From contig JALHOW010000004.1 in assembly GCA_022842785.1 (NCBI GenBank), forward strand, positions 464,387 to 528,386: a stretch of 64,000 nt of DNA, given 5' to 3'. A model generated the notes under the pieces. The model was not told where the DNA came from. It worked only from the letters and a program-made list of their open reading frames with translations, and did not search any database. Shown here piece after piece: positions 1-64,000 of this stretch. Both the position numbers and the translations under genes were made by a program. Position 1 is the first letter of the stretch. The number at the start of each line of letters is the position of its first letter. The stretch comes from Hyphomicrobiaceae bacterium. Its GTDB lineage: Bacteria; Pseudomonadota; Alphaproteobacteria; Rhizobiales; Hyphomicrobiaceae.

Positions 1-203
1 GGCATTAAGGGCACCTCTCTCAGTGGCGCTCGATGCGCCTAAGCTATTCATCCTAAGATAGAATTTCGGATGAACGCGTACGCGATGGCACCCTGGCACC
101 GCGCACCTAAAATCATTCCAGAAAGGCATTCTGGCCTGTCTTGGTATACCAATCCAATCGGTTGTTCCGATGATTCAATCGGGGCGGCCGATGACCGACT
201 GCT

Positions 204-1118
204 CTACTTCTTGCCGGTCCCTGCGGGCGCTGCCGCCTGGGCGGCGGACTCGAAGACTGCCAGCACGAGCGGCGAAACCGGGTCCCGATCCACCGCCACC
301 AAGCCGACGCTGTGCTCGATCTCCGGCGACTTGAGCGGGACTGTGCGAATGTCCGACATGGGCCCGAGTATCTTCAGGAAGTACTCCGGCACGATGCTGG
401 CGAGCCCCATGAGGTGAACGTTCGCATAGAGATTGATGACCGAATTGGTCTCGAGCCGGATGATGGGCGTGCTGTTGGCCGTGCGGAAGGCGCGGTCGAT
501 GATGCGCCGGTTCTGCATGTTCGGCGTCAGCAGGCAGAGCGGCTGCTTGGCCGCCTCCGCCCAGGTCACCGATGACTTGTCCGCAAGCGCATGGTCATCG
601 CGCACGAGCAGGCAATAGCGCTCCATGTAGATGGATTCCGCCCGCATGCCCTCGATCGGCTCGTTGTCGAGGTACGTGAGGCCGACATCGATCGCGAAAT
701 CCTCGAGATTGCGCAGGATTTCGACGGAACTCTGCGAGAGCACGGTCAGTTCGATGCCGCTGTGGCGATCCTGGATGGCCTTGGTGATGAGTGCCGCCAT
801 GGGGAGCGCGGACGGCACGACGCCGAGCGAAAGCCGCCCGACCAGCGCGCCCTTGGTGCCGCGCAGCGTCGAAATCTCCTGCTGCAACGAGCCCCAATTG
901 TCGAGAATGGCGTGCGCCCACTTGAGCACGCGCTCGCCTTCAGCCGTCAGGCCATGAAAGCGCTGGCCACGCTCGACGATCGGCACGCCCAGTTCCTGCT
1001 CGAGCTGGCGAATGCGCCCTGAGAGCGTCGGCTGTGTGACGTTGCATGCCTTGGCGGCGCGCGTGAAATGCTTCTCACGCGCGAGGGCGGACAGGTACTG
1101 GAGCTGGCGGATATCCAT
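204..1118 (-). CDS. LysR-family transcriptional regulator
   Basis: N-terminal LysR HTH 'MDIRQLQYLSALAREKHFTRAAKACNVTQPTLSGRIRQLEQELGVPIVERG' plus LysR substrate-binding domain. Confidence 0.95.
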   Translation of the reverse strand: MDIRQLQYLSALAREKHFTRAAKACNVTQPTLSGRIRQLEQELGVPIVERGQRFHGLTAEGERVLKWAHAILDNWGSLQQEISTLRGTKGALVGRLSLGVVPSALPMAALITKAIQDRHSGIELTVLSQSSVEILRNLEDFAIDVGLTYLDNEPIEGMRAESIYMERYCLLVRDDHALADKSSVTWAEAAKQPLCLLTPNMQNRRIIDRAFRTANSTPIIRLETNSVINLYANVHLMGLASIVPEYFLKILGPMSDIRTVPLKSPEIEHSVGLVAVDRDPVSPLVLAVFESAAQAAAPAGTGKK

Positions 1119-1191
1119 GGCCCCAGTATATCAACCCATTCTAAGGCTGGCACACCTCATGGCGCCCGTCCTCGGGGCAAGGTAAGCGCAC

Positions 1192-4100
1192 CTAATTCCG
1201 CCGCCCATACCCGCCGCCGGCTGGCGTCTCCATGTGATAGAGGTCGCCGGGTTGCATCTCCCGCCGGTCATTCCCTTCAAGATGCTCCTTCGTGCCGTCG
1301 ACGCGCTCGACGATATCGACACCACGGGCGCCCGGCGCCCCGCCCGCGAGGCCGAACGGCGGCACCTTGCGCGATGAGCCCAGCGTGGTCACGGTCATGG
1401 CTTCGAGGAAGCGCATCCGCCGGAGCGCGCCGTCACCACCGCGCGAGCGCCCAGCCCCGCCCGAACCGCGCCGGATGCTGAAAGCTTCGAGCCGCACCGG
1501 GAAACGCCACTCGAGAATTTCCGGATCGGTCATGCGCGTATTGGTCATGTGCGAGTGCACCGCGCTCGCGCCATCGAAGCCATCACCAGCGCCCGTGCCG
1601 CCGCAGATGGTCTCGTAATTCTGCAGGCGCGCGTTCCCCCACACGAAGTTGTTCATCGTCCCGTGCGAGCCGGCCAGCACGCCGAGCGCGCCGAAGAGCG
1701 CATTTGTCGCCGACTGCGACACCTCGGTATTCCCCGCGATGACCGCCGCCGGATAGCGCGGATTGAGCATCGTACCTTCGGGCGTAATGATCGTGAGCGG
1801 CTTGAGGCAACCTTCGTTCAGCGGGATCTCGCTCTCCGAAAGCGTGCGGAAAACATAGAGCACGACGGCACGGCATACGGCGAGTGGGGCGTTATAGTTG
1901 AACTCGCTCTGCGCTGATGTCCCGGTGAAATCGATGGTTGCCGTGCGCGTCGCACGATCGACACGCACCGCGACATGGATCGCCGCACCGCTGTCCATGG
2001 GATAGTGGAACTCGCCGTCCTTGAGTGTATCGATGGCCTTGCGCACGGCCGCTTCGGCATTGTCCTGCACGTGGCGCATGTAGGCATCGACGACTTCTTG
2101 GCCGAACTGCTCGACCATGCGCACGATCTCGCGCGCGCCTGTCTCGTTGGCAGCAATCTGCGCGCGCAGGTCCGCCATGTTCTGATCGATATTGCGGCAG
2201 GGATAGCGCCCCGAGGCGAGCAGCGCGCGCGTCTCCGCATCGCGCAGCCGCCCCTGATCGACCATCTTGAAGTTGTCGATGAGGACACCTTCCTCGTCGA
2301 TATGGCGGCTGTCCGGCGGCGCTGAGCCTGGCGTCCTGCCGCCAATGTCCGCATGGTGACCGCGCGAGGCGACGATGAACAGAATGCGCGCGCCATCGCG
2401 GCTGAAGACCGGGGTCACGACCGTCACATCGGGGAGATGCGTGCCGCCGCGGTAGGGATTGTTCAGCATGATGCTGTCACCCGGCTTCAGGTTGCCGGCA
2501 TTGAGACGCAGCACCGTGCGCACGGCTTCGCCCATGGAACCGAGATGCACCGGCACGTGCGGCGCATTGGCGACGAGATTGCCTTCGGGATCGAAGAGCG
2601 CGCAGGAGAAATCGAGGCGCTCCTTGATATTCACCGAGTAGGCGGTGTTTTCGAGCGTCGCGCCCATCTGCTCGGCGATCGACATGAAGAGGTTGTTGAA
2701 CACCTCGAGCATGATCGGATCGGCCTCGGTGCCGAGCTGCTCGCGTCGAGCTTGCGCTGCCGTGCGTGTGAGCACGAGATGGCCGAGGTTAGTGATCGCC
2801 GCGGCCCAGCCCTCTTCGACGACGTTCGTGCCTGTCGGCTCGATGATGATCGCGGGGCCTTCGATCGTATCACCGGGATCGAGCTTGGCGCGGTCATAAA
2901 GCGACGTCTCGGCCCAGCCGGCGCGCGTGTGCATCCGCACTTGTGCGATCGCGCGCACGTCTGCTTTGTCGCTCGCCGCAAGGGTCCGCTCGACGATCGC
3001 ATCGCTGGCACCGATGGCCTCCAGCGCCACGGCTTCGACGATAAGATCATCGCTCTCGACAGCAAAGCCGAAGCGCGCGCGATGGACCTCCGCGAATCTC
3101 TGGCGGAGTTCGTCCTCGGTCCCGAACTCGACGGCCAATGGCTGATGTGCACCCTCATAGCGGACGTGCACACGCCGCTCGATCCTGATCCGCTCGCGCG
3201 CGATGTCCTGTCCGAGCACTTCATCGACGGCGGTCGCCTCGAGTTCGGCGAGCGCGTCGGAAATGGCCGCGGCCGATCCTTTCAAAGGTCGCTCCACCTG
3301 GCGTTCGCGCAGCGCCCGCACTTCGGCGAGTCCCATGCCATAGGCCGAAAGCACGCCCGCATAGGGATGCAGCAACACGCGCGTGATCCCGAGCACATCC
3401 GCGATGGCGCAGGCGTGCTGGCCACCGGCACCACCGAAGCAGTTGAGCGTGTAACGCGTCACGTCGTAGCCGCGTTGCACCGAGATCTTCTTGATCGCAT
3501 TGGCCATGTTCTCGACGGCAATGCGCAGGAAGCCTTCCGCGACTTCCTCGGGCGAATAGGACGTGCCGCTCGTCTTGTTGATCTCGGCCGTCATGCGCGC
3601 GAAGGCGGAGCGTGCCGCCTCCACATCGAGCGGCTCGTCACCACCAGGGCCGAACACGCTCGGGAAATGATCCGGCTGGATCTTGCCGAGCAGGACATTG
3701 CAGTCAGTAACGGCCAGGGGACCGCCGCGCCGATAGCAGGCGGGGCCCGGATTGGCGCCCGCGCTCTCAGGCCCAACCTGGAAGCGGCCGTCCTCAAACT
3801 TCAGGATGGAGCCGCCACCCGCCGCGATCGTGTGAATGTGCATCATGGGCGCACGCATGCGCACGCCCGCAACTTCCGTCTCGAAGGAGCGTTCGTACTG
3901 TCCGTCGAAGTGCGTGACGTCGGTCGACGTGCCGCCCATATCGAAGCCGATGAGCTTGTCGAAACCGGCCATGGTGCCGGTCCTGACCATCCCGACGACT
4001 CCGCCGGCAGGTCCCGAGAGGATGGAATCCTTGCCCTGAAAAAGGGCGGCATCGATCAACCCGCCGTTCGACTGCATGAACTGAAGACGTCGGCAACCGC

Positions 4101-4800
4101 CGCGATCGGCGCCAAGCTCGTCGCGCACCTGATCGACGTAACGCCGCAGCACCGGCGAGAGATACGCATCGGCGACAGCCGTATCGCCGCGTGAGACGAG
4201 CTTGATCAGTGGGCTCGCGAGATGGCTCGGCGAAACTTGGGTGAAACCGATCTCCCGTGCGATCTCGGCGACACGCTGCTCGTGCGCGGGATAGCGATAG
4301 GAATGCATGAACGCGATCGCGACTGCGCGGATGCCAGCGGCGTAAGCATCTTCCAGCGCGGTGCGCGCAGTCGTCTCATCCAGGGGACGGACGACCTCGC
4401 CGCGCGCCCCCATGCGCTCGTCGACTTCGCCAACGCGTGTGTAGAGCACTTCCGGCAGCCGGATATGCAGATCGAAGAGGCGCGGACGGCTCTGGTAGCC
4501 GATGCGCAGAAGATCGGCGAAACCGCTGGTGATCAGCAGGAGCGTCGGATCGCCCTTGCGCTCGAGCAGCGCGTTGGTCGCAACTGTCGTGCCCATGCGC
4601 ACGGTATCGATGACGCCCGGCGGGATCGGCTCGCCAGTCTTCAGCCCGAGCAGATCACGGATACCCTGCACGGCGGCATCGCGATAACGCTCGGGGTTCT
4701 CCGAGAGAACCTTGTGACAAAGGATCTCGCCGTCGGGCCGGCGCGCGACGACGTCGGTGAACGTGCCACCGCGATCAATCCAGAACTGCCACATAACCAT
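1192..4800 (-). CDS. Fused hydantoinase A/B, 5-oxoprolinase-type (HyuA-HyuB fusion)
   Basis: 1202 aa; N-term '[19 protein letters not shown]', '[16 protein letters not shown]', C-term HyuB '[20 protein letters not shown]', '[20 protein letters not shown]'. Confidence 0.92.
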
Positions 4801-4813
4801 AACCTCTCAAGCC

Positions 4814-4842
4814 AACGCCCGCATCGATCCGATGCGGGCGTT
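4814..4842 (-). other. Perfect 13-bp stem-loop between dctM-like and hydantoinase genes
   Basis: AACGCCCGCATCG-ATC-CGATGCGGGCGTT, read directly from the sequence. Confidence 0.8.
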
Positions 4843-4877
4843 GTGTTCTAACATTCCGCGCAAGCTTTTGCGCGGGA

Positions 4878-6164
4878 TCAGCCCATGACGACGCGCGGCA
4901 ACCAGAGTGCGAGGTCGGGGATCGCGATCAGGAGAGCGGTGAGAACCAGCATCGAGATCACGAACGGCAGTGCGCCCCATATCACGTCGGCCACCGGACC
5001 TCGCTCGCGCATACCTTGCACCACGTAGAGGTTCAGGCCTACGGGCGGCGTTATGAGCGCCACCTCCATCATCACGGTCAGAACGACACCCCACCAGATG
5101 GGATCCCAGCCGAGCGAGAAGACGATCGGCGCAATGAATGGCGTGGTCAGGATCATCATGGAGATCGTCTCCATGAACATGCCGAGGATAACATAGAACA
5201 CGACGATGAGCGCCATCGTGCCGTACTTGCCGAGCCCCAGCCCCTCGATCCACTTGCCAATTCCGTCCGTGGCGCCGATCGCGGCGAGAACGAAGTTGAG
5301 GAACTGCGCCGCGATGATGATCAACATGATCATCGCAGTCGTCCGCATGGTCCCTTCCGCAACGGCACGCAGCATCGCGAACGAGAACTTCCGCTCCCAC
5401 ACGGCCAGCACGAGCGCGCTCATCACACCGAGTGATGCCGCTTCGGTGGGCGTCGCCCAACCGGCATAGATCGAGCCGACGACCATGAAGAAAATGAAGA
5501 GCGGCGGCAGGAGCGCTGGCAGGGTCCTGAAGCGACTGCCCCACGTGGTCTCGATCGGATCGCCGCCCTTCTTCGGATCGACGAGGCACCAGATCAGAAT
5601 GATCAGCATGAACAGGCCCGCAAGCATCAGGCCAGGAATCATGCCTGCGAGATAGAGCCGCGGCACCGATGTGTTGGTGAGAAGGCCGTAGAGGATGAAG
5701 TTGATCGATGGCGGGATGAGAATGCCGAGCGTTCCGCCCGCGGCGATGCTGCCGAGAAACAGGCGCTCGTCGTAACGGCGCTGCTTGATCTGCGGGATCG
5801 CCACGGTGCCGATCGTTGCCGCAGTCGCGACGCTCGAGCCGCAGGTGGCGGCGAACATGGCCGAGGTGCCGATGTTGGCGTGCATCAGCCCGCCAGGTAG
5901 CCACGAGAGCCACTGCGCCGCAGCGTTGTACACCCGCTCGGCGATACCCGTCCTGAGGAGAATCTCGCCGAGCATGACGAACAGAGGGATCGCGATCAGG
6001 ATGTACTCGCTCGAGGCATTCCAGACGATCTCGCCCATCGCCAGATGCAGCGGCATCATGGCGAAGAAATCGTTGAGCGCCAGGCCGAGCACGCCCATGA
6101 CAGCGGCAACGGGCACGCTCAGCGCGAGCAAGAAGAGCAGCAGGAAAAGCGTTGTAGCCAGCAT
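4878..6164 (-). CDS. TRAP transporter large permease (DctM-like)
   Basis: ORF frame 4878..6374, start chosen at 'MLATTLFLLLFLLALSVPVAAVMG'; polytopic, 'GGTLGILIPPSINFILYG', 'ALITPPVGLNLYVVQG' motifs. Confidence 0.93.
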   Translation of the reverse strand: MLATTLFLLLFLLALSVPVAAVMGVLGLALNDFFAMMPLHLAMGEIVWNASSEYILIAIPLFVMLGEILLRTGIAERVYNAAAQWLSWLPGGLMHANIGTSAMFAATCGSSVATAATIGTVAIPQIKQRRYDERLFLGSIAAGGTLGILIPPSINFILYGLLTNTSVPRLYLAGMIPGLMLAGLFMLIILIWCLVDPKKGGDPIETTWGSRFRTLPALLPPLFIFFMVVGSIYAGWATPTEAASLGVMSALVLAVWERKFSFAMLRAVAEGTMRTTAMIMLIIIAAQFLNFVLAAIGATDGIGKWIEGLGLGKYGTMALIVVFYVILGMFMETISMMILTTPFIAPIVFSLGWDPIWWGVVLTVMMEVALITPPVGLNLYVVQGMRERGPVADVIWGALPFVISMLVLTALLIAIPDLALWLPRVVMG

Positions 6165-6169
6165 GGTGC

Positions 6170-6877
6170 TTAAGCTCCCGCCTTCGGCGCGCCGTGGCCC
6201 GTGACCATGCCTTTGATCTCCGATTCGATTTCTTCCTGCGTGGTCGGCACACCGCTGATGGCGTTGACCGCGCTGTAGTCGCCCTTGGCAAGCGCCGCGA
6301 TGCTGCGAATGAGGGCCACCACGATGGAGAGGAAGAAAAGGCCGATGCCGAAGGCCCAGGGGATCTGGGACCACGCAAGCGGAATGCGGAGCTGTGTGTT
6401 CGACCGGAGCTGCTCGACGTAGCTAGTCGAAGCCACATTGATCACGCGCTCGAGCAGGACAGCGATGAAAACCGCCATCACGGTGAGCGCGATGATGTCC
6501 ATTATCGAGCGCACTTTCGGGCTGAACTGGCCGTAGAGGACGTCGATCCGGATATGGCCTCTCGTCACCAGCACGTGCGCCATCGACAAACTTGTTCCAA
6601 CCGCAAAAAGATAACCGGAGATCTCGTCGGAACCGGAAAAGATGAAGCGCGATCCAATAAGGGGCCCGGCCGCCTTTCGCACGAATACTTCAGCGGTAAC
6701 GATGATTGCGGCAGCGAACAGAAGTATGCCGCCAACCCATACCCCGATCTGTGCGAGGAAGCCGATGGCATGCCAGATCGGCTCACGCAGGAAGATCAAA
6801 ACGAGCAGTGCAACTACGCCTACCGCGAACACCCATAGAGGCGTCTCGGTGAAGAGCGAGTTCAACATTTGTGACAT
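6170..6877 (-). CDS. TRAP transporter small permease (DctQ-like)
   Basis: Four predicted TM segments, 'AAGPLIGSRFIFSGSDEISGYLFAVGTSLSMAHVLVTRGHIRIDVL'; adjacent to DctM/DctP. Confidence 0.9.
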   Translation of the reverse strand: MSQMLNSLFTETPLWVFAVGVVALLVLIFLREPIWHAIGFLAQIGVWVGGILLFAAAIIVTAEVFVRKAAGPLIGSRFIFSGSDEISGYLFAVGTSLSMAHVLVTRGHIRIDVLYGQFSPKVRSIMDIIALTVMAVFIAVLLERVINVASTSYVEQLRSNTQLRIPLAWSQIPWAFGIGLFFLSIVVALIRSIAALAKGDYSAVNAISGVPTTQEEIESEIKGMVTGHGAPKAGA

Positions 6878-6887
6878 GCCAAGCAAA

Positions 6888-6911
6888 AGGCCCGGGTTAC
6901 TTCCCGGGCCT
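6888..6911 (-). terminator. Terminator/attenuator-like hairpin downstream of dctP
   Basis: AGGCCCGGG-TTACTT-CCCGGGCCT perfect 9-bp stem, followed by TTTT on the minus strand. Confidence 0.65.
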
Positions 6912-6930
6912 CCCCCTTCTGTGCAGACTA

Positions 6931-7986
6931 TTAGTTCGCCTTAGCCGTCAGGCCGTACTTGCTGCCGACAAGCTCGTTCCACTTCGCGGCGCAATCGGCG
7001 CCGCAGCGCTTCGCCCACGCAGCGAGCACCTGCTCGTCGATGGCCTTCTTGCGCTCCTTGATGGAGTCAGGCGACGGCGCGAACAGCTTCAGCTTGCCTG
7101 GCGGACCCACCGAGCACGCACCACTACCGGTGTTGCAGGCAACGCCCTCCTCGGTCTCTTCCTCGATGACCTTCCAGGCCTTGTCTTCGAGCTTCTTCAT
7201 CTCCGCCTGAATGACCTTCCGGGTCGCCTCGGGGAGCTTGTTCCACATGGCCGTATTCACGACCCAAACGCCGACCGTGTAGTTCACGGGCAAGCGGACC
7301 AGCGTGTTCACGACCTCGTACCACTTGGCCTTGTAGCCGGGCATCGTGCCCGTCACACCGCAGTCGGTCACGCCCTTCTCCAGCGCCGGCACGACCTCAC
7401 CGAAAGCGATCGTGACACCGACACCGCCGAGGGCCGCAACGAAATCAGCCTGCGACGTGCCTTGCACGCGAACCTTCTTGCCCTTCAGGTCATCGAGGCT
7501 GTTGATGTCGCCTCTGCAAAAGATGACCTGCTCGGGGAAGGTGAACGTGCCGAGGATCGTGGCACCGTTCCGATCCATGGCCTTCTGCATCTCGGGGAGC
7601 CAAGCATTGACGATCTCGCGGCTCATCTTGAAGTCGCGCGCCACGCCCGCGATGTCAGACGCCTCGATGATCGCACCGCCATCCTCGACATAGATCGGCA
7701 GCGCGGCGGCGAAGTCGAACACGCCCTGCTTGAGCAGACGCACGACCTCGGTACCCTTCAGGTTGACCTCGGTGATCGACTTGATGTTGCCCTTGAGCTT
7801 GCCGCCAGTCGCTTTCGGCAGATCTTCAACCCAGAAGGGCTGCTCCATCTTCTGCCAGTTGGTCAGGAAGTTCCACGTGCCGACAGCATTGAACGTGCGC
7901 GGCTGCAGATCCTGCGCCCAAACAGGAATGGACGCCATGGCTGCGATGGTCGCAGCGAAGCAGGCAGCAGGCAATTTAAACTTCAT
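6931..7986 (-). CDS. TRAP transporter substrate-binding protein (DctP-like)
   Basis: Signal peptide 'MKFKLPAACFAATIAAMASIPVWAQDLQ'; 'LKGKKVRVQGTSQADFVAALGGVGVTIAFGEVVPALEKGVTDCGVTG'. Confidence 0.93.
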   Translation of the reverse strand: MKFKLPAACFAATIAAMASIPVWAQDLQPRTFNAVGTWNFLTNWQKMEQPFWVEDLPKATGGKLKGNIKSITEVNLKGTEVVRLLKQGVFDFAAALPIYVEDGGAIIEASDIAGVARDFKMSREIVNAWLPEMQKAMDRNGATILGTFTFPEQVIFCRGDINSLDDLKGKKVRVQGTSQADFVAALGGVGVTIAFGEVVPALEKGVTDCGVTGTMPGYKAKWYEVVNTLVRLPVNYTVGVWVVNTAMWNKLPEATRKVIQAEMKKLEDKAWKVIEEETEEGVACNTGSGACSVGPPGKLKLFAPSPDSIKERKKAIDEQVLAAWAKRCGADCAAKWNELVGSKYGLTAKAN

Positions 7987-8033
7987 CAGTACTTCCTCCC
8001 TTTGAGACTCTCGAAATTTGGCTCAGCGATCCA

Positions 8034-8846
8034 TCACAACGCCGCCAGCTTGTTGTTCAGGCGATCGGTAATGAGCATCGAACCCGGCTTGTGCGTGATG
8101 CAGAGCGACGGCCGGGCATTGAGAACGACGGATTGAGGCGTGACCCCGCAGGCCCAGAATACGGGGAGCATCCCCTTCTCGACAATGGGTGGCGGATCGC
8201 CATAGTCGGGCGACATCAGATCCTTGACGCCGATCGCTTCGGGAATGCCGATGTGGACGGGCGCCCCGTGCACCGCTGGAAAGCGGGACGTGACCTGGAT
8301 GGCGCGGATCGCATCCGTCGGCGTCATCATGCGCATCGATACGATCATCTTGCCGCTGAACGGCCCAGCCGGCACACAATCGATCGACGTGCGGTACATG
8401 GGCACGACCGTATCGTGTTGGATATGGTGGAGCGGGATGCCCTCCTCGATCAGCGGCTGCTCGAACGAAAAGGAGCAGCCGAGAACGAACGACACGAGAT
8501 CATCGGTCCAGTATCCGCGGATGTCCGTCGGCTCGTCGATGCACGCGCCGTCCTTGAAGACCCGGTAGCGCGGCACGTCGGTGCGAATGTCGATGTCGCC
8601 AAGGTCGGGCAGCGCGGGATCGCCGACCGCGCTCATGCCGATCACGGGGCAGGGCTTCGGATTGCGCTGGCAGAAGGCCGCGAAGTCGGTGGCGTAGGCC
8701 TTCGGCAGAATACAGAGATTGCCCTGGACGTAGCCGGGCGCCTGACCTGCCGTGTGGCCGGTGAGATCGCCCGCACGGCAGCGCAACCGCGCTACATGCG
8801 ACGGCAACGCATTCAGCTCGCCCGCGCTCGCAGGTCGATCCTGCAT
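8034..8846 (-). CDS. UPF0317/DUF1445 family putative hydro-lyase (D-glutamate cyclase-like)
   Basis: '[37 protein letters not shown]', '[15 protein letters not shown]', 'VPVMYRT'-type motifs, '[12 protein letters not shown]'; start taken at '[11 protein letters not shown]'. Confidence 0.88.
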
Positions 8847-9128
8847 CAGAGGCCTCCCCAGACCCGTTAGCCGGTACGTGCAGGAATTGACTTCCATGCT
8901 CCGGCCGGACGGGCGCACGATTGCATTGGTACGGACATACGTCAATTTGAGATATTCGGATTTCTATGTTGTGCCAGTGGATTGAGCAGGAGGGCGCTGC
9001 GGCGATCGCGTGAAGTGTCGACGCCCATGATCGTGCGTATGCCGATCAGGCTGAGCGATTGACGGGTGCAGGGCGGCGGATGATGCTGCACGCGAAACCA
9101 CAACCCACAAAAGCCGCGGAACAAAGCC

Positions 9129-10013
9129 ATGAAAGTCCCGAAATCTGGCAGGCATCTCGGCTGCCTCTTCGGTCTCGTGCTTGGGACGATCATCCTATTC
9201 GGAACGGCATCGCGGACGAGCGCCGCCGAACCGATCGAGATCTTCGACGCCCATCTCCACTACAACTGGGAGCCCAAGCCCTACTTCTCACTCGATGAGG
9301 TGCTCGCGCTCTTTCGCAAGCATCGCGTGACCGGCATTCTTGCGACGAGCCGGCCGAACACCGGCACGCACGCCCTCGTCGATGCTCGAGCCGAGGGAAA
9401 GGCCGATGGACTTTGGGTCGTCCCTTTCATCCGGCCCTACCGCATTCGCGCGGACATCGGGAGCTGGTTCAATGATCCCTCGATCTACGATCTCGTGCGT
9501 GAAGAGTTCAAGCGCGGTGGCTATCGTGGTGTCGGCGAGTTCCATCTCACCGGACGCGCCGCCACCACGGACTGGGTGCGCAAGACCGTCGATTTTGCCG
9601 TCGCGCATGATCTCTACCTTCACGCGCACGCTGATGCGGAAGCCGTCGAGATTCTGTTCGCCCACAATCCTAAGAGCCGCATCATCTGGGCACACACTGG
9701 CTTCTCGCTCGATCCGGCCCGCGTTGCCGAGTTGCTTGCCAAGCATCCGACGCTATGGGGAGAGCTGTCCTATCGCGGCGGCATTACCGAAGGCGGCCGA
9801 CTGACGCCGGCGTGGCGCCAGTTGTTCGAGCGCTATCCGGATCGCTTTCTCGTTGGGTCCGACACCTGGATCAACGAGCGATGGGCCAGTTACGGCGACA
9901 TCATCGCAGGCTATCGGCAATGGCTCGCACAGCTGCCGCCTGAGATCGCCGCAAAGATCGCTCATGGCAATGCGCGTGCGCTCTTTGCCGGCCCAGCCCC
10001 GGCCGTGAGGTAG
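9129..10013 (+). CDS. Secreted amidohydrolase-family protein
   Basis: Signal peptide, 'IFDAHLHYN', 'LYLHAHADAEAVE', 'RIIWAHTGFS', 'FLVGSDTW' metal-site motifs. Confidence 0.85.
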   Translation: MKVPKSGRHLGCLFGLVLGTIILFGTASRTSAAEPIEIFDAHLHYNWEPKPYFSLDEVLALFRKHRVTGILATSRPNTGTHALVDARAEGKADGLWVVPFIRPYRIRADIGSWFNDPSIYDLVREEFKRGGYRGVGEFHLTGRAATTDWVRKTVDFAVAHDLYLHAHADAEAVEILFAHNPKSRIIWAHTGFSLDPARVAELLAKHPTLWGELSYRGGITEGGRLTPAWRQLFERYPDRFLVGSDTWINERWASYGDIIAGYRQWLAQLPPEIAAKIAHGNARALFAGPAPAVR

Positions 10014-10034
10014 AATTCGACGGCTCGCAGAAAT

Positions 10035-10412
10035 CTAAGGCGCAAAGCTCGAGCGGAGCTGCGCCGCCCATCTGTCGTCGATGCGCGTGACCACCCAGAT
10101 CGAGCGGTAGCTGGCAATCGCGGAACCATCGGCGCGATAGCGCGTGAACTGGACGTCGAGATGGACCTTCTCGGGAGAGGCCGCGATCACGTTACGGAAG
10201 TCCCACGCGCTGTGGTGCCAGTCGCCGCCGGCGCGTGCGCGGAAGTCATCGAAATAGCGTTCCGAGTTCTCCCAGACGCGCATTGCTGCGCCGGCAAGCC
10301 GGTAGTGAGGAAAGTGGAGCGTCGCCGCAACCGCTGCCGCGTCCTGAGCATTCAGCGCGGCTATGTGACAATCGAGCACGTCGATCGCCGCCAGCTCCGG
10401 ATCACTTGCCAT
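10035..10412 (-). CDS. SnoaL/NTF2-like small protein
   Basis: 'IDVLDCHIAALNAQDAAAVAATLHFPHYRL' cone-fold-like pattern. Confidence 0.6.
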   Translation of the reverse strand: MASDPELAAIDVLDCHIAALNAQDAAAVAATLHFPHYRLAGAAMRVWENSERYFDDFRARAGGDWHHSAWDFRNVIAASPEKVHLDVQFTRYRADGSAIASYRSIWVVTRIDDRWAAQLRSSFAP

Positions 10413-10517
10413 GCCTGCTACCCTCGCTCATGCGGACCTCGGCGGCGCCGCCGGTTGACGCCCGTCAATGCTGTGCGAGACATTCCTGCCCCAACTCGCG
10501 ACCGGAAGGAGATTGCA

Positions 10518-10910
10518 ATGAAGCCCGTCGATCCCCGCACTGCAAGCGCCGAGGTGCGCGCCGTCTTCGACGACATCAAAGCGACGCGGAAGGTCAAGTC
10601 GATCAACAATTTCTGGCGCTACCTCGCGCATGAGCCCCGTATGCTCAAGCACACCTGGGAGAGCCTGAAGGCGATCATGGGCCCGGGACATCTCGACCCG
10701 CTGACTAAGGAACTCGTCTACGTCGCCATTTCGATCACCAATAACTGCGAGTACTGCATGGCCTCTCATACGGCCGCGGCACGTGCCAAAGGCGCGACCG
10801 AAGCCCAGATCAACGAACTCTATGCAGTTGTCGGCCTCGCCAACATGACCAACCGCCTCGCAAACGCGTACCGGGTGCCGGTCGATGCGCAATTCAAGGA
10901 TGCAACCTGA
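10518..10910 (+). CDS. Carboxymuconolactone decarboxylase/AhpD-like protein
   Basis: 'LTKELVYVAISITNNCEYCMASHTAAARAKGATEAQINEL' (CxxC-xxxH motif); start chosen at MKPVDPRTASAEV after GGAG RBS. Confidence 0.9.
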   Translation: MKPVDPRTASAEVRAVFDDIKATRKVKSINNFWRYLAHEPRMLKHTWESLKAIMGPGHLDPLTKELVYVAISITNNCEYCMASHTAAARAKGATEAQINELYAVVGLANMTNRLANAYRVPVDAQFKDAT

Positions 10911-11173
10911 GGTCTCTGCCACCTGAATGCCTCGGTTGGCCCCTAGCGTGGCCTCAAGTGGCGAAACGCATTCTGGGATCGGGCCCGAATTCGGCGCAGG
11001 ATCGGAGCGGCGGAAGAGCGCGCTGGTGGCAAACTTCTGAATTTTGCCGCAATGCGCGACGATGCGTCCTCATGTGTGGTATTAGGGGCACGCCGAGCCG
11101 TCGTTGTTCTGCGTTCCCCGAAGGCCTCGGCCGAGCATGAACCGCCAACAGCACTTCGAGAACAACGGAACAC

Positions 11174-12712
11174 ATGTCGCAAGCCGATCAATCCAGTGAA
11201 TGGTATCTGGCGCGCGACGGGCAGCAGCACGGTCCGATCAGCGGCCCCGAGATGGAAAAGATCATCGAGCTCGGCTATCTGCTGCCGACCGATCTCGTGT
11301 GGCGTCAAGGATTTGACGACTGGAAGCGGGCCTCCGACGCCTTCCCCAAAAAGATGGAAGCCGCTCCCGCCGCGGCACCTCCGGCAGCCCCACCGTCCGC
11401 GCCCGCAAGCCCTGCACGCCCGAGCGAGATCTCCAGCGCGCCCCCTGCATCCGCGGCTCCCAAGGCAGGAGCCGAACGCGACCGCATTGCCAAGGATCCT
11501 GCAAGCTGGGAGGCCGAGGCGCGCCGCCAGGCTGCGATCCGGACGTCAGAGCCCTCCGAACGGCCGGGCAGCCTTCAGGATAAGGTCGAGCGGGCGACGG
11601 GCACGCGCGAAGTGATTGCCGCCGAGGCAGCCCGGCGCGAGGAAGCGGCTCGCCGGTCACGTGAGACTACGGCCCGCCCTGAAGGTCCAGCCCCCCGCCA
11701 GCCGGCTCCTGGCCAGCCTCGGAATGAGACCGACGGCCCTCGCATCGATGTGACTGCAGGTCCGCTGCGCGGCCCCGCGCCGGCATCGGGTAAAATCGCG
11801 CCACCGTCGCGCGCCCGGGATGACGATGACGCGTGGGCCGACGAGCGCACGCCGAGGCGCTTTCCGAAGATCGCCGTCGCAGCCCTTGTGCTCCTCGTGC
11901 TCATCGGTGGTGGCGTTTACGCGCTTCACGCGACCGGTCAGCTCGATCCGCTGATCAATCGTGTCTCGTCCGCGACGACGCCCGACTCCGCTGCACCGCC
12001 TACGGTCAAAGCCACGCCCGAGGCGCGCAAGCAGGCCGCTACCGGTTATGCCACCGATCCCGCTGAGGTCGACCGCCAGTTCCAGAGGGCCGCGCTCTGG
12101 CAGCTCCTCAAAACCGAGTTCCCCGACTGGTACCAGGAGCGCGTGCGCGATACGGCCCGCCTCAAAGGTGAAGGCAAGACCGACGATGCCATTGGCCAAC
12201 ATCTGGCCGAGCAGCTCGTCGCGCTCCGCCGCAAGCACGTCACGGACGCACTCGCCGCAAGCCCGCAGCATCTGAAGTCGGTGGCCGCGACATTCCTCGA
12301 CAATCTCGAGCGCCTCTCGCGTCACAGCACCGACGCCTGCTACGGCTTCATCTCGCAGGGTGAGACCAATCCGCTGATCGTCGAGCTGTCGCGCTCCTCC
12401 GAGCACACGCCCGCCCTGCAGAAGCAGGCTGCCGCCATTTTCTCTGCCATCGCGGAGGGTCGCCGTACGCCGGCGCAGCACCGCCAGCCGACCCGCGAGG
12501 ACTACGACCAGCTCGCCATGCAGCTCGCGAAGCGCGGCTGGAGCCCGATGGATCTCCAGCTCTTCTCGGATGCGCGCTCGCTTGCACGTGCAGCCCCCGA
12601 TCGGGTCTGCCGCATGGTGCAGGACTGGTTCGCGGCGCAGCTCGCCGTGACTGACGAAGAAGTGCAGGTGCGCCTGCTCATCGAGGCGCTGAAGCCCGTC
12701 GTCGCAGGCTGA
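11174..12712 (+). CDS. GYF_2-domain membrane protein of unknown function
   Basis: 'WYLARDGQQHGPISGPEMEKIIELGYLLPTDLVWRQGFDDWKRA' GYF_2 domain, Pro/Ala-rich linker, single TM 'IAVAALVLLVLIGGGVYAL'. Confidence 0.8.
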   Translation: MSQADQSSEWYLARDGQQHGPISGPEMEKIIELGYLLPTDLVWRQGFDDWKRASDAFPKKMEAAPAAAPPAAPPSAPASPARPSEISSAPPASAAPKAGAERDRIAKDPASWEAEARRQAAIRTSEPSERPGSLQDKVERATGTREVIAAEAARREEAARRSRETTARPEGPAPRQPAPGQPRNETDGPRIDVTAGPLRGPAPASGKIAPPSRARDDDDAWADERTPRRFPKIAVAALVLLVLIGGGVYALHATGQLDPLINRVSSATTPDSAAPPTVKATPEARKQAATGYATDPAEVDRQFQRAALWQLLKTEFPDWYQERVRDTARLKGEGKTDDAIGQHLAEQLVALRRKHVTDALAASPQHLKSVAATFLDNLERLSRHSTDACYGFISQGETNPLIVELSRSSEHTPALQKQAAAIFSAIAEGRRTPAQHRQPTREDYDQLAMQLAKRGWSPMDLQLFSDARSLARAAPDRVCRMVQDWFAAQLAVTDEEVQVRLLIEALKPVVAG

Positions 12713-12793
12713 GGCGGGGGACCGCCCAGGGACCTGGCGCGGTAAGCGTCGCGCCGGCTTTGCCGGCATTGCAACCGAACCTAAGTCAACGCC

Positions 12794-13570
12794 ATGCAGA
12801 CGAGCGCCCAGAACCTCACTCACCGCCTCGCCAATCCGACCCGGTTCATGTCGCTGAGCGCGAGCTTGCTGCCATGGATCAGCGGGCTGGCTGCGGTGCT
12901 GATCGCCGTCGGGCTCTATCTCGCGTTCTTCTCCGCCCCGCCCGACTATCAGCAGGGCCAGACCGTCAAGATCATGTTCATCCACGTCCCTTCGGCGTGG
13001 TTGGCCATGGGCGTCTATCTTCTGGTCGCGATATCGAGCTTCGGATTACTGGTCTTCCGCCATCCGCTCGCCGACGTCTCGGCCAAGGCTGCCGTGCCGC
13101 TCGGTGCCGCCTTCACCTTTCTCGCACTCGTCACGGGTGCGCTCTGGGGCCGGCCCATGTGGGGCGCCTACTGGGTGTGGGATGCGCGGCTGACGTCGGT
13201 GCTGATCCTCTTCTTTCTCTATCTCGGGCTCATGGCGCTGCGCTCCTCACTCGACGACGAAACGCTGGCGAGCCGGCTGACTGCGATCCTCGCTCTCGTC
13301 GGCGTCGTCCTGCTGCCGATCATCAAGTTCTCAGTCGACTGGTGGAACACGCTTCATCAGCCGGCGAGTGTGCTGCGCATCGGCGGTCCGAGCATTCACA
13401 GCTCGATCCTGACCCCGCTGCTCGTCATGGCGGCGGGCTTCACGCTCGCATTCATCGCGATGCATCTCATGGCCATGCGCAATGAGATCCTGCGCCGCCG
13501 CGTCAAGGCGCTGACGCTCGCTCAGGTGAGCCGCGCGGGCGCAGGAAATCCCGCCAGCGTGAAAGGTTGA
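12794..13570 (+). CDS. ccmC: Heme exporter/cytochrome c maturation protein CcmC
   Basis: 'VKIMFIHVPSAWLAMGVYLLVA', 'GALWGRPMWGAYWVWDARLTSVLILFFLYLG' WWD-type motif. Confidence 0.95.
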   Translation: MQTSAQNLTHRLANPTRFMSLSASLLPWISGLAAVLIAVGLYLAFFSAPPDYQQGQTVKIMFIHVPSAWLAMGVYLLVAISSFGLLVFRHPLADVSAKAAVPLGAAFTFLALVTGALWGRPMWGAYWVWDARLTSVLILFFLYLGLMALRSSLDDETLASRLTAILALVGVVLLPIIKFSVDWWNTLHQPASVLRIGGPSIHSSILTPLLVMAAGFTLAFIAMHLMAMRNEILRRRVKALTLAQVSRAGAGNPASVKG

Positions 13571-13752
13571 GCACCATGGACCTGGGACCGCACGCAGCCT
13601 TCATTATTGCGTCCTATGCGGTGGTCGCAGTGGTGATGCTGGGGCTGATCGCGTGGCTGCTCGCGGACGGCCGGCGCCACCAGCGTGCTCTCGCGGCGCT
13701 GGAAGCGCGCGGCGTGCGCCGGCGCTCGAGCGCGGAGGACAACGGCCAATGA
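13567..13752 (+). CDS. ccmD: Heme exporter protein CcmD
   Basis: Short single-TM protein directly overlapping ccmC; 'GPHAAFIIASYAVVAVVMLGLIAWLLADGRRHQRALAALEARG'. Confidence 0.88.
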   Translation: MSTMDLGPHAAFIIASYAVVAVVMLGLIAWLLADGRRHQRALAALEARGVRRRSSAEDNGQ

Positions 13753-14351
13753 CGGACCAAGCTGCCAATCAGGCCGTAGCGCGCCGCCGTCCGTGGCTGA
13801 TCCTGGCCCCGCTCCTCCTGTTCTGTGCCATGGCTGTGATGTTCGCCTTTGCGCTCACGAAGGGCGATCCCTCGAAGCTCCCCTCGGCGCTCATCGGCAG
13901 GCAGGCGCCTCCCCTCGAACTCTCAGCGATCGAGGGCCTGCAGGATGGCGCGCGCGCCGTACCGGTGCTGACCTCGGAGACGCTCCAGCAGGGTCAGGTG
14001 ACTGTTGTCAATTTCTGGGCTTCGTGGTGCCTTCCCTGCATCGAGGAGCATCCCCTGCTCATCGAACTCGCCCAGAGGACAAAAGTGCCGGTGGCCGGCG
14101 TCAACTACAAGGACGCGGCCGCTAACGCGCGCCGTTTTCTCGGCCGCTACGGCAATCCGTTCGCCGCCATCGGCGCGGACACGACAGGGCGCACGGCGAT
14201 CGAGTGGGGCGTCTACGGGATGCCCGAGACATTCATCGTCGATGCAGAGGGCCGCGTTGCCTATAAGCATGTCGGCCCGATCTCGCGCGATACGCTCGAG
14301 CGGACCATGCTTCCGACGATCGCGCGGCTGAAGGCTGCGAAGCCGAAGTAA
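13749..14351 (+). CDS. ccmG: Thiol:disulfide interchange protein DsbE/CcmG
   Basis: 'VTVVNFWASWCLPCIEEHPLL', 'EWGVYGMPETFIVDAEGRVAYKHVGPI'; ATG overlaps ccmD stop. Confidence 0.93.
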   Translation: MTDQAANQAVARRRPWLILAPLLLFCAMAVMFAFALTKGDPSKLPSALIGRQAPPLELSAIEGLQDGARAVPVLTSETLQQGQVTVVNFWASWCLPCIEEHPLLIELAQRTKVPVAGVNYKDAAANARRFLGRYGNPFAAIGADTTGRTAIEWGVYGMPETFIVDAEGRVAYKHVGPISRDTLERTMLPTIARLKAAKPK

Positions 14352-14355
14352 CGCC

Positions 14356-14904
14356 CTACTTGCAGTTCGTCGCGACGGCCTGAAGGGCCTGCGAAATCCC
14401 GGCGAGCGAATAGGTGTCGGTCGTCGTCGTGCCGCGTTCGGACGTACCGACGACGGTTATCGTCGAGCCTTTGCGCATGGCATCGAGAAGCTTCTGCTCG
14501 TCGCCCGCGTCTGCGATGTAGGCGCGATCATTATGGACGAAGAGCTTGAAGCTCGCATTGCCAACCGACACGGTGACGTCGCTGCCGCCCTTGAGCGGAT
14601 AGCCGACGCGCACGCTCAGCTCGGTCTTCACGCCGTCCTTGGGCCAACTCGAGACATAGATAAAAGCCGGGCTCCTCTTGGCACCCGCAGGCTCCTGCTT
14701 CGTCGGCTGCGCGGTCGCGAAGCACAGGAGGCTGCCGCCCTCACCGTGCGTGAAGGCCGTCCAGCTCGAGAATGTGCCGATGGTTTTGACTGTCTGCGCG
14801 GCAGCAATACTGCCGGCGAGTGCCACCCCCGCCACCGCAGCAGCTGTGCGCAGCGCCATCGCGCGCGTCCATCCCCGATGAGACATGAGCCTTCTATTCT
14901 CCAT
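14356..14904 (-). CDS. Invasion-associated locus B (IalB)-family protein
   Basis: 'LLCFATAQPTKQEPAGAKRSPAFIYVSSWPKDGVKTELSVRVGYPLKGGSDVTVSVG' pattern; signal peptide. Confidence 0.8.
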   Translation of the reverse strand: MENRRLMSHRGWTRAMALRTAAAVAGVALAGSIAAAQTVKTIGTFSSWTAFTHGEGGSLLCFATAQPTKQEPAGAKRSPAFIYVSSWPKDGVKTELSVRVGYPLKGGSDVTVSVGNASFKLFVHNDRAYIADAGDEQKLLDAMRKGSTITVVGTSERGTTTTDTYSLAGISQALQAVATNCK

Positions 14905-14942
14905 TCTCGTGCGACACCTTCCGCAGAACGCTCGCCGCGCTG

Positions 14943-15500
14943 CTACGGATCCTCCCGGCGTATGACGCGCCCACCCTGCACATGCGGTTCGGGATCCACG
15001 ATCAGCCCACCCTCGCTCACCGGCCTTGCCGCGAATCGGCCGAGCGATCGTACGCGATCATACATGACGATGGCCCCCGCCATGGCCACGTTGATACAGA
15101 ACGTGGTCGGTATTTTGACGGTGTAGTCGCAACGCGCAAGCATCTCAACCGATAGCGAACCCCGCTCCGGTCCGAGCACATAGGCCGCGCGCAGCGGATG
15201 GCGGAAGCTCGGGAGCTCGATCGCCTCGTCGATCAGCTCGATGCCGACCAGCCGGCAGTCCTGTGGAAGCACCATGTCCTCGATGCGCACCCAGTTGTAG
15301 TGCGGAAGGTGCTGAACACCCTTCGATGTATCCGAGTGCGCCTCGCGCCCCTGGTAGGTCGCCCCGACGGTGAACGTGAAGCTCGCGCCGAAACCGTGCG
15401 CTGAGCGCATGAGGTTGCCGACGTTGAGGCTTTTGGATATGCGCTCGGCACCAATGGCGAAGTAGCCGCGGTTGACTGGCGGGGCAGGCGTCGTACTCAT
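14943..15500 (-). CDS. SpoU/TrmH-family RNA methyltransferase
   Basis: 'KSLNVGNLMRSAHGFGASFTFTVG', 'YVLGPERGSLSVEMLARCDYTVKIPTTFCINVAMAGAIVMYDR' SPOUT motifs. Confidence 0.9.
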   Translation of the reverse strand: MSTTPAPPVNRGYFAIGAERISKSLNVGNLMRSAHGFGASFTFTVGATYQGREAHSDTSKGVQHLPHYNWVRIEDMVLPQDCRLVGIELIDEAIELPSFRHPLRAAYVLGPERGSLSVEMLARCDYTVKIPTTFCINVAMAGAIVMYDRVRSLGRFAARPVSEGGLIVDPEPHVQGGRVIRREDP

Positions 15501-15552
15501 GTCACGGGCGCTCCCGGTCGGAGGGCATTGAGTTTTCCTGAGGAGGTGTCAC

Positions 15553-16527
15553 ATGAAGGCCGCCCTGTGCAAGTCGCTGGACGGACCCGAGGCCATTGTG
15601 ATCGAGGAGATCGCGGACCCGGTACCGGGCCCCGACGAGGTCGTGGTGCGTGTGCGCGCCGCCGCCCTCAACTTCCTCGATACGCTGATCACACGTGGCA
15701 AATACCAGTTCAAGCCCGACCTCCCGTTCTCGCCGGCGGCCGAAATCGCGGGTGTCGTCGAGGCTGTGGGGGCGGGCGTCGGCGATCTGAAGCCGGGCCA
15801 GCGCGTGTGTGGCTATATCGCCTGGGGCGGCGCGCGCGAGAAGGTCGCGGTGCCAGCCAAGCTCATGATTCCAATCCCCGACGGCGTCAGCGATGCCGCA
15901 GCGGCCGGCATCAGCGTGACCTATGGCACAGCCATGCACGGCCTCAAGGACCGCGGTGGGCTCAAGGCCGGCGAGAGCGTCGCCGTGCTCGGTGCCTCGG
16001 GCGGCGCCGGACTTGCGGCCGTAGAAATCTCCAAGCTCATGGGTGCCCGCGTTGTCGCCGTCGCCTCCAATGACGAGAAGCTCGCTGTCTGTCGCGCGCA
16101 TGGCGCCGATGAGTTGCTGAACTATGCGACATCCGACCTCAAAACCGGTCTGCGTGAGCTGACCGGCGGCAAAGGCGTGGACGTCGTCTACGACTGTGTC
16201 GGTGGCGACTATTCCGAGGCAGCGCTGCGCTCGATCGCCTGGGGCGGGCGGCTGCTCGTGATCGGCTTTGCAGCCGGCGCAATCCCGAAGATCCCGCTCA
16301 ATCTCTATCTGCTCAAGAACGCTTCCGCCGTCGGCGTGTTCTGGGGCGAGATGATTATGCGCGAGCCCGAGCAGCATCGCGCCAACATGATCGAGGTCCT
16401 GGACTGGTGCGCCAAGGGCCGCCTCAAACCGCACGTTCATGCGACTTACCCGCTCGCGCGCATCGGCGAGGCCATCACGGCGCTTGATAAACGGCAGGTC
16501 ACGGGGAAACTGCTCGTCGAGATCTGA
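15553..16527 (+). CDS. NADPH:quinone oxidoreductase family zinc-type MDR
   Basis: 'EVVVRVRAAALNFLDTLITRGKYQFKPDLPFSPAAEIAGVVEAVG', 'VAVLGASGGAGLAAVEISKLMGARVVAVASNDEK'. Confidence 0.93.
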   Translation: MKAALCKSLDGPEAIVIEEIADPVPGPDEVVVRVRAAALNFLDTLITRGKYQFKPDLPFSPAAEIAGVVEAVGAGVGDLKPGQRVCGYIAWGGAREKVAVPAKLMIPIPDGVSDAAAAGISVTYGTAMHGLKDRGGLKAGESVAVLGASGGAGLAAVEISKLMGARVVAVASNDEKLAVCRAHGADELLNYATSDLKTGLRELTGGKGVDVVYDCVGGDYSEAALRSIAWGGRLLVIGFAAGAIPKIPLNLYLLKNASAVGVFWGEMIMREPEQHRANMIEVLDWCAKGRLKPHVHATYPLARIGEAITALDKRQVTGKLLVEI

Positions 16528-16701
16528 GGAATAGCTTACCTCCCCTGCCTGCTGGGATCTGCTGGCAACGGCAATGTCGTGCTATGGCAGGGACCGCCAT
16601 GCGGATGCGTTCCTCATGGCGCGGCATCGGTCGCACCACTTCTCCCGAACGCGCGGCGGTGCTCCCGCCGATAGCTCCTCCCCCTTCCCGGCGGGCACCT
16701 C

Positions 16702-17433
16702 ATGACTGCGGAAATGCTGCTCATCGTCGCCGGTGCCTTTGCCGGCGGGCTCGTCAACGGTCTCACGGGCTTCGGCACGGGCATGACGGCGCTCGTGCTC
16801 TGGCTGCACGCGCTGCCTGTCACGGTCGCCGCGACGCTCGTGCTCGTCTGCTCGGTGGTGGCACAGCTTCAGTCGCTCCCCTCCATCTGGCACGCCCTGG
16901 ACTGGCGGCGGCTCGCGCCATTTCTGATCGGCGGCCTCATCGGCATTCCGCTCGGCACATGGCTGCTCGTCATGGTGTCCGTGCAAACGGTGAAGCTCGG
17001 CGTCGGCATCGTGGTCACCGCCTATTGCACGGTGATGCTGCTCGGCAGCTACCGTCCGACCGTCCATTGGGGCGGGCGCATTGCAGACAGCATCGTCGGC
17101 CTCGCAGGCGGCATTCTCGGTGGGCTCGCCGGTCTTTCAGGCGCGCTACCAACCATCTGGGCGAGCCTGCGCGGCTGGGGCAAGGATGAGCGTCGCGCCA
17201 TCTTCCAGGGCTTCAATCTGACGATCCTGACGGTGTCGCTGATGGTGCACGCCGCAGCCGGCCTCGTAACGGCGGAACTAGGCCGCGCCGTACTCTTCGC
17301 GCTGCCCGGCACGCTCGTCGGCGCCTTCATCGGCCAGCGCATATATCGCCGCCTCGACGACCACCGCTACGACCGGCTCGTGCTGGCCATCCTGCTCGTC
17401 GCGGGCCTCACACTGCTCTGGTCGAGCCTGTAG
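16702..17433 (+). CDS. TauE/SafE family (sulfite/organosulfonate) exporter
   Basis: Polytopic 'FAGGLVNGLTGFGTGMTALVLWLH', 'GGILGGLAGLSGALPTIWASLRGWGKDERRAIFQGFNL'. Confidence 0.88.
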   Translation: MTAEMLLIVAGAFAGGLVNGLTGFGTGMTALVLWLHALPVTVAATLVLVCSVVAQLQSLPSIWHALDWRRLAPFLIGGLIGIPLGTWLLVMVSVQTVKLGVGIVVTAYCTVMLLGSYRPTVHWGGRIADSIVGLAGGILGGLAGLSGALPTIWASLRGWGKDERRAIFQGFNLTILTVSLMVHAAAGLVTAELGRAVLFALPGTLVGAFIGQRIYRRLDDHRYDRLVLAILLVAGLTLLWSSL

Positions 17434-17441
17434 GCGAGATT

Positions 17442-18710
17442 TCAGCGAGCCGGCGAGGTGCCGCCTTCGGGGACCTCTTCTGTGGGTTCGCCGCGCGGAT
17501 CGAGCTCGAAGACCGCGGGCGTCGTCTTGGGGACGATGACGAACGGCTCCGAGCGCTCTGCCGGCAGTTTCGGGCGAATGCCCACGCGCAACAGCATCAC
17601 AAGCGCAATGCTGACATGGGCGAGGGCGGTGTGAAGGTACAGACCGCCGTGCCCGAAGGTCTGCATCATGGCTGAAGCCATCATCGGCCCGATAATGGCG
17701 CCCGCCGAAAAGACAAGCAGCAGGCCACTCGATACTTCGACGGCACGCTTTCTGTGCACGAGGTCATTCGCGTGCGCGACGCAGAGCGTATAGACCGTGA
17801 AAGCCATGCTGCCATAGAGAACGGCAAGACCAAACAAGGCTGTCGCGCCCGCGCCTGACGTTGCCCAGAGAGCCGTGCCGGCCAAGGCTGCGACGGTGCT
17901 CACGACAATCGCGACGGCCCGCCGCCCGAGCCTGTCCGACAGCCGGCCGATCGGCCATTGACTGACGGCCCCGCCGAGCACAGCGAGCGACATGAACAGC
18001 GCCGTATTGCGCACCGACAGCCCTTCGCCCTGCGCGAACAGCGGCGAGAACGTCCAGAAGGCGGAGTTGACGAGGCCGGCGGCAAAGCAGCCGAAGACAG
18101 CAGCAGGCGACACTGTGATCAGCCATCCAAGCCGCATCTTGGCTCTCGGCGGTGGCTGCGGCGCACTCTGCCGCGTCAGCGCAATGGGGACCGCCGCGAG
18201 CGAGTAGAGAATGGCAACGAGCGAGAAGAGCTCGAAGCTCGCGGGCTGTCCGGCGGAGATGAGCTGCATCCCGACGGTGACGACGGTCAGGTTGGTCATC
18301 GCATAGGCGCCGAGGACGCGGCCGCGGTTCTCGGGCTGCGACGCGCCGGTCAGCCAGCTCTCGATGATCATGAACAGGCCGGCGAAGACGAGCCCGTTGA
18401 TCGCCCTGAGCCCCCACCACATCCATGGCGTGGTCCACATGGCGTGCATGAGCGGTGTCATCGTGGCCAGCGCCGTCAAGGCGGCAAAGGCGCGTATGTG
18501 GCCGACCGTTGCAATGACGCGCGGCCAGAGCAGACAGCCGATCATCAGGCCGGCGAAGTGAAACGACCCCATGAAGCCGATATCGTAGGACGAGAAGCGC
18601 TCGATATCGGCGCGGATCGGCACGAGAACGCCGAACAGCCCATTGCCCATCATCAGGATCGATGCGCTGAGCAACAACGCCGTCACCGGCCGGAGAATCC
18701 CGGTCATCAC
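17442..18710 (-). CDS. MFS transporter
   Basis: 12-TM pattern, 'RAINGLVFAGLFMIIESWL', 'GRLSDRLGRRAVAI' MFS signature. Confidence 0.92.
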   Translation of the reverse strand: MMTGILRPVTALLLSASILMMGNGLFGVLVPIRADIERFSSYDIGFMGSFHFAGLMIGCLLWPRVIATVGHIRAFAALTALATMTPLMHAMWTTPWMWWGLRAINGLVFAGLFMIIESWLTGASQPENRGRVLGAYAMTNLTVVTVGMQLISAGQPASFELFSLVAILYSLAAVPIALTRQSAPQPPPRAKMRLGWLITVSPAAVFGCFAAGLVNSAFWTFSPLFAQGEGLSVRNTALFMSLAVLGGAVSQWPIGRLSDRLGRRAVAIVVSTVAALAGTALWATSGAGATALFGLAVLYGSMAFTVYTLCVAHANDLVHRKRAVEVSSGLLLVFSAGAIIGPMMASAMMQTFGHGGLYLHTALAHVSIALVMLLRVGIRPKLPAERSEPFVIVPKTTPAVFELDPRGEPTEEVPEGGTSPAR

Positions 18711-18740
18711 CTATCCCAGTTCTGTTGAAGCTTTGCCTGC

Positions 18741-19175
18741 TCAGGCGTCGGTCGTCCCCGCCGACAGCTTGGCGAGGGCACGCATGGCATCGCGCAGGAT
18801 GATGTTGTGGTCGAACGCCAGGTCGACCTTGCGCCAATCCGCGATCCATTCGGCGGCGGCGGCATCGTCCCCGGCGACGGCGCGCGGCGCGCGCACACGC
18901 GTAAGGTACACCACAGCTGCCGTATGAAAGCGTGGATCACGTTTCGGATCGGAGTACACGCCGACAAGATGGAGCTTGCCGGCCTTGACGCCCGTCTCCT
19001 CCATGAACTCGCGGCGACAGGCATCATCCACCGTCTCGCCGATATCGACGAAGCCGCCAGGCAGGGCATAGTGACCGACATAAGGGGGGTTCTTCCGCCG
19101 GATGAGCAGCACGCGCCCTTTGGCATCGATTGCAACGCAATCGGTGGCCAGCCGTGGTGTAACGGGCTTGGGCAT
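18741..19175 (-). CDS. NUDIX hydrolase
   Basis: Nudix box 'GGFVDIGETVDDACRREFMEETGVKAG'. Confidence 0.95.
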   Translation of the reverse strand: MPKPVTPRLATDCVAIDAKGRVLLIRRKNPPYVGHYALPGGFVDIGETVDDACRREFMEETGVKAGKLHLVGVYSDPKRDPRFHTAAVVYLTRVRAPRAVAGDDAAAAEWIADWRKVDLAFDHNIILRDAMRALAKLSAGTTDA

Positions 19176-19185
19176 CTGATGCGTC

Positions 19186-19494
19186 TCAGTGGCTGTGCGG
19201 CTTGGATTTCTCGAAGGCGGCCTTCTGATCGGCCGAAGCTTCCTTCTGGTGCTTCGCCTGCCATTCCTTGTACGGCATTCCGTAGACGATCTCGCGCGCC
19301 TCGTCCTTGCTGATCTCCTTGCCGGATGCGCTTGCCGCCTCCTGGTACCAATTCGAGAGGCAGTTGCGGCAGAAGCCCGCGAGGTTCATCAGATCGATGT
19401 TCTGCACGTCGCTGCGCGTGCGCAGGTGCTCGACGAGCCGCCGGAATGCCGCTGCTTCGAGCTCGGTCGTGGTTGCCTTGTCGAGTTTCGCCAT
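19186..19494 (-). CDS. DUF1244-family protein
   Basis: 'DLMNLAGFCRNCLSNWYQEAA ... YGMPYKEWQAKHQ' family-typical motif. Confidence 0.9.
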   Translation of the reverse strand: MAKLDKATTTELEAAAFRRLVEHLRTRSDVQNIDLMNLAGFCRNCLSNWYQEAASASGKEISKDEAREIVYGMPYKEWQAKHQKEASADQKAAFEKSKPHSH

Positions 19495-19525
19495 GGCTCG
19501 CTCCTCTTCAAAAACTTAGGGCCGC

Positions 19526-20335
19526 TCACAAGCGGTCGAGATTGAGATCTGGACGCCCTTTCAACGCGCGAACGAGCGCAATGATCCGCTCGACCCACTG
19601 CTGCTGTCCCTGCGCCTCGCGGATCAGGTCCTGGCGGATTTCGATAAGTGCATTGGGAAGTCCGCGCGATGTTGCGTGCTGCCAAAGGCAGTCCCCTTCG
19701 AGGCTGCCCTTGTAGGGTTCGTTATCGCCGACAATGAGACCACCATCGGCATGAAAATAGTCGAGCATGGGCGCCGAGAGGCGCGCATCGCGATCCCAGA
19801 GTATGCCGACATGCCATGGGCGCGGCACGCCCTTCCAGCTCTCGGTGAAGCTATGGATGGAGATGATGGCAGGCGGCCCACCGGCAGCGGTGCAGCGCCC
19901 GATGACGTCCTCGATGGCATCGTGATAGGGGCGATAGTAGAGCGACGTTCGCTTCTCGCGCTCGGTCGCGTCCATGTGACGATTGCCGGGAATGACGGCT
20001 CCATCCGACAGACGCATGATCATGGTCGGATCGTCGGCGCCGCGATTGGGATCGATGAGCAGGCGCGAGAAGCGCGTCAGCACTGCCGGCACGCCAAGCG
20101 CCGCCGCGATCCCGCGCGTAACGGCCGCCGCGCCAATGTCATAAGCGATGTGCCGCCGGAGTTGCGATTCCGGCAGGCCGAGCGTCCCGTACCCCGGCGG
20201 AAAGGCATTGCCGGCGTGATCGCAGAGCAGGATGAGGCCGGCGTCCGCCCGCCCAGGCACGACGGCAAAGCTCTCGGCCTCGACGGCCGCAATCCCAATA
20301 CCCGCTTGGGGCGCATGTTCTGATGCATCGCGCAT
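19526..20335 (-). CDS. N-formylglutamate amidohydrolase
   Basis: 'LLCDHAGNAFPPGYGTLGLPESQLRRHIAYDIGAAAVTRGIA', 'IIDPNRGADDP'-type motif, 'ISIHSFTE'; start chosen at MRDASEHAPQ. Confidence 0.9.
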   Translation of the reverse strand: MRDASEHAPQAGIGIAAVEAESFAVVPGRADAGLILLCDHAGNAFPPGYGTLGLPESQLRRHIAYDIGAAAVTRGIAAALGVPAVLTRFSRLLIDPNRGADDPTMIMRLSDGAVIPGNRHMDATEREKRTSLYYRPYHDAIEDVIGRCTAAGGPPAIISIHSFTESWKGVPRPWHVGILWDRDARLSAPMLDYFHADGGLIVGDNEPYKGSLEGDCLWQHATSRGLPNALIEIRQDLIREAQGQQQWVERIIALVRALKGRPDLNLDRL

Positions 20336-20384
20336 GGCGCGGCACTCTACAGCCAAGGTGTCCGTGTGGCGACCCGGCGCGACG

Positions 20385-20825
20385 TTACGTGCAGCCGGAG
20401 AACCCATCGGCCGTCATCTTGGCCTCATAGGGCTGCGTGACGGCACTGCCGACGGTCAGCCCTGGCTTCACCGCATCCCAGTCCTGCGGTTTCAGGATGA
20501 TGAACCAGCCCTTTTCATACGGGTCACTGTTGGCAAGAGCTGGGTCGGCGACGAGCGCATCGTTGATCGCTACGACCTCGCCGGCCGCCGCGGATTTCGC
20601 GGGGCCGACCCACTTGCCGCTCTCGACGGTCGCGCAGCTCTTACCCGCATCGACCTTGCGCCCGACCTTCTTCGGCGTGAAAGCCACGAGCTGCCCCGCC
20701 ATCGCGGTCGCGACCGTCGTCATACCTACCTTCACGGTGCCGTCGCCCTGCTCCTGAAACCAGATGTGGTTATCCACGTCGTAGAGCAGGTGATCAGGGA
20801 GGTTGCAGCCATTCACGACGGGCAT
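20385..20825 (-). CDS. lbpA: Lipoate-binding protein LbpA (GcvH-like, sHdr-associated)
   Basis: GcvH-like fold sequence with putative lipoyl lysine K71 in 'ATVESGKWVGPAKSAAAGEVVAIND'; downstream of the hdr genes. Confidence 0.88.
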   Translation of the reverse strand: MPVVNGCNLPDHLLYDVDNHIWFQEQGDGTVKVGMTTVATAMAGQLVAFTPKKVGRKVDAGKSCATVESGKWVGPAKSAAAGEVVAINDALVADPALANSDPYEKGWFIILKPQDWDAVKPGLTVGSAVTQPYEAKMTADGFSGCT

Positions 20826-20891
20826 TTCAAGTCTCCGATAGTGCGCAAAGCGTGCTCGCTACTTATTTGCGACCTCAGGGCGACGCAAGTC

Positions 20892-21332
20892 TCAGTGCCC
20901 GACAGCGCGGAGCGGACGCGAGGAACAGCAGAATTCACCGAGCCCGGCAACCTCTAGCTTGCCGCCGACGAAGAGCAGGAGATGACGCGCGATCATGGCC
21001 GCGAGCGTCAGGCGGTGCCCCGTGTCTGGATGATCCGGCTCGAGTGCAAGCAGGTTGTAGTGATACACGAGCTCGCGGCAGGTCTCGCGGCAGGCGTTGA
21101 AGGACGGCTCTCCGCGCGCGCCCTGACGATGCAGCGCAAGCAAGCGAAAGCCCTCCTTGCGCGCGTCCGTCGGCGTCTCCCCACGCGCACGCACCCAGGA
21201 TTCGAGGACGTGCTCTCCGATAGCAAGCAGCTCCGCGGCGGCCCGCACCGGCTCCGAACCGCCGTCCACGGCAATCGCGTCGATACGATCCTCGATGCCG
21301 GCAAATGCCGGATATGCCGCCTGGCCACTCAT
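20892..21332 (-). CDS. Hypothetical Cys-containing protein in sHdr operon
   Basis: 146 aa, 'NACRETCRELVYHYNLL' and 'GEFCCSSRPL'; 4-bp overlap with upstream methyltransferase. Confidence 0.75.
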   Translation of the reverse strand: MSGQAAYPAFAGIEDRIDAIAVDGGSEPVRAAAELLAIGEHVLESWVRARGETPTDARKEGFRLLALHRQGARGEPSFNACRETCRELVYHYNLLALEPDHPDTGHRLTLAAMIARHLLLFVGGKLEVAGLGEFCCSSRPLRAVGH

Positions 21333-21976
21333 GCCGCCCTCCGTGCCGCAACGCGCACGACATGCGCCCGACCCTGATGCCGGGAGCCCTCGTCGAGGGG
21401 AACTTCCTCCTCGCGAATAAGATCGAACGCCGCACCTTCCAGATCCTGCCGCAGGAGCTCGGTCGTGTACAGCATCTCGGGTGGCGGCCCACCGCGACTG
21501 CCAGCCTTGCGATTCTCGACATGCTTCGGCGTGAACGCCTCCAGCAGTAGAATGCCACCCGGCTTCAGCGCCGCCAACATGCGCCGATGCATTATCGAGC
21601 GCGCATGCGGCTCGAAATGCACGAAGATAGCGGCCACGCCATCAAAGGCCGCTACCGGCCAGTCCCAGCAGTCCAGGTTAGTGTTCTGAATGTCGATGCG
21701 CGCATCGCGCTCGGCGGCCAGGGCGCGCGCCTTCTCGACGCCAACGGCCGAGGCTTCGACGCTCGTCACATCGAAGCCTTGCTCAGCCAGCCACACGCCA
21801 TTGCGGCCCTCACCATCACCCGGCACGAGAATACGCCCCTTCGGTGTGAAGCGATGCACCTCGGTAGCTAGGAATAAATTCGGCTTGGTGCCGAAAATGT
21901 AGCACGACTCGGCGTACTGGCGGTCCCACTTGGGGGCTGTCACCGTATCACGCGCCGCTGTGTCGCCACTCATCAT
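21329..21976 (-). CDS. Class I SAM-dependent methyltransferase
   Basis: 'GRILVPGDGEGRNGVWLAEQGFDVTSVEASAVGVEKARALA'; ATGA overlap with hdrB2 stop. Confidence 0.9.
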   Translation of the reverse strand: MMSGDTAARDTVTAPKWDRQYAESCYIFGTKPNLFLATEVHRFTPKGRILVPGDGEGRNGVWLAEQGFDVTSVEASAVGVEKARALAAERDARIDIQNTNLDCWDWPVAAFDGVAAIFVHFEPHARSIMHRRMLAALKPGGILLLEAFTPKHVENRKAGSRGGPPPEMLYTTELLRQDLEGAAFDLIREEEVPLDEGSRHQGRAHVVRVAARRAA

Positions 21977-22917
21977 GTCAGGCGCTTCTCGATGATGAGA
22001 TCCATCGAATCCGAGATGTTCGTGTGGATGCCGAGAGCGCGTGGACCAATGCCGAGCGCGAGCCCCAAGAGCTGCGTGAAGTAGAGCACTTTCACGTTCG
22101 TCTTCTTGCCGAAGCGCTTCTCGGCACGCACCTGATGCATCTCGAGGCCTGTGTGGCAGGTCGGGCATTCCGTGGCGATGACCTCGGCACCAGATGCTTC
22201 CGCCGCCTGCAGGATGTTCAGCACGAGCTTCGTCGAGGTATCGCTGTCGGAGAGCGTATGCGCGCCACCGCAGCAGGCGGTCTTCAGCGGAAAGCTCACG
22301 TTCTCGGCGCCGGCCGCAGCCAGCAGATCGTCCATGAAATGCGGTTGGCTGGTCGATTCCGAACCCGGTCCCTTGTCCTTCTCTGGGAAGATGTGGCGCG
22401 GTCGCACGTACATGCAGCCGTAGTAGTTCGCGATCTTCAGCCCCGCGAGCTTGCCATTCGTACGCTCGCGCAGACCGTCCTCGCCGATAGCTTCCTTGAG
22501 CCAATCGAGCGCGTGAATCGTCTCGGCCTCACCCGCCTTGTAGGCTTTGTGGCCGGCCTTCGCGCTCAGCTTGTCGACGACCTCGACGGATTTCGGATCA
22601 TGCGCGAGATCGTACTCGGCCTTCTTGAGATTGTGATAGCAGCCGTTGCACGGCGCCATGACGACGTCCATGCGATCCTCGTTCACGGCCTGCGAGAGCA
22701 CGCGTGCGGAAAGATACGTCTGGATCTTGGGATCGACGTTCTTGACCTCCATGGCGCCGCAGCAGTTCCAGTTCGAAACATCACGCAGGCCGAGCCCGAG
22801 CTTTTTCGCAATGGCGCGCGTCGAGACGTCATAGCCGTTGCCTGTGCCTTCGAGCGCGCAACCGGGATAGTAGCCGACGCTACGGTACTTCTTGGCCTTG
22901 TCGGTCACATCGACCAT
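21973..22917 (-). CDS. hdrB2: sHdrB2, heterodisulfide reductase subunit B-like (CCG domains)
   Basis: Two CCG domains: 'YYPGCALEGTG...NWNCCGAMEVKN...APCNGCYHNL' and 'YYGCMYVRP...TACCGGAHTLSD...TECPTCHTGLEMHQ'. Confidence 0.93.
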   Translation of the reverse strand: MVDVTDKAKKYRSVGYYPGCALEGTGNGYDVSTRAIAKKLGLGLRDVSNWNCCGAMEVKNVDPKIQTYLSARVLSQAVNEDRMDVVMAPCNGCYHNLKKAEYDLAHDPKSVEVVDKLSAKAGHKAYKAGEAETIHALDWLKEAIGEDGLRERTNGKLAGLKIANYYGCMYVRPRHIFPEKDKGPGSESTSQPHFMDDLLAAAGAENVSFPLKTACCGGAHTLSDSDTSTKLVLNILQAAEASGAEVIATECPTCHTGLEMHQVRAEKRFGKKTNVKVLYFTQLLGLALGIGPRALGIHTNISDSMDLIIEKRLT

Positions 22918-22921
22918 GTCG

Positions 22922-23215
22922 TCACTCCGTATCCACCAGCTTGCTCTCGACAAGCTCGCGCGTTTGCTTCGAGGGCACGACGGGCACGATCTCGAACGAG
23001 GCGAGATCACCCCAGTGCAGTATCCATTCCTGGATGAGCCGCGCGTCCTCGCATTCCATGAGCTGGAAGCAGCGGTCGAAGTTCGGCTCGATCCAGCTGT
23101 CGATATACTTGAGCCCCTCGGGGAGCCCGCGCCCCTTGTCGCGCAGGTGGCGGTAGATCGGTTTGGGATCGCAATCCTTGAAGCGCTCGATGATCATGAA
23201 CAGCATCGTCGTCAC
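22922..23215 (-). CDS. DUF3303-like small protein
   Basis: 'MLFMIIERFKDCDPKPIYRHLRDKGRGLPEGLKYIDSWIEPNFDRCFQLMECED'; start overlaps hdrC2 stop by 4 bp. Confidence 0.8.
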   Translation of the reverse strand: MTTMLFMIIERFKDCDPKPIYRHLRDKGRGLPEGLKYIDSWIEPNFDRCFQLMECEDARLIQEWILHWGDLASFEIVPVVPSKQTRELVESKLVDTE

Positions 23216-23982
23216 TCCGCCGCTTCACGCATGGGTGCCTGCTGGGGCTTGCCCTTGCCGTCGATGACGGCCTTTCTCTCGGCTTCCACTTCGTGGATGT
23301 AGTCCTCGAGCGCGACGCGCGCGCGATCCCAGCCGCGCGTCTTTGGTTTGAAGATCTGCGCCCACGCCATTTTGATCCCCCATTTTACCGGGAGCCGCTT
23401 GCCGATCGCGAAAGCGATGGCCGTAAGCCAGTCCTGCATAAGCGGCTGCTTCGTCTTGCGCAGGAAATTGTGCAGGACTTCCGTATCCTCGATGCGCCCG
23501 CGCTGGACGATCTGGCGGGTAAACTCCTCGTCGAAAATGTGCGAGGGCGAGGGCGGCGTGTAACCCTTCATCGTCAGCCAATGGGCCGTGGCCTTCATGA
23601 CGCCTTCGGGCTCGACATCGCGCGGGCAGACGTGCGTGCACTTGTGGCATGACACGCACTGCCAGATGATGTCCTTGTCGCGGAGAAGCTCGCTCTCCAT
23701 GCCCGTGCGGATCAGGTAAATCCAATAGCGCGGATTAAAACGAGGCTCGATGGCATTCACGGTGCAGGCATTCGTGCAGGAGCCGCACTGCCAGCAGCGG
23801 TGGATCTTGTCGGCGCCCGGCATGGCGGCGATCTCGTCCTCGAGGTTCTCGTTGTAGTCGGTGACGACGCGCGACTCGATGAAGGTCGACCAGTGCCCTG
23901 AAACGTCGATGCCCTCAATGACGAGATTCTCATGCGTCTTCAGATTCTCCGGCCGGATCAGCGATTTCTCGTGAATGGGCAT
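23212..23982 (-). CDS. hdrC2: sHdrC2, heterodisulfide reductase subunit C-like [4Fe-4S] protein
   Basis: 'CWQCGSCTNACTVNAIEPRFNPRYWIYLIRTGMESELLRDKDIIWQCVSCHKCTHVCPRDVEPEGVMKA' two ferredoxin motifs. Confidence 0.93.
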   Translation of the reverse strand: MPIHEKSLIRPENLKTHENLVIEGIDVSGHWSTFIESRVVTDYNENLEDEIAAMPGADKIHRCWQCGSCTNACTVNAIEPRFNPRYWIYLIRTGMESELLRDKDIIWQCVSCHKCTHVCPRDVEPEGVMKATAHWLTMKGYTPPSPSHIFDEEFTRQIVQRGRIEDTEVLHNFLRKTKQPLMQDWLTAIAFAIGKRLPVKWGIKMAWAQIFKPKTRGWDRARVALEDYIHEVEAERKAVIDGKGKPQQAPMREAAE

Positions 23983-23992
23983 CAGTGCGGCC

Positions 23993-24862
23993 TCAATTCA
24001 ACTGCTTGAGCGCGTCGAGCGCATGAGCATCGCCCTTGATCGCGCTGCGGCCGCGCCGCTTGGCGATACGGTCGAGGCCGAGAATGCGGCGCGTGTGCTC
24101 CAGCGGATCGCTCTCAGCGGAGAAATCCGTCTTCAGGTAGGCGCCGCCCTGCGCATTGATGTAGTCGCCATAGATCTGCGCTTGCAGCAGATCCACGTAC
24201 CAGAGCATGTCGCGGAAAATGCCGTTGTCCGACAGGAACTGCGACAGCTCCTCGCGCAGGACCAGAAAAGTGTCATGGCCGTCCGGAATATCGAGAACAA
24301 TGTGATCGACGTCGTCGCCCGATGCCGGATCATGCCAAATCTCGCGTAGCACGCCGGTATTCGCCCGCGCATCCCATACCCAGCGATGCATGAGCGGATA
24401 GTGCTCGGGGTAGACGCCGTGCAGCAGCTCGGACGCTAGATCGCGCACGAAGCGGTTGGCCTTATCTTCGGGGAAAGACTTCACGAAGTTGGCAATGCGC
24501 GCGTCACCCGTGTCGGGCATGTGCGCATCGGTGAGCAGCATCGCGATCGCCTCGCGGACATGCGTCCAGCCGGCCGTGTCAACGAGACCCGCAATCCGGC
24601 GACGAACCGTCGCCATGAGGATCGCGATGTCCTCGAAAGCCTCGCGCTCGATCGTGGCCGCCTTGCCATTGGCTAAGCGATCCTGCATCACATCGGACTT
24701 GAGTTTCACGGCAGCGGCGAAGCGCTCGATGCCGCCGATGGGTTCGGCAGCGCGGATCAACGCCTCCAATGCCAGTCGCAGTTTCGCCCCGGAGAGATGC
24801 AGCACCGGGCGCACAACGGGCGCGCCATCCACCGTGCTGTCTCGATAGCTCACCGCCATCAC
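23993..24862 (-). CDS. Conserved sHdr-operon protein 'hyp'
   Basis: 289 aa, conserved position between hdrA and hdrC2 in shdr clusters; no Cys clusters. Confidence 0.8.
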   Translation of the reverse strand: MMAVSYRDSTVDGAPVVRPVLHLSGAKLRLALEALIRAAEPIGGIERFAAAVKLKSDVMQDRLANGKAATIEREAFEDIAILMATVRRRIAGLVDTAGWTHVREAIAMLLTDAHMPDTGDARIANFVKSFPEDKANRFVRDLASELLHGVYPEHYPLMHRWVWDARANTGVLREIWHDPASGDDVDHIVLDIPDGHDTFLVLREELSQFLSDNGIFRDMLWYVDLLQAQIYGDYINAQGGAYLKTDFSAESDPLEHTRRILGLDRIAKRRGRSAIKGDAHALDALKQLN

Positions 24863-25251
24863 ACCACCAGCTCACTACGCTCGACGCTCATGGGCTTCGC
24901 CAGCGCCTTGTGCACGGGACAGGCCGTCGCGACGCGCAGCAGGCGCTCGCGGATATCCGGCGTGAGATCGCTCGCGCCGAAGTCGATGTCATAGCGGAGC
25001 ACGGGCGAATCGGCGCGCGACTGGTCGTACTTCACGCGCACTTCGAGGTCCGGCAGCGCCCAGCCATGCCGGTCGGCGTACATGCGGATGGTCATCGCGA
25101 CACACGTCGCGAGCGATGCCTCCAGAAGCGCAAAAGGCTTGAAACCCGCTTCGCGTCCGCCATCAGCCGCGATCGCATCGGCAAGCGCCGCGTGCTTACC
25201 GTCGCTGAACTCGACGGCAAAGGGCTCGGCTTGGTTGCGCGTCACGATCAT
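24859..25251 (-). CDS. OsmC-family protein
   Basis: 'GFKPFALLEASLATCVAMTIRMYADRHGWALPDLEVRVKYDQ', 'LLRVATACPVHKALAKPM' (two catalytic-type Cys). Confidence 0.9.
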   Translation of the reverse strand: MIVTRNQAEPFAVEFSDGKHAALADAIAADGGREAGFKPFALLEASLATCVAMTIRMYADRHGWALPDLEVRVKYDQSRADSPVLRYDIDFGASDLTPDIRERLLRVATACPVHKALAKPMSVERSELVV

Positions 25252-25262
25252 CGGAGCGTTCC

Positions 25263-26315
25263 CTACTCCGCCGCTTCGAGAATGCGCCCTTCGGCGGCTG
25301 CGAGCGCCGAAAGTGCGGCGCCGTTTGCCTGCGCGATGGAGTCGTCGATCGTCTCGGGCCCAATGGCGGCGCCGGCGACGAACACACCCGGCCGCGAGGT
25401 CGCTCCCATGGTGCCGTACGTGTCCTTGCGCGCGATGTAGCCGTGCTTGTGCAGTTCGACGTCGAACACTGCCGAAATCGTCATGTTGTCGATGTTCGGA
25501 TCCATGCCGATGGCGTGCACGACCATATCGAAGGGGATGGTGATCGGCCGCTTCACGAGCGTGTCCTCACCCTTGACGATGAGTTGCTTTCCGTCACCCG
25601 TCACCTCGGCGATGCGCGCCTTGATGTACTTGACCTTGAACTCCTCCTGGCTGCGCCAGTAGTAGTCCGTCTCGTAGTGGCCGTAGGTGCGGATATCCAT
25701 GTAATAGATGTAGACGTGGCAATCCGGCAGTTCCTCACGGATTTCCATGGCGAGGTTCGCTGACACCGTGCAGCAGATTTTCGAGCACCATTCGCGGCCG
25801 ATCTGGCGATCACGCGAGCCGACACAGAGCAGGATCGCGACGCGTTTCGGCTTGCGGCCATCCGAGGGGCACTTGACGCCCTGCCCGGACGAGATCATCT
25901 GCTCCACCTGCGTCGTCGTCACCACATCCGGGAAAAGGCCGAAGCCCCATTCGGGCTTGTTGATGCTGTCGAAGTGCGTGAAGCCGGTCGTGAGCAGAGC
26001 GGCACCCGCTTCGACGCGACTGCCGTCCGAAAGCTCCGCGACGAAGTTGCCGGGCGTGCCGGAGAACTTCGCGACGGTTGTGCCGAGCTTGCGCGTGACG
26101 CTCGGATTGCTCTCGACGCGTGCGACCATGCTGCCGATCGCATCTTTCGCCCAGCGACCAGAAGGGACAAGCTTGGCATAACCTGAATGAATCGGAGCGC
26201 CGCCGAGGATCGACGTCTTCTCGACCAACACCGATGGGCGACCAACGGTCGACAGGGCGTGTGCTGCCGCGAGGCCCGCCGGCCCACCGCCGACGATGAG
26301 AATGGGCTTGGACAT
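25263..26315 (-). CDS. hdrA: sHdrA, FAD/[4Fe-4S] heterodisulfide reductase subunit A-like
   Basis: 'PILIVGGGPAGLAAAHALSTVGRPSVLVEKTSILGG', 'LLCVGSRDRQIGREWCSKICC', C-term 'RPGVFVAGAAIGPETIDDSIAQANGAA'; start at MSKPILIVGG. Confidence 0.93.
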   Translation of the reverse strand: MSKPILIVGGGPAGLAAAHALSTVGRPSVLVEKTSILGGAPIHSGYAKLVPSGRWAKDAIGSMVARVESNPSVTRKLGTTVAKFSGTPGNFVAELSDGSRVEAGAALLTTGFTHFDSINKPEWGFGLFPDVVTTTQVEQMISSGQGVKCPSDGRKPKRVAILLCVGSRDRQIGREWCSKICCTVSANLAMEIREELPDCHVYIYYMDIRTYGHYETDYYWRSQEEFKVKYIKARIAEVTGDGKQLIVKGEDTLVKRPITIPFDMVVHAIGMDPNIDNMTISAVFDVELHKHGYIARKDTYGTMGATSRPGVFVAGAAIGPETIDDSIAQANGAALSALAAAEGRILEAAE

Positions 26316-26317
26316 AC

Positions 26318-26956
26318 TCAAAGGCTCCGCTGCAGGAAGGCCAGTCTGATGCCGAGAAGCACAAAGAGCCCGCCGAGCACGCGCTCCATCCACGTGCGTA
26401 CCGCGCTGCCGGCACCGAGCACGCTCGCGGCGCGGGCAGTGAACCACGCGATCAGCAAGCACACGGCTGTGCCCGTCGCCACGAAGACCAGGCCAAGGAC
26501 GATGAAGGCCAGTGCCTTCGAAGGTGCTCCCGCCGAGATGAACTGCGGCAGGAAGGCGAGGAAGAACAGCGCCACCTTCGGATTCAGCGCGTTCGTGAGG
26601 AAGCCTTGCAGGAAAATCCCGCGCAGCGAGATCGCAGCCTTGCCATTGCCACTGCCCCCGCCGCTCGTGCCTGCGTGGCGGAGCAGCGAGATGCCGACCC
26701 ACACGAGATAAGCCGCACCGACGAGCTTAAGAATGAAGAAAGCTTCGGCCGACGTCGCGAGAATTGCGGATAGGCCGAGCGCCGCCGCCGCAATGTGCAC
26801 GAAGCAGCCCGCGCTGATGCCGAGCGCCGCGACCGCACCCGCGCGTGCACCGAGCTGCGCACTGCGCCCCATGATGAAAGCCATGTCCGGACCGGGCGTG
26901 ATATTGAGCAGGAGCCCCGCGATCACGAACAGCCAGAGATCGGTAATGCCGAGCAT
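26318..26956 (-). CDS. LysE/RhtB-family exporter
   Basis: 'LLLNITPGPDMAFIMGRSAQLGARAGAVAALGISAGCFVHI'. Confidence 0.93.
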   Translation of the reverse strand: MLGITDLWLFVIAGLLLNITPGPDMAFIMGRSAQLGARAGAVAALGISAGCFVHIAAAALGLSAILATSAEAFFILKLVGAAYLVWVGISLLRHAGTSGGGSGNGKAAISLRGIFLQGFLTNALNPKVALFFLAFLPQFISAGAPSKALAFIVLGLVFVATGTAVCLLIAWFTARAASVLGAGSAVRTWMERVLGGLFVLLGIRLAFLQRSL

Positions 26957-26959
26957 GGA

Positions 26960-28348
26960 CTATTCTCCCGGCGGCGGAGGAATGACCTCGCGCTTGATCG
27001 GCTTGAAGCCCGGTCCCGATGTGATCCTGAGACGCGGATCGTAAAGCTGATCGGCGGCACCGGTTTTGATCTTCTCGAGGTACTGCTCGAACTCGGCCTT
27101 CTTGGCCTGCCAGTCGATGCCGAGCTTTTCGAGCAGCCGCTCGATCGGGCTCGCGTGCCAGTGCGTCTGCACGATCTTGTAGGGATCGGCGCCGCAAACG
27201 AGCGCGGCGAACTGACAGTCGGCGAGCACGGGCAGCTCGTAGGGCTTGCCGGCTGCGCGACCGATCCACTGGTTCTTGTCGAGCGTGGTGATGCAGCCCG
27301 TATCATGACCGATCATGACATCGGCGTTCGCCTCCTCGACAGCGACCTTGATCTTGCGGTCGATGGCGAACGAGCGCGTGAACTCCCGCTCGGAAATGAT
27401 GTGGCGGAAGCCGAAGCCGCAACAGTCGTACCACGTCTTGTAATCGATGACGTTGGCGCCGAGCCGCTGGATGAGGCCCGTCGAGACCGCCACGCGGTTC
27501 CCTTCGAGGATCTCGTCGTCGTAGATCGCGTCCTCCGGCACCATCTTGTAGACGTGGCAGGCCGGATGGATCGTCGCGCGTACGGCCGAGGCATCGATCG
27601 TCTGATGGTCGGCGATGCGGTGGCGCATGACGTGCAGCCACTCCGAGTAGTGCACGACCTCCTCGGGGATCAGCAGCTTTCCGTCGACGAGACGGCCGAG
27701 CTTCGCCAGGATCTTCGTCACGCTCTCGCGCAGCTTGGCTGAGTGCATGAGATAGGCGCGCACTTCCTTGTAGTTGCCGAAGGACGTGCCGCAGTGCACG
27801 AGCGGATAGTAGTAGCCCTCGGGCAGTCCCTGCGCCTTCGCCGACACGTACGCCTGATGGAAGTTGCGCAGGAAGACGGCGGCGAGGCTCTCGATATTGC
27901 CGATGCCGGAGCCGTGGTAGTTCCAGGCCGTGCATGAGGTCTGGTCGGTCTCGTCGAGATAGCTCGTGCCGAGCTTGTTCTGCAGCCAGAGCAGCGAGAC
28001 GGGATAGCCCGGGATGTTCCCGCACTGGCCGCAGCTCTTGTGGTGCCAGAGCTGCGTCGTCGGAATGCGCTTCGTCCAGCCGTAGAGCGTCTTGACCTCG
28101 ATCGGCTCGTGCTGGTCCGTGATGCGGTGGACCTTGATCTGGCCCTCTTTCTCGAGCTGCCACATGATATCGCGCACGTCCTCGACGCGATCCTTGTTGG
28201 TCAGCATGGAGCGGCGGTCGATGCGCTGCTCGACCCAGGCGGTGGCCGTTGCGGCTTCGCTTGAAGAGAGATTGGCGGGCTTCCACTCGGGACCGTGGCC
28301 CGTGAAGCGCTCGCCGTTCTGCGGTGGGCGATGCGTGGGATCGCTCAT
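26960..28348 (-). CDS. hdrB1: sHdrB1, heterodisulfide reductase subunit B-like
   Basis: 'HKSCGQCGNIPGYPVSLLWLQNKLGTSYLDETDQTSCTAWNYHG', 'YDCCGFGFRHI', 'GHDTGCITTLDKNQ'; position downstream of hdrC1. Confidence 0.92.
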   Translation of the reverse strand: MSDPTHRPPQNGERFTGHGPEWKPANLSSSEAATATAWVEQRIDRRSMLTNKDRVEDVRDIMWQLEKEGQIKVHRITDQHEPIEVKTLYGWTKRIPTTQLWHHKSCGQCGNIPGYPVSLLWLQNKLGTSYLDETDQTSCTAWNYHGSGIGNIESLAAVFLRNFHQAYVSAKAQGLPEGYYYPLVHCGTSFGNYKEVRAYLMHSAKLRESVTKILAKLGRLVDGKLLIPEEVVHYSEWLHVMRHRIADHQTIDASAVRATIHPACHVYKMVPEDAIYDDEILEGNRVAVSTGLIQRLGANVIDYKTWYDCCGFGFRHIISEREFTRSFAIDRKIKVAVEEANADVMIGHDTGCITTLDKNQWIGRAAGKPYELPVLADCQFAALVCGADPYKIVQTHWHASPIERLLEKLGIDWQAKKAEFEQYLEKIKTGAADQLYDPRLRITSGPGFKPIKREVIPPPPGE

Positions 28349-28872
28349 GAGGTCTTCCTCCCGCGTGCGGGTTTCGCTTTCGGCTTCGACTTCGACGTGT
28401 CTGGGGTAGTGCCCGCCATCATGGCATCCAGGCGCTTCTGCATTTTCTTCGGGGATACATCCTCGATGTGCGTCTGGATCATCCAGACATGGCCGAACGG
28501 ATCCTCGACCTGCCCTGAGCGGAAGCCATAGAACTCATCTTGCACCGGTCGTTTCAGCGTGGCGCCGGCGGCAACCGCACGCGCAGCCACCGCATCGGCG
28601 TCAGAGACGGCCAGGCACATCGTCACCGTCGTGCCACCGAGCGCCTTCGGGCCGACGATGGCCATCTCCGGAAACTCGTCCGATAGCATGATGCAGGTGT
28701 CGCCGAAGTCGAGCTCCGCATGGCCGATACGATCGCCCATCGTCAGACGATACCGCTCCTTCGCATCGAAGGCCTTCGCATAGAAGTCAATGGCCGCAGC
28801 CGCGTCGCGCACGCGCAGATAGGGCACGGCATCACTGTAACCCTTGGTTGGCTTGTACTTGACCTTGCTCAT
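28345..28872 (-). CDS. VOC/glyoxalase-family protein
   Basis: 'AVPYLRVRDAAAAIDFYAKAFDAKERYRLTMGDRIGHAELDFGDTCIMLSDEFPE', 'EDPFGHVWMIQTHIEDVSP' (PhnB-like). Confidence 0.92.
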   Translation of the reverse strand: MSKVKYKPTKGYSDAVPYLRVRDAAAAIDFYAKAFDAKERYRLTMGDRIGHAELDFGDTCIMLSDEFPEMAIVGPKALGGTTVTMCLAVSDADAVAARAVAAGATLKRPVQDEFYGFRSGQVEDPFGHVWMIQTHIEDVSPKKMQKRLDAMMAGTTPDTSKSKPKAKPARGRKTS

Positions 28873-28916
28873 ACGCTTGTCCGCCTGGATGACGTGAGAC
28901 GCGTTACGCCGCGACC

Positions 28917-29675
28917 TCAGTCATCGTCGTCGGCGTCCTCCTGGTCCTCGAGGAAGTCATTCCAGTCTTCGCGCTTCTCTTCCATGATGTCAGTGATGAC
29001 ATCGAAGAGATTCTCGTCAATGCCCTCGAGCTGGTCGAGAACACCGGTCATCTCCCAGATCGTGTAGAGCTCGACCGAGGTCTTGAGATTGACCTCCCAG
29101 GCGGTCTCCGTCGTGTTGAGCGTCGCCATGGGAATGGCCTTGCGCAGCAGCTTCAGCGGCGCATTGACCTTTGTGAGGTTCGGTCCCCAGTCGGCGAAGT
29201 GCTGGGGATTGATCATGTCGGGGGCGAGCTGATTGCCCGTCGAGATGAGCTTGAGCATGACGCGGCTGAAGGGACGCAGCACGTCCTTCGCGGATTGCAT
29301 CTGATGCTTGATCGCCACTTCGCGCATGAGCATGACGAGCCCACCTGGCGAATTGCGGAAGGGGCAGCGCGCGGCGCAGGTGTAGCATTGCGCACAGGAC
29401 CAGATCTTTTCCTGCATGGCATCGTAGATGCCCTCAAGGTTCTCGGTCCAAAGGAGCTGCACGATCTCGCGCGGCGAGAAATCGTAGTAGTGCGCAGCAG
29501 GGCAGGTCGCGGTGCAGATGCCGCAGTTGAGGCAGCCATGCAGCTCATGATCGTAGCGCATGTCCTCCTGCAGATCGCGGAAGATGGCTTCGAGCTTGGC
29601 ACGCGGCACCGGCGGCTTGTCCGAAATCGGATCACCGATGAAGTCCTGCACGCGTGTCGCCGTCGCCTCAGCCAT
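28917..29675 (-). CDS. hdrC1: sHdrC1, heterodisulfide reductase subunit C-like [4Fe-4S] protein
   Basis: 'HGCLNCGICTATCPAAHYYDFSPREIVQLL' and 'WSCAQCYTCAARCPFRNSPGGLVMLMREVA'. Confidence 0.93.
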   Translation of the reverse strand: MAEATATRVQDFIGDPISDKPPVPRAKLEAIFRDLQEDMRYDHELHGCLNCGICTATCPAAHYYDFSPREIVQLLWTENLEGIYDAMQEKIWSCAQCYTCAARCPFRNSPGGLVMLMREVAIKHQMQSAKDVLRPFSRVMLKLISTGNQLAPDMINPQHFADWGPNLTKVNAPLKLLRKAIPMATLNTTETAWEVNLKTSVELYTIWEMTGVLDQLEGIDENLFDVITDIMEEKREDWNDFLEDQEDADDDD

Positions 29676-29685
29676 GGCTTGCGCC

Positions 29686-30066
29686 TCAGTAGCTCAGCAC
29701 CTTGGTGTCTTCGCCTTCCATGACCTCCTCGATGAGGTAGGCGCCGCCGACAATGCCAGAGCATTCCGGAATCAGGTCATCCTGTTTCATGTCGAAGAGA
29801 TCGAGGTTCGGCGAGCAGCAGAAAAATTTCACGCCCGCCTCGTGCGCATCCTTGATGAAGTCGTAGACGCTCTTCGGGCTGCCGGGCTTCACGACGAGCG
29901 CCTCGGCGACACCCTTCTTCATGAGGCGGCCGGCGGTCGCGGTGCAGATGACCTCGACCTCGTAATCCATGGCAGCGGCCACAGAGGCCTGGAAGATCGG
30001 CGCACCGAGCTCCTCGCCGTTGCGCGGATCCGTGTTCGCCATGATGATCACGAGCTTCTTGGCCAT
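29686..30066 (-). CDS. dsrE: DsrE-family sulfurtransferase-like protein (sHdr-associated)
   Basis: 'KLVIIMANTDPRNGEELGAPIFQASVAAAMDYEVEVICTATAGRLMKKG ... VKFFCCSPNLDLF'; start at MAKKLVIIM. Confidence 0.9.
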   Translation of the reverse strand: MAKKLVIIMANTDPRNGEELGAPIFQASVAAAMDYEVEVICTATAGRLMKKGVAEALVVKPGSPKSVYDFIKDAHEAGVKFFCCSPNLDLFDMKQDDLIPECSGIVGGAYLIEEVMEGEDTKVLSY

Positions 30067-30242
30067 GCCGTGCCTCCCGGTGGCTTGGACGCGGGCAGGC
30101 GCCCGTGCCGCGCTGCCAGTTCGTGCCCATCGCCCAGCCGCAACTGCATGGCAGCTTGTCGGCGGGACGGCTTGGGGCGCGCTTCCTTGTTTGAGCAGCC
30201 TGGAATCCTTATACAGTGGCGCCCGCAAAGCGGCAACCGAAC

Positions 30243-30258
30243 ATTCGCATGTGTGAAT
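30243..30258. promoter_or_regulatory. Imperfect palindrome, candidate operator upstream of dsrE-hdr operon
   Basis: ATTCGCATGTGTGAAT (ATTC...GAAT inverted repeat) in the divergent intergenic region 30067-30325. Confidence 0.45.
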
Positions 30259-30325
30259 ATTTACCGGCGCGACGCCGCGGCCGCCGGATGGGTAGCGCAC
30301 GCTGCCGAGGGGAAGGAATACCGGA

Positions 30326-31252
30326 ATGTCGGCTGAGACCGCGGCGTCGCCGGATGAGCGCGGACGCATCGTCTGGGCCGTCGTTTGGATGCTCGGGGCC
30401 ATCGTCTCGTTCACCGCGATGGCCGTTGCCGGGCGGGCTGCCGCGCAGGGCGTCGATGCCCTGCAGATCGCGGTCTGGCGCACGTTTGTTGGCGTCTCGA
30501 TCCTGATCGTGATCGTCATGGCGCGAGGTATTCCCTTCGGCAGCCTTGTCTCGAAACGCCCCGATCTCCAGATCGTTCGCAATCTCATTCACTTCACCGC
30601 GCAGTTCTGCTGGCTCTATGCCCTGACGCGCATGACGCTCGCCGAGCTGACGACGTTGGAGTTCACAGCTCCGCTATGGGTGGCGCTGCTCGCGCCTTTC
30701 CTGCTGGGTGAGCGCCTGACTACGCTGCGGCTAGCGGCGGTTGTGCTCGGCTTCGTTGGCGTGCTCATTGTCGTGCGCCCAGGCGTCATTTCGCTGAGTG
30801 AAGGCGCACCCTTCGCGCTCGCGGCGGCGCTTGGATACGCGTTCTCCATGATCATGACGAAACGGCTCCTGCGAGGAGACAACGCGTTCACGATCCTCTT
30901 CTGGATGCAGGGCCTGCAGGTTCTGATCGGTCTCGCGATCGTGTTGGCGGGCCCTCTGTTCGGCTACGACAAGGGGCTCGTCATTCCGGATGCCGTCACG
31001 TTCGCCTGGATCGTGGTCGTTGGCGTACTGGGGCTTACCGCGCACTACGCGCTCGCCACCGCATTCACCTATGGCGATACGATCATCGTCGCGCCGCTGG
31101 ACTTCCTGCGCCTGCCGCTGATTGCCGTCGTCGGCGTCATGCTCTATGCGGAGCCTCTCGACTTCTGGGTGCTCGGCGGGGGGCTTATCGTCGTGCTCGC
31201 CAATCTCCTGAACATCCGCGGCGAGCGCCGGCGTCATGCAAACCCAGCCTGA
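30326..31252 (+). CDS. EamA/DMT-superfamily transporter
   Basis: 10-TM EamA repeats; 'LEFTAPLWVALLAPFLLGERLTTLRLAAVVLGFVGVLIVVRPG'. Confidence 0.93.
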   Translation: MSAETAASPDERGRIVWAVVWMLGAIVSFTAMAVAGRAAAQGVDALQIAVWRTFVGVSILIVIVMARGIPFGSLVSKRPDLQIVRNLIHFTAQFCWLYALTRMTLAELTTLEFTAPLWVALLAPFLLGERLTTLRLAAVVLGFVGVLIVVRPGVISLSEGAPFALAAALGYAFSMIMTKRLLRGDNAFTILFWMQGLQVLIGLAIVLAGPLFGYDKGLVIPDAVTFAWIVVVGVLGLTAHYALATAFTYGDTIIVAPLDFLRLPLIAVVGVMLYAEPLDFWVLGGGLIVVLANLLNIRGERRRHANPA

Positions 31253-31270
31253 CGAGCATCAGCGCAGACA

Positions 31271-32167
31271 ATGAACAGCGAAGTCACAGCTCCGAAGAGC
31301 GCCGTGCAGGTTGCCATCCAGGCCGCATTCTGGATGGCCGGCACGCTCGCCATGATCTCGCTGCTCGCCGTCGCGGGCCGCGAGGCCATGCGCACGCTGC
31401 CAACCATGGACATGATCTTCTACCGCAGCTGGATGTCGCTGCCGGTGGTCGTGCTCCTTGCGCTCGTGGCAGGCCATAAACTCACGTTCTTCCGCACTCA
31501 ACGACTCGGGATGCACGCCTGGCGCAATGCCGCGCATCTCGCCGGACAGTTCACCTGGTTCTGGGCGATCACGCAGATCCCGCTGGCGGAGGTCTTCGCG
31601 CTCGAGTTCACGACACCGCTATGGGTGGCGCTGCTGGCACCCATCATCCTGCGCGAGCACATGACGCTGCCGCGCCTCGCCGCGGTCATGCTCGGGTTCA
31701 TCGGCGCGCTCATCGTCATCCGGCCCGTCGGTATGTCGATCAGCATGGGCACCGCGTCTGCCATGGCGTGCGCGGTGGCCTATGCCTTCTCGTACATCGC
31801 CATCAAGCAGCTCACGCGCACGGAAAGCGCGCTGACGATCCTTTTCTGGCTGTCGCTCTTCCAGGGCATCTATACGACGGTGCTGACCTTCGGCACGCTC
31901 TCATGGCCGACACCTACGGCCTGGACCTGGCTGGTGGTCGTGTCACTCGCTGGCCTCGCCGCCCACTACTGCATTGCGCGCGCCTTCGCCCTCGCCGACG
32001 CGACCATCGTCACGCCCATGGACTACCTGCGCGTGCCGCTGATCGCCTTCGTCGGCTGGCTCGTCTATGCCGAAGCACTCGATCCCTACGTGCTCATAGG
32101 TGGGGCTGTGATTGCCGCCGCCAACATCATCAATCTGCTGGCAGAACGGCGATCCACGGGCACCTGA
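31271..32167 (+). CDS. EamA/DMT-superfamily transporter (tandem paralog)
   Basis: 'LEFTTPLWVALLAPIILREHMTLPRLAAVMLGFIGALIVIRPVG'. Confidence 0.93.
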   Translation: MNSEVTAPKSAVQVAIQAAFWMAGTLAMISLLAVAGREAMRTLPTMDMIFYRSWMSLPVVVLLALVAGHKLTFFRTQRLGMHAWRNAAHLAGQFTWFWAITQIPLAEVFALEFTTPLWVALLAPIILREHMTLPRLAAVMLGFIGALIVIRPVGMSISMGTASAMACAVAYAFSYIAIKQLTRTESALTILFWLSLFQGIYTTVLTFGTLSWPTPTAWTWLVVVSLAGLAAHYCIARAFALADATIVTPMDYLRVPLIAFVGWLVYAEALDPYVLIGGAVIAAANIINLLAERRSTGT

Positions 32168-32242
32168 TCCGCCGCGATCCGGCATTTCACCCACCGGGGG
32201 AAATGCTATAACCAGCCAATCATCCGTTCCCGGAGCCCGCGC

Positions 32243-33418
32243 ATGTTCGTGACCTTCTTCCATGAGCTCAAGGCCGCCAAGGTGCCCGTCACCTTGAAGG
32301 AATACCTGACGCTGATGGAAGCCCTGCAGGCCGACCTCGCCGACCAGCGCGTCGAGAATTTCTATTATCTCTCGCGCGCGACTCTCGTGAAGGATGAGCG
32401 CCACCTCGACAAGTTCGATCAGGTCTTCGGCCATGTGTTCAAGGGCCTCGAGCTGATGAGCGACGCTGCCGAAGCCAACATTCCCGAGGAATGGCTGCGC
32501 GCGCTCTCGAGCCTCTATCTCTCCGAAGAGGAGAAAAAGAAGATCGAGGCGCTCGGCGGCTGGGACAAGATCATGGAGGAGCTGAAGAAGCGCCTCGCCG
32601 AGCAGAAAGGCCGCCACCAGGGCGGCAGCAAGTGGATCGGCACCGGCGGCACCTCGCCCTATGGCGCGGAGGGTTACAACCCCGCGGGCGTCCGCATCGG
32701 CCAGAAGGAAAACCGCAACTTCCGCGCGCTCAAGGTTTGGGACAAGCGCGAGTTCAAGGATCTCGACGACAAAGTCGAGCTCGGCACGCGCAACATCAAG
32801 GTCGCGCTACGGCGCCTGCGCAAGTTCGCGCGCGAGGGCGCGGCTGACGAACTCGATCTCGACGGCACCATCAAGGGTACGGCGCGCAAGGGCTATCTCG
32901 ACATCCAGATGCGGCCCGAGCGGCGCAATGCCGTGAAGGTTTTGATGTTCTTCGATATCGGCGGCTCGATGGACTACCACGTCAAGCTCGCTGAGGAGCT
33001 GTTCTCGGCGGCGCGGGTCGAGATGAAGCACATGGAGCATTTCTACTTCCACAACTGCCTCTACGAGTTCCTGTGGAAGGACAACAAGCGCCGCTGGACG
33101 GAACGAACACCGACCTGGGACGTCCTGCACAAATACCCAGCCGACTACAAGGTCGTCTTCGTCGGCGATGCCTCCATGAGCCCCTACGAGATCACGGTTC
33201 CCGGCGGCTCCGTCGAGCACATGAATGAGGAACCCGGCGCGGCGTGGATCAAGCGCGTGACCGGCATCTACGAGCACTCCGTATGGCTGAACCCTGTGCC
33301 CGAGCAGCACTGGAGCTGGACGCCCTCGATCAAGCTCGTGGGTGATCTCATGGAAGGGCGCATGTTCCCACTGACGCTCGAAGGCCTCGACAAGGCCATG
33401 AAGGAGCTTATGCGATAA
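32243..33418 (+). CDS. CoxE-like VWA-domain protein
   Basis: 'MFVTFFHELKAAKVPVTLKEYLTLMEAL', MIDAS-like 'MFFDIGGSMDYHV', 'HNCLYEFLWKD', 'VVFVGDASMSPYEI'. Confidence 0.88.
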   Translation: MFVTFFHELKAAKVPVTLKEYLTLMEALQADLADQRVENFYYLSRATLVKDERHLDKFDQVFGHVFKGLELMSDAAEANIPEEWLRALSSLYLSEEEKKKIEALGGWDKIMEELKKRLAEQKGRHQGGSKWIGTGGTSPYGAEGYNPAGVRIGQKENRNFRALKVWDKREFKDLDDKVELGTRNIKVALRRLRKFAREGAADELDLDGTIKGTARKGYLDIQMRPERRNAVKVLMFFDIGGSMDYHVKLAEELFSAARVEMKHMEHFYFHNCLYEFLWKDNKRRWTERTPTWDVLHKYPADYKVVFVGDASMSPYEITVPGGSVEHMNEEPGAAWIKRVTGIYEHSVWLNPVPEQHWSWTPSIKLVGDLMEGRMFPLTLEGLDKAMKELMR

Positions 33419-33529
33419 GCCCTCTTGCAGAATTGAAGCCTCGACTACACATCACCTCCCATTGCCTAGATCGCCTGCACTACACCCGCCTGAACTACAC
33501 CAGATGGACCTGAAGGGGCCCGCCGTCCG

Positions 33530-34288
33530 ATGGACTACCTGCTGACACTCGCCGCAGATCCAGCGGCGTGGGCCGCGCTCGTGACCCTCATCGTGATGGA
33601 GGTCGTCCTTGGCATCGACAACCTCATCTTCATTGCCATCCTGACCAACAAGCTCCCCGAGGAGCATCGGGCCAGGGCGCGGCGCATCGGCATAACGGGC
33701 GCGCTTGTCCTGCGGCTTCTGCTGCTCGGTACCATCGCCATCATCGTGACGCTGACGACGCCGATCTTCTCGATCTTCGGGCACGGCTTCTCCTGGCGCG
33801 ACCTCATCCTGATTGCCGGCGGACTCTTCCTCGTCTGGAAGGCGACTAAGGAGATCCATCACCGCGTCGATCCCGATCCCGGCGATGTAACGCTCGGTCA
33901 GGTGGTCGGCCTCACTTTCGGGGCCGCCATTTTCCAGATCCTGCTGCTCGATCTCGTGTTCTCGATCGACAGCATAATCACGGCCGTCGGTATGACACCG
34001 CACGTGCCGATCATGGTGATTGCCGTCGTGTTCGCCGTGATCACCATGCTGGTTGCTGCGACGCCGCTCTCGAACTTCATTGGCAGAAACCCGACGATCG
34101 TCATGCTGGCACTCGGCTTCCTGCTCATGATCGGCACGGTGCTGATCGCGGAAGGCTTCGGCGCGCACGTACCCAAGGGCTACATCTACGCGGCCATGGC
34201 GTTCTCAGCGCTCATCGAGGGCTTGAACATGCTTGACCGGCGCGCACGCCAGCGCCGGAGAGAAGCAGGCATGAAGGACACTCATTAA
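33530..34288 (+). CDS. TerC-family integral membrane protein
   Basis: '[45 protein letters not shown]', '[21 protein letters not shown]'. Confidence 0.95.
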
Positions 34289-34304
34289 CGGTTAGCGCAG
34301 GCCC

Positions 34305-34898
34305 TCACTTCTTGGAGAGGGCCTGCAGTCCGGCGATGGCGATATCGTGCTCGCGCTCGATCTTTAGCGCGGCTTGGAAATCGGCCTTGGCCTTAGCCGG
34401 CGCGCCAAGCTGGCGATGGAGATCGCCGCGATTGGCGAAGAGATCGGCGCTGTTGCCGTCAAAGGAAATGGCCGTGTCGTAGGCCGCCAACGCTTCCTTG
34501 AGTTGACCACGCGCCTTGAATACTTCGCCTCTGTAAGCGTGGGCGACGGGATCACGCGGATTGAGAACGATTGCAGCTTCGAAATCGGTCATTGCGAGGT
34601 TCACATGGCCATCATCGAGCAGCACGATGCCGCGATACACCAAGGCCTCCGCGCGCACGGCGGGAGGAAGCTGGGTGTTGCCGACCAACTCAGTGCATAT
34701 GTACTGCCGCTCGGCAGCCTTGATCTCGTCGTCCTTGCAGTCGTCGAGTAGCGCCGCCACATCGTTCGGGAGCGAGACGGTGTCTTTACTTGCAAGCGCT
34801 CCAGGTGCCGCTCCTAGTGCCGGTCCCTGAACCGGGCCGGAGACAAGCAGCAGCACTGCCAACGTCCCCGCGACCATTCCAGTTTTCCAATCCCGCAT
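34305..34898 (-). CDS. Secreted TPR-repeat protein
   Basis: Signal peptide; 'AMTDFEAAIVLNPRDPVAHAYRGEVFKARGQLKEALAAYDTAISFDGNSADLFANRGDLHRQLG'. Confidence 0.85.
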   Translation of the reverse strand: MRDWKTGMVAGTLAVLLLVSGPVQGPALGAAPGALASKDTVSLPNDVAALLDDCKDDEIKAAERQYICTELVGNTQLPPAVRAEALVYRGIVLLDDGHVNLAMTDFEAAIVLNPRDPVAHAYRGEVFKARGQLKEALAAYDTAISFDGNSADLFANRGDLHRQLGAPAKAKADFQAALKIEREHDIAIAGLQALSKK

Positions 34899-35199
34899 GG
34901 CTCACCTCTCTGCACACGCGCCATCTCAAAGGGTTGCCGCAATAGGCAAACCCTGTCGTCTCCGGCGAGTTCCAACTACCGAAACGCAATACTGAATTTG
35001 TGAGCGGGACCGGTGACCACCGCTGCGCTGCGGTTCTGCGAAGTCCACGTGTAAGAGCTAGATCCACGCGCCAATCCGTTCAAGCACGATTGCCGCACTG
35101 CACGGTGTGCGCAATCGATCGGCTTATCCACAGTGTTGCAGAGGCCACATTCACGTGCGCGGGTCTATCCGGCATTCTACCCATTCTGTGGGGGATGCG

Positions 35200-35931
35200 A
35201 TGGCGGGCTCGGACGACGGTGTCCGGATAGATATCGACTTGAGCGACGCCGAGCGCGAGGCGGAGCGCATTCGCACGTGGCTTGGCGCGCTGCGTCGACG
35301 CCATGATCTCGCACGGTTCGAGTTCACGCGGCATGTGCGCATCGTGCCTGCGGGGCCCACCTACAGCCATCCGATCCTCACACTCGGCACGCGCTTCACC
35401 GAGACGGAAGACCTTCTGCTCTCGACGTACCTGCATGAGCAGATGCACTGGTATCTCTCGCTGCTCGGCGGCCCCGATCATGATCCGGTGGAGCCGGTTT
35501 TCGATGAACTCGTGCGCCGCTACCCGCAGGCCCCTGTCTGGCTGCCGGAGGGCGCGCGCAGCTACGAGCAGACGTACGTTCATCTTGTTGTGTGCTGGCT
35601 GGAAGTCGAGGCGGCTGCCGAGCTGATTGGCCGGGAGCGCGCCAATCGCGTCGCCGACACGACCTGGGGCTATCGCTGGATCTACCGCACAGTCGTCGCG
35701 GATCGCGATCCGCTGTGCGAACTTTTCACGGCTAACGGCATCTATCCGATGATGCCCGCGCCTGAGCTTATTGCAGTGGAAGCTGCCCGCCGGCGGGCCG
35801 AACTCGAAGCAGAGGAGGCCGAGGCTAGCCCTCGCGCAGGCCGGCAAAGAATTTCTCCAGCAGGGCGCGGCTCTCGCTCTCGCCAAGGCCGGGATAGATC
35901 TCCGGCGCGTGGTGGCAAGTTGCGTGGCTGA
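35200..35931 (+). CDS. Uncharacterised protein with HExxH motif
   Basis: 'LLLSTYLHEQMHWYLSLLGG' (HEQMH) ; 'WLPEGARSYEQTYVHLVVCWLEVEAAAELIG'; start taken at MAGSDDGVRID. Confidence 0.75.
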   Translation: MAGSDDGVRIDIDLSDAEREAERIRTWLGALRRRHDLARFEFTRHVRIVPAGPTYSHPILTLGTRFTETEDLLLSTYLHEQMHWYLSLLGGPDHDPVEPVFDELVRRYPQAPVWLPEGARSYEQTYVHLVVCWLEVEAAAELIGRERANRVADTTWGYRWIYRTVVADRDPLCELFTANGIYPMMPAPELIAVEAARRRAELEAEEAEASPRAGRQRISPAGRGSRSRQGRDRSPARGGKLRG

Positions 35932-36289
35932 ACACGCGGGGGCCGTGCTCGACGCCGCCGCTCTTCGGATCGGACGCACCGTAGTAGAGCCGGCGTACGC
36001 GCGCGAAGGAGATGGCCGCCGCACACATGGGGCACGGCTCCAGCGTCACATAGAGATCGCAGTCGATGAGGCGCTCCGATTGCAGCGCCTGTGCTGCCTG
36101 CTGAATGACGAGCATTTCGGCGTGCGCAGTCGGGTCCTTGCGGGCCCGCGTGAGGTTGTGAGCCTCTGCGACGATGGCACCGTCCGGTCCCGCGATCACC
36201 GCACCGACCGGCACCTCGCCGAGGTCGGCGGCAACACGCGCCAACTCGAGCGCGCGATCCATGTGGCTTGAGGCGTGCGGTGATGTCAT
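35825..36289 (-). CDS. tadA: tRNA-specific adenosine deaminase
   Basis: 'DPTAHAEMLVIQQAA', 'LYVTLEPCPMCAAAISFARVRRLYYGA' deaminase zinc motifs. Confidence 0.95.
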   Translation of the reverse strand: MTSPHASSHMDRALELARVAADLGEVPVGAVIAGPDGAIVAEAHNLTRARKDPTAHAEMLVIQQAAQALQSERLIDCDLYVTLEPCPMCAAAISFARVRRLYYGASDPKSGGVEHGPRVFSHATCHHAPEIYPGLGESESRALLEKFFAGLREG

Positions 36290-36361
36290 AAGCTCTCGAC
36301 CTAGTTTATGTGAGCGGCGATACAGCCAACGCGATCACGCCTCAAGCCCGGAGTTACTGCC

Positions 36362-37471
36362 ATGCGCCCGCCACGATCCGATCGCCCCCGGGCCGGGCGC
36401 CGGGATGACCGACCGAAAACCGGACAAAAGCCGCGCGGCAAACCCGGATGGGGAGCGGATCCCAGTTCTGGGCCCAGTTCCGGAGCGCGCCCCGCATCGG
36501 CCACAGGCCGGAAGGCCGCCGGAGGCACACGCCACGAGGAGCGCGCTGCGGAATCGGGTTTCAAGAAGCAAGGCCGGCCATCGCGCCCAAAACCTGAGCC
36601 CGAGCGCGCACCGCACGTTCCGACGCCGCAGAGACGTCCGCGCAACATGCCACCCCCATCGGGCCGCCCGACGGAGGAGATGCGCATTGCGAAGGCACTG
36701 GCGCGCGCCGGCCTCTGTTCGCGCCGCGAAGCCGAGCGCTGGATCGAGGAGGGGCGCGTTCGCGTCAATGGCAAGACGATCAAGAGCCCGGCGCTCGATG
36801 TGGGGCCTAGTGACCGCATCGAGATCGACGGCAAGCCGATGCCGGATGCCGAGCCTGTGCGTCTGTGGCGCTATCACAAACCGCGCGGGCTCGTGACCAC
36901 GCACCGCGATCCCGAAGGCCGGCCGACCGTGTTCGAGAAGCTGCCGCCCGAACTGCCGCGCGTTGTTTCCATCGGCCGGTTGGACCTCAACACCGAGGGC
37001 CTGCTGCTGTTGACGAACGACGGCGCGCTTGCGCGCCACCTCGAGCTGCCAGCGACGGGATGGATGCGCCGCTACCGCATACGCGCATACGGCAAAGTCG
37101 AGCAGGCGTCGCTCGACAAGCTTAAGAATGGGGTTGAAATCGAAGGCGTGCGCTACGGCCCCGTCGAGGCGACGGTCGATCGCGAGCAAGGCCACAACAT
37201 CTGGATCACGATGGCGCTGCGCGAGGGCAAGAACCGCGAGGTGCGCAAGATCCTGAACCATCTCGGGCTCGACGTGAACCGCCTGATCCGTGTGTCGTAC
37301 GGGCCGTTCCAGCTTCTCGAACTCGAACCGGGCGCGGTCGAGAGCGTGCGCCGCAAAGTCATTGCCGATCAGCTCGGCCCGGCTGTTGCGCGCGAGCTTG
37401 GGCTCACGGATCGCGAGAACGACGCCGAAGCACGGCGCACGCGGGCGAAAAAGCCGAAGGATGAAGCATGA
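36362..37471 (+). CDS. RluB-type pseudouridine synthase with long disordered basic N-terminus
   Basis: S4 'MRIAKALARAGLCSRREAERWIEEGRVRVNG', catalytic 'SIGRLDLNTEGLLLLTNDGALARHLELP'. Confidence 0.93.
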   Translation: MRPPRSDRPRAGRRDDRPKTGQKPRGKPGWGADPSSGPSSGARPASATGRKAAGGTRHEERAAESGFKKQGRPSRPKPEPERAPHVPTPQRRPRNMPPPSGRPTEEMRIAKALARAGLCSRREAERWIEEGRVRVNGKTIKSPALDVGPSDRIEIDGKPMPDAEPVRLWRYHKPRGLVTTHRDPEGRPTVFEKLPPELPRVVSIGRLDLNTEGLLLLTNDGALARHLELPATGWMRRYRIRAYGKVEQASLDKLKNGVEIEGVRYGPVEATVDREQGHNIWITMALREGKNREVRKILNHLGLDVNRLIRVSYGPFQLLELEPGAVESVRRKVIADQLGPAVARELGLTDRENDAEARRTRAKKPKDEA

Positions 37472-38031
37472 GGATCGTCGGCGGCAGGCTGCGCGGGCGC
37501 AATCTCGCCACGCCGAGCGATGACGCGATCCGCCCGACCTCGGATCGCGTGCGCGAAGCCGTCTTCAATTGGCTCATGCATGGCGATCCCGTTGCGCGCA
37601 TCGACGGCGGGCGCGTGATCGATCTCTTTGCTGGGACGGGTGCCCTGGGGGTGGAGGCGCTCTCGCGTGGCGCCACCTTCTGCCTTTTCGTCGAGGAAGC
37701 CGCCGAGGCGCGCGGGCTCATCCGACGCAATATCGAGGCCTTCGGCTTGACGGGCGTGACCAAGCTCTGGCGACGCGACGCGACCGATCTCGGACCGGCA
37801 GGCAATATGATGCCGTACGATGCCGCCTTTCTCGATCCGCCATATGGCAAGGGCCTCGGCGAGAAGGCGCTTACGGTGCTCGCTGAAGGCGGGTGGCTCG
37901 TGCCGGACGCGCTGTGTGTTCTGGAAGAACGCAAGGGCGTCGATCTTGCGATCCCTGATGCGTACGACGTCGTCGATCAGCGCACGTGGGGCGATACGCA
38001 GGCGGTGCTGGTGCGGTTCAGGGGTGCGTAG
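37468..38031 (+). CDS. rsmD: 16S rRNA (guanine966-N2)-methyltransferase RsmD
   Basis: 'MRIVGGRLRGRNLATPSDDAIRPTSDRVREAVFNWL', 'DAAFLDPPYGKGL'. Confidence 0.95.
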   Translation: MRIVGGRLRGRNLATPSDDAIRPTSDRVREAVFNWLMHGDPVARIDGGRVIDLFAGTGALGVEALSRGATFCLFVEEAAEARGLIRRNIEAFGLTGVTKLWRRDATDLGPAGNMMPYDAAFLDPPYGKGLGEKALTVLAEGGWLVPDALCVLEERKGVDLAIPDAYDVVDQRTWGDTQAVLVRFRGA

Positions 38032-38034
38032 GCT

Positions 38035-39837
38035 CTACCGCCTCCCGAACAGCCGCTCGATGTCCGCACGCGAGAGCTGAACATACGTCGGACGGCCGTG
38101 ATTGCACTGGCCGGCGCGTGGCGTCGCTTCCATCTCGCGCAGAAGCGCATTCATCTCGGGACCTGTAAGCCGGCGACCGGCGCGAACGCTGCCGTGGCAC
38201 GCGATCGTTCCCAGAATCGCATCGAGGCGCGCTTCCAGAAGGCCGGTCGTACCTTCAGTCAGCATTTCGCGGGCGAGGTCCCTCACGAGGGCCGCCACAT
38301 CGCATTGGCCGAGCAAAGCCGGTGTTTCTCGCACGAGAATGGCGGCTCCGAACGGCTCCAAGGCGAGGCCAAGCTCGGCGAGCTGATCGGCGGCCTCGGC
38401 GAGCGCGGCAACTTCGTCGCTATCGAGATCGACGATTTCGGGAATGAGGAGGCCTTGGCGCTTCACACCGCCGTTCGCGAGCGACGCCTTGATGCGTTCG
38501 AGCACGAGGCGTTCATGCGCCGCATGCTGGTCGACGATGACGATGCCTGCAGTCGTCTCAGCGACGATGTACGTGCCGTGAAGCTGCGCGCGGGCGGCGC
38601 CCAGCGGGTGATCTTCGGTCTCGGCTTCATAGGCTGCTATGGGCGGCGCGGCCTCGTGCGCCACTTCCACACCCGGCTCGATTGCCAGGCCCGCCAGCGG
38701 CGCCTGCATGGCCTCGCCGAAACCACCCGAATAGCTCGGTCGCTGCGATGGCGGCGGCGCCCACGACGACGGCGCCGGCGTCTCGTTGCGCCGTGCCAGC
38801 ACGTCGAGCATCCGCGCGCCGCCTTCCGCGCTGGCGCGATGGCCGGCACGTTCCAGCACCTCGCGAATGCCGCCGACGAGCAGCGAGCGCACCGCACCGG
38901 AATCGCGGAAACGCACCTCTGTCTTCGCCGGATGCACGTTCACATCGACATGGCGCGCATCGAGCTCGACAAAGAGTGCCACGAGCGGATGACGCCCCTT
39001 CGGCACCATATCGCCGTACGCACCACGCAGCGCGCCGAGCAGGAGTCGATCGCGCACGGGGCGGCCATTCACGAACAGGAACTGCAGGCTCGCATCCGGC
39101 CGATTCAGCGTCGGCAAGCCAACGAAGCCGTGAAGCCGCACAGCTTCGCGCGTGCCATCGAGCGCCAGCGCATCGGCCATGAATTCGCGGCCCATGATGC
39201 GGCCGAGGCGCGCGAGCAGACCTTCCGGACCGGGGCCACAAGCTGGGAGGCGCAAACCCGTGCGCTCGCCCGTCGTCATCGAGAAGCCGATCTCGGGATG
39301 GGCCATGGCGAGGCGCTTGACCACCTCGGACGTAGCGAGGTTCTCCGCACGCTCGGACTTCATGAACTTCAGGCGCGCAGGCGTGGCCGAGAAAAGATCG
39401 CGCACTTCGATGATCGTGCCCGGGTTGAGCGCCGCGGGCCGCACCTCGCCCTTGCGTCCGCGATCCACGACGATGGCGATGCCATAATCGGCCGCCGACT
39501 GGCGCGTGCGGATTTCGAGTTGAGCAATCGAGCCGATCGAGGGTAGTGCCTCGCCGCGAAAGCCCAGAGTCGTGATGTTGAACAGATCCTCGTCGCGGAG
39601 CTTCGAGGTCGCATGGCGCTCGACAGCCAGCGAGAGGTCGCGCGCGTCCATGCCCGAGCCGTCATCCGTGACGCGGATGAGAGAGAGGCCGCTCCCTGAC
39701 GTGACGATCTCGATTTCGCGCGCGCCGGCGTCGATGGCGTTCTCGACGAGTTCCTTGACGACGCTCGCCGGCCGCTCGACGACCTCGCCGGCCGCGATCC
39801 GATTGATCGTCTCGGGTGTGAGCTGACGCACGGCCAT
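38035..39837 (-). CDS. mutL: DNA mismatch repair protein MutL
   Basis: 'IAAGEVVERPASVVKELVENAIDAGA', 'TTLGFRGEALPSI', C-term 'ACHGSVRAGRRLTGPEMNALLREMEATPRAGQCNHGRPTYVQL'. Confidence 0.97.
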   Translation of the reverse strand: MAVRQLTPETINRIAAGEVVERPASVVKELVENAIDAGAREIEIVTSGSGLSLIRVTDDGSGMDARDLSLAVERHATSKLRDEDLFNITTLGFRGEALPSIGSIAQLEIRTRQSAADYGIAIVVDRGRKGEVRPAALNPGTIIEVRDLFSATPARLKFMKSERAENLATSEVVKRLAMAHPEIGFSMTTGERTGLRLPACGPGPEGLLARLGRIMGREFMADALALDGTREAVRLHGFVGLPTLNRPDASLQFLFVNGRPVRDRLLLGALRGAYGDMVPKGRHPLVALFVELDARHVDVNVHPAKTEVRFRDSGAVRSLLVGGIREVLERAGHRASAEGGARMLDVLARRNETPAPSSWAPPPSQRPSYSGGFGEAMQAPLAGLAIEPGVEVAHEAAPPIAAYEAETEDHPLGAARAQLHGTYIVAETTAGIVIVDQHAAHERLVLERIKASLANGGVKRQGLLIPEIVDLDSDEVAALAEAADQLAELGLALEPFGAAILVRETPALLGQCDVAALVRDLAREMLTEGTTGLLEARLDAILGTIACHGSVRAGRRLTGPEMNALLREMEATPRAGQCNHGRPTYVQLSRADIERLFGRR

Positions 39838-39885
39838 GAGTGGCGCTTTCCCCGTCGCGTCGCGCGGGCGCCGGCCGTTATGCCC

Positions 39886-41268
39886 CTACCTGGACAGCCG
39901 CTCGCGCGTGAGCACCTTGGCGAGTTCGACGGCTGGCTGGTCGAAGGGATCGAGGTCCATGAGCCAGCCGGCGAGAATCGTTTCGAGCATGATGTGCATC
40001 ATCAAGCCGCCGAGGCTTACCGCGTCAAGTCGCTCGATGTCGATTGTCCGCACCGGCCTGCCGGCGCGGTTGAGCGCCTCCGGCACGGCCTGGGCCTGGG
40101 CCGCCACAAGCTCGCTCACCGAGCGCCCCGCCATCACGTCGAGGCCTGCCAATTTCGCGAGCGCGGGGTCGATCACCGGCCCTGATTCGGCATTCTTCAC
40201 ACGCAGCACGGTCAGCGCGTGCTCGCGCGGGCCGTCCATGAAGAGTTGGAGCTGGCTGTGATGATCGAGCGGGCCGAGGCAGCCGAGCGGCGTCGTGCCC
40301 TGGCCGCCCTTGCCGAGACTTTCGGCCCAAAGCTGCACGTACCAAGCCCCGAACCGCTGCAGGCGATCGGCATAGGACATGAAGGCCATGACCTTGATGC
40401 CCTTCTCGCGCGCAAGGGCGACTGCAAGCGCAGCGCCAATGGCAGGAGCAGAGGCGGACGGATGCGCGGCCGTGAGCGCCTGCTGAAGGACAGCGTCGGC
40501 GCCAGCGCGCAAGGCACGCGGATCGAGGCCACGGGCCATGGCCGGAATGAGACCGACGACCGTCAGGGCGGAATAGCGCCCACCGATCGCTGTCGGATGA
40601 TCGAGGATGGGGATACCGCGGCTCGATAGCAGATCGCGCAGTCCATTGCGCACGCCGGGACGGGCCGGCTCGGTAACGCCGAGAAACAGTTCGGATGAGC
40701 GATGCCCCAGACCGGCCGCATCGACAGCCTGGAAGGCAGCGAGCGCCTGCACGAGCGTCTCCGACGTGCCGCCTGACTTCGAGGTGATCACGAAGCGGGT
40801 GGCTGCGAGGTCAATGCCCTTGAAGGCGAGCGCCAACGTCGAGGCATCGAGGTTGTCGTAGAAGCGCGTGCGCGGGCGATTGCGCTGCTCGGCATCGGCC
40901 GCGCCCGGGATGTTCCACCCCGCGAGCTGGGCGAGTGCCTGACCGCCGAGACTGGAGCCGCCAATGCCGAGGAACACGATCATCTTGGCGCCGGCCGAAA
41001 GCTTCTTCAGCGCGGCTTCGGCGGCGATGATGTCAGCTTCTTCTCGTGGCAGGCGCAGCAGCGGCAGACTGCCGTCAGCATATGCAGCTTTGAGCTTCGC
41101 GAGCGGTGCGGAGGTCTTGTCGAGCCAGCTTGCGAGCGTCGCGCGATCGAGCCCATGCGCACCGATGCGCCCATCGAGACAACCGGCGATGTTTTGATGA
41201 TAGAGCCGTTGAGCAGAAGCCGAGCCCGATGCAGCACCGGATACATCCAGCTCGACGGGATCGGTCAT
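39886..41268 (-). CDS. pgi: Glucose-6-phosphate isomerase
   Basis: 'MIVFLGIGGSSLGGQAL', 'RFVITSKSGGTSETLVQ', 'GKGGQGTTPLGCLGPLDHHSQLQLFMDGP'; start at MTDPVELDV. Confidence 0.92.
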   Translation of the reverse strand: MTDPVELDVSGAASGSASAQRLYHQNIAGCLDGRIGAHGLDRATLASWLDKTSAPLAKLKAAYADGSLPLLRLPREEADIIAAEAALKKLSAGAKMIVFLGIGGSSLGGQALAQLAGWNIPGAADAEQRNRPRTRFYDNLDASTLALAFKGIDLAATRFVITSKSGGTSETLVQALAAFQAVDAAGLGHRSSELFLGVTEPARPGVRNGLRDLLSSRGIPILDHPTAIGGRYSALTVVGLIPAMARGLDPRALRAGADAVLQQALTAAHPSASAPAIGAALAVALAREKGIKVMAFMSYADRLQRFGAWYVQLWAESLGKGGQGTTPLGCLGPLDHHSQLQLFMDGPREHALTVLRVKNAESGPVIDPALAKLAGLDVMAGRSVSELVAAQAQAVPEALNRAGRPVRTIDIERLDAVSLGGLMMHIMLETILAGWLMDLDPFDQPAVELAKVLTRERLSR

Positions 41269-41402
41269 CAGCTCAACTCCCTCGCAATCGGCCCCTAACA
41301 TGCCAATCGAGAAGCCGGTGCCTTGCGGCACAGCAGCTTCTCGAAGTTGGCATCAAAATACGTAGCGCCTTCGACACCCATCAGGTTCCGAAGACGCAGC
41401 TC

Positions 41403-42773
41403 TTACTGCTTCACCAATCCCTGCGGCTTGCCGACAACCGTAACGATCAGCTCGTCGGCCTTCAACAGCCGCGACGCGACGCGCTTCACGTCTTGGAGTG
41501 TCACCGCATTGACCAGCGCATTGCGCTTGTCGATGTAGTCGATGCCATAGCCCTCGAAGAGGAAGCCGAGAAGCTGATTGGCGATCTTGGCATTGGTATC
41601 GAAGCGCAGCGCGAACGACCCGGTGAGATAATCCTTGGCGTTCTGCAGCTCCTCGGGTGTCGGACCATCCTCCGCCATGCGCCGCAGCTCACCGCGGATC
41701 ACGTCGAGCGAACGACCAACCTCCTCGTTCTTCGTCGCGACGCCACCGGCGAAGATCGACGCGCGGCGATAGGGCTGCAGATAGCTGTAGACCGAGTAGG
41801 CGAGGCCGCGCTTCTCGCGCACCTCCTCTGTGAGGCGCGAAGCGAAGCCACCACCGCCCAGTATCTGGTTCAGGACGAACGCCGCCATGAAGTCATCGTC
41901 CTCGCGCGCAATACCCGGCGCACCGAACTGCACGACCGACTGTGGCACGTCCATATGGACGACCTGCACGCGCTCCTTGGCCTCGGGGACAGTCGCAGCA
42001 ACCGGCGTGAGATCCGCCTTGGCCGGCAGATCACCGAAGACGCGATCGATGAGCGCGCCGAGCTGCTCGGCATTGATGTCGCCGACCGCGACCACCTTCA
42101 GATTGTCGCGCGCGAAGTTGCGCTTGCGGAAGGCCTCGAGATCATCGCGCGTGATCTTGGCGATGCTCTCGGGCGTACCGTCGGACGGAAGGCCATAGGG
42201 GTGCCCCGGAAATGCCTGCGCACTCCAGGCCGCGCCCGCAACGCGGTTCGGGTTCTTGGCCGCGAAGGCGAGGCCGGAGAGGAGCTGCTTGCGCACACGC
42301 TCCACCGCATCGGCGTCGAAGCGCGGCTGGTTCATGGCAAGGCGCAGCATCTCGATGGACGGATCGCGATTGGCAGTCAGCGTCTCGAAGCTGCCGTAGA
42401 ACCCGTCACGCGCGTCCTCGAAGCTCATGCGGAAGGCGAGTTCCTCCATGCGCTCCTGGAATTTGTGAGAATCGAGATCGCCCGCCCCCTCGTCCATCAT
42501 CGACGAGAGGAAATTGGCGACGCCTTCCTTGCCGGGAGGGTTCTGCGAGCTGCCGCCCTCGAAGACGAAGCGCAGCGCGATGAGCGGCACGGCGTGCTCC
42601 TGCACGAGCCAGGCATCGATGCCACCGGGGGTTTTGATCTGCTGAATCTTCATGGCGTGGGCCTTGGCACTGAGGACGGGCGCCGCGAGGCAGAGCAGCA
42701 TGGCTGAAGCGACGACAGGAAGACGTGCGGGGCGGACAAAGAGCCTTCCACGAAGGGGTGCTGAACTGGACAT
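41403..42773 (-). CDS. M16-family peptidase-like protein, degenerate metal site
   Basis: M16 fold 'GVANFLSSMMDEGAGDLDSHKFQERMEEL' with HxxEH absent; C-term 'LTEEVREKRGLAYSVYSYL'. Confidence 0.9.
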   Translation of the reverse strand: MSSSAPLRGRLFVRPARLPVVASAMLLCLAAPVLSAKAHAMKIQQIKTPGGIDAWLVQEHAVPLIALRFVFEGGSSQNPPGKEGVANFLSSMMDEGAGDLDSHKFQERMEELAFRMSFEDARDGFYGSFETLTANRDPSIEMLRLAMNQPRFDADAVERVRKQLLSGLAFAAKNPNRVAGAAWSAQAFPGHPYGLPSDGTPESIAKITRDDLEAFRKRNFARDNLKVVAVGDINAEQLGALIDRVFGDLPAKADLTPVAATVPEAKERVQVVHMDVPQSVVQFGAPGIAREDDDFMAAFVLNQILGGGGFASRLTEEVREKRGLAYSVYSYLQPYRRASIFAGGVATKNEEVGRSLDVIRGELRRMAEDGPTPEELQNAKDYLTGSFALRFDTNAKIANQLLGFLFEGYGIDYIDKRNALVNAVTLQDVKRVASRLLKADELIVTVVGKPQGLVKQ

Positions 42774-42882
42774 GATACGGAGCCTCGCTGTGTCGACGCG
42801 TTGAAACTTGATCGTTCGGCGCGGAAACGCCGGGTAGTTCGTGTACCTGCGGACCTCACCTCATCCTTTCGGTTCAAATCCA

Positions 42883-44265
42883 TCAGGAGCGCGAGCCGGG
42901 CGGCTGGTCGGGCGCCTCGGGCAGTAGAACGCCGCTGACCGAGCGGAGAATATCGAGGTGGCGAATGGCCGCCTTCGCCTGATCCGCGGTGATCTTCGAA
43001 AGCCGCTCCGGCCACTCCTCGACATCCTTGATGGTCGCGCCGACGGTCAGGGCCCAGCCATAGCGGCGCGCAAGCGATGCCTGGTTGTCGCTCTGATAGA
43101 TGTACTCGGCGAGATAGGACTTCTTCGCCCGATCAAGCTCCGCTTCGGTGATGCCGTTAGCGGCCACATCGGCGATCACGCCATCAATGAGCTGCTCGAT
43201 CTTCTCGAAGGGGACGCCGTCATTCGGCACGGCGAAGAAGGCGATCTTGCCGCTGTCGCGCGCCGTACCCGAGTACCAGCCGCCAGCGCTGGAGGCGACC
43301 TTCTCCTCGACGACGAGCTTCCTGTAGATGCGGCTCGTCGGGCCGGAGGCCAGAACTTTCACCAGAAGATCGAGGGCCTCGGCCTCACCGGGAGCGGCCT
43401 TGGTGTAGGCGGGCGCGATGTAGTGGCGATGCCAGGTGCGACGGCCGGCGCGCGGATCCTTGAGCTCGATGCGCCGCTGGGCGCGGTGCGGCGGCTCGCC
43501 GGGGCGCTCTTTCATCATCACATTGGGATTGCGCGGTATGGTGCCGTAGGTCGCCTCGGCGAGCTTGCGCACTTCTTCGGGCGTCACGTCGCCTGTCACG
43601 ACGAGGATGGCGTTGTTGGGCGCGTAGAAGCGCTTGTAGAAATTGAGCGCATCGTCACGCGAGAGCTTGGCGATCTCGTGCTCCCAGCCGATCACCGGAA
43701 TGCGATAGGGGTGCGCGAGATAGAGGGCCGCACCCATCTGCTCGTCGAGGATGGAACTCGGGTTGTTCTCGACCCGGCTGCGGCGCTCCTCGAGGATGAC
43801 GTCGCGCTCGGTCAACACCTCCTTCTCGTCGAGCCTGAGGTTGACCATGCGGTCAGCCTCCATCTCCATCACCTTGGGCAGGCGATCCTTGGAGACGCGC
43901 TGGAAGTAGGCGGTGATGTCCTGCGCCGTGAAGGCGTTATCCTGGCCGCCGAGGCGCGAGACGATCTTGGAGAACTCGCCCGTCCCGATCTTCTCGGTAG
44001 CCTTGAACATCAAGTGCTCGAGGAAGTGGGCGATGCCCGAGGTGCCCGGGGGCTCGTCGGCAGCGCCGACCCGGTACCAGATCATATGCGTGACGACGGG
44101 CGCACGATTGTCCGGGACAACGACCACCTGCAAGCCATTCGGCAGAATGAACTCGGTGGCGCGCGGCCCGGTCTGCGCAAGCGATGTAACGGGAGCGAGT
44201 GAGAGCATGAGCAATCCGATGATCAGATGGTGAACATGGACAAGGGCTCGCGTGAGCATGGTCAC
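42883..44265 (-). CDS. M16-family zinc peptidase
   Basis: Active-site 'GIAHFLEHLMFKATEKIGTGEFSK' (HxxEH). Confidence 0.94.
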   Translation of the reverse strand: MTMLTRALVHVHHLIIGLLMLSLAPVTSLAQTGPRATEFILPNGLQVVVVPDNRAPVVTHMIWYRVGAADEPPGTSGIAHFLEHLMFKATEKIGTGEFSKIVSRLGGQDNAFTAQDITAYFQRVSKDRLPKVMEMEADRMVNLRLDEKEVLTERDVILEERRSRVENNPSSILDEQMGAALYLAHPYRIPVIGWEHEIAKLSRDDALNFYKRFYAPNNAILVVTGDVTPEEVRKLAEATYGTIPRNPNVMMKERPGEPPHRAQRRIELKDPRAGRRTWHRHYIAPAYTKAAPGEAEALDLLVKVLASGPTSRIYRKLVVEEKVASSAGGWYSGTARDSGKIAFFAVPNDGVPFEKIEQLIDGVIADVAANGITEAELDRAKKSYLAEYIYQSDNQASLARRYGWALTVGATIKDVEEWPERLSKITADQAKAAIRHLDILRSVSGVLLPEAPDQPPGSRS

Positions 44266-44719
44266 TAATTCCTACGCACAGGGATGCGGCAAGCCGCACC
44301 ACATTCCACACACCGCACCCCAGACGGTCCCGAGGCCACGACCTCGAGCTTTGTTCGACCGGGCGACCTGCTGCGCCGCCACTCTACAGTGTCCGGCACG
44401 CGCGAAGGCAGTTAACCTCCGATCGTGTCCGGGATCCGGCACTGGGCTCTGCACTTCGAGTGAATTCGAGCAGGGCATTGCAGCGCAGGCGTGGCGGGAT
44501 CACCACATTTTTCGCACGACTTTGTGATCGAGTTGCACCGCAAACAATGCAGCGTTAAACGACCATTGATTTCATTGGATTTTTACGCGCCGATGCGCGA
44601 CCAGCGTTCAGAGACTAGAGTGGCATAGCCACCACATCTCCCGGCCAGCGGCCCGAACTTCGGGCGTCGGGGCCGCCAAGTCAAATGACAACATTTTCAT
44701 GTTCGAGCAGGGTGTGCGC

Positions 44720-46618
44720 CTAGGACGCACCTGCTTCGGCCGCCTCCAAGGCCGCCGAGGCGGCGAGCCATGCCTCCTCCGCCGCCGCCATCTGCCGGGT
44801 CACGTCGGCGCGGGCAATCGAGAGCTTCTGGGCTTTGCCGGCGTCTTCATATGCGCGCGGGTCCGCGAGTGCCGCGTCGATCTCCTCGCGTTTCGCCGTG
44901 AGCCGCTCGATCTCTTTCTCGGCTGACTGCACGACCCGCCGCAGTGGCGCCGTCTCGGCGCGGCGTGCGGCAGCCTCGCGGCGCTGATCGACGCGCGCGA
45001 CCTTCGGCGTGTCGGGCGCCGCGCCGTCCCGCTGCACGCGTGCACGCTGACCGCGATCGGCAAGCAGCTCGGCGCGATAGCCATCAAGATCACCGTCGAA
45101 CGAACGGACGGTGCCGCCTTTCACGAGCCAGAGGCGATCGACGCAGGCCTCGATGAGATGGCGGTCGTGACTGATGAGAATGACGGCACCAGGGAAATCA
45201 TTGAGCGCCTGGATGAGCGCCTCGCGGCTGTCGACATCGAGGTGGTTCGTCGGTTCGTCCAGAATGAGCAGATGCGGCGCGTGGAATGCGGTGAGCGCCA
45301 GCAGCAGGCGCGCCTTCTCGCCACCGGAGAGCTTGGCAGCCTTGGTATCGGCCTTGTCGTGCGAGAAGCCCCAAGAACCGAGACGCGTACGCTTCTGCGC
45401 CTCGGTCGCATCCGGCATGAGGGCCGCGATCTGATCGTAGGGCGACCAGCTAGGATTGAGGTCGTCGAGCTGGTGCTGGGCGAAGTAGCCGACGTTCACG
45501 CGCTGCGCGCCGAGCACCCGTCCGCCCATCGGCTCGAGCCGTCCCGCCAGCAGCTTGGCGAATGTGCTCTTGCCATTGCCGTTCTGGCCGAGCAGCGCAA
45601 TGCGATCGTCCTGATCCACATTGAGATTGAGGCGCGTCAGTATCGGCGCGTCCGCCTCATAGCCGACGGCGGCATCCTCGATCTTGAGCAGGGGGCTCGC
45701 CAGCAGCTTCTGCGGCGCCGGCAGGCGGATCGGCACCACGCTCTCATCGACCTGCGCCGCAATGGGCTTCATGCGGGCCAGCGCCTTGATGCGGCTCTGC
45801 GCCTGCGTCGCCTTGGAGGCCTTCGCCTTGAAGCGGATGATGAACGCCTCGATGCGCGCGCGCTCCTCATCCTGGCGCCTGGCGAGCTTCGTTTCGAGGC
45901 GCTGCTTCTCGCGGCGCGCCTCCTCGAAATCGTCATAGCCGCCGGCGTAGAGCGTGAGCTTGCCGCGATCGAGGTGGAGGATGTGGTTGACCGCGCGATT
46001 GAGCAGATCGCGGTCGTGGCTGATGATCACGACCGTGTGCGGGTACGCTCGCAGATAGGTCTCGAGCCAGAGCGTACCTTCGAGATCGAGGTAGTTCGTC
46101 GGCTCGTCGAGCAGGAGAATGTCCGGCTCCAGAAAGAGGATCGCGGCGAGCGCCACGCGCATCCGCCAGCCACCCGAGAATTCACGGCAGGCGCGCGCCT
46201 GGGCTTCCTCGTCGAAGCCGAGGCCAGCGAGGATCTGTGCGGCGCGCGAGGGGGCCGAATGGGCATCGATATCCCCGAGCCGCTCGTGGATGGCGGCAAT
46301 GCGGTGCGGATCGCTGGCCGTCTCGGCCTCGGCGAGAAGCGACGCACGTTCCAGATCCTGGGAGAGCACCCACTCGACGAGTGTCTCCGTCCCACCCGGC
46401 GCCTCCTGCGCGACATGGCCGACTTTCAACCCGCGCTGGATCGTGATCGAGCCATCGTCCGGCGCGAGATCGCCGATGATGAGCTTGAAGAGCGTCGTCT
46501 TGCCGGCACCGTTGCGCCCGACGAGACCAACTTTGTGTCCTGACGGTATCGCGCACGTTGCGCCCGACAGGATCGGCCGCCCTTCAATACGGTAGGTGAG
46601 ATCATTGACGTGGAGCAT
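44720..46618 (-). CDS. ABC-F family ATP-binding protein
   Basis: Two ABC modules 'GLVGRNGAGKTTLFKLI' and 'ALLGQNGNGKSTFAKLLAG', 'LSGGEKARLLLAL', no TM domains. Confidence 0.95.
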   Translation of the reverse strand: MLHVNDLTYRIEGRPILSGATCAIPSGHKVGLVGRNGAGKTTLFKLIIGDLAPDDGSITIQRGLKVGHVAQEAPGGTETLVEWVLSQDLERASLLAEAETASDPHRIAAIHERLGDIDAHSAPSRAAQILAGLGFDEEAQARACREFSGGWRMRVALAAILFLEPDILLLDEPTNYLDLEGTLWLETYLRAYPHTVVIISHDRDLLNRAVNHILHLDRGKLTLYAGGYDDFEEARREKQRLETKLARRQDEERARIEAFIIRFKAKASKATQAQSRIKALARMKPIAAQVDESVVPIRLPAPQKLLASPLLKIEDAAVGYEADAPILTRLNLNVDQDDRIALLGQNGNGKSTFAKLLAGRLEPMGGRVLGAQRVNVGYFAQHQLDDLNPSWSPYDQIAALMPDATEAQKRTRLGSWGFSHDKADTKAAKLSGGEKARLLLALTAFHAPHLLILDEPTNHLDVDSREALIQALNDFPGAVILISHDRHLIEACVDRLWLVKGGTVRSFDGDLDGYRAELLADRGQRARVQRDGAAPDTPKVARVDQRREAAARRAETAPLRRVVQSAEKEIERLTAKREEIDAALADPRAYEDAGKAQKLSIARADVTRQMAAAEEAWLAASAALEAAEAGAS

Positions 46619-46663
46619 GGTCGCGCAGATAGCCCAAGTGAGCCGCTCCTGTCACCCCGGACC

Positions 46664-47329
46664 TCAGGCGAGCTGAGCGCGCAAGGCCGCTGCTGCCGCA
46701 ATAGGCCCAAGAACGAGCGCTCCGAGCGAGATCGCCGCGAGGATCATCAGCGAGGGCCCGGAACCGCCCGGCCCGAGCAGCGAAGCAATGGCACCGATGC
46801 CGAAAATGAGCGTCGGCACATAGAGCGGGAGCACCAGGAGCGCGATCAGCAGGCTGCCGCGCCGACTCCGCAGCGTGAGCGCCGCGCCGATGGTGCCGAT
46901 GAAGCTGATCGCCGGCGTGCCAATGAGCATGGTCAGCATGAGCAGTGGATAGGCCGCGAAATCGAGATTGAGCATGAGACCGAGCACAGGCGCGAGCAGC
47001 GTCAACGGCAGCGCCGTAGAGAGCCAGTGCGCGAGGCCCTTGGCGAGAACGATCATTTCGAGCGGCAAGGATGCCGTCGCCATGACCTCGAGCGAACCAT
47101 CCTCGAGATCCGTCTCGAACAATCGGCCGAGCGTGAGCAGGGCCGAGAGCAGGAGCGCGAGCCAGAGCAGGCCGGGCGCGATCCGCGAGAGCAGCGCCAT
47201 GTCGGGGCCGAGGCCGAGCGGCAGCATGGCGACGACAATGAGATAAAAGCCGAGGGCGGCTCCGAGCGCGCTTCCCTCGCGCACCGAGAGGCGAAGGTCC
47301 CGCGAAAGGAGAGCAAAGAAAGCTCTCAT
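46664..47329 (-). CDS. ccmB: Heme exporter protein CcmB
   Basis: '[43 protein letters not shown]', 'FETDLEDGSLEVMATASLPLEMIVLAKGLAHWL'. Confidence 0.94.
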   Translation of the reverse strand: MRAFFALLSRDLRLSVREGSALGAALGFYLIVVAMLPLGLGPDMALLSRIAPGLLWLALLLSALLTLGRLFETDLEDGSLEVMATASLPLEMIVLAKGLAHWLSTALPLTLLAPVLGLMLNLDFAAYPLLMLTMLIGTPAISFIGTIGAALTLRSRRGSLLIALLVLPLYVPTLIFGIGAIASLLGPGGSGPSLMILAAISLGALVLGPIAAAAALRAQLA

Positions 47330-47985
47330 AGGACCTCGCTGTGGGCATGGACTTCGCCCGGCTCGGGCGCGGCAAGCTCGAGAATGCGCGCATTGCTGAG
47401 GCCGAGCGGCCCATGCGTCGCCGCAATCAACATGCCACCACCATCCAGATGCTGCTGCATGAGGCCGGCAAGCAGCGCCTGCGAGGCGACATCTAGCGCG
47501 GCCGTCGGCTCGTCGAGCAGCCATATAGGCCGCTTCGCGAGCAGCAGGCGCGTCAATCCGAGACGCCGCTTCTGTCCGGCGGAGAGATAGCCGGCCGGCA
47601 CCTCGGCGAGATCCGCGAGATGCAGCATGTCGAATGTGTCGTCGACCGCGCGCACATCGCCATTGAGGAAGCGCACCCAGAACTGCGCGTTCTCACGGAC
47701 CGTCAGGCCGGGCTTCACGCCATTGGCATGGCCCACATAGTGCGCGCATTCGCCGACCAGACTGTCGTCATCGCCCGAACCCTCGAGGCGGATCACCCCA
47801 GCATCGGGTGGAATGAAGCCGGCGAGCGCGCGGAGCAATGTCGTCTTGCCGACACCATTGGGGCCGGTGAGCACCAACGCCTCGCCTGCCTCGACGGCGA
47901 ACGACAGGCCGGCGATCAGCCGCCGCTCACCGCGCGAGAGCGATATGTTGTCGGCCACCAGCCGCATGTCGGGGCCGCCGCTCAA
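47326..47985 (-). CDS. ccmA: Heme ABC exporter ATP-binding protein CcmA
   Basis: '[28 protein letters not shown]', '[32 protein letters not shown]'; overlaps ccmB. Confidence 0.95.
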
Positions 47986-49157
47986 GCCGTCTCGTTGAAG
48001 AGTTCGCGGCCGATGAGCATCCGGCGGATCTCGCTCGTGCCGGCGCCGATCTCGTAGAGCTTGGCATCGCGGAGAAGGCGGCCTGTTGGCGACTCGTTGA
48101 TGTAGCCTGTACCGCCGAGAAGCTGGATCGCATCGAGCGCGATCTTGGTCGCGCGCTCGGCTGCGAAGAGGATCGCACCGGCCGCATCCTTGCGCGTGGT
48201 CCGCCCGCGATCGCAGGCCTTGGCGACAGCGTAGACGTAGGCGCGCGCGGCGTTCATCTCGGTGTACATGTCGGCGACCTTGCCTTGCACGAGCTGGAAG
48301 GTACCGATCGGCGCGCCGAACTGCTTGCGTTCGTGAATATAGGGCAGCACTACGTCGATCGCCGCCTGCATGATGCCGACTGGCCCGCCGGCGAGCACGG
48401 CGCGCTCGTAGTCGAGCCCGCTCATGAGCACGTTGACGCCCTTGCCTATGCCGCCGAGGATATTCTCCGCGGGCACCTCGCAGTCCTCGAACACGAGTTC
48501 ACCCGTCGACGAACCGCGCATGCCGAGCTTGTCGAGCTTCTGGGCAACCTTGAAGCCCGGCGTCGTCGTCTCGACGAGAAAGGCGGTGATGCCGCGCGGT
48601 CCGGCGGCGGCATCCGTCTTGGCGTAGACGACGATCACCTGCGCATCCGGCGAGTTGGTGATCCACATCTTGGTGCCGTTGAGAACGTAGCGGTCGCCCT
48701 TCTTGTCCGCGCGAAGCTGCATCGAAACGACGTCCGAGCCCGCGCCCGCTTCGCTCATGGCGAGCGAGCCGACATGCTCGCCGGAAATGAGCTTCGGAAG
48801 ATACTTACGCTTCTGCGCCTCCGAGCCATTGCGGCTGATCTGGTTGACGCAGAGATTGGAGTGCGCGCCGTAGGAGAGACCGACCGACGCCGAGCCGCGC
48901 GAAACCTCTTCCATGGCGACAACGTGCTCGAGATAGCCGAGCCCCGAACCTCCGTACTCCTCCTCGGCCGTGATGCCATGCAGACCGAGCGCCCCCATGC
49001 GCGGCCACAGCTCGCGCGGAAAGCGGTCCGTGCGGTCGATCTCGGCCGCAATAGGCGCGATCTCGTCGGCGGTGAAGGAGCGGACGGTGTCGCGGAGCTG
49101 GTCGGCCGTCTCGCCGAGGTCGAAGTCGAGTGTCGGATATTGGTTCGGGATCGACAT
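47982..49157 (-). CDS. Acyl-CoA dehydrogenase, isovaleryl-CoA dehydrogenase-like
   Basis: '[29 protein letters not shown]', '[44 protein letters not shown]'; start at [12 protein letters not shown]. Confidence 0.93.
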
Positions 49158-49412
49158 GATGGGCCTCGTGATGGGCGCGTGTCCGCAGGAATGCGCTGGC
49201 ACTCTTGCTTCGTCGGTATCTGGCTGCCGGGCCAAGCGCAAGCAGGCCTGACCTCGAGAGCTGTTCGCCTGCGGAGATCTGGTGTTTCCAGCATCTGCAT
49301 CCGGGCGCAAACTACTAATACTGAACATCGTTGTATTTGAGGCCGAATCAGTGCTCGTTTCGAGGCTGGCCACCTCGGTTGCTGGCCAACGACGAATAGG
49401 TCGAACGATAGA

Positions 49413-51230
49413 ATGATGAGCATTTGGACGCGTGGCCTGGCCGCGGCATTGTTACTTGCGGGCGGGGCTACGGCGATCCGCGCCGATGACCCATTCGCCA
49501 AGAAGTGGGAGCCGTGGCTCGAGATCGGCGGGCGGTATAGCGATCAGCGCACGCTCGGCGAGGCCAACCTCTTCGCGCCCCTCATCCAGACGCACAATTC
49601 GCTCGTCTTCGCCGATCTACGCGGCATGTTTGACAACCACGACGCCGCCGAAGGCAACTTCGGCCTTGCGATCCGGCGCATGTATACCTCGGGCTGGAAC
49701 GTCGGCGGGTACGGCTATTACGACGTGCGCCGCTCGTCGTTCGACAATGTCTTCCATCAGGTGACCTTCGGCGCCGAGGCCCTGAGCCGCGACGTCGATC
49801 TACGCGCCAATGTCTACCTCCCGGTCGGCAGTCGCGCAGAGCGTATCGGCCTCGGCTCAACGACGTCGACCACTGACACGACGGCCGCGGTCCTGACGGG
49901 CACGTCGCTCGCCATCCAGAGCCAATCCGTGGTCACGACCACGAGCACGTACATGCTCGAAAAGGCGCTCGCCGGCTTCGATGCGGAGATCGGCTTTCGC
50001 GTGCCAGTGTTCGATCTCGACTCAGGGCTGGATCTGCGGACGTTCGCCGGCGGCTACTACTTCGATGGCTCCGACGTCGACAAGGTGGCGGGGCCGCGCT
50101 TTCGGCTGGAGCTGACGGCCAATGATGTGGTCGGCCTGTCCGGCGTGAAGCTGGCCGGTGGCGTCATCTATCAGCACGACAATGTCCGCGGCGAGCAGTG
50201 GATCGCCCAGGCGCGGCTGCGGATTCCGCTGCAGGCGCCGGCGGCGCGGGCCAGCCGACCGCTCACCTACATGGAGCGCCGCATGGCTGATGCCATCGTG
50301 CGCGACGTCGACATCGTCTCCAACACGACCGCGGTGAAGACGGCAACAGCCACATCCACAGTCACGCACACCGAAGCGGCGATCAACACCTGGAACGGCG
50401 AGACGGTGACCTCCGTCAACTATGTCGATGCCGGATCCGCGGACCAAGCCGACCTGCAAGCCGCCCTCGATACCGGTGGCGCCGGCAGCGTCGTGGTGCT
50501 CAATGGCGGCATCACCGCCACCGACCAGCTGATTATCAACGAGCGCCAGACGCTACTCGGCGGCGGAACGGACCTGCTCGTGCGGGGCGCGGTCTCGGGG
50601 GTCGAGGTCGTCTACACCGCCACCGGCGCCGCCGGCAGCTTTATCGGCGACAATACCACAGTCACCACTACTGGTGGCTCTCCCGGATCTGTGTATGCGC
50701 TGGTCGCCGTCCGGGACTACGGTGTGATCGGGGGCATGACGATCGAGAAGACCGGCGAAACGCCCCATTTTTTTACATACGCGGCCACGGTTCTCGGTCA
50801 CACGGCTGATCCGGGTGGCAGCCCCATCGGTATCGCGCTCTTCGGCAACACCATCGTGGCTGGCCTCGGTTCCATGTCTTACGGTGTTTGGTTCAACCAC
50901 GGGCGCGATATCACGATCATGGACAATAACATTGCCGCACCGGACGGCGGCATAGCCGTAGTTTTATTCGACTCGTCAGACAATGCTCGCGTGGTCGGCA
51001 ATCGCCTCGGCGTAGGGAGCGCAGCATCTTACGGTCTGATGTTCGCTGGCGACGGGAACTATCAAGTCACAATCGCTGACAATTCTATCGGCGGCTCTGT
51101 GAACAGCCTTTTGTTCCTCAGCTCAGTCCATGCATCGAACTCCAGCGGAAACGTCATGGCGGGCTTCGGACATTGCAACGGAAGATCAGTGACCGGCGTG
51201 ATCGAGTTCACGGACGGGACTAGATGCTAG
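49413..51230 (+). CDS. Inverse-autotransporter beta-barrel protein with parallel beta-helix passenger
   Basis: Signal peptide; '[41 protein letters not shown]...[42 protein letters not shown]'; C-term '[32 protein letters not shown]' beta-helix coils. Confidence 0.8.
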
Positions 51231-51421
51231 GCTCGATTCGTTGCACTGCAGGCAGAAATCGGCAAACGGTGGGCGAGCGCCCCTGCGACCATCGCGCAAA
51301 TCGGCAACACGCAGACGGATAGTGTCTGTAGGAGAATAAATCATGCTGGACGGGCGGAAAGGGGCCTTTGCATATTCCCGGACGGTTCTTTCGATCACTT
51401 GCACCTTCCGGAGCCCCGCCG

Positions 51422-52264
51422 ATGCCCCGCTTTCTGCTGCCTGCCGCAATCGTACTCGGGCTCGGCTTTGCGCTCGGGACTTTGGCCGCGCCGCTCCCGG
51501 TTTCGGCACAAACGGCAACCGAGGCTGCTGAAACAGCATTCTGGGACAGCGTAAAAGACTCTCGCGACCCGGCCGAGGTCCGCGCCTACCTCGAAAAATT
51601 TCCGAACGGCCTCTTCGCGCCGCTGGCAAAAATTCGGCTGAGGAATCTGGAGGCCGCGAAGACGCCCGCCCCGGCGCCGAGCACGGCAGCGAGCACACCG
51701 CCGCAACAGCAACCCACGTCAGCGCCGGCACTGACGAGCGAGTCGATCATCCGCGAGGTGCAGGACCGCCTCTATAACCTCAACTACATGATCGCAACCC
51801 GCAACGGCCGCATGAACGATCAGACGCGCGAAGCCATTCGTCAGTGGCAGACGAACGTCAAGCAACCGCTCGGAGTCATGACCGTCTCACAGCTCGCATT
51901 GCTGCGCAGTGCACAGCTGCCGGCGACCTGGGGCTCGATTGCATACTTCTCGAAGGGCGCGTCCTCGACGGTGTGGAACCGCCCGACACGCGAGATCGCT
52001 GAGCGGGAAGCACTGGCTGCGTGCCGCAAGAACGCGGGCGCGCCGTGCCAGGTACTGAGTGTCGCGAATAAGATTTGCGGCGCGCTCGGCTTCTACAATG
52101 CCGTCGTCAGCGGACAGCAGCACTGGGGTGCCTATGCGTCCGTCCGTCCGACCCTCGGACAGGCGACGGATCACGCCCTTTCCGAATGCCGCAAGCAGGC
52201 CAAGCAGCCGAACGCTTGCGGCATCCGCGCGACTGTATGTGCGGACGGGAGCCATCAGCGATAG
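51422..52264 (+). CDS. Secreted peptidoglycan-binding-like + DUF4189 protein
   Basis: 'IREVQDRLYNLNYMIATRNGRMNDQTREAIRQWQ' PG-binding-like and 'WGSIAYFSKGASSTVWNRPTREIAEREALAACRKNAG' DUF4189. Confidence 0.85.
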   Translation: MPRFLLPAAIVLGLGFALGTLAAPLPVSAQTATEAAETAFWDSVKDSRDPAEVRAYLEKFPNGLFAPLAKIRLRNLEAAKTPAPAPSTAASTPPQQQPTSAPALTSESIIREVQDRLYNLNYMIATRNGRMNDQTREAIRQWQTNVKQPLGVMTVSQLALLRSAQLPATWGSIAYFSKGASSTVWNRPTREIAEREALAACRKNAGAPCQVLSVANKICGALGFYNAVVSGQQHWGAYASVRPTLGQATDHALSECRKQAKQPNACGIRATVCADGSHQR

Positions 52265-52291
52265 CTCCCGCTCGGACTTAGCCTGAGTATC

Positions 52292-52537
52292 TCAGGCCAC
52301 GCGCTTCATCGGGCGGGCGCACAGAGTGTCAGCGATGATCTCCACCGCGCGGCCCCAATCGAGCGCACCCTCGGCCTTCACGCCGAAAGCGGCGACGGCA
52401 TCGGCCGGGCTGCCGCCATCGCGGAACACCCTGGCGCAAGCCTGCCGCGCAAAGCCGACCGACTGGTGCCACTGCGCAGGATTCACACTGCGCGGGGCGT
52501 GGGCGGAGAGGTCCGTGGTTGCGATGCTCATCGTCAT
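52292..52537 (-). CDS. Hypothetical small protein
   Basis: ORF with plausible start MTMSIATTDLSAHAPRS; no recognised domain. Confidence 0.45.
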   Translation of the reverse strand: MTMSIATTDLSAHAPRSVNPAQWHQSVGFARQACARVFRDGGSPADAVAAFGVKAEGALDWGRAVEIIADTLCARPMKRVA

Positions 52538-52753
52538 GGCAGTTGCCTCCGTAAGCAGGTGGCCGCGATTGCGGGCCGTTACTGACTTGCCCAACGCTGT
52601 GGGCGATTACGCGTTGCCGCCCTGAGTACGCGGGCTGTGGACAATCGATATGAGGCCGGCGAGCACACCAGAGCCGTGCGACGCAACGCAAAACCTTGAT
52701 ACGCACCGCGCTTATGGACCGCAGGATCCGCGCTCCAGCACGCTCGCCGGTAC

Positions 52754-52787
52754 TTTGGAGCCCTTGGGGGGGAGAACAGGCTCCAAA
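52754..52787. other. Stem-loop with G-rich loop (candidate structured RNA)
   Basis: TTTGGAGCC-CTTGGGGGGGAGAACA-GGCTCCAAA, perfect 9-bp stem. Confidence 0.5.
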
Positions 52788-53027
52788 TGGAATTCAGTTG
52801 GGGGTAGAACGCGCGGGACGGGGTAAACCCGTCTCTCCACGCTTCGACTCGACGCTCGACATCACGCTGAGAAACACTTCACCGATCGGACGCCACTCGT
52901 TACTGACAATGGAGCTCGGCTTCAGATCGGCGGTACGAAGACGCGTGGACACGATTGTACATCCTTCCCGGACAGCAGCCTGCGGGACCGACGCGGAACA
53001 AGGCCTACAAGGCGAAAACTAGGACAG

Positions 53028-53530
53028 AAGACGGGAACGCTGACGCAACGCTACAGGACGCAACTTTACTGCCGACGGCACCTTCAAGGCGGCGAGCCGC
53101 GACGCAATACTGGTGAACAGCTCGATACGTGCGACTCGCCTTGCCTTGAGGAGCGCGTTACTGAGGACGCTCTTCGGGGTGATCGGCCGACCAGGGGCGG
53201 TGGCCTTTGGCAGGTGCTGACGCTTACGCAACTGAGACGCAAACTCTGACGCAACACGACGCGACGCTACTGAACGCGAACTCTTACTCTCGGGCGACTT
53301 GTGTACGCGGTCCGATACGCTGACCGAACTGGACTGCCCTGACGCAACGCTACGATTGAAAATCACCGAACCGGGGGCGACGCGGGACTGAGACGCCAAC
53401 TTGAACTCACTCACACCCATGCTCCTTGCGGCTCGCTTACGCTTGACTGAGAACCGTGCTCGGCGAACAAGTGCACTTAACCGTTGTTTTGTGGCGACAC
53501 CCGGACGCAAAATTGGTGAATCGGAGAAAT
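53028..53530. repeat. Degenerate GACGCAAC-motif-rich intergenic tract
   Basis: Repeated GACGCAAC/GACGCAAA/GACGCT words; exact 14-mer TGACGCAACGCTAC at 53041 and 53340. Confidence 0.55.
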
Positions 53531-53725
53531 CGGATTGACATCCATTCATCCTGTTTCGTTCTCCACAGGAGGATGCCACCGGAGGCCTTTTTACTGGGGT
53601 TTCGAGGGGTGCCCCTGTGGAAAACATGACGGCCTGACAAGGGCCGATCCGCTCGAAATTCACGCTTGCAGTCCCGGCGGGACTGATTCGCGTCATCACC
53701 AGGGCCGCAACAGACCTCGTGCAGC

Positions 53726-54505
53726 ATGAATCGCAATAAACCCCATCATTCGAGTCGCTCTTCCACGCGCGCATCAGACGACCAGGGCCCCGTACGCCTC
53801 TACGGCATCCACGCCGTCGCGGCGGCGCTCGCCAACCCTCAGCGCGAAATCGGCCGGCTTCTGCTGACGGACAATGCCGAGAACCGCCTCGAGGCGGCCA
53901 TTGCCGCACGCAATGCGCGATCGGAGAAAGTGACGCCGCGCGACCTCGATAGGCTGCTCGGTGCGGATACCGTTCATCAGGGCGCACTGCTCGAGACTGC
54001 CGACCTTGCCGAGCCGACGCTCGAGGAACTCGCGACCAGGTCTGCCACGGGGGGACCGCTGGTCGTTCTCGATCAGGTTACGGATCCGCACAATGTGGGG
54101 GCGATCCTGCGCTCGGCCGCCGTGCTCGGTGCTGGAGGGCTCGTCATGACGCGTCGCCACAGCCCACCGCTTTCGGGGTCGCTTGCCAAAGCAGCCTCGG
54201 GCGGACTCGAAGTGGTGCCAGTGGCGCTGGTCGCGAATCTCGCGCGTGCATTGGATGAGCTTGGTGAGCTCGGCGTCCGCCGCATCGGCCTCGACGGCGA
54301 CGGCGATGTCACCATCGACTCGGCCGACTTCTCGGGTGCCGTTGCGCTGGTGCTCGGCGCCGAGGGCAAGGGCCTGCGCCGTCTCACGCGCGAAAACTGC
54401 GACGTGCTCGCCCGCGTCCCGGCAGCGGGCAGCTTCGCTTCGCTCAATGTCTCGAATGCCGCAGCGGTCGCACTCTATGCAGCCGCTCGGGCGCGCGCGC
54501 CCTGA
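53726..54505 (+). CDS. rlmB: 23S rRNA (guanosine-2'-O)-methyltransferase RlmB-like
   Basis: 'VRLYGIHAVAAALANPQREIGRLLLTDNAENRL', 'VVLDQVTDPHNVGAILRSAAVLGAGGLVMTRRHSP', 'LVLGAEGKGLRRLTRENCDVLARVPAAGSFASLNVSNAAAV'. Confidence 0.95.
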   Translation: MNRNKPHHSSRSSTRASDDQGPVRLYGIHAVAAALANPQREIGRLLLTDNAENRLEAAIAARNARSEKVTPRDLDRLLGADTVHQGALLETADLAEPTLEELATRSATGGPLVVLDQVTDPHNVGAILRSAAVLGAGGLVMTRRHSPPLSGSLAKAASGGLEVVPVALVANLARALDELGELGVRRIGLDGDGDVTIDSADFSGAVALVLGAEGKGLRRLTRENCDVLARVPAAGSFASLNVSNAAAVALYAAARARAP

Positions 54506-54662
54506 TCGGCGCGCCCGCGGAGCGCCGGCTCTCTTCTACATATATATGTACGTAGAGCGCCCGCGCCGCTCGGGTCCTGAACGCGCGAAAGAACAGGCAC
54601 GGGCGCGCGCATCCCGCGACGCTGATAGCGCCTTAACTTCCTAAGATCGCAGATATTTTCGG

Positions 54663-55028
54663 CTACTGCTTGGGGGCCGGCGCGGCCGGAGCGGGTGCCG
54701 ACGGCGGTATGGGACCACTACTGTCCGGTTTGTTGGGATCATCGGGACCGTCGTAGTAGAGGAACCCGTCCTCTATGGCCACGATGTCCTCGGCCTCCAC
54801 CTCGTACTCGTCCTCGTTATTGTCATCGAGGCGGACGGCGCAGCCGCTCATGCACACTTTATCTAGCACCTGCGAGGGCCGGATCGTGTGCTCCGTCGTG
54901 GTCTCTCCTTCGGAGATGGTGACCTTGACGTCTTTAGTGTCGCGATTGGTGATGCTGGCGGCATCGGCAGCGATGCTGGTCATGAGCAGCGCTGCCGCGC
55001 CAGACATCGAGATGAGCCTCGATGGCAT
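54663..55028 (-). CDS. Secreted hypothetical protein
   Basis: Signal-peptide-like 'MPSRLISMSGAAALLMTSIAADAAS', acidic 'DDNNEDEYEVEAEDIVAIEDG' and Pro/Ala C-terminus. Confidence 0.65.
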   Translation of the reverse strand: MPSRLISMSGAAALLMTSIAADAASITNRDTKDVKVTISEGETTTEHTIRPSQVLDKVCMSGCAVRLDDNNEDEYEVEAEDIVAIEDGFLYYDGPDDPNKPDSSGPIPPSAPAPAAPAPKQ

Positions 55029-55066
55029 TCAGTGATACTCCGTTGCACAGAACAACGGAGACAGTC

Positions 55067-55243
55067 TTACCGCTTTGCGGCCTTCTTCGCACGCTTCACG
55101 GCAACCTTCTTCGCCGCCTTCTTCGCCGGCTTCTTCGAAGCCTTCTTCGCGGCCTTCTTCGCTACCTTCTTAGCAGCGGTCTTCTTCTTCGCGCTCTTCG
55201 TTGCGACCTTTTTGGCCGCGACCTTCTTCGCTCTCATTGCCAT
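55067..55243 (-). CDS. Lys/Ala-rich histone H1-like (AlgP/Hc-like) DNA-binding protein
   Basis: 'MAMRAKKVAAKKVATKSAKKKTAAKKVAKKAAKKASKKPAKKAAKKVAVKRAKKAAKR'; AAGAAGGYNGC repeats. Confidence 0.85.
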   Translation of the reverse strand: MAMRAKKVAAKKVATKSAKKKTAAKKVAKKAAKKASKKPAKKAAKKVAVKRAKKAAKR

Positions 55244-55403
55244 TGGATATGATCCTTTCCTGCTATTCGTCTTGTGGTGTGGTGCCGATGCATCATCTAA
55301 TGTGTGCAATCCGTAGCCATCGCAAACGCAAAATTTCCATGTCATCTATCGATTCTTTCGATACATCGCGCATATCGTCATCAACAGAGCGAGAGCACAC
55401 ACC

Positions 55404-56252
55404 ATGGACATCGCGCTCGCACGCACGTTCCTGATGATCGCGGAAACCGGCAGCTTCATCGAAGCAGCACGCCGAATGAACATCACGCAATCGACGGTTT
55501 CATCACGCGTGCGCAATCTAGAGTCACTGCTCGGACGTCAGCTCTTCGAGCGCTCGAAGGTCGGCGCGCAGATCACGACGGCGGGCGAGCAGTTCCAGAA
55601 GCACGCGCTCGCCATGGTCCGCGTATGGCAACAAGCCCAGCTGGACGTGGGTTTTTCGGGCCAGCACGACCAGCATCTCGCCGTCGGTGCGGAAGCGACG
55701 CTCTGGCAGGGATTGCTCGTCACGTGGATCGCAAATCTCAAGGCCGCCTATCCGGAACTGGCGCTCACGGCGGTCACCGACACCGGTCCGATGCTGACCC
55801 AGCGACTGCTCGATGGAACGCTCGACGTGGCCGTCGTCTATCAGCCGCTGCAGTCGCCGGGCCTCCTCATCGAGCATCTTTTCGAGGAGGAACTCGTGCT
55901 CGTGTCGGCCGGTCGCGGTGACGCGCGACGACGAACTGACGACTACATTCTTGTGGATTGGGGGCCGGATTTTCGCGAAGACCACGCCATGGCCTTCCCC
56001 AAACGTGCGGGAGCACGACTCACACTCGACATCGGCCCGATGGCCGTCGACTACCTTCTCAACAACGAAGGATCGGGCTATCTGCCCCATCGGCTCGTGC
56101 GCGGACACCTTTCGCGCGGCCGCCTGAAGCTCGTGGCGCGCGCACGCCGCTTCACCGTGCCGGTTGGCGCTCTTTATCCGGAATCGCGCGAAGAATCCGA
56201 CTTCGGCCCCATCCTCGACAGCCTTCGGGCGCGCGTTGCCAGATACGCTTAA
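55404..56252 (+). CDS. LysR-family transcriptional regulator
   Basis: 'LARTFLMIAETGSFIEAARRMNITQSTVSSRVRNLESLLGRQLFERSK'. Confidence 0.95.
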   Translation: MDIALARTFLMIAETGSFIEAARRMNITQSTVSSRVRNLESLLGRQLFERSKVGAQITTAGEQFQKHALAMVRVWQQAQLDVGFSGQHDQHLAVGAEATLWQGLLVTWIANLKAAYPELALTAVTDTGPMLTQRLLDGTLDVAVVYQPLQSPGLLIEHLFEEELVLVSAGRGDARRRTDDYILVDWGPDFREDHAMAFPKRAGARLTLDIGPMAVDYLLNNEGSGYLPHRLVRGHLSRGRLKLVARARRFTVPVGALYPESREESDFGPILDSLRARVARYA

Positions 56253-56408
56253 TCTTGGTGGCCGCGGGCTGCTGGAAAGAGGTGCTAACGCACGCTGTCG
56301 TGGTGCTATGCCCGCGGCGGCCATGCGGAGAGGTTTACAGCGCGATTGTCAGCGCTCCCGCGGTATGGTTCGCTTTCGTAAATCAATAAACAAATGAGGA
56401 ACGCCGCA

Positions 56409-57128
56409 ATGAGCACGACGCTCACGCCCGAGAACCGCGAGAAGCTCAAGAAGGTCAGCGTTGCCACGATCACGACGGCGCTCTTCAAGCGCAATTTCCG
56501 CAATCAGTTCATCCAGGACGTCCGTCCCGTCGGCACGAAGGCGCCACCGATGGTCGGCGAGGCTTACACACTGCGCTACATCCCGGCGCGCGAGGATCTC
56601 GACCACATCGGTGTGTTCGAGGATCGCTCTCACCCGCAGCGCCGCACGATCGAAGACTGCCCGCCCGGTCACGTGCTTGTGATCGACAGCCGCAAGGATG
56701 CGAGGGCCGCTTCCGCCGGCGGCATCCTCATCACGCGCCTCATGATGCGCGGCGCGGCCGGCATCGTCACAGACGGCGGTTTCCGTGATTGCCCTGAGAT
56801 CGCGGAGATGGAATTCCCCGTCTATCAGAACCGCCCCGCACCGCCGACCAACCTCACGCGCCAGCGCGCGATCGATATCAACGTGCCCATCGGCTGCGGC
56901 GATGCGCCCGTCTTTCCAGGCGACATCATCGTCGGCGACGGCGAGGGCGTCGTCGTCATTCCGGCCCATATCGCCAATGAGATCGCCGAGGAAGGTCACG
57001 AGATGACCGCCTACGAGGACTTCGTCATGGAGAAGGTGCGCGAGGGCCGCGGAATATTTGGCCTCTACCCTGGCGACGCCGAGACCAAGGTCGAGTTTGC
57101 CGCATGGCGCAAGGCGAACGGCCGCTGA
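56409..57128 (+). CDS. RraA-like / HMG-CHA aldolase family protein
   Basis: 'GILITRLMMRGAAGIVTDGGFRDCPEI', 'CGDAPVFPGDIIVGDGEGVVVIPAHIANEIAEEG'; start at MSTTLTPEN. Confidence 0.92.
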   Translation: MSTTLTPENREKLKKVSVATITTALFKRNFRNQFIQDVRPVGTKAPPMVGEAYTLRYIPAREDLDHIGVFEDRSHPQRRTIEDCPPGHVLVIDSRKDARAASAGGILITRLMMRGAAGIVTDGGFRDCPEIAEMEFPVYQNRPAPPTNLTRQRAIDINVPIGCGDAPVFPGDIIVGDGEGVVVIPAHIANEIAEEGHEMTAYEDFVMEKVREGRGIFGLYPGDAETKVEFAAWRKANGR

Positions 57129-57139
57129 GTGAGAACGCA

Positions 57140-58240
57140 ATGAGCAAGCAAATCGCCGACGCCGGCCTCGTGCAGGGCGTGCCGCCTTCCGAAAGCGCGC
57201 CCCGTGCCGTTGCCGATCTCTATCATGCCACCTTCACCGGCCTGATACTGACGCTTGTCAGCCGTCGTGGCAGCGCCGATGCGGCGCGCTGGATGCACGC
57301 AGTATTCCGCCACCAGCATCACGAGAAGTTCCTCTCGAGCTTCGAGAAGCTGGGCCTCGCGGGAATGCCGCACGCGGTTGCCTGCGCGGCCTATCACTAC
57401 CTTTCGAACAGCATTGGCGGTGTCGGCGTCGAGTTCATGAGGGAGAGCGACCGCAAAGCGTGGGTACGTTTTGTTCCACCGCGCTGGATCTATATGGGCG
57501 CGGCCATCTGCGGCGTGCCGAGCGAGGTCTCGCGGGGTTTCCTCACGGGCTGGTACGCGCAGAACGGCGTATCGCTCAAGAACCCGCGCCTCGGTTTTGT
57601 TTGTACGGCGCAGACCGTCGATGGCCAGCACGGCCTCGCCGGTTATTTCATGGAATACGACCACGACCTCGCGCCCGACGAGCGACTGGTCTTCCGCCCA
57701 GGCGAGATGCCGCCGCCCTTCGATCCTGATGCCGCGCCACGCCTGCCGGCCGCCGACTGGACGCCGGAACGCCTTGCGCGCGCCTATCGCAACTATGCGA
57801 TGGAGTACGTCCGCTCGGGTCTTCCGCGCCTCATGGAGCTGTTCGGCGAGACCGAGGGCGCACATCTCGGACATCTCACCGGCCGCATGATCGGCGCGCA
57901 GTTCTATAAGGAGATCGCAGGAGCTGCCGGCGTCGTGAGCAGTGATGCCGAAGCGATGGCGCGGCTACTTGCATGGATCGCTGAGGGTGAGGGCGATAGC
58001 GCCACGGTCACGCGCGACGGCGACAGCGTAGTCCTGTCGCGCACCGGCTGGCGTCTCATGCGCGGCATCGCCAATCCCTCACCCGGTGTGATGGACGCCT
58101 GGAACGGGCTCATCGAGGGCCTCGCCATGGTGCACAATCGCTTCCTGTCGATCGAACTCGTCGAACGCGTGGATCATGGCGCGCCGCAGACCGTCTGGCG
58201 CATTCGCGAGAGGGCGCACAGAGAGATCGTGATCGCGTAG
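57140..58240 (+). CDS. Hypothetical protein in catabolic cluster
   Basis: 366 aa intact ORF, start MSKQIADAGLV just after RraA stop; no domain recognised with confidence. Confidence 0.8.
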   Translation: MSKQIADAGLVQGVPPSESAPRAVADLYHATFTGLILTLVSRRGSADAARWMHAVFRHQHHEKFLSSFEKLGLAGMPHAVACAAYHYLSNSIGGVGVEFMRESDRKAWVRFVPPRWIYMGAAICGVPSEVSRGFLTGWYAQNGVSLKNPRLGFVCTAQTVDGQHGLAGYFMEYDHDLAPDERLVFRPGEMPPPFDPDAAPRLPAADWTPERLARAYRNYAMEYVRSGLPRLMELFGETEGAHLGHLTGRMIGAQFYKEIAGAAGVVSSDAEAMARLLAWIAEGEGDSATVTRDGDSVVLSRTGWRLMRGIANPSPGVMDAWNGLIEGLAMVHNRFLSIELVERVDHGAPQTVWRIRERAHREIVIA

Positions 58241-58259
58241 GGACAAGCTCGACATTGTC

Positions 58260-58398
58260 CCTTCTCCCCGTTCTACGTCGCGCTGGAAGCGCGCCTCTGG
58301 CGCGACGAGAAGGTTAGGATGAGGGGCGGCGGCAAACGCGAACGTCAGAACAAGCGTCCGCCCCTCACCCCGCCCTCTCCCCGCACGCGGGGAGAGGG
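58260..58398. repeat. Compound inverted-repeat intergenic element (REP-like)
   Basis: CTTCTC...GAGAAG, GAGGGGCGG(58321-58329)...CCGCCCCTC(58359-58367), and perfect CCCTCTCCCCGC-AC-GCGGGGAGAGGG (58373-58398). Confidence 0.75.
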
Positions 58399-58513
58399 AG
58401 AAAGACGAGCCATGCGGCATGGCGCATCGCTGCGATTTCAATTCGCACTTGTCGCGGCTGCCCGTGCAGGCTTACTCACCTCGCAGAAAGAACAACAGGA
58501 GGAGCCGCCCGCC

Positions 58514-59662
58514 ATGCCGGAGTTCCGCTTCGAGCCGGTGGTGATGCCGCCGACAGCGACCAAACTGAGAGCCGAAGTCCGCGCCTTCCTCGATGAGGAA
58601 AAGGCCAAGGGCACCTTCGTGCCGACAGTCGGCGCCATGGTGGCCGCAGATCCGGCTTTCAGCGCCCGCCTCGGCGCGCAAGGCTATCTCGGCATGACAT
58701 GGCCCAAAGAGTACGGCGGTCACGAGCGCTCGGCCTTGGAACGCTACATCGTCGTCGAGGAGCTGCTGGCTGCCGGCTCTCCGGTCATGGCGCACTGGAT
58801 TGCCGATCGCCAGAGCGGGCCGCAGATCCTCAAGCATGGCGCCGATCGCGTGAAGAAAATGATCCTGCCCGAGATCGCGGCGGGGCGCTGCTTCTTCGCC
58901 ATCGGCATGAGCGAACCGGACACGGGCTCGGACCTCGCGAGCGTCAAGACGCGCGCTGTCCCCGTCGAGGGCGGCTTTCGCGTGACCGGCCGCAAGGTGT
59001 GGACGAGCTACGCGCACATGGCGCACTACGTCATTGCCCTCGTGCGCACGGGCGGGCGCCCTGAGGGCCGACACGTTGGGCTCACGCAGCTCATCGTCGA
59101 CATGAAGTCGCCGGGCATCGAGGTGCGTCCGATCATCAACGTCTATGGCTCGCACGAGTTCAACGAGGTGACCTTCGACGACGTATTCGTGCCCGAAGAC
59201 ATGAGCGTCGGCGGCATCGGCAATGGCTGGGCCATGGTGACGTCGGAGCTGGCCTTCGAGCGCTCCGGACCGGACCGTTTCATGTCTACCTATGCCCTGC
59301 TCGTCGAGGCCTTCCGCGAGATCGGTGAAAGCCCCAATGCCAGCGAAGCCGCCGAACTCGGCCGCCTCGTCGCGCATCTGGCGACGCTCAGGCGCATGTC
59401 GAGTTCAATTGCGGGGATGCTCAACGAGGGCAAGTCGCCGGTGACGGAGGCTGCTCTGGTGAAAGACCTCGGCACGACCTTCGAGCAATCGATCCCCGAG
59501 ATCACGCGACGCTTGCTGCCGCTGGAGCCGCGCGGTGGCGGCAATGGCGGTTATGACGATCTTCAGCAACTCGCGCAGCTGCAGGCACCCTGCTACTCGA
59601 TCCGCGGCGGGACGCGCGAGATCCTGCGCGGCATGATTGCACGGGGGCTCGGCCTCAGATGA
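58514..59662 (+). CDS. Acyl-CoA dehydrogenase
   Basis: 'FFAIGMSEPDTGSDLASVKTRAVPVEGGFRVTGRKVWTSYAHMAHY'; 'YSIRGGTREILRGMIARGLGL'; start at MPEFRFEPV downstream of repeat. Confidence 0.94.
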   Translation: MPEFRFEPVVMPPTATKLRAEVRAFLDEEKAKGTFVPTVGAMVAADPAFSARLGAQGYLGMTWPKEYGGHERSALERYIVVEELLAAGSPVMAHWIADRQSGPQILKHGADRVKKMILPEIAAGRCFFAIGMSEPDTGSDLASVKTRAVPVEGGFRVTGRKVWTSYAHMAHYVIALVRTGGRPEGRHVGLTQLIVDMKSPGIEVRPIINVYGSHEFNEVTFDDVFVPEDMSVGGIGNGWAMVTSELAFERSGPDRFMSTYALLVEAFREIGESPNASEAAELGRLVAHLATLRRMSSSIAGMLNEGKSPVTEAALVKDLGTTFEQSIPEITRRLLPLEPRGGGNGGYDDLQQLAQLQAPCYSIRGGTREILRGMIARGLGLR

Positions 59663-60672
59663 GCAGCGAAACAGAAGACACAGGCGTGCGCGACCTCATG
59701 TTGCGGTCGCTGGACCGCATCGTCGAGGAAAAGGCCGAGAACGCCGCGCAGGCCGCCGACGGCAAGCCGGGCTTTCCAACGGCGCTTTGGGCCGCGCTCG
59801 AAGAAGCAGGCATGACGGCACTCGGCGAAGAGAACGACGGCGATCTCGGGCTCGGCAATGCCGCAGCACTCATCGAGCGCACCGCCTATCACACGCTTCC
59901 CGTTCCACTCGCCGAGACCATTCTCGCGCGCCGCCTGCTCGCCAGGGCAAGTATCGAAATTCCCGATGGCGCCCTGTCGGTGGCGCCGCCCTCGGCCAAC
60001 CGCGATGGCAGGGCCGCGGGCGTGCCGTGGGCCGGCTCGGTGGTTGGAGTTGTGGTCGCAACCGGCCCCGACATGATCGGCCTGCTCGATGCACGCGCGG
60101 CATCCGTGCCGGGCTTCAACATGGCCGGCGAGCCGCGCGAGACCATCGATCACGGCCGGGCCAAGGTCATCGCCTCAGCCAGGCTTGCCGATGCACCGGG
60201 CGTCGTCGAGGCCGAGGGGGCGCTCGTGCGCGCCGTGCAAATGTCGGGGGCTATGTCGCGCGTGCTGGAGCACTGCCTCACCTGGGCCAATGACCGTATT
60301 CAATTCGGCCGGCCCATTGCGCGCTTCCAGGCCATCCAGCACCTCATGGCCGAACTCGCCGCGGAGGCGGCCGCAGGCAGCGCGTCCGCCCTCATGGCCG
60401 TCGAGGCGATGGCCGAGCGCGGCGACCGCCTCTCCGCCGCCATTGCCAAGGCCCGTGCGGGCGAGGCGGCCGGCCGCGTCTGCGCCATTGCGCACGAGGT
60501 CTTCGGCGCCATGGGCTTCACGCAGGAGCACACGCTTCACTATGCGACGCGGCGGCTCTGGAGCTGGCGCAACGAGTTCGGCTCGGAAGTGCAGTGGCAG
60601 GCCGAGATCGGCCGCACCATTGCAGCCGGTGGCGCCGACAATCTATGGGCAACGCTGACGGCGCATGGCTGA
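59659..60672 (+). CDS. Acyl-CoA dehydrogenase family protein (short paralog)
   Basis: 'QMSGAMSRVLEHCLTWANDRIQFGRPIARFQAIQHLMAELAAEAAA'; 4-bp overlap with upstream gene. Confidence 0.9.
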   Translation: MSSETEDTGVRDLMLRSLDRIVEEKAENAAQAADGKPGFPTALWAALEEAGMTALGEENDGDLGLGNAAALIERTAYHTLPVPLAETILARRLLARASIEIPDGALSVAPPSANRDGRAAGVPWAGSVVGVVVATGPDMIGLLDARAASVPGFNMAGEPRETIDHGRAKVIASARLADAPGVVEAEGALVRAVQMSGAMSRVLEHCLTWANDRIQFGRPIARFQAIQHLMAELAAEAAAGSASALMAVEAMAERGDRLSAAIAKARAGEAAGRVCAIAHEVFGAMGFTQEHTLHYATRRLWSWRNEFGSEVQWQAEIGRTIAAGGADNLWATLTAHG

Positions 60673-60816
60673 CGGGCGCCCGCCCCGTCGCGGGAGGCTA
60701 GATTGGCCTTGCGCGGCGGGACTGCTCTCCGCCAACTTAGAATGACGAATGACGTGGTTCACGCCCCCGGATCACCATGGATGGGGCGAAGGGATACGCG
60801 CGGGAGGAAATCCAAC

Positions 60817-61791
60817 ATGAAAATTCTCATCATCGGCGGCGCCGGCATGGTCGGGCGCAAGCTCGCCGAACGCCTCGCCAAGGACGGCACGCTCGGCGGC
60901 AAGGCCATTTCGTCGCTGGCGCTTTATGATGTGGTACCGCCGCAGAAGCCCGCCGACGCATCTTTCCCGGTCGAAATCACCACCGGCGATTTCCCGGCTC
61001 CCGGTGAAAGCGACAAGCTCGTCGCCAACAAGCCCGACGTGATCTTCCATCTGGCGGCGATCGTCTCCGGCGAGGCCGAGCAGGAGTTCGACAAGGGCTA
61101 TCGCATCAATTTGCACGGCACGATGAACCTGCTGGAGAGCGTGCGCCGCGCTGGCAACAAGCCACGCGTCGTGTTCACGAGCTCGATCGCGGTCTTCGGC
61201 GCGCCTTTCCCCGAGAAGATCGGTGACGAGTTCTTCTCGACGCCGCTGACGTCCTACGGCACGCAGAAGGCCATCGGCGAGCTGCTCGTCTCGGATTACA
61301 CGAGGAAAGGCTTCCTCGACGGCATCTCCATCCGCCTGCCGACCGTATGCGTGCGCCCGGGTGCGCCGAACAAGGCGGCATCCGGCTTCTTCTCGAACAT
61401 CATGCGCGAGCCGCTGGCCGGCAAGGAGGCCGTGCTTCCCGTGTCCGAGGATGTCATGCACTGGCATGCCTCGCCGCGCGCGGCCGTCGGTTTCCTGCTT
61501 CATGCCGCGACAATCGACGGCAACAAAGTCGGCCCGCGTCGCGCGCTCTCCATGCCCGGCCTCGCCGTAACGGTCGGCGAGCAGATCGCGGCACTCAAGA
61601 AGGTCGCAGGTGACAAGGTGGTCGCGCGCATCAAGCGCGAGCCGGACGCATTCATTCAGGGCATTGTCGCTGGCTGGCCGCGCAATTTCGACACGCGCCG
61701 CGCGATCGAACTGGGCTTCAAGCCCGATGCGAGCTTCGAAGAAATCATCCGCATTCACATCGAGGACGAGCTCGGCGGCAAAGTCGCCTGA
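60817..61791 (+). CDS. NAD-dependent epimerase/dehydratase, D-erythronate dehydrogenase-like
   Basis: 'MKILIIGGAGMVGRKLAERLAKDGTLGGKAISSLALYDVV', 'VFTSSIAVFGAPFPEKIGDEFFSTPLTSYGTQKAIGELLVSDYTRKGFLDGISIRLPTVCVRPG'. Confidence 0.88.
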   Translation: MKILIIGGAGMVGRKLAERLAKDGTLGGKAISSLALYDVVPPQKPADASFPVEITTGDFPAPGESDKLVANKPDVIFHLAAIVSGEAEQEFDKGYRINLHGTMNLLESVRRAGNKPRVVFTSSIAVFGAPFPEKIGDEFFSTPLTSYGTQKAIGELLVSDYTRKGFLDGISIRLPTVCVRPGAPNKAASGFFSNIMREPLAGKEAVLPVSEDVMHWHASPRAAVGFLLHAATIDGNKVGPRRALSMPGLAVTVGEQIAALKKVAGDKVVARIKREPDAFIQGIVAGWPRNFDTRRAIELGFKPDASFEEIIRIHIEDELGGKVA

Positions 61792-61822
61792 GTATCGCCC
61801 TTCAAGAGCTAAGGACGACATC

Positions 61823-62782
61823 ATGAGCAATAAGCTGCAGGCCCTGCTGTACCTGTCGAATGCCAAGCCCTATCTGGATCGACTGGCGGCGGACGGACTG
61901 AACGAGCGCGTCGATTTCAAGGTCGTCGCGACCGGAGAGCAGGCAACGGACGAAGACCTCGCCAAGGCCGAGATTCTGTTCGCTCCGGGTGTGCCGCCGG
62001 GCACGCTCGGCAAGATGCCGCGGCTCAAAGTCATCCAGTCGCTCACGGCCGGTGTCGATCACTGGCTCGCGCGCAAGGATCTGGCAAAGGCACACACGCT
62101 CATTGCCGCGCGCGGCACGCATCGCATCCAGGTGCCCGAGAACATTCTCGGCGCGCTGTTTCACATTACGAAAAAGTACCACCAGATCGCACTTCAGCAG
62201 GCCGAGAGCCGCTGGAATCGCAGTGTCTCCGATACGCTGTATGGAAAGACGCTCGGCATTCTGGGCCTCGGCGCCATCGGTCAAGTGCTCGCCACCAAGG
62301 CGGCGGCACTCGAAATGCGCGTTATCGGAACCAAGCGCACGCCCGAGCCCGTCGCCGGCGTCGAAAAGGTTTACAGCTTCGACGAAACCGATAAGGTGCT
62401 CAGCGAGAGCGATTATGTCGTCATCCTGCTGCCGGTGACGCCGCTCACCGAGAATTTCATGAATTCGTCTCGAATTGCGAAGATGAAGCCAAGCGCTTGG
62501 CTGATCAACTTCGCGCGCGGCGCCATTATCGTCGACGCGGACCTTATCGCCGCGGTCAAAGCCAAGACGATTGCTGGCGCTGTACTGGATGTTTTCCGTA
62601 CGGAGCCGCTGCCCGCTGAGGACCCCTTCTGGAAGACGCCGGGCATCTACGTGCTCCCCCACATTGGCGGCTACCACCCGGAACGGGACAGCTGGGTCGC
62701 CGAGCTGCTTTCGGACAATATACGCCGCCATCTCGATGGTCAGCCGCTGCGCGAGGTCGTGGACCGCGAGCGGGGATACTGA
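61823..62782 (+). CDS. D-2-hydroxyacid dehydrogenase
   Basis: 'GKTLGILGLGAIGQVLATKAAALEMRVIGTKR', 'WLINFARGAIIVDADLIAAVKAKTIAGAVLDVFRTEPLP'; start at MSNKLQALLYL. Confidence 0.93.
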   Translation: MSNKLQALLYLSNAKPYLDRLAADGLNERVDFKVVATGEQATDEDLAKAEILFAPGVPPGTLGKMPRLKVIQSLTAGVDHWLARKDLAKAHTLIAARGTHRIQVPENILGALFHITKKYHQIALQQAESRWNRSVSDTLYGKTLGILGLGAIGQVLATKAAALEMRVIGTKRTPEPVAGVEKVYSFDETDKVLSESDYVVILLPVTPLTENFMNSSRIAKMKPSAWLINFARGAIIVDADLIAAVKAKTIAGAVLDVFRTEPLPAEDPFWKTPGIYVLPHIGGYHPERDSWVAELLSDNIRRHLDGQPLREVVDRERGY

Positions 62783-63078
62783 GTGGAGGTCCGCACGGGG
62801 CCGGGATATGGCGGCGATCTGTCGCGCGCATCGCCGGTGATCATGGCTCTCGTAAGGCTGAAACAACCGAAACGGAAAGTTGATGTAGGCCTGGGGCCGT
62901 GCTAGACGAACGCCCGTCTTTCCGAGCATGGCGCCGCCGGTGTCGCAACCGAGCGGGCGCGGTGTACTATCCCCACGCATAGGGGCGGCAACGACCCGAT
63001 CGGGCCGACCGCGCAAGGGTTGAGCGCCGGTCACGCGGTGCCGATGTTGAGCATTTTGAGAGGGGCAGAGCGCGAGCA

Positions 63079-63639
63079 GTGGCCACGGACGATACCATCA
63101 CAGGGGGCGTGGCGGGTCGCTACGCATCGGCCCTGTTCGACCTCGCCGAGGAAGCCAATCAGGTCCGGCAGGTCGAGAAAGATCTGACCACACTTCAGGG
63201 CATGCTCGATGAGAGCGCCGATCTGAAGCGCATGGTTCGCAGCCCTGTGTTTTCGAGCGATGATCAGGGCCGCGCCATTGCGGCTGTCGCCGAGAAGGCC
63301 GGCCTCGCGCCGCTCGTCGTGAACTTTCTGAAGGTGCTGGCCCGCAACCGGCGCCTTTTTGCTGTTCGCGACATGATCCGCACGTTCCTCGCCCTTGCTG
63401 CGCGCCAGCGCGGTGAGGTCAACGCCGAGGTTGCGAGCGCGCACCCGCTCAGCGATGAGCAGCTCGCCGCCCTCAAGGAAACGCTCCGCGCCTCTGCAGG
63501 CAAGGACGTCAATATCATCGCCAAGGTCGATCCGACGCTGCTCGGCGGGCTCATCGTCAAGATGGGTTCCCGCATGATCGACAGCTCGCTTCGCACCAAG
63601 CTCACGTCACTCAAGACCGCCATGAAAGAGGTCCGCTGA
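63079..63639 (+). CDS. atpH: F1F0 ATP synthase subunit delta
   Basis: GTG start; '[24 protein letters not shown]', '[32 protein letters not shown]'. Confidence 0.95.
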
Positions 63640-64000
63640 TGGAAATCAAGGCCGCTGAGATCTCCGCGATCCTCAAAGAGCAAATCAAGAATTTCGGCCA
63701 GGAGGCAGAAGTCTCCGAAATCGGACAGGTGCTGTCGGTCGGCGACGGTATTGCCCGCGTCTATGGCCTCGACAACGTCCAGGCCGGTGAAATGGTCGAG
63801 TTCCCGGGCGGTATCCGGGGCATGGCGTTGAACCTCGAGACCGACAACGTCGGTGTCGTTATTTTCGGCGACGACCGCGGCATCAAGGAAGGCGACACCG
63901 TCAAGCGGACCGGCGCCATCGTCGAGGTCCCCGTCGGCAAGGGCCTGCTCGGCCGCGTCGTCGACGCGCTCGGCAACCCGATCGACGGCAAGGGCCCGAT
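63639..64000 (+). CDS. atpA: F1F0 ATP synthase subunit alpha (partial, runs off window)
   Basis: Translation begins [72 protein letters not shown]. Confidence 0.95.

Follow-up and report, generated by a model that had tools for sequence, protein, structure and literature searches.

A predicted inverse autotransporter with a β-helix passenger from an alphaproteobacterium

The passengers of type Ve, or inverse, autotransporters have been described as Ig-like and lectin-like (PMC6555100, PMC8151025), and the intimin/invasin family has been termed almost exclusively gammaproteobacterial (PMC6714894). In reviews, β-helix passengers are tied to classical type Va autotransporters and Ig-like beads to type Ve. 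The window analysed here, a stretch of 64,000 nucleotides from a Hyphomicrobiaceae bacterium, holds a gene that raises the question of whether an inverse autotransporter barrel may also present a β-helix, since the initial annotation proposed for it an intimin/invasin-like barrel fused to such a passenger. The answer developed below, which we regard as probable, is that the gene encodes an inverse autotransporter of type Ve, from a subfamily in Alphaproteobacteria in which a variable and disulfide-capped β-helix, displayed at the surface, would fold outward from a conserved cap and serve most likely as an adhesin.

Gene layout and the N-terminal barrel

The open frame assigned to this gene proved exact (Table 1), running complete from an ATG start to a TAG stop, and its homologues share 38-48% identity with the 605-aa product, either over the whole length or over the barrel and cap. 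A single chain presents, in order, the barrel (aa 32-275), a linker (aa 288-303) and the passenger (aa 304-605), which makes up the C-terminal 300 aa or so, with the barrel beginning about 8 residues past the probable signal peptide. The alignment of 11 family proteins (A1) displays from N- to C-terminus a conserved barrel, a linker signature, a conserved segment (aa 321-408), variable repeats and a Cys tail. A second family alignment (A2) provided a profile of the barrel and linker.

Table 1. Features of the inverse autotransporter locus, with positions numbered along the window
Feature	Position	Strand	Basis
Acyl-CoA dehydrogenase gene, flanking; true start probably near 49158	47982..49373	-	Pfam; 84-88% DNA identity in genus
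Stretch missing from four same-genus genomes (empty site)	49247..51290		Flank matches, empty-site alignment
Inverse autotransporter gene with β-helix passenger, 605 aa	49413..51230	+	Open frame, translation, homologues
Probable Sec signal peptide, aa 1-24	49413..49484	+	Inspection: Arg, hydrophobic core, A-x-A-like end
Predicted outer-membrane barrel domain, aa 32-275	49506..50237	+	PF11924, invasin 4e1t profile match, family alignment A2
Barrel-to-passenger linker, aa 288-303	50274..50321	+	Invariant residues in A1; by-eye match to YeeJ
Conserved barrel-proximal passenger cap, aa 321-408	50373..50636	+	Invariant residues, score against shuffles
Predicted right-handed β-helix, aa about 425-580	50685..51152	+	Family profile against β-helix structures; Beta_helix/NosD in relatives; own score against shuffles
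C-terminal Cys tail, C588 (51174-51176) and C605 (51225-51227)	51147..51227	+	Pair conserved in relatives
PG_binding_1 and DUF4189 protein gene, flanking	51368..52264	+	Pfam; 73-77% DNA identity in genus

The IAT-like character of the N-terminal half is confirmed at the level of sequence profiles, which predict an inverse autotransporter barrel. Pfam family PF11924 (IAT_beta) matches aa 45-201 (E 2.1e-10; 41.1 bits against a curated cut-off of 22.3), a region that covers the middle of the barrel only; this is the single match in the genome as a whole, and 10 of the 11 family members are recognized. NCBIfam invasin models yield weak matches over the same region, while the family profile finds the invasin barrel of known structure (4e1t, E 5.6e-4) and recovers the barrel of Escherichia coli YeeJ over about 90 residues. 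About 12 candidate barrel strands can be distinguished by inspection, in a protein whose whole-length model reached a pLDDT of only 37.5. Within the linker, R290, M291, R297 and D298 are invariant in A1, and the conserved RRMxxxxxRDxDIV was aligned by eye with RRSLAGSRYDLVDRNNNIV of YeeJ, an alignment that also gives ARRSLAGSRYDLVDRNNNIVLEYRKK and RRSLAGSRYDLVDRNNNIVLEY as YeeJ counterparts of the linker. Pfam detects in the 605-aa protein neither a LysM domain nor PF03797, the C-terminal autotransporter barrel of type Va.

The passenger and its cysteine tail

The part of the passenger nearest the barrel is its conserved cap, in which E321, G356, G365, G383, G385, G396 and G405 are invariant in the 11 proteins of A1; invariant passenger residues are confined to Gly and this one Glu. 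Further along, the motifs from which a parallel β-helix had been proposed form an Asn ladder at aa 479 (GNTI), 505 (DNNI), 530 (GNRL) and 557 (DNSI), with spacings of 26, 25 and 27 residues. Together with the family profile, they support a C-terminal β-helix rather than Ig-like repeats, and no Ig-like or lectin domain was matched in the 605-aa protein at E up to 10 in Pfam. The profile search suggested in the initial annotation succeeded for PF11924 and fell short for the protein's own helix, for which Pfam returns only NosD (E 0.006-0.014; 16.5 bits, under the cut-off of 23.6); phmmer, run with this one sequence on the PDB, gave no match. The β-helix families are recovered in relatives, where Beta_helix is matched in 31 of 46 family passengers (E up to 0.01, and down to 1e-41) and NosD in 26 of the 46. 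When segments of the protein were scored with a profile built from the remaining passengers and compared with about 300 shuffles, the cap reached 71.9 bits (shuffle maximum 10.9), the helix stretch 12.9 bits (5.9) and the Cys tail 9.7 bits (6.4).

Searched against the PDB, the passenger-only profile retrieves α-1,3-glucanases, pectate lyases, mannuronan epimerases and GH110 enzymes (best E 1.3e-10), and the passenger part of the family profile matches the β-helix of the mannuronan epimerase AlgE4 (E 2.2e-6). AlphaFold models built with the protein and one relative as input were too poor to serve as evidence (pLDDT 48.3 for the passenger), and the Foldseek matches of the passenger model, mostly β-helix proteins but all with E > 0.05 and a low TM-score, are likewise set aside. 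Because the models failed, the fold of the 605-aa protein rests on family evidence, by which a right-handed β-helix is weakly predicted for the single protein and securely predicted for the family. The closest relative found, from Aminobacter anthyllidis (L011:6001-8298), bears a longer and very regular helix.

The closest solved β-helix structures are carbohydrate-active enzymes, and a few family members match Glyco_hydro_28 (E about 1e-4 to 1e-6), from which one might picture a polysaccharide-active enzyme, be it a lyase, epimerase or glycosidase, tethered to the surface by the same anchor and acting on exopolysaccharide through a catalytic groove. This is nevertheless unlikely. The structural matches may mirror the fold only, the helix contains no invariant residue of a catalytic type, Gly alone being conserved there, and the AlgE-type catalytic DPH motif is absent in all 46 full-length relatives, the 605-aa protein included. 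The number of rungs also varies, the passenger extending 209-547 aa past the linker among full-length relatives. The passengers share no catalytic residues and their helix changes fast, which makes binding, as an adhesin, likelier than enzymatic action.

The best Pfam match of the protein's own helix is NosD, itself a periplasmic protein, and the barrel might accordingly anchor a NosD-like β-helix that is kept in the periplasm without autotransport. Such an arrangement appears improbable, more so than an enzyme at the surface, given that the NosD match lies below cut-off and mirrors the repeat, that the barrel and linker signature are as in exporting family members, and that the domains are ordered as in intimin and invasin. 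The initial annotation had held that a soluble periplasmic fold combined with no match to IAT_beta would speak against its proposal; the PF11924 match stands above cut-off.

A displayed adhesin remains the preferred interpretation, and its extreme C-terminus bears the short Cys-containing tail that had been singled out beforehand. C588 and C605 are the sole cysteines of the 605-aa protein, and the tail pair is kept in 44 of the 46 full-length relatives, two of which have further cysteines. Exactly two mature-protein cysteines, both in the last 60 residues, are found in 42 of the 46 (the 605-aa protein counted), and the pair is absent only in the close relative from Aminobacter (L011) and in L026. 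The tail usually takes the form of a Cys, up to about 30 residues that often include TG[ST][IV]xF, and a terminal C-P or C-N. Cysteine pairs at the C-terminus have been noted in the intimin/invasin family (Tsai et al. 2010, PMC3008723), and in intimin the pair is disulfide-bonded, the passenger becoming sensitive to protease when the bond is missing (PMC8151025). By analogy, the C588/C605 pair may fulfil the same role.

Distribution, variation and genomic setting

Relatives with the same architecture are found in Aminobacter, Shinella and Rhizobium, consistent with the alphaproteobacterial host named at the outset. Within the same family, 7 of 103 genomes contain homologues, the source genome counted, at up to four per genome. 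Scanned with the single sequence, genome contigs yielded one relative only, that of A. anthyllidis, and viral contigs none. At the level of the order, the A2 profile has matches in 39 of 398 genomes, at that of the class in 33 of 385 and at that of the phylum in 14 of 399, such that barrel carriers make up about 8-10% of the genomes sampled from order and class; outside the class no A2 match is full-length, the partial ones (E 1e-5 to 1e-8) spanning about 90-105 positions. Plasmid records of Shinella and Rhizobium hold both domains under the labels 'right-handed parallel beta-helix repeat-containing protein' or 'hypothetical protein', which indicates that annotation pipelines see pieces of the architecture, each label seen naming one half at most.

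Some weaker A2 matches are joined to passengers of another kind or of great length. At L055, L056 and L058-L064 there are related barrels, several of which share the linker motif, mostly in small genomes of 1.4-2.6 Mb from the same class, a genome size that suggests host-associated carriers; the passengers of L055, L056, L060, L063 and L064 comprise about 480 aa or more and match no Pfam family. The same barrel also lies inside open frames of 2700-4800 aa (L037, L040-L042, L086 and further matches in genomes G404, G291 and G244), with β-helix matches in the portion of L037 and L040 that was covered. On plasmid p2 of Aminobacter niigataensis (L109, 67150-79674), a gene of ~12.5 kb labelled hypothetical encodes ~4200 aa, holds an IAT barrel and a β-helix in its first 1253 aa and adjoins an invasion associated locus B family gene. 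A cyanobacterial protein of 1022 aa from the conjugative plasmid pREC1 of Acaryochloris marina (L107, 336407-339475) has an IAT barrel just over cut-off and no recognised passenger, with a transposase nearby.

Barrels and helices differ in how well they are preserved, barrel identity exceeding helix identity in most pairs compared, with 96% against 36% in one example. Two pairs within genome G024 show 86% against 46% and 75% against 32%, and one in G414 shows 93% against 61%, whereas in the pairs L052/L053, L045/L046 and L094/L021 the two values differ little. A tandem of inverse autotransporters (L099, G771:C1:1254500-1260500; frames 1326-3062 and 2996-4690) carries very different passengers on barrels whose DNA is 85-100% identical, with identity falling to about 60% directly past the linker and dropping also before the barrel. 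This pattern in the sequence fits either gene conversion of the barrel or exchange of the passenger at the linker.

The gene is accessory. In four genomes of the same genus both flanking genes are present and the inverse autotransporter gene between them is absent; in three of these, the matches to the flanks stop at query positions 1175-1247 and resume at 3291-3295, lying 67-131 bases apart at the empty site, and in the fourth (G001) a longer gap separates them and the right flank is matched only in part. No flanking direct or inverted terminal repeats were seen at the empty site and no transposase among the neighbouring genes checked. The locus would be a one-gene insertion, for which a gain in the source lineage is the simpler reading and a loss in the other four also possible. 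The stretch at about 51291-51370 (GCGCAAAT-GGCAACAC...GGATAGT...TTTTGCATA) lies upstream of the point where the PG_binding_1 and DUF4189 gene probably starts, yet three genomes of the genus conserve it; it is perhaps the promoter region of that gene.

This absence from four relatives, along with the GC content of 0.61 in the passenger and 0.66 in the barrel, might hint that, in one genome, chance or assembly had joined an IAT barrel gene to an unrelated β-helix gene, but that idea is rejected as hardly credible because relatives bear the same fusion, in dozens of genomes that include single-contig ones (e.g. G024) and named plasmids, with a common cap and Cys tail.

Proposed mechanism and relation to known systems

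The favoured model of a disulfide-capped, displayed β-helix would operate as follows. After Sec export, the N-terminal barrel would insert into the outer membrane and the passenger would exit through it as a hairpin led by its N-terminal end, the route thought to serve type Ve passengers and accepted for intimin and invasin (PMC3467248, PMC8151025). The passenger would remain tethered by the conserved linker in the pore, while the cap beside it would fold first and template the helix outward, one rung after another, until a disulfide in the last residues closed the distal end. A precedent for folding from a cap is offered by type Va proteins with β-helical passengers, in which a conserved autochaperone beside the barrel starts folding (PMC5767081). 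The exposed helix would provide a fast-changing binding surface, most likely that of an adhesin for surfaces or glycans.

A text search, with subscription papers outside its reach, returned no description of an IAT barrel combined with a β-helix, and a sizeable alphaproteobacterial group of such proteins apparently stands undescribed; its members most likely display a variable surface-binding protein. More tentatively, and with somewhat less than an even chance of being right, the group may constitute a distinct and widespread alphaproteobacterial branch of type Ve, in which a β-solenoid would leave the cell and fold from its N-terminal end outward as the mirror of the classical type Va β-helix, and diverse helices would be exchanged at the linker boundary on a conserved barrel platform.

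Three sets of β-helix or barrel proteins invite comparison. With NosD, the AlgE-type mannuronan epimerases and the pectate lyases, the passenger shares β-helix repeats with an Asn ladder (family profile E 1e-6 to 1e-8), but it has no conserved catalytic residues that could be found and is fused to a predicted outer-membrane barrel. The type Va autotransporters pertactin, Hbp and EspP display a single-stranded right-handed β-helix from a barrel, as the present protein would, and a folding cap beside the barrel is expected here on the same autochaperone logic. The order is reversed, however, with the barrel at the N-terminus, such that both export and folding of the helix would begin at its N-terminal end.

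In domain order the protein agrees with the intimin/invasin family, comprising YeeJ, intimin and invasin (PF11924), which shares the N-terminal outer-membrane barrel and C-terminal passenger, the linker RR...R[DN]x[DN]IV and a disulfide-capable Cys pair at the extreme C-terminus. In contrast to that family, the barrel here is only distantly related, a β-helix replaces the Ig-like or lectin domains, and no LysM or other periplasmic domain precedes the barrel. A LysM or periplasmic domain is found in only some type Ve members and an Ig-like or lectin passenger is typical, neither of them being a defining feature. The alphaproteobacterial Int/Inv homologues reported earlier belong to the same barrel superfamily and bacterial class and were described as a barrel only, without a passenger (Tsai et al. 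2010, PMC3008723), whereas a passenger is present here. A natural family that joins a type Ve barrel to a β-helix would uncouple domain order from passenger fold, and the occurrence of one fold in both polarities would make it testable whether barrel-adjacent folding drives secretion. It would also widen the intimin/invasin family, reported mainly from Gammaproteobacteria, to take in surface proteins of many Alphaproteobacteria.
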